From contig NZNN01000001.1 of the NCBI GenBank assembly GCA_002694895.1, forward strand, positions 1 through 10,762: 10,762 nucleotides of DNA, given 5' to 3'. Positions 1-10,762 of the stretch are shown in pieces. Source of the DNA: Chloroflexota bacterium. GTDB taxonomy: Bacteria > Chloroflexota > Dehalococcoidia > Lucifugimonadales > GCA-002694895. A program made the translations under genes and the position numbers. Numbering within the stretch: position 1 is the first letter of the stretch; the number at the start of each line of letters is the position of its first letter. Below the pieces are notes generated by a model, which saw only the letters and a program-made list of their open reading frames with translations, ran no database searches and was not told where the DNA came from.

Positions 1-101
1 CTATATTCCTGAAAAAAATTGAGAAAATCACTCCTCTTACTATAATAGGAGCATTTATGATAATTATAGGTATAATAATAATTATATTATCAAGGGCATA
101 A
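1..101 (+). CDS. C-terminal end of a multi-pass membrane protein, probably DMT/EamA-type transporter (partial)
   Basis: An open frame enters from the left edge (first complete codon at position 3) and ends at TAA 99-101. The visible 32 residues are a short basic/acidic stretch (FLKKIEKITP) followed by one very hydrophobic segment, with TPLTIIGAF then a run of isoleucines around a glycine, ending LSRA. This amphipathic linker plus a last helix with 'iGa..I..G' spacing resembles the tenth helix of EamA-domain drug/metabolite transporters. The family call rests on one helix, so only 'membrane protein' is secure. Its stop overlaps the next start by one base (TAATG), so purL translation is probably coupled to it. 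Confidence 0.55.
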   Translation, partial: IFLKKIEKITPLTIIGAFMIIIGIIIIILSRA

Positions 102-2305
102 TGAATAAAGAATTAGAAAAAAAATTATATGACTTAGCACTCAAGGAATCTGAATACAATCTTATTATAGATAAAATAGATCGTATACCTAATGATTTAG
201 AATTAGGACTTTTTGGTTCTCTTTGGAGTGAACATTGTGGTTACCAACACTCAAAGCCATTATTAAAAAAATTCAAATATACCAATTCAAATATTTTAGT
301 CGGGGCAGGATCACAAAATGCCGGAGCAGTAGATATAGGTGGGGGGTTAGCTGCAGTTTTCAAAATAGAATCTCATAATCATCCATCTGCAGTTGAACCT
401 GTACAAGGAGCTGCAACTGGAATAGGCGGAATAGTAAGAGATATTTTAGCTATGGGAGCTAGGCCAATTGCATTAATGAATTCTTTAAGATTTGGAGATT
501 TATCTTTAAATAATGATATACATATTTTTAATGGTGTTGTATCCGGGATTTCTGAATACGGAAATTGTATAGGTATTCCAAATGTTGGTGGGGAAATAAT
601 ATTTGATCAAAGCTACAACAATAATCCTTTAGTAAATGCATTTTGTTTAGGTATAGTAAAACATGATGAAATAGTTGAAGCTAAAGTTGGGGAATCTTCA
701 AACATATTAATTCTTGCAGGCTCACGTACAGGAAAAGATGGAATTCACGGGGCATCTGGATTAGCTTCACAAACGCTTGAAGAAGAATCAACTTCAAAAT
801 CAACAGTTCAAGTTGGTGACCCATTTATTGAAAAACTTCTAATAGAAGCTTGTCTAGAAACCATAAACATTGAAGGATTTGTTGGATTACAGGATTTGGG
901 AGCAGCTGGCTTAACTAGCTCTACAATAGAAGCAGCAGATAGGTCTAAAAAAGGAATAGAAATAAACTTAGATAATGTTCAACTCAGAGATAGTAGTATG
1001 TCCCCATATGAAATCATGCTATCAGAATCTCAGGAAAGAATGTTAATCATATGCAAGCCAGAATGTGAATCGAAAATAATAGAAATTTTCAACAAATGGG
1101 ATATTGAAGCTAATCAAATAGGGAAAGTAATTAATGAACAAATAATAAGAATTTTTCATAAAGATCAAAAAGTAGCTGAGTTACCTATAAAACCTCTTGT
1201 TGAATGCCCTACATATACTGTAAAACCTAAAGCCCCAAAAACAACTATACAAGAAACAAAATATAATAAAAATCTTACAAATAATCAATTGATAAACCAA
1301 ATCAATGAATTTATTACAAATAATAATTTATGTTCACGCAAACCTGTTTTCCAAAGATATGATCATCAGGTACAAAATAATACTGTAATACTGCCTGGAC
1401 ATAGTTCTGCTGGAATCAGAATTAAAGAAACTAATGATACTCTTCTTTTATCAACAGATGGTAACTCAAGATACTGTTCTTATGATCCTTATTATGGAAC
1501 TATTATTTCAGTGGCAGAATCTTGCAGAAATATAAGTACTTTAGGAGGCAAGCCTCTAGCAATTACAAATTGCTTGAATTTTGGTAATCCTGAAAAGCCT
1601 GAAATATATTATCAATTAGATCTTGCCACTTCAGCTCTCGCTGATGCGAGCAAATTTTTTGAAACTCCAGTAATAAGCGGCAATGTAAGTTTATATAATG
1701 AAACTCCAAATGGTTCAATAAAACCAACCCCTATAATTAGTACATTAGGAAAAATAGATGGCAATACACCTATTATCAAATCAGGATTTGCAAATAAAGG
1801 AGACATAGTAGGAATAATTGGGGTATCTAAGTTAGATCTAACATATGCTGCTTTAAAAGGTTCTGAATACGAAAACTTTTTTTATAATAATATAACTGGA
1901 ATCCCAACTATTGACCTTGATCTTGAAAAAAATGTTCAAAATATCAATCGAAAACTTGTAAAAAATAAATTCCTTAAATCTGCAAATGATTGTTCAGATG
2001 GCGGCTTAATCACTACATTACTAGAAAAATGTTTTATTAGTAATTTAGGGTTTGAATTCACTACAACTTTGCCTGAAGAAAAATTAATACCAATACTTTT
2101 TGGAGAATGCAATTCAAGGATAGTGATTTCAGCAGACCGGGATAATAAAATCAGCATTGAAAAAGAATTAAATAAAGAAAATATTCCATTTTTATGGATT
2201 GGTAAAGTAACAAATAAAAACTTAAAAATAAATAATGAAATCAATATCAATTTAACCGAATTAAAAAGCAAATGGTCAGCTAAACTGAATCATATTTCCC
2301 ATTGA
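101..2305 (+). CDS. purL: Phosphoribosylformylglycinamidine synthase subunit PurL (FGAM synthase, small type)
   Basis: Catalyses the ATP- and glutamine-dependent conversion of FGAR to FGAM in cytoplasmic purine synthesis. At 734 residues it is the short PurL form that works with separate PurS and PurQ subunits; neither is in this window. Visible family motifs are SLWSEHCGY (about 40-48), the glycine-rich region VGAGSQNAGAVDIGGG (67-82), ESHNHPSAVEPVQGAATG (90-107), GISEYGNCIGIPNVGGE, GASGLASQ, LQDLGAAGLTSS, YEIMLSESQERML, and in the second half VISGNVSLYNE (about 524) and NDCSDGGL (about 628). Both AIRS-like ATP-binding halves are present, so it looks complete. The ATG overlaps the preceding stop as TAATG; a weak AAGG lies 5' of it. 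It ends in TGA, and that stop is part of the -35 box of the next promoter. Confidence 0.97.
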   Translation: MNKELEKKLYDLALKESEYNLIIDKIDRIPNDLELGLFGSLWSEHCGYQHSKPLLKKFKYTNSNILVGAGSQNAGAVDIGGGLAAVFKIESHNHPSAVEPVQGAATGIGGIVRDILAMGARPIALMNSLRFGDLSLNNDIHIFNGVVSGISEYGNCIGIPNVGGEIIFDQSYNNNPLVNAFCLGIVKHDEIVEAKVGESSNILILAGSRTGKDGIHGASGLASQTLEEESTSKSTVQVGDPFIEKLLIEACLETINIEGFVGLQDLGAAGLTSSTIEAADRSKKGIEINLDNVQLRDSSMSPYEIMLSESQERMLIICKPECESKIIEIFNKWDIEANQIGKVINEQIIRIFHKDQKVAELPIKPLVECPTYTVKPKAPKTTIQETKYNKNLTNNQLINQINEFITNNNLCSRKPVFQRYDHQVQNNTVILPGHSSAGIRIKETNDTLLLSTDGNSRYCSYDPYYGTIISVAESCRNISTLGGKPLAITNCLNFGNPEKPEIYYQLDLATSALADASKFFETPVISGNVSLYNETPNGSIKPTPIISTLGKIDGNTPIIKSGFANKGDIVGIIGVSKLDLTYAALKGSEYENFFYNNITGIPTIDLDLEKNVQNINRKLVKNKFLKSANDCSDGGLITTLLEKCFISNLGFEFTTTLPEEKLIPILFGECNSRIVISADRDNKISIEKELNKENIPFLWIGKVTNKNLKINNEININLTELKSKWSAKLNHISH

Positions 2306-2328
2306 CATACATGCACTCGTGATATAAT
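2302..2328 (+). promoter_or_regulatory. Sigma70-type promoter for the zinc-ribbon/dtd pair
   Basis: A perfect TTGACA (2302-2307) is followed after 15 bp by a perfect TATAAT (2323-2328), preceded by TGA, giving the extended -10 form TGnTATAAT. The spacing is two short of the optimum 17, which the extended -10 may offset. The -35 box contains the purL stop codon (TGA 2303-2305). The expected transcript start is near 2335, leaving about 45 nt of leader before the ATG at 2380. This is the best promoter match in the window. Confidence 0.7.
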
Positions 2329-2357
2329 TTAACTTACTGAATTAAATTAGTTAAATT
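2326..2357. repeat. 9-bp inverted repeat in the leader of the zinc-ribbon gene
   Basis: AATTTAACT (2326-2334) and its exact reverse complement AGTTAAATT (2349-2357) flank a 14-nt spacer. The left arm begins inside the -10 box and covers the predicted transcript start. It could be an operator or a leader hairpin. Only one C/G pair is present per arm, so in DNA this AT-rich it may be chance. Confidence 0.3.
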
Positions 2358-2379
2358 TATTAATATACCTTCATAAATT

Positions 2380-2685
2380 ATGCCAACTTACGAATACCAT
2401 TGTAAAAAATGTGATATAAACTTTGATAAAAGACAAAGTTTTGATTCTAAGCCAATCGCACAATGTCCTAAGTGTAGTTCTGAATCACAAAGAAAATTTT
2501 CTGTAGTACCTGTTGTTTTCAAAGGCAGCGGATGGTATGTAAATGATTATGCTAAAAAATCTAATTCATCCACTTCTAAACCCGCTCCTGAAAAAACTTC
2601 TACAACAAAATCAAATTCTAAAAATAACACAAAATCTAAAACTTCCGAAAATAAAAACAAAGAAAGTAAATCAACAAAAAATTAA
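2380..2685 (+). CDS. FmdB-family zinc-ribbon protein
   Basis: A 101-residue small protein starting MPTYEYHCKKC, the hallmark N-terminus of the FmdB/CxxC_CXXC_SSSS putative regulatory family. Two CxxC pairs (C8/C11 and C29/C32) would bind one zinc. After the ribbon comes a conserved-looking FKGSGWYVNDY segment (about 48-58), then a lysine/serine/threonine/asparagine-rich low-complexity tail (about 60-101) that is probably disordered. The molecular role of the family is not firmly known; a regulatory or nucleic-acid-binding role is usually proposed. No Shine-Dalgarno is visible before the ATG. It is the first gene after the promoter at 2302-2328, and dtd follows after 15 nt, so the two are probably co-transcribed. 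Confidence 0.88.
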   Translation: MPTYEYHCKKCDINFDKRQSFDSKPIAQCPKCSSESQRKFSVVPVVFKGSGWYVNDYAKKSNSSTSKPAPEKTSTTKSNSKNNTKSKTSENKNKESKSTKN

Positions 2686-2700
2686 TGGTTGATTAATCAT

Positions 2701-3144
2701 ATGAAAGCACTACTCCAAAGGGTAACTAAATCCAGTGTAACTATAAATGAAAAAATGTTTTCAAACATAGATAATGGGTTACTTATATTAATTGGCATAC
2801 ATAAATCAGATGAAACAAAAGATATAAAATATATTGTAGATAAATGTATAAATTTGCGAATTTTTTCTGATAAAAATGATAAGTTTAATTACAGTGCCTT
2901 AGATATGAAATCAGAATTATTGATAGTCAGTCAGTTTACTCTTTATGCAGATGTTTCAAAAGGTAGGCGCCCAAGTTTCTTTGAATCTGCATCCCCTTTG
3001 GACGCAGAAAAAATCTACAATGAAACAATAGAAGAATTTAATAAAACTGGACTAAATATCAAAACAGGAGAATTTGGAGCAAAAATGGAAATCAACTTAG
3101 TAAATGATGGCCCAGTAACTATATTATTAGACTCAAAATTATGA
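2701..3144 (+). CDS. dtd: D-aminoacyl-tRNA deacylase
   Basis: Hydrolyses D-aminoacyl-tRNA (and mischarged glycyl-tRNA) to keep D-amino acids out of proteins; cytoplasmic homodimer. From ATG 2701 the product is 147 residues, the usual family length, and begins MKALLQRVTKSSV as family members do. Signature motifs are SQFTLYAD (77-84), followed by KGRRPSF, and NDGPVT (135-140), whose Gly-Pro supplies the chiral-proofreading element. A TTG four codons upstream (2689) is in frame, but the family N-terminus supports the ATG. No clear Shine-Dalgarno precedes it, so coupling to the preceding zinc-ribbon gene is likely. Its TGA stop overlaps the convergent miaB stop; the genes share 6 bp. Confidence 0.95.
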   Translation: MKALLQRVTKSSVTINEKMFSNIDNGLLILIGIHKSDETKDIKYIVDKCINLRIFSDKNDKFNYSALDMKSELLIVSQFTLYADVSKGRRPSFFESASPLDAEKIYNETIEEFNKTGLNIKTGEFGAKMEINLVNDGPVTILLDSKL

Positions 3145-4419
3145 ATTAATCACTTGCCCTTTCATAGCCCAAGGTCCAGCATAATCAATTTTAACATTTA
3201 CTATATCACCTTCATTTAATTCAGAAGTGTCAGTGTATATTATTTTGTCATGACGATTTCTTCCGAAGATTTTTTCTCTTCTTTTGCCTTCTATCATAAT
3301 CTCGGAAATCTGACCTGGTAATTTCGAATTGATTTCTCCTTGGATTTTTTCCTGAATATCATTTAAGGTTTTATATCTTCTTTGTTTGTCAGACATTTTT
3401 ACATCATCTTTCATTTTTCTTTGCGCTATTGTTCCAGGTCTTTCAGAATATATGGCTGTATGCAATTTATCAAATTTAATTTCTTCAATTAAATTTAAAG
3501 TGTCTTCAAAATCTGATTCTGATTCACCACAAAAACCAACTATAACATCTGCTGACATAGCTACATTCGGAATTGTATCTCTAATAATATTAATTAATTC
3601 AATATACTCTTCTCTTGAGTAACCTCTTCTCATTGTTTTCAAAATTTTATTTGACCCAGATTGGAAAGGTAAATTTATGCTTTCACAAACTTTAGGTAAT
3701 GATGCTATAGAATTAATTATTCTAATATCCATATCAATAGGATGAGAAGTTAAAAAACGTATTCTTTCAATACCATCAATTTCATGTAAAGATTCAAATA
3801 AATTAGCTAAGGTAAGATCACCTTGTAAATCATATCCATAAGAATCAACATTTTGCCCTAATAAAGTAATTTCTTTAACTCCATTATCAGCTAACTTTTT
3901 TACCTCGTCAGAAATAACAGGAATTTCTCTACTAACTTCTCGTCCTCTTCTATAAGGGATAATACAGAAAGCGCAAAATTTATCGCATCCATGACTTACA
4001 GGAACAAAGCTTGAAATTCTTGGTTTAACATCTAAATTAGATAAGCATCCTTCTTTATCAATTCCTTTTTTTTCATATAATAACTGAATTAAAGGTTCAT
4101 AATTTTGCGGTTGTAAAAATAAATCCACATCAGGAAATCTGGCTTCCAGATTATTTGTTTTTGGCCCTACCATACAACCCATAAGTACAACGATCTTTTC
4201 TTGATTTTTACGCTTTTCAATTGTTAACTGATCTACTTTTGCAGTCACTTTATCTTCTGAGCTTTGTCTCACAACACAACTATTTACAATTGATATGTTT
4301 GAATTCTGAATATCTTCAGATTCTTCAAATCCTACACTTCCAAGAGCAGAACTTAATCTCTCTGAATCAGCAACATTCATCTGACATCCAATAGTCCATA
4401 TAGAAAATTTTTCTGTCAA
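3139..4419 (-). CDS. miaB: tRNA-2-methylthio-N6-dimethylallyladenosine synthase
   Basis: Radical-SAM methylthiotransferase that turns i6A37 into ms2i6A37 in tRNAs reading UNN codons. With the start used here it has 426 residues. The N-terminal MTTase domain begins FSIWTIGCQMN and has the three cluster cysteines C12, C48 and C82; the radical-SAM motif is HGCDKFCAFC (C145, C149, C152); a TRAM RNA-binding domain covers about 366-424. No ATG is available. I chose TTG at 4419-4417 because GGAG lies 6 nt upstream; an in-frame TTG at 4431 would add MENK but contains that GGAG itself. The start lies about 20 nt after the CCA end of tRNA-Ser, with no good terminator between, so it may be read from the tRNA promoter. 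A TATAAT at 4438-4433 might give a second start. Confidence 0.96.
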   Translation of the reverse strand: MTEKFSIWTIGCQMNVADSERLSSALGSVGFEESEDIQNSNISIVNSCVVRQSSEDKVTAKVDQLTIEKRKNQEKIVVLMGCMVGPKTNNLEARFPDVDLFLQPQNYEPLIQLLYEKKGIDKEGCLSNLDVKPRISSFVPVSHGCDKFCAFCIIPYRRGREVSREIPVISDEVKKLADNGVKEITLLGQNVDSYGYDLQGDLTLANLFESLHEIDGIERIRFLTSHPIDMDIRIINSIASLPKVCESINLPFQSGSNKILKTMRRGYSREEYIELINIIRDTIPNVAMSADVIVGFCGESESDFEDTLNLIEEIKFDKLHTAIYSERPGTIAQRKMKDDVKMSDKQRRYKTLNDIQEKIQGEINSKLPGQISEIMIEGKRREKIFGRNRHDKIIYTDTSELNEGDIVNVKIDYAGPWAMKGQVINS

Positions 4420-4439
4420 TTTATTCTCCAAAATTATAA

Positions 4440-4530
4440 TGGCGGAGGGTAAGGGATTCGAACCCTTGGAATCCTATTCGAATTCGCACAGTTAGCAACC
4501 GTGTGCTTTAGACCACTCAGCCAACCCTCC
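4440..4530 (-). tRNA. trnS: tRNA-Ser (anticodon GCT), CCA encoded
   Basis: Class II tRNA, 91 nt. The acceptor stem GGAGGGT pairs with ACCCTCC, then discriminator G and an encoded CCA (4442-4440). The D arm is GGCTGAGTGGTCTAAAGC. The anticodon stem CACGG/CTGTG (one G-U pair) holds the loop TTGCTAA, so the anticodon is GCT, reading serine AGC/AGU. A long variable arm follows, then the T arm AAGGG-TTCGAAT-CCCTT. All arms fold cleanly. It lies between the moaE end and the miaB start, same strand as both. Confidence 0.97.
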
Positions 4531-4546
4531 TTATACTTGAATAACG

Positions 4547-4574
4547 ATATTATCAAATTGTATATATAATTCAA
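4547..4574 (-). promoter_or_regulatory. Possible promoter of tRNA-Ser(GCT)
   Basis: On the - strand, TTGAAT (4574-4569) and TAATAT (4552-4547) are spaced by 16 bp, with an overlapping GATAAT at 4554-4549 as an alternative -10. The predicted start near 4540 gives about 10 nt of 5' leader before the mature tRNA. The surroundings are AT-rich, so a weak match by chance is possible; position just upstream of a tRNA is the main support. Confidence 0.4.
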
Positions 4575-4584
4575 AGTAAGTTTA

Positions 4585-4604
4585 AGCTTTAATTAAGTAA
4601 AGCT
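4585..4604 (-). terminator. Weak hairpin at the end of the moaDE operon, possible terminator
   Basis: A perfect inverted repeat AGCTTTA - 6-nt loop - TAAAGCT lies directly at the moaE stop; one arm includes the AG of the TAG codon. The stem has only two G/C pairs and the following - strand sequence TAAACTTACTTT is a poor U-tract, so at best this is a weak terminator or a 3'-end protecting hairpin. It separates the five-gene operon from tRNA-Ser. Confidence 0.35.
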
Positions 4605-5022
4605 AATTAGGATTATCTGGGCTTCCTATCCAACTTTCACCATCTGAATAATATTCTTTTTTCCAGATTGGTACTGATTTTTTTAATTCTGATACTATAT
4701 ATTCAATTGCTCTAAAGCTTTCATTCCTATGCGGAGAAGATGCAATTATAAGTAAGCTTATTTCAGATATTTCAATTTTTCCTATTCGGTGTATAATTTT
4801 TAAATTATTCAAATCCCATTTTGAAATTGAAAAATCAGCTATTTCTTTTAATTTTAATTTTGCCATATCAATATAAGATTCATATTCAAGATAATCAACT
4901 GATTTACCCAAATTATTATCTCTGGTAGTTCCACAAAATATTAATAAAGAACCTGATGACGAGTCATTTGACTCATTAATATGCTCCTGTATATTGATAA
5001 TGTTTTCAGTAATAACAATCAT
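4603..5022 (-). CDS. moaE: Molybdopterin synthase catalytic subunit MoaE
   Basis: Large subunit of molybdopterin synthase, which with thiocarboxylated MoaD inserts two sulfurs into cyclic pyranopterin monophosphate during molybdenum cofactor synthesis; cytoplasmic. From ATG 5022 it has 139 residues, normal for the family. Motifs in order: GSLLIFCGTTRD, LEYESYIDMA, IIHRIGKIEISE, ASSPHRNESFRAIEYIVSELK and VPIWKKEYY, which carries the conserved active-site lysines. A TTG at 5028 is in frame, but GGAGG sits 6 nt before the ATG and would abut the TTG, so the ATG is preferred. That Shine-Dalgarno is made from the last codons of moaD, and moaD's stop lies 2 nt before the start. It ends in TAG and is the last gene of the operon. 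Confidence 0.95.
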   Translation of the reverse strand: MIVITENIINIQEHINESNDSSSGSLLIFCGTTRDNNLGKSVDYLEYESYIDMAKLKLKEIADFSISKWDLNNLKIIHRIGKIEISEISLLIIASSPHRNESFRAIEYIVSELKKSVPIWKKEYYSDGESWIGSPDNPN

Positions 5023-5024
5023 TA

Positions 5025-5270
5025 TCAACCTCCACTTACAGGTGGTATGAACGCAACTTCATCTCCATCATTTAATATAAAATCTTTATCCTGGTAAATT
5101 AAATTTACCGCTACCGCATACGATTTAACATTATCTTTAAATCCAGGTTCATTTTGATTCAAATTGCAAATCAAATCGAAAATATTTGAATTATCAGAAA
5201 GACTCAAAAAAATACTGTCTTTATTTAACTTTTCTTTGTGAGGTCCAAACAATTTAACTGTAATTTTCAT
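5025..5270 (-). CDS. moaD: Molybdopterin synthase sulfur carrier subunit MoaD
   Basis: Ubiquitin-fold sulfur carrier of 81 residues. Its C-terminal Gly-Gly is adenylated by a MoeB-type enzyme, converted to a thiocarboxylate and donates sulfur inside MoaE. The sequence starts MKITVKLFGPHKE and ends GDEVAFIPPVSGG, the canonical MoaD end, so it is a true MoaD rather than a truncated relative. The ATG overlaps the stop of the ASST-like gene as ATGA and no Shine-Dalgarno is visible, so re-initiation coupling is likely. No moaA, moaC, moeA, moeB or mog is in the window, so this pair sits apart from the rest of the cofactor pathway. Confidence 0.95.
   Translation of the reverse strand: MKITVKLFGPHKEKLNKDSIFLSLSDNSNIFDLICNLNQNEPGFKDNVKSYAVAVNLIYQDKDFILNDGDEVAFIPPVSGG
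5029..5033 (-). promoter_or_regulatory. Shine-Dalgarno of moaE encoded by the MoaD Gly-Gly codons
   Basis: The - strand reads GGA GGT TGA TA ATG. GGAGG (5033-5029) is the ribosome binding site for the moaE ATG at 5022-5020, with 6 nt spacing, and is at the same time the two codons for MoaD's functional C-terminal Gly-Gly. It decides the moaE start. Confidence 0.75.
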
Positions 5271-6367
5271 AAAATTTTTTCTATAAAATTATTATTATAT
5301 GCAGATACTCTAAAAATACCATTACTTTCTACACCAAGATGATCTTCTTCATAATGAGGGCTTATATATTCCCAAACAATATTTCCATTTATATCAACCT
5401 GAAAAATTCTACCAAAATTACCTTCTGTGATCATCACATTATCGTTAGGTAATTTTAATACTCCTGATATATATGGACTAAAAAAATTGAATTTCGGTTT
5501 GTCAGAATATTCCCAAACAATATCTTTACTTATAGGGTCTATTTCTATAATTCTAGAATAAGGCATAGGTTCATCAAATCTATGTACACCATTATCAAAT
5601 ATAAGTACATTTCCATTAGATAAAATATGAGGATCATGTTGTTGGGCAATTATTTCAGGCCCTATTTCCCATATAAACTTACCAGTTTTTTTATTTATTA
5701 ATGCAACTGTAGAAATATTTCTAAAACTAACCAAAACCTTGTCGTTTTCTATAGGGACAACTGTATTACCGTGGCTCCACTCATCTCGTGGATCATTAAA
5801 CGTTATTTTATGTTTATCAATATCAAGATGTTCAGTAGAATGCCATTCCCAAATTCTATTATTATTTTTATCAATTTCTATTAATACATCTGACCACATT
5901 TTCCCTGAATAATCTTCGGGAATCATTCCGCCTTGAACTTTAGCTGCTAAATTTTGATTTACTTCCTCTACAGCCAAGTATATTACTCCTCCATTATCAG
6001 TTCTTCTGGCATCATGATGTTGATAAACATCCTCATATTTAAATATTAATTCTGAATTTTTATCAAATTCAGCTATAATTCCACCTTTAAATCTTTCCCA
6101 TAAAGGAAAATCCACATCAGATTTTTTGTTTGATTTACCCATGTAAAACAAATTGCCATTAGGTAATAAATATCCATACAAACCAGGTGCCCAAGGTAAT
6201 TGCCATTGATGAACTATTTCTCCTTGCAGATTTATTGCATAAACTTCACCATTACCAAACATTGGGGCAAATAATACGACACAATCATAAGCTTTATTAG
6301 AATCTAAATAAGTAACTCCAGATTTTGTAATCCGCTTTCTTGTCTGACTTATATATTTGGATTCCAT
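5267..6367 (-). CDS. Arylsulfotransferase (ASST)-like beta-propeller protein
   Basis: A 366-residue protein related to bacterial aryl-sulfate sulfotransferases, which move sulfate between phenolic compounds without PAPS. Blade-like repeats recur with a 'φWEY/φWEW' core: GEIVHQW (49-55), NRIWEW (170-175), GKFIWE (229-234), KDIVWEY (281-287), GNIVWEY (328-334). Histidine clusters fit an ASST-type central site: QHHDA (116-120), EWSHGN (196-201) and QHDPH (243-247). Unlike the periplasmic enterobacterial enzyme, there is no signal peptide: the N-terminus (MESKYISQTRKR) is charged, so it is probably cytoplasmic. It may be a non-sulfotransferase propeller. The start lies 2 nt after the CoA-transferase stop, without an obvious Shine-Dalgarno; its own stop overlaps moaD. 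Confidence 0.78.
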   Translation of the reverse strand: MESKYISQTRKRITKSGVTYLDSNKAYDCVVLFAPMFGNGEVYAINLQGEIVHQWQLPWAPGLYGYLLPNGNLFYMGKSNKKSDVDFPLWERFKGGIIAEFDKNSELIFKYEDVYQHHDARRTDNGGVIYLAVEEVNQNLAAKVQGGMIPEDYSGKMWSDVLIEIDKNNNRIWEWHSTEHLDIDKHKITFNDPRDEWSHGNTVVPIENDKVLVSFRNISTVALINKKTGKFIWEIGPEIIAQQHDPHILSNGNVLIFDNGVHRFDEPMPYSRIIEIDPISKDIVWEYSDKPKFNFFSPYISGVLKLPNDNVMITEGNFGRIFQVDINGNIVWEYISPHYEEDHLGVESNGIFRVSAYNNNFIEKIL

Positions 6368-6369
6368 AA

Positions 6370-7563
6370 TTAATCACAACGAATAATTTCATCTGATACT
6401 AGTTGATTAATGTAATCATCTTCATAACCAAGAACATCAGATAAAATTTCTTTGGTATGTTGTCCTATGGTAGGTGCTGATCCAATTGTCATAGGAGTTC
6501 TACTAAACTTTATTGATTTCCCAGTAACATGGATTTTACCTGCAATCTTATCAGGCACTTCCACCATCATTTCTCTTTCTTCAATTAATGGATTAATACT
6601 AGCACCTACAACATCGTTGATTGGAGCAATAGGAACACTAAATTTATTTAAATATTCTACTGCTTCTTCTGTTGTTTTACTCTTAAACCAAGGGATCAGA
6701 CGACCTTCAATTTTTTTATAATTTTTTCTTCTGTCATTTCGCCCTTCAAAATTTGGATCATTAACCCAATCATCCCACCCTAGAGCCTCGCAACATCTTT
6801 CCCACATTTTTCTGTTTGTTGCAGCCATTAACACCCATCCATCTGATGTTTGATAAGCATTATCCATTCCCATTCCATTACCAGTTTTATCTTGAATTAT
6901 CCCATCCCCCAAAAAAGCACTAATAGGGATTTCATTAACTGTAAATCCTGTATCTCCTAAAGAAACATCAATTGCCTGGCCTTCGCCTGAAAATTCTCGC
7001 TCATGTAATGCCGCTAATGCTCCAATACAACCATGTAACGCTGTTATTCGATCTATTAATGGGAAAAAATTTCTTATAGGAGGGCCATCTGCAAAGCCAT
7101 TTAAAGACATCATTCCACCTAATGCCTGCCCCAACGGATCAAATCCTACTCTATCTTTATAACTACCTGTTTGCCCATATGCAGAAACATTGATCATAAT
7201 AATTTTTTTATTCAAAGCTTTCAACACCTCATAACCAAATCCCATTTTATCGATTGTGCCAGGCCTGAAATTCTGCAAAAAGATATCAGAATGTATAACC
7301 AATTCTTTTAAAACATGTTTCCCTTCATCAGTTCTTAAATTTATAGACAAGCTCTTTTTACCACTATTGTATTGAACCCAATATGCACTTTGGCCTCGCA
7401 CCACTGGAGCATTTTTTCTACTTTCATCTCCAGTCAAAGCTTCAATTTTTATTACTTCTGCCCCCATTCTTGCAAACATCAAAGCACATCTTGGCCCAGC
7501 CTGATAACGTCCAAGATCTAATACTCTTAAACCTTCCAATGGATATTTTTTTTGCGGTAACAT
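6370..7563 (-). CDS. CaiB/BaiF family (class III) CoA-transferase
   Basis: Moves CoA between a carboxylate and an acyl-CoA through an aspartyl-CoA intermediate, or in relatives racemises acyl-CoAs; substrate unknown here. The 397 residues are full length. The N-terminus PLEGLRVLDLGRYQAGPRC..MFARMGAEVIKIE (8-41), NSGKKSLSINLRTDEGK (66-82), NFRPGTIDKMGFGYE (98-112) and SAYGQTGSYKDRVGFDPLGQALGG (127-150) are classic family motifs. D171 in FFPLIDRITALHG is the expected catalytic aspartate. The start codon overlaps the crotonase stop as TAATG, with GGGAG 6 nt upstream. Next to a crotonase, it likely activates or shuttles an organic acid for degradation. Confidence 0.93.
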   Translation of the reverse strand: MLPQKKYPLEGLRVLDLGRYQAGPRCALMFARMGAEVIKIEALTGDESRKNAPVVRGQSAYWVQYNSGKKSLSINLRTDEGKHVLKELVIHSDIFLQNFRPGTIDKMGFGYEVLKALNKKIIMINVSAYGQTGSYKDRVGFDPLGQALGGMMSLNGFADGPPIRNFFPLIDRITALHGCIGALAALHEREFSGEGQAIDVSLGDTGFTVNEIPISAFLGDGIIQDKTGNGMGMDNAYQTSDGWVLMAATNRKMWERCCEALGWDDWVNDPNFEGRNDRRKNYKKIEGRLIPWFKSKTTEEAVEYLNKFSVPIAPINDVVGASINPLIEEREMMVEVPDKIAGKIHVTGKSIKFSRTPMTIGSAPTIGQHTKEILSDVLGYEDDYINQLVSDEIIRCD

Positions 7564-8327
7564 TATTTTCTCCCTTTTTTATCTAAAAATGTTTTAAAAC
7601 TATCTTGAACAGATATAGGCTTTAACCAATCTTGAACAGCTCTCATTTCATGGTTATATTGTTCTTTTAAAGTATGGCCAATATTCTCTGATACTAATTT
7701 CTTCAATCCCTGAACCATTCTAGGGTCATTATTGCTAATCATTTCCGCTATCTCCAATGTTTTATCCATTAGTTTATCTGTTGCAACTAAATGATTTAAT
7801 AATCCGATTTCATATGCTTCTTCAGCCATGACCTGACGGCCAGTAAATAGTAATTCTTTTGCTTTTGGCCAACCAATTTGCGCTGGTAAAGTCCATGATG
7901 AATTCAACCTACCATAAGTGGCTGCTAAAAATTTAAATGATGTATTATTTGTCCCAATCCGAATATCAAAACTAGACGCCATCAATGCCGCGCCTCCAAA
8001 TGCAAGCCCATTAATAGCTCCTACCAATGGTTTGGCACAATTCATTAATCGCCATGTGTACCATTTTGAGGAAGGATGGTCTGGAGGTGGATTATTCATT
8101 TTTGAAAGTGTATCCATTTCATGGATATCTCCTCCGGCACTAAATGCTTTCTCGCCTGATCCTGTAATAATTATACAATTTACTTTATCATCATTTTCCA
8201 ATTGCAGAATATACTTCTCTAAAGTTAATTGCAAAGATCTGCTTAAGGCATTTAATACTTTGGGTCTATTCAAAGTCAATATTGCAACTGAACCTTTTAT
8301 ATCTAACAAAACTTCTGGTTCATCCAC
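7563..8327 (-). CDS. Enoyl-CoA hydratase/isomerase (crotonase) superfamily protein lacking both catalytic glutamates
   Basis: A 254-residue crotonase-fold protein acting on an acyl-CoA thioester. The two oxyanion-hole segments are present: FSAGGDI (62-68) and INGLAFGGA (105-113). However, the positions aligned with rat mitochondrial hydratase Glu144 (GGGxEL) and Glu164 (PExxLG) read L115 and about A135, so ordinary hydration of an enoyl-CoA is unlikely. It may be an isomerase, hydrolase, decarboxylase or C-C lyase of the superfamily. The start is GTG 8327 with GGAG 7 nt upstream (TAGGAGTATTTAAGTG). It is the first gene of the five-gene operon and faces the divergent amidohydrolase. Antisense frames here are shadows. 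Confidence 0.88.
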   Translation of the reverse strand: MDEPEVLLDIKGSVAILTLNRPKVLNALSRSLQLTLEKYILQLENDDKVNCIIITGSGEKAFSAGGDIHEMDTLSKMNNPPPDHPSSKWYTWRLMNCAKPLVGAINGLAFGGAALMASSFDIRIGTNNTSFKFLAATYGRLNSSWTLPAQIGWPKAKELLFTGRQVMAEEAYEIGLLNHLVATDKLMDKTLEIAEMISNNDPRMVQGLKKLVSENIGHTLKEQYNHEMRAVQDWLKPISVQDSFKTFLDKKGRK

Positions 8328-8374
8328 TTAAATACTCCTATATCTAATTAATTTATGTTGATATATTTTACTAT

Positions 8375-8401
8375 TTACAGATCAGATAATCTGAAATGTA
8401 A
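8375..8401. promoter_or_regulatory. 27-bp palindrome, candidate operator between divergent genes
   Basis: A perfect inner palindrome TCAGAT-A-ATCTGA (8382-8394) is flanked on both sides by TTACA (8375-8379) and TGTAA (8397-8401), all sharing one centre at 8388. In total 11 of 13 base pairs are complementary. It lies in the 154-nt divergent gap, 48 nt upstream of the crotonase start and 81 nt upstream of the amidohydrolase start. Two nested half-sites about a common dyad are typical of a dimeric repressor or activator (TetR, GntR or LysR class). No regulator gene is in the window. Confidence 0.55.
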
Positions 8402-8416
8402 CTATTAATTAAATCA

Positions 8417-8424
8417 ATTATAAT
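8417..8424. promoter_or_regulatory. Self-complementary -10 element readable in both directions
   Basis: ATTATAAT is its own reverse complement, so it gives TATAAT on the + strand (8419-8424) and on the - strand (8422-8417). It lies in the divergent gap beside the 27-bp palindrome and could serve either gene. Neither direction has a good -35 box at 16-18 bp, and such strings are common in AT-rich DNA. Confidence 0.25.
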
Positions 8425-8481
8425 GATATTTTAATATAAACCAAAATATCTAATTACAAAAATATTTAAAGAGATAGCAAT

Positions 8482-9900
8482 ATGAACCAAATCTTAATAA
8501 AAAATGGCACAATTATTACAATGAATCCTGACAGAGAAATAATAGAGTCAGGCAGCGTTTTAATCAAAGATAATAAAATAGCGCAAATTTCTAAAGATGA
8601 AATAAAAGTTAACAAAGATACCTGTATTATTGATGCAAACAGAAAAGTAATATTGCCAGGAATAATTGATTGTCACACACATGCAGGACATACAATGGTT
8701 AAATCTTTAGGTGTGGGAAAATCCAATGACTGGGTAGACGCCTGCTTGAAAATCTACTCTAGCGGATCAAGCCTAAGTTTTTGGGAAACTGATGCTAGTT
8801 TATCCGCATTAGAAAAAATCAAAGCGGGAGTTACATCCTCCTTAATTCTATTTGGCGGAGGTACCGATTTACTAAGATCTGATAACCCTGATTATGCTGT
8901 AAGTTACGCTAAATCATTTGGTGAAAATGGAATAAAAGGAATAGTTGCAGTTGGCCCAAACAGGCCTCCTTATCCTACAATGTTTTACGATAAAGAAAAT
9001 GGAAAGCCTATTAAAGCAAGCCTTGACAATCAGTTAGAAGTAACAGAAGAATTAGTAAGTAATATAAAATCTGTCCACAATAATAACGTCTCTTTTTGCG
9101 TGTCAGCACCTAAATTTTTCCCTGAAGAAATGGATGATAAAAATTTAAGCAAATCAGTAAGATATATGTATGACAAAGTCATGGATTTAAGATCTCAAAA
9201 CAATTTAATTTTCACACAAGACGGACATAAAGAAGGATCAATTTCCGTATCTGATAAATTTAATGCACTAGGAGAATGGGCGTTACTATCACATTCAATT
9301 ACTTTAACAGATGATGATTTAAAATCCATAAAAAAACATAAACCCACTATTGTTCATAATCCAAGTTCAAATTACTCAATTATGGGAAGGTGTCCAGTCC
9401 CTGAGTTACTTGATGATGGGATCAGAGTAGTTATTGGTTCAGATGGAGCTGCACCTGACAGAGGATTTGATATGTTTAGACATATGAGCCAGTGTATGCA
9501 TTACCATCGTAGGCATTTTGAAGACACATCAATATTACCTCCGGGAAAAGTACTAGAAATGATAACAATTGATGCAGCTGAAGCTTTAGGATTAGGATCA
9601 GAGTTAGGGTCAATAGAAACTGGCAAAGTTGCAGACATAATATTAATTGATATGTTTAAACCTCATTTATTACCTATGAATATGCCTGTAACAAGATTAG
9701 CTCATTACGCAAATGCAGCTGATGTAAATACAGTTATAGTAAATGGGGAAATAATCATGCTGGACAGAAATGTACTGAAAGTAAATGAACTGGATATTTT
9801 AGAAAAAACCGAAGAAGAATCAAAAAAAATGTTATCAGAAAACAACCTGAATCACCTAACAAATATTCCTGATAACTTTTGGAAAAAATCCAGACTTTAA
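8482..9900 (+). CDS. Amidohydrolase, ATZ/TRZ (SsnA/TrzN-like) family
   Basis: A 472-residue metal-dependent hydrolase or deaminase acting on amines, amides or N-heterocycles; cytoplasmic, exact substrate unknown. The small beta domain starts LIKNGTIITMNPDR, then the TIM barrel carries the metal motif DCHTHAGH (H65, H67), SHSITLTDDD (H271), IVHNPSSNYSI (290-300) and GSDGAAPD (D321). The C-terminal strand region TIDAAEALGLGSELGSIETGKVADIILID is also typical. The usual HxxE segment instead reads TQDGHKE (245-251), so either H249 is displaced or Q246 replaces the expected histidine. The ATG has only a weak GAGA upstream. It diverges from the crotonase operon across a palindrome and its TAA overlaps the stop of the selenoprotein gene by convergence. 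Confidence 0.88.
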   Translation: MNQILIKNGTIITMNPDREIIESGSVLIKDNKIAQISKDEIKVNKDTCIIDANRKVILPGIIDCHTHAGHTMVKSLGVGKSNDWVDACLKIYSSGSSLSFWETDASLSALEKIKAGVTSSLILFGGGTDLLRSDNPDYAVSYAKSFGENGIKGIVAVGPNRPPYPTMFYDKENGKPIKASLDNQLEVTEELVSNIKSVHNNNVSFCVSAPKFFPEEMDDKNLSKSVRYMYDKVMDLRSQNNLIFTQDGHKEGSISVSDKFNALGEWALLSHSITLTDDDLKSIKKHKPTIVHNPSSNYSIMGRCPVPELLDDGIRVVIGSDGAAPDRGFDMFRHMSQCMHYHRRHFEDTSILPPGKVLEMITIDAAEALGLGSELGSIETGKVADIILIDMFKPHLLPMNMPVTRLAHYANAADVNTVIVNGEIIMLDRNVLKVNELDILEKTEEESKKMLSENNLNHLTNIPDNFWKKSRL

Positions 9901-10433
9901 ATATTCTCCAATTCAACTCCTAAACCATCTGCCAATCTGTTTACATAAGCGTAATAAGATACAATTTGATTAATATCCAGTATCTCTTTGTCAGAAAAAC
10001 CTGCTTTTTGTAAATCCTCAACATCAGATTTTTTCATATCCCATGGAAACAAAGTTAATTTATATGAATAATCCAACATCGCTTTTTCTTTAATGGTTAT
10101 ATCAGCTTTTTTATAATCTTCTTTTAATTGTTCAACCAATTCTTGATTTTTTGTTAATCGGAAAAGCCCTTTTCCGTGATGAATCACTCAGTATTCGCAT
10201 TTATTTGCAGCTGAAGTTACTACTGCAATCATTTCTCTATAAGCTCTTTTTATAGGAGATTTCCCATACATCACAGTCTTATACAAAAGCATATGAGCTT
10301 TAAGTGACTCAATACTTAAACTATGAATTTTCATAATATTATCTACCCCACCCCAAGGTTCAATTAATTGACTGTATATTTCAGCCAATTCCCCTTCTGC
10401 ATCATCCTCACTGATCATATTTATCCAGGGCAT
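9897..10433 (-). CDS. Selenocysteine-containing AhpD/CMD-family peroxidase-related enzyme (in-frame TGA at 10190-10188)
   Basis: One 178-residue protein if TGA 10190-10188 is read as selenocysteine 82. The N-terminus MPWINMISEDDAEGELAEIY, HSLSIESLKAH, and MYGKSPIKRAYREMIAVVTSAANKCEY match the uncharacterised peroxidase-related branch of the AhpD-like/carboxymuconolactone decarboxylase fold. The active site reads C79-E-Y-U82-V-I-H85-H86, with E67 twelve residues before C79. This is the same spacing as Glu118, Cys130, Cys133 and His137 of mycobacterial AhpD. After the TGA the frame runs 96 more residues through LFPWDMKK and YYAYVNRLADGLGVELEN to TAA. A strong AGGAGG sits 4 nt before the ATG. 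A SECIS-like hairpin follows the TGA. It probably reduces peroxides or disulfides; substrate unknown. The alternative is a nonsense mutation or sequencing error in a Cys codon. It converges on the amidohydrolase with a 4-bp overlap. Confidence 0.85.
10159..10176 (-). promoter_or_regulatory. Bacterial SECIS-like hairpin just 3' of the in-frame TGA
   Basis: On the coding (-) strand, CGGAAAA - GGGC - TTTTCCG forms a perfect 7-bp stem (10176-10170 with 10165-10159) closing a 4-nt loop (10169-10166). The stem starts 11 nt after the TGA and the loop 18 nt after it. Known bacterial SECIS elements put an apical loop about 16-37 nt after the UGA with a G in the first two loop positions; here both are G. 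The hairpin lies inside the coding sequence (H-G-K-G-L-F-R), as bacterial elements must. Confidence 0.75.
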
Positions 10434-10462
10434 ATATCCTCCTAAAAAATATAAATAATTTG

Positions 10463-10490
10463 TTTAAAATTAAGTATACATCGTTATAAT
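10463..10490 (+). promoter_or_regulatory. Promoter of the M20 peptidase gene, possibly giving a leaderless mRNA
   Basis: A perfect TATAAT (10485-10490) ends only 7 nt before the ATG at 10498, so the transcript start would fall at or next to the start codon. TTTAAA (10463-10468, 16-bp spacing) or TTGTTT (10460-10465, 19-bp spacing) could be the -35. No Shine-Dalgarno lies before this ATG, which fits leaderless translation. The gap also holds TATACT on the - strand (10478-10473), a possible -10 for the selenoprotein gene. Confidence 0.45.
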
Positions 10491-10497
10491 TAATTTT

Positions 10498-10762
10498 ATG
10501 GACAACAAAATATTAAATAACTACCTCCGAAAAATAGAATCTTACCTGGATCAAAATGAAGCTATAAATATTCTTAAATCTATTATTCAAATAGACAGCA
10601 GAACAAATTCAAAAAATGAAAATAATATTATTGAATACTGGGAATCAAAATATTCTGAATTAGGAACAATTAATAAAATTTATAATACAAATGACAATCG
10701 GCTTAATCTTATATCAAATCTTAATTTTTCTAATAATCATAAAACAATAATATTTAATGGCC
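10498..10762 (+). CDS. M20-family metallopeptidase/deacylase (ArgE/DapE/CPG2-like), N-terminal part, cut by the window edge
   Basis: An open frame from ATG 10498 runs off the right edge, giving 88 complete codons. The order of features is that of M20 enzymes just before the first metal ligand: an N-terminal helix, AINILKSIIQIDSRTNSKNE (the 'L..LI.I.S....E' segment), IIEYWESKYSELG, then NRLNLISNL and a strand KTIIFNG. In the family this strand leads to G-H-x-D, whose His binds zinc; that motif lies just beyond the edge. Members cleave N-acyl amino acids or small peptides. No Shine-Dalgarno is present. It diverges from the selenoprotein gene across 64 nt. Confidence 0.7.
   Translation, partial: MDNKILNNYLRKIESYLDQNEAINILKSIIQIDSRTNSKNENNIIEYWESKYSELGTINKIYNTNDNRLNLISNLNFSNNHKTIIFNG

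Follow-up and report, generated by a model that had tools for sequence, protein, structure and literature searches.

The 10,762-nucleotide stretch of DNA analysed here (the window) carries on its minus strand two adjacent open frames, one of 81 residues that starts with ATG (10433-10188) and one of 96 residues (10187-9897), which lie in the same reading frame and have a single TGA as their sole separator. Joined, they form one gene of 178 residues with a TAA stop and one in-frame TGA, at codon 82 (Table 1). This layout had been reported, with the correct coordinates and frame, in a preliminary description of the locus, together with the warning that a gene caller would split the gene, and mechanical ORF calls do indeed give two frames. 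The joined protein contains R66-E67, C79-E-Y-U82 and H85-H86, with E67 and H86 at the AhpD spacing to the motif.

Table 1. Positions of the AhpD-like gene, its sequence elements and the related copies in an order mate
Feature	Position	Strand	Basis
AhpD-like (TIGR01926) gene, 178 residues, in-frame TGA, TAA included	9897..10433	-	frames, profile match, relatives
TGA, very likely selenocysteine 82, second position of CxxU	10188..10190	-	frame and relatives' alignment
TGC, Cys79, first position of CxxU	10197..10199	-	sequence, alignment
AGGAGG before the ATG, likely ribosome binding site	10438..10443	-	sequence
SECIS-like hairpin (7-bp stem; 4-nt loop GGGC at 10169-10166; 18 nt from TGA to loop)	10159..10176	-	folding and published model constraints
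Order mate G010, AhpD-like copies L026, L037, L040 and L043	C22:19376-22541		
Order mate G010, AhpD-like copy L033	C51		
Order mate G010, AhpD-like copy L042	C39		

Family assignment of the joined protein

In a search of NCBIfam, the joined protein matched TIGR01926 (peroxidase-related enzyme) with 147.2 bits against a cut-off of 81.8 (E 4.3e-43), over positions 1-174 of 178 of the profile, and it also matched the Pfam CMD family with 41.8 bits (cut-off 23). A score above the curated cut-off, a match of nearly full length and the spacing of Glu, Cys-x-x-Cys/Sec and His place it in TIGR01926, so the earlier assignment to the AhpD/CMD family is well supported. Six relatives that were scanned, four with selenocysteine (Sec) and two with Cys, all scored above the TIGR01926 cut-off (86.8 to 152.5 bits). 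Among solved structures, eight distinct sequences were matched with an E of 0.001 or lower, the best being 2pfx (E 8.9e-28), which has Cys at the TGA codon and whose Glu, Cys-x-x-Cys and His align with E67, C79/U82 and H86. The earlier placement of the TGA at the second cysteine of the CXXC motif, with E67 and H86 correctly spaced around it, is thereby borne out. Chance would be an unfair explanation for the frame beyond the TGA, because an open stretch of 96 codons has a probability of about 3e-4 under a simple independent-base model with the base composition of the window, and because the match to a curated family is nearly full-length.

The mechanical calls could also be taken at face value, as two proteins: an 81-residue N-terminal half and a 96-residue C-terminal half that starts at the GTG at 10187. 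That GTG is the codon immediately after the TGA, and visual inspection shows no ribosome binding site for it. The match to the family profile extends across the two halves, and the relatives with Cys (L024, L098 and L100-L102) are each one chain. Two separate products can therefore be given next to no credence and were rejected. Very probably, the two frames are a single gene of an uncultured bacterium that reads the apparent stop as selenocysteine.

Conservation of the TGA and selection on the downstream half

Matches to the protein were found in 14 of 40 genomes searched (its own and 39 relatives), and 19 of these 25 matches have one TGA inside. When the 25 were aligned, 19 had the TGA at the site, one had Cys (L024), four had another residue (L030, L031, L032 and L039) and one (L041) did not reach it; the four relatives with neither Cys nor Sec count against the selenocysteine reading. 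The TGA is kept in all four genus mates, at 78-92% identity, so that all five searched genomes of the genus carry it. Named genomes, when scanned, contributed 31 loci; of the 30 that cover the site, 26 have TGA and four have Cys (L098, L100, L101 and L102); one of the six search patterns contained Cys, and any resulting bias would favour Cys rows. With both sets pooled and genus mates counted once, 50 rows cover the site, as 41 TGA, five Cys and four other. The comparison of homologues at this codon, proposed as a check in the preliminary description, thus came out in favour of Sec, and an in-frame TGA aligned with a conserved Cys is what is expected of a selenoprotein. A scan of viral contigs found no relative.

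By record title, 21 of the 31 named loci bear Chloroflexota group names; Roseiflexaceae, Dehalococcoidia, Anaerolineae, Caldilineae and Thermoflexus all belong to this phylum. The other ten are Marinimicrobia (three), KSB1, SAR324, Singulisphaera, a Thermoplasmata archaeon, OCS116, Alphaproteobacteria and Hyphomicrobiales. Separately, the order mate G010 has six AhpD-like copies that contain TGA; four are packed into 3.2 kb on the same strand of one contig, which has the look of a tandem expansion. The 26 TGA loci and these six copies raise the rather unlikely possibility, in a sample biased towards close relatives of the query, that Sec is nearly fixed in this branch of TIGR01926 in Chloroflexota and some neighbours, which would hint at a substrate or partner poorly served by a Cys enzyme.

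Selection was compared on the two sides of the TGA among the five genus sequences. The dN/dS ratio after the TGA is 0.080-0.167 in all ten pairs, and before it 0.062-0.136 in nine pairs, the tenth being saturated. In seven of the nine pairs the downstream ratio exceeds the upstream one, which counts against the selenocysteine reading. Several pairs approach saturation at synonymous sites, and the values should be read as rough. The half downstream of the TGA is clearly constrained as protein. No further stop occurs in the matched stretch of any of 46 rows from relatives and named genomes (47 loci minus L104, which falls short of the site; L030, L031, L032, L039 and L041 are not among them, and the genus mates L020-L023 are present as L089, L074, L103 and L075).

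These data bear on whether the TGA could be a sequencing error for TGC or TGT, or a nonsense mutation with the downstream half in decay. A single base change does turn TGA into TGC or TGT, and the related records are metagenome-assembled by title. Set against this are the same TGA in the separate records of all four genus mates and in 26 of 30 named loci, the low dN/dS after it and the lack of any other stop in the 46 rows. Conservation across separate records, as read from the sequences, argues strongly against an error or a pseudogene, which was rejected as exceedingly improbable. Cys in close homologues together with decay after the TGA had been named beforehand as grounds for giving up the selenoprotein; instead, the TGA is kept and the sequence after it is under purifying selection.

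The surroundings of the gene are kept in all four genus mates, with the amidohydrolase, the open frame at 10498, the enoyl-CoA hydratase and the CoA-transferase in place, and none of these four neighbours was found in the stretches compared around six more distant loci. The amidohydrolase (8482-9900, plus strand) and the AhpD-like gene are convergent and overlap by four bases (9897-9900). The open frame at 10498, provisionally labelled M20, gave no family in a profile scan. No peroxiredoxin was found among the nine window neighbours scanned.

Selenocysteine machinery and a SECIS-like hairpin

The genome assembly to which the window belongs has 1,051,936 bases in 65 contigs and is 65% complete. 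It contains a tRNA-Sec (58.1 bits), which ARAGORN also calls as tRNA-SeC with anticodon tca, and SelB, which was searched for in this genome only and scores 260.9 bits, above the cut-off of 242.25. SelA and SelD gave no match above cut-off in the same assembly, which is weak counter-evidence given its incompleteness. In the genus mates, SelA is above cut-off in three of four (not in G004), SelD in three of four (not in G001), and ARAGORN finds tRNA-SeC in all four. Ten relatives, chosen for strong AhpD-like matches, were searched for sel genes; SelA is above cut-off in eight and SelD in nine. Their best tRNA-Sec matches all exceed the profile cut-off, but ten of ten is an overstatement, since ARAGORN calls tRNA-SeC (tca) in nine and tRNA-Ser for the remaining match, in G038. 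The gaps in the relatives and the absence of SelA and SelD from the window's own genome would be best explained by incompleteness.

The preliminary description had proposed to look for selA, selB, selC and selD in the same genome, and the outcome is mixed: tRNA-Sec and SelB are there, and SelA and SelD are missing from an incomplete assembly and present in genus mates. A genome without any sel genes, which it had regarded as fatal to its reading, is not what was found. As a side observation, each of the nine SelD matches (L054-L062) carries one in-frame TGA, and selenophosphate synthetase thus looks itself Sec-containing in nine of the ten relatives.

According to the bacterial SECIS model outlined in a 2026 review (PMC13188914), the loop has 3-9 nt with G in its first two positions, the upper stem has 4-16 bp and the UGA-to-loop distance is 16-37 nt. 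The hairpin downstream of codon 82 satisfies all of these constraints (Table 1). Rfam, applied to the whole window at gathering thresholds, reported only the tRNA at 4443-4530. Against 1000 synonymous-codon shuffles, the folding energy of the hairpin in the window gene has a z of -4.38, with 0.1% of shuffles as low. The four genus mates have z of -4.10, -3.91, -2.93 and -2.11, the last (L074) missing the 5% level at 5.9%. More widely, of 38 distinct Sec rows (three duplicates omitted; mean z -1.44) only 13 reach that level, as does one of five Cys rows, whose mean z is +0.26. In a third register, nine rows (L081-L088 and L099) have z of -0.20 to +0.33 despite folding to -7.7 kcal/mol, and L026, L090, L093, L094 and L097 are also near zero, L097 being without a hairpin at the site. 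A strong hairpin also folds at the corresponding place in L024, the Cys relative from G039, maybe as a trace of a Sec-to-Cys change or by chance in GC-rich DNA. The limited share of Sec rows at the 5% level, L074, the nine third-register rows, L097 and L024 all count against the selenocysteine reading.

Pairing was counted in two sets, one of 7 rows and one of 23, drawn from the 41 Sec rows with the omission of ten third-register rows (L080-L088 and L099) and the duplicate L040. In the set of 7, 97.6% of cells are paired and both sides have changed in three of six pairs, with slid partners reaching at most 66.7%; in the set of 23, the corresponding values are 95.7%, two of five pairs and at most 57.4%. 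After shuffling of the 3' letters, the covariation score was reached in 1 of 500 cases for the set of 7 and in 0 of 500 for the set of 23. The count of pairs changed on both sides was matched more often, in 12 of 500 shuffles for the former and in 71 of 500 for the latter, which counts against the hairpin reading in the larger set. All these counts are biased towards the structure, because the relatives are non-independent and the rows were sorted into registers by their own folds. The predicted hairpin fits the published bacterial SECIS model and, as judged from the aligned sequences, covaries in relatives.

A last alternative is that UGA is read as Trp or Cys, through a reassigned code or near-cognate read-through. 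Homologues do have Cys at the site, which would suit such a reading, but TGA ends four of the ten other window genes checked, tRNA-Sec and SelB are in the genome, and the SECIS-like hairpin lies at the expected distance. A reassigned code was rejected on the use of TGA as a stop in the window, and Trp or Cys at codon 82 is scarcely credible. That the same ten genes have no in-frame TGA is a consequence of how frames are called and does not count as evidence.

Proposed function and relation to described selenoproteins

With tRNA-Sec and SelB in the genome, the TGA kept across the genus, purifying selection after it and the hairpin, decoding of UGA at codon 82 as selenocysteine is very likely, and the selenoprotein reading of the preliminary description is well founded. 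The product of the gene is almost certainly a small redox protein of the AhpD type, belonging to TIGR01926, for which SelB and tRNA-Sec would decode this codon guided by the hairpin just downstream. C79 and U82 could act together as a thiol/selenol redox couple, assisted by E67 and H86 in the role of a relay, and the protein would cycle between a selenenylsulfide and a reduced form. By analogy with AhpD, we infer that this pair may act on a peroxide or on the disulfide of a partner peroxiredoxin.

For the AhpD of M. tuberculosis, a proton relay of Glu118, Cys130, His132, Cys133 and His137 has been described (PMC3141380). It had been claimed that Cys133, which matches U82, is the activated thiol; it is part of the relay, but in the account of the relay in PMC3141380 Cys130 and Cys133 are both named and neither is singled out. 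M. tuberculosis AhpD and P. aeruginosa PA0269, a weak peroxidase (PMC3141380), have Glu, Cys-x-x-Cys and His at the same spacing as the window protein, with Cys where it has Sec. The window protein resembles PA0269 in having Tyr at the place of His132. PA0269 itself (2o4d) is matched at E 2.5e-5, less well than 2pfx, 3c1l and 6k40 (E 8.9e-28 to 1.6e-22).

The protein had been called new-looking, and this does not hold. Table 1 of the 2026 review lists an 'AhpD-like protein, TIGR01926, CxxU, MCB9421940.1' and credits it to a 2005 survey of the Sargasso Sea (PMC13188914; PMC1088965). That survey reported 27 sequences of an AhpD-like protein with CXXU, and SECIS-like stem-loops downstream of the TGA in its new selenoproteins (PMC1088965). 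The window gene shares subfamily, motif and Sec position with the selenoprotein described in 2005. As compared by the descriptions in these two sources, the curated subfamily TIGR01926, the CxxU motif with Sec second and the SECIS-like stem-loops are the same, and only the individual sequence and the host lineage differ. A table from Global Ocean Sampling further lists AhpD-like 1 (COG2128, 299 sequences) and AhpD-like 2 (pfam02627, 70 sequences), both with CxxU, which by description have this motif and the AhpD/CMD family in common with the window gene (PMC2398784). NF041238 (AhpD_rel_CFYUT) is a related domain that also has CxxU in the table of PMC13188914, but membership was rejected, as the window protein scores 37.7 bits against a cut-off of 175 on a profile 357 long.

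AhpD-like proteins with Sec in the same place were already published in 2005, and the finding by itself therefore opens no new question. Its value lies in mending the annotation of a gene that ORF calling breaks into two and in extending selenium use to an uncultured lineage. The literature search found no paper that brings together selenoproteins, Chloroflexi and SAR202; a query on selenoproteins and Chloroflexota returned none that concerned the AhpD-like TIGR01926 family in its title or the start of its abstract, and one combining peroxidase-related, selenocysteine and AhpD brought up only selenite resistance in Rhodococcus.

Elsewhere in the window, a Zn_ribbon_8 protein (2380-2685, plus strand), presumably FmdB-like, has Cys codons and no in-frame TGA. 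An FmdB-family selenoprotein with UxxU is included in the list of PMC13188914.
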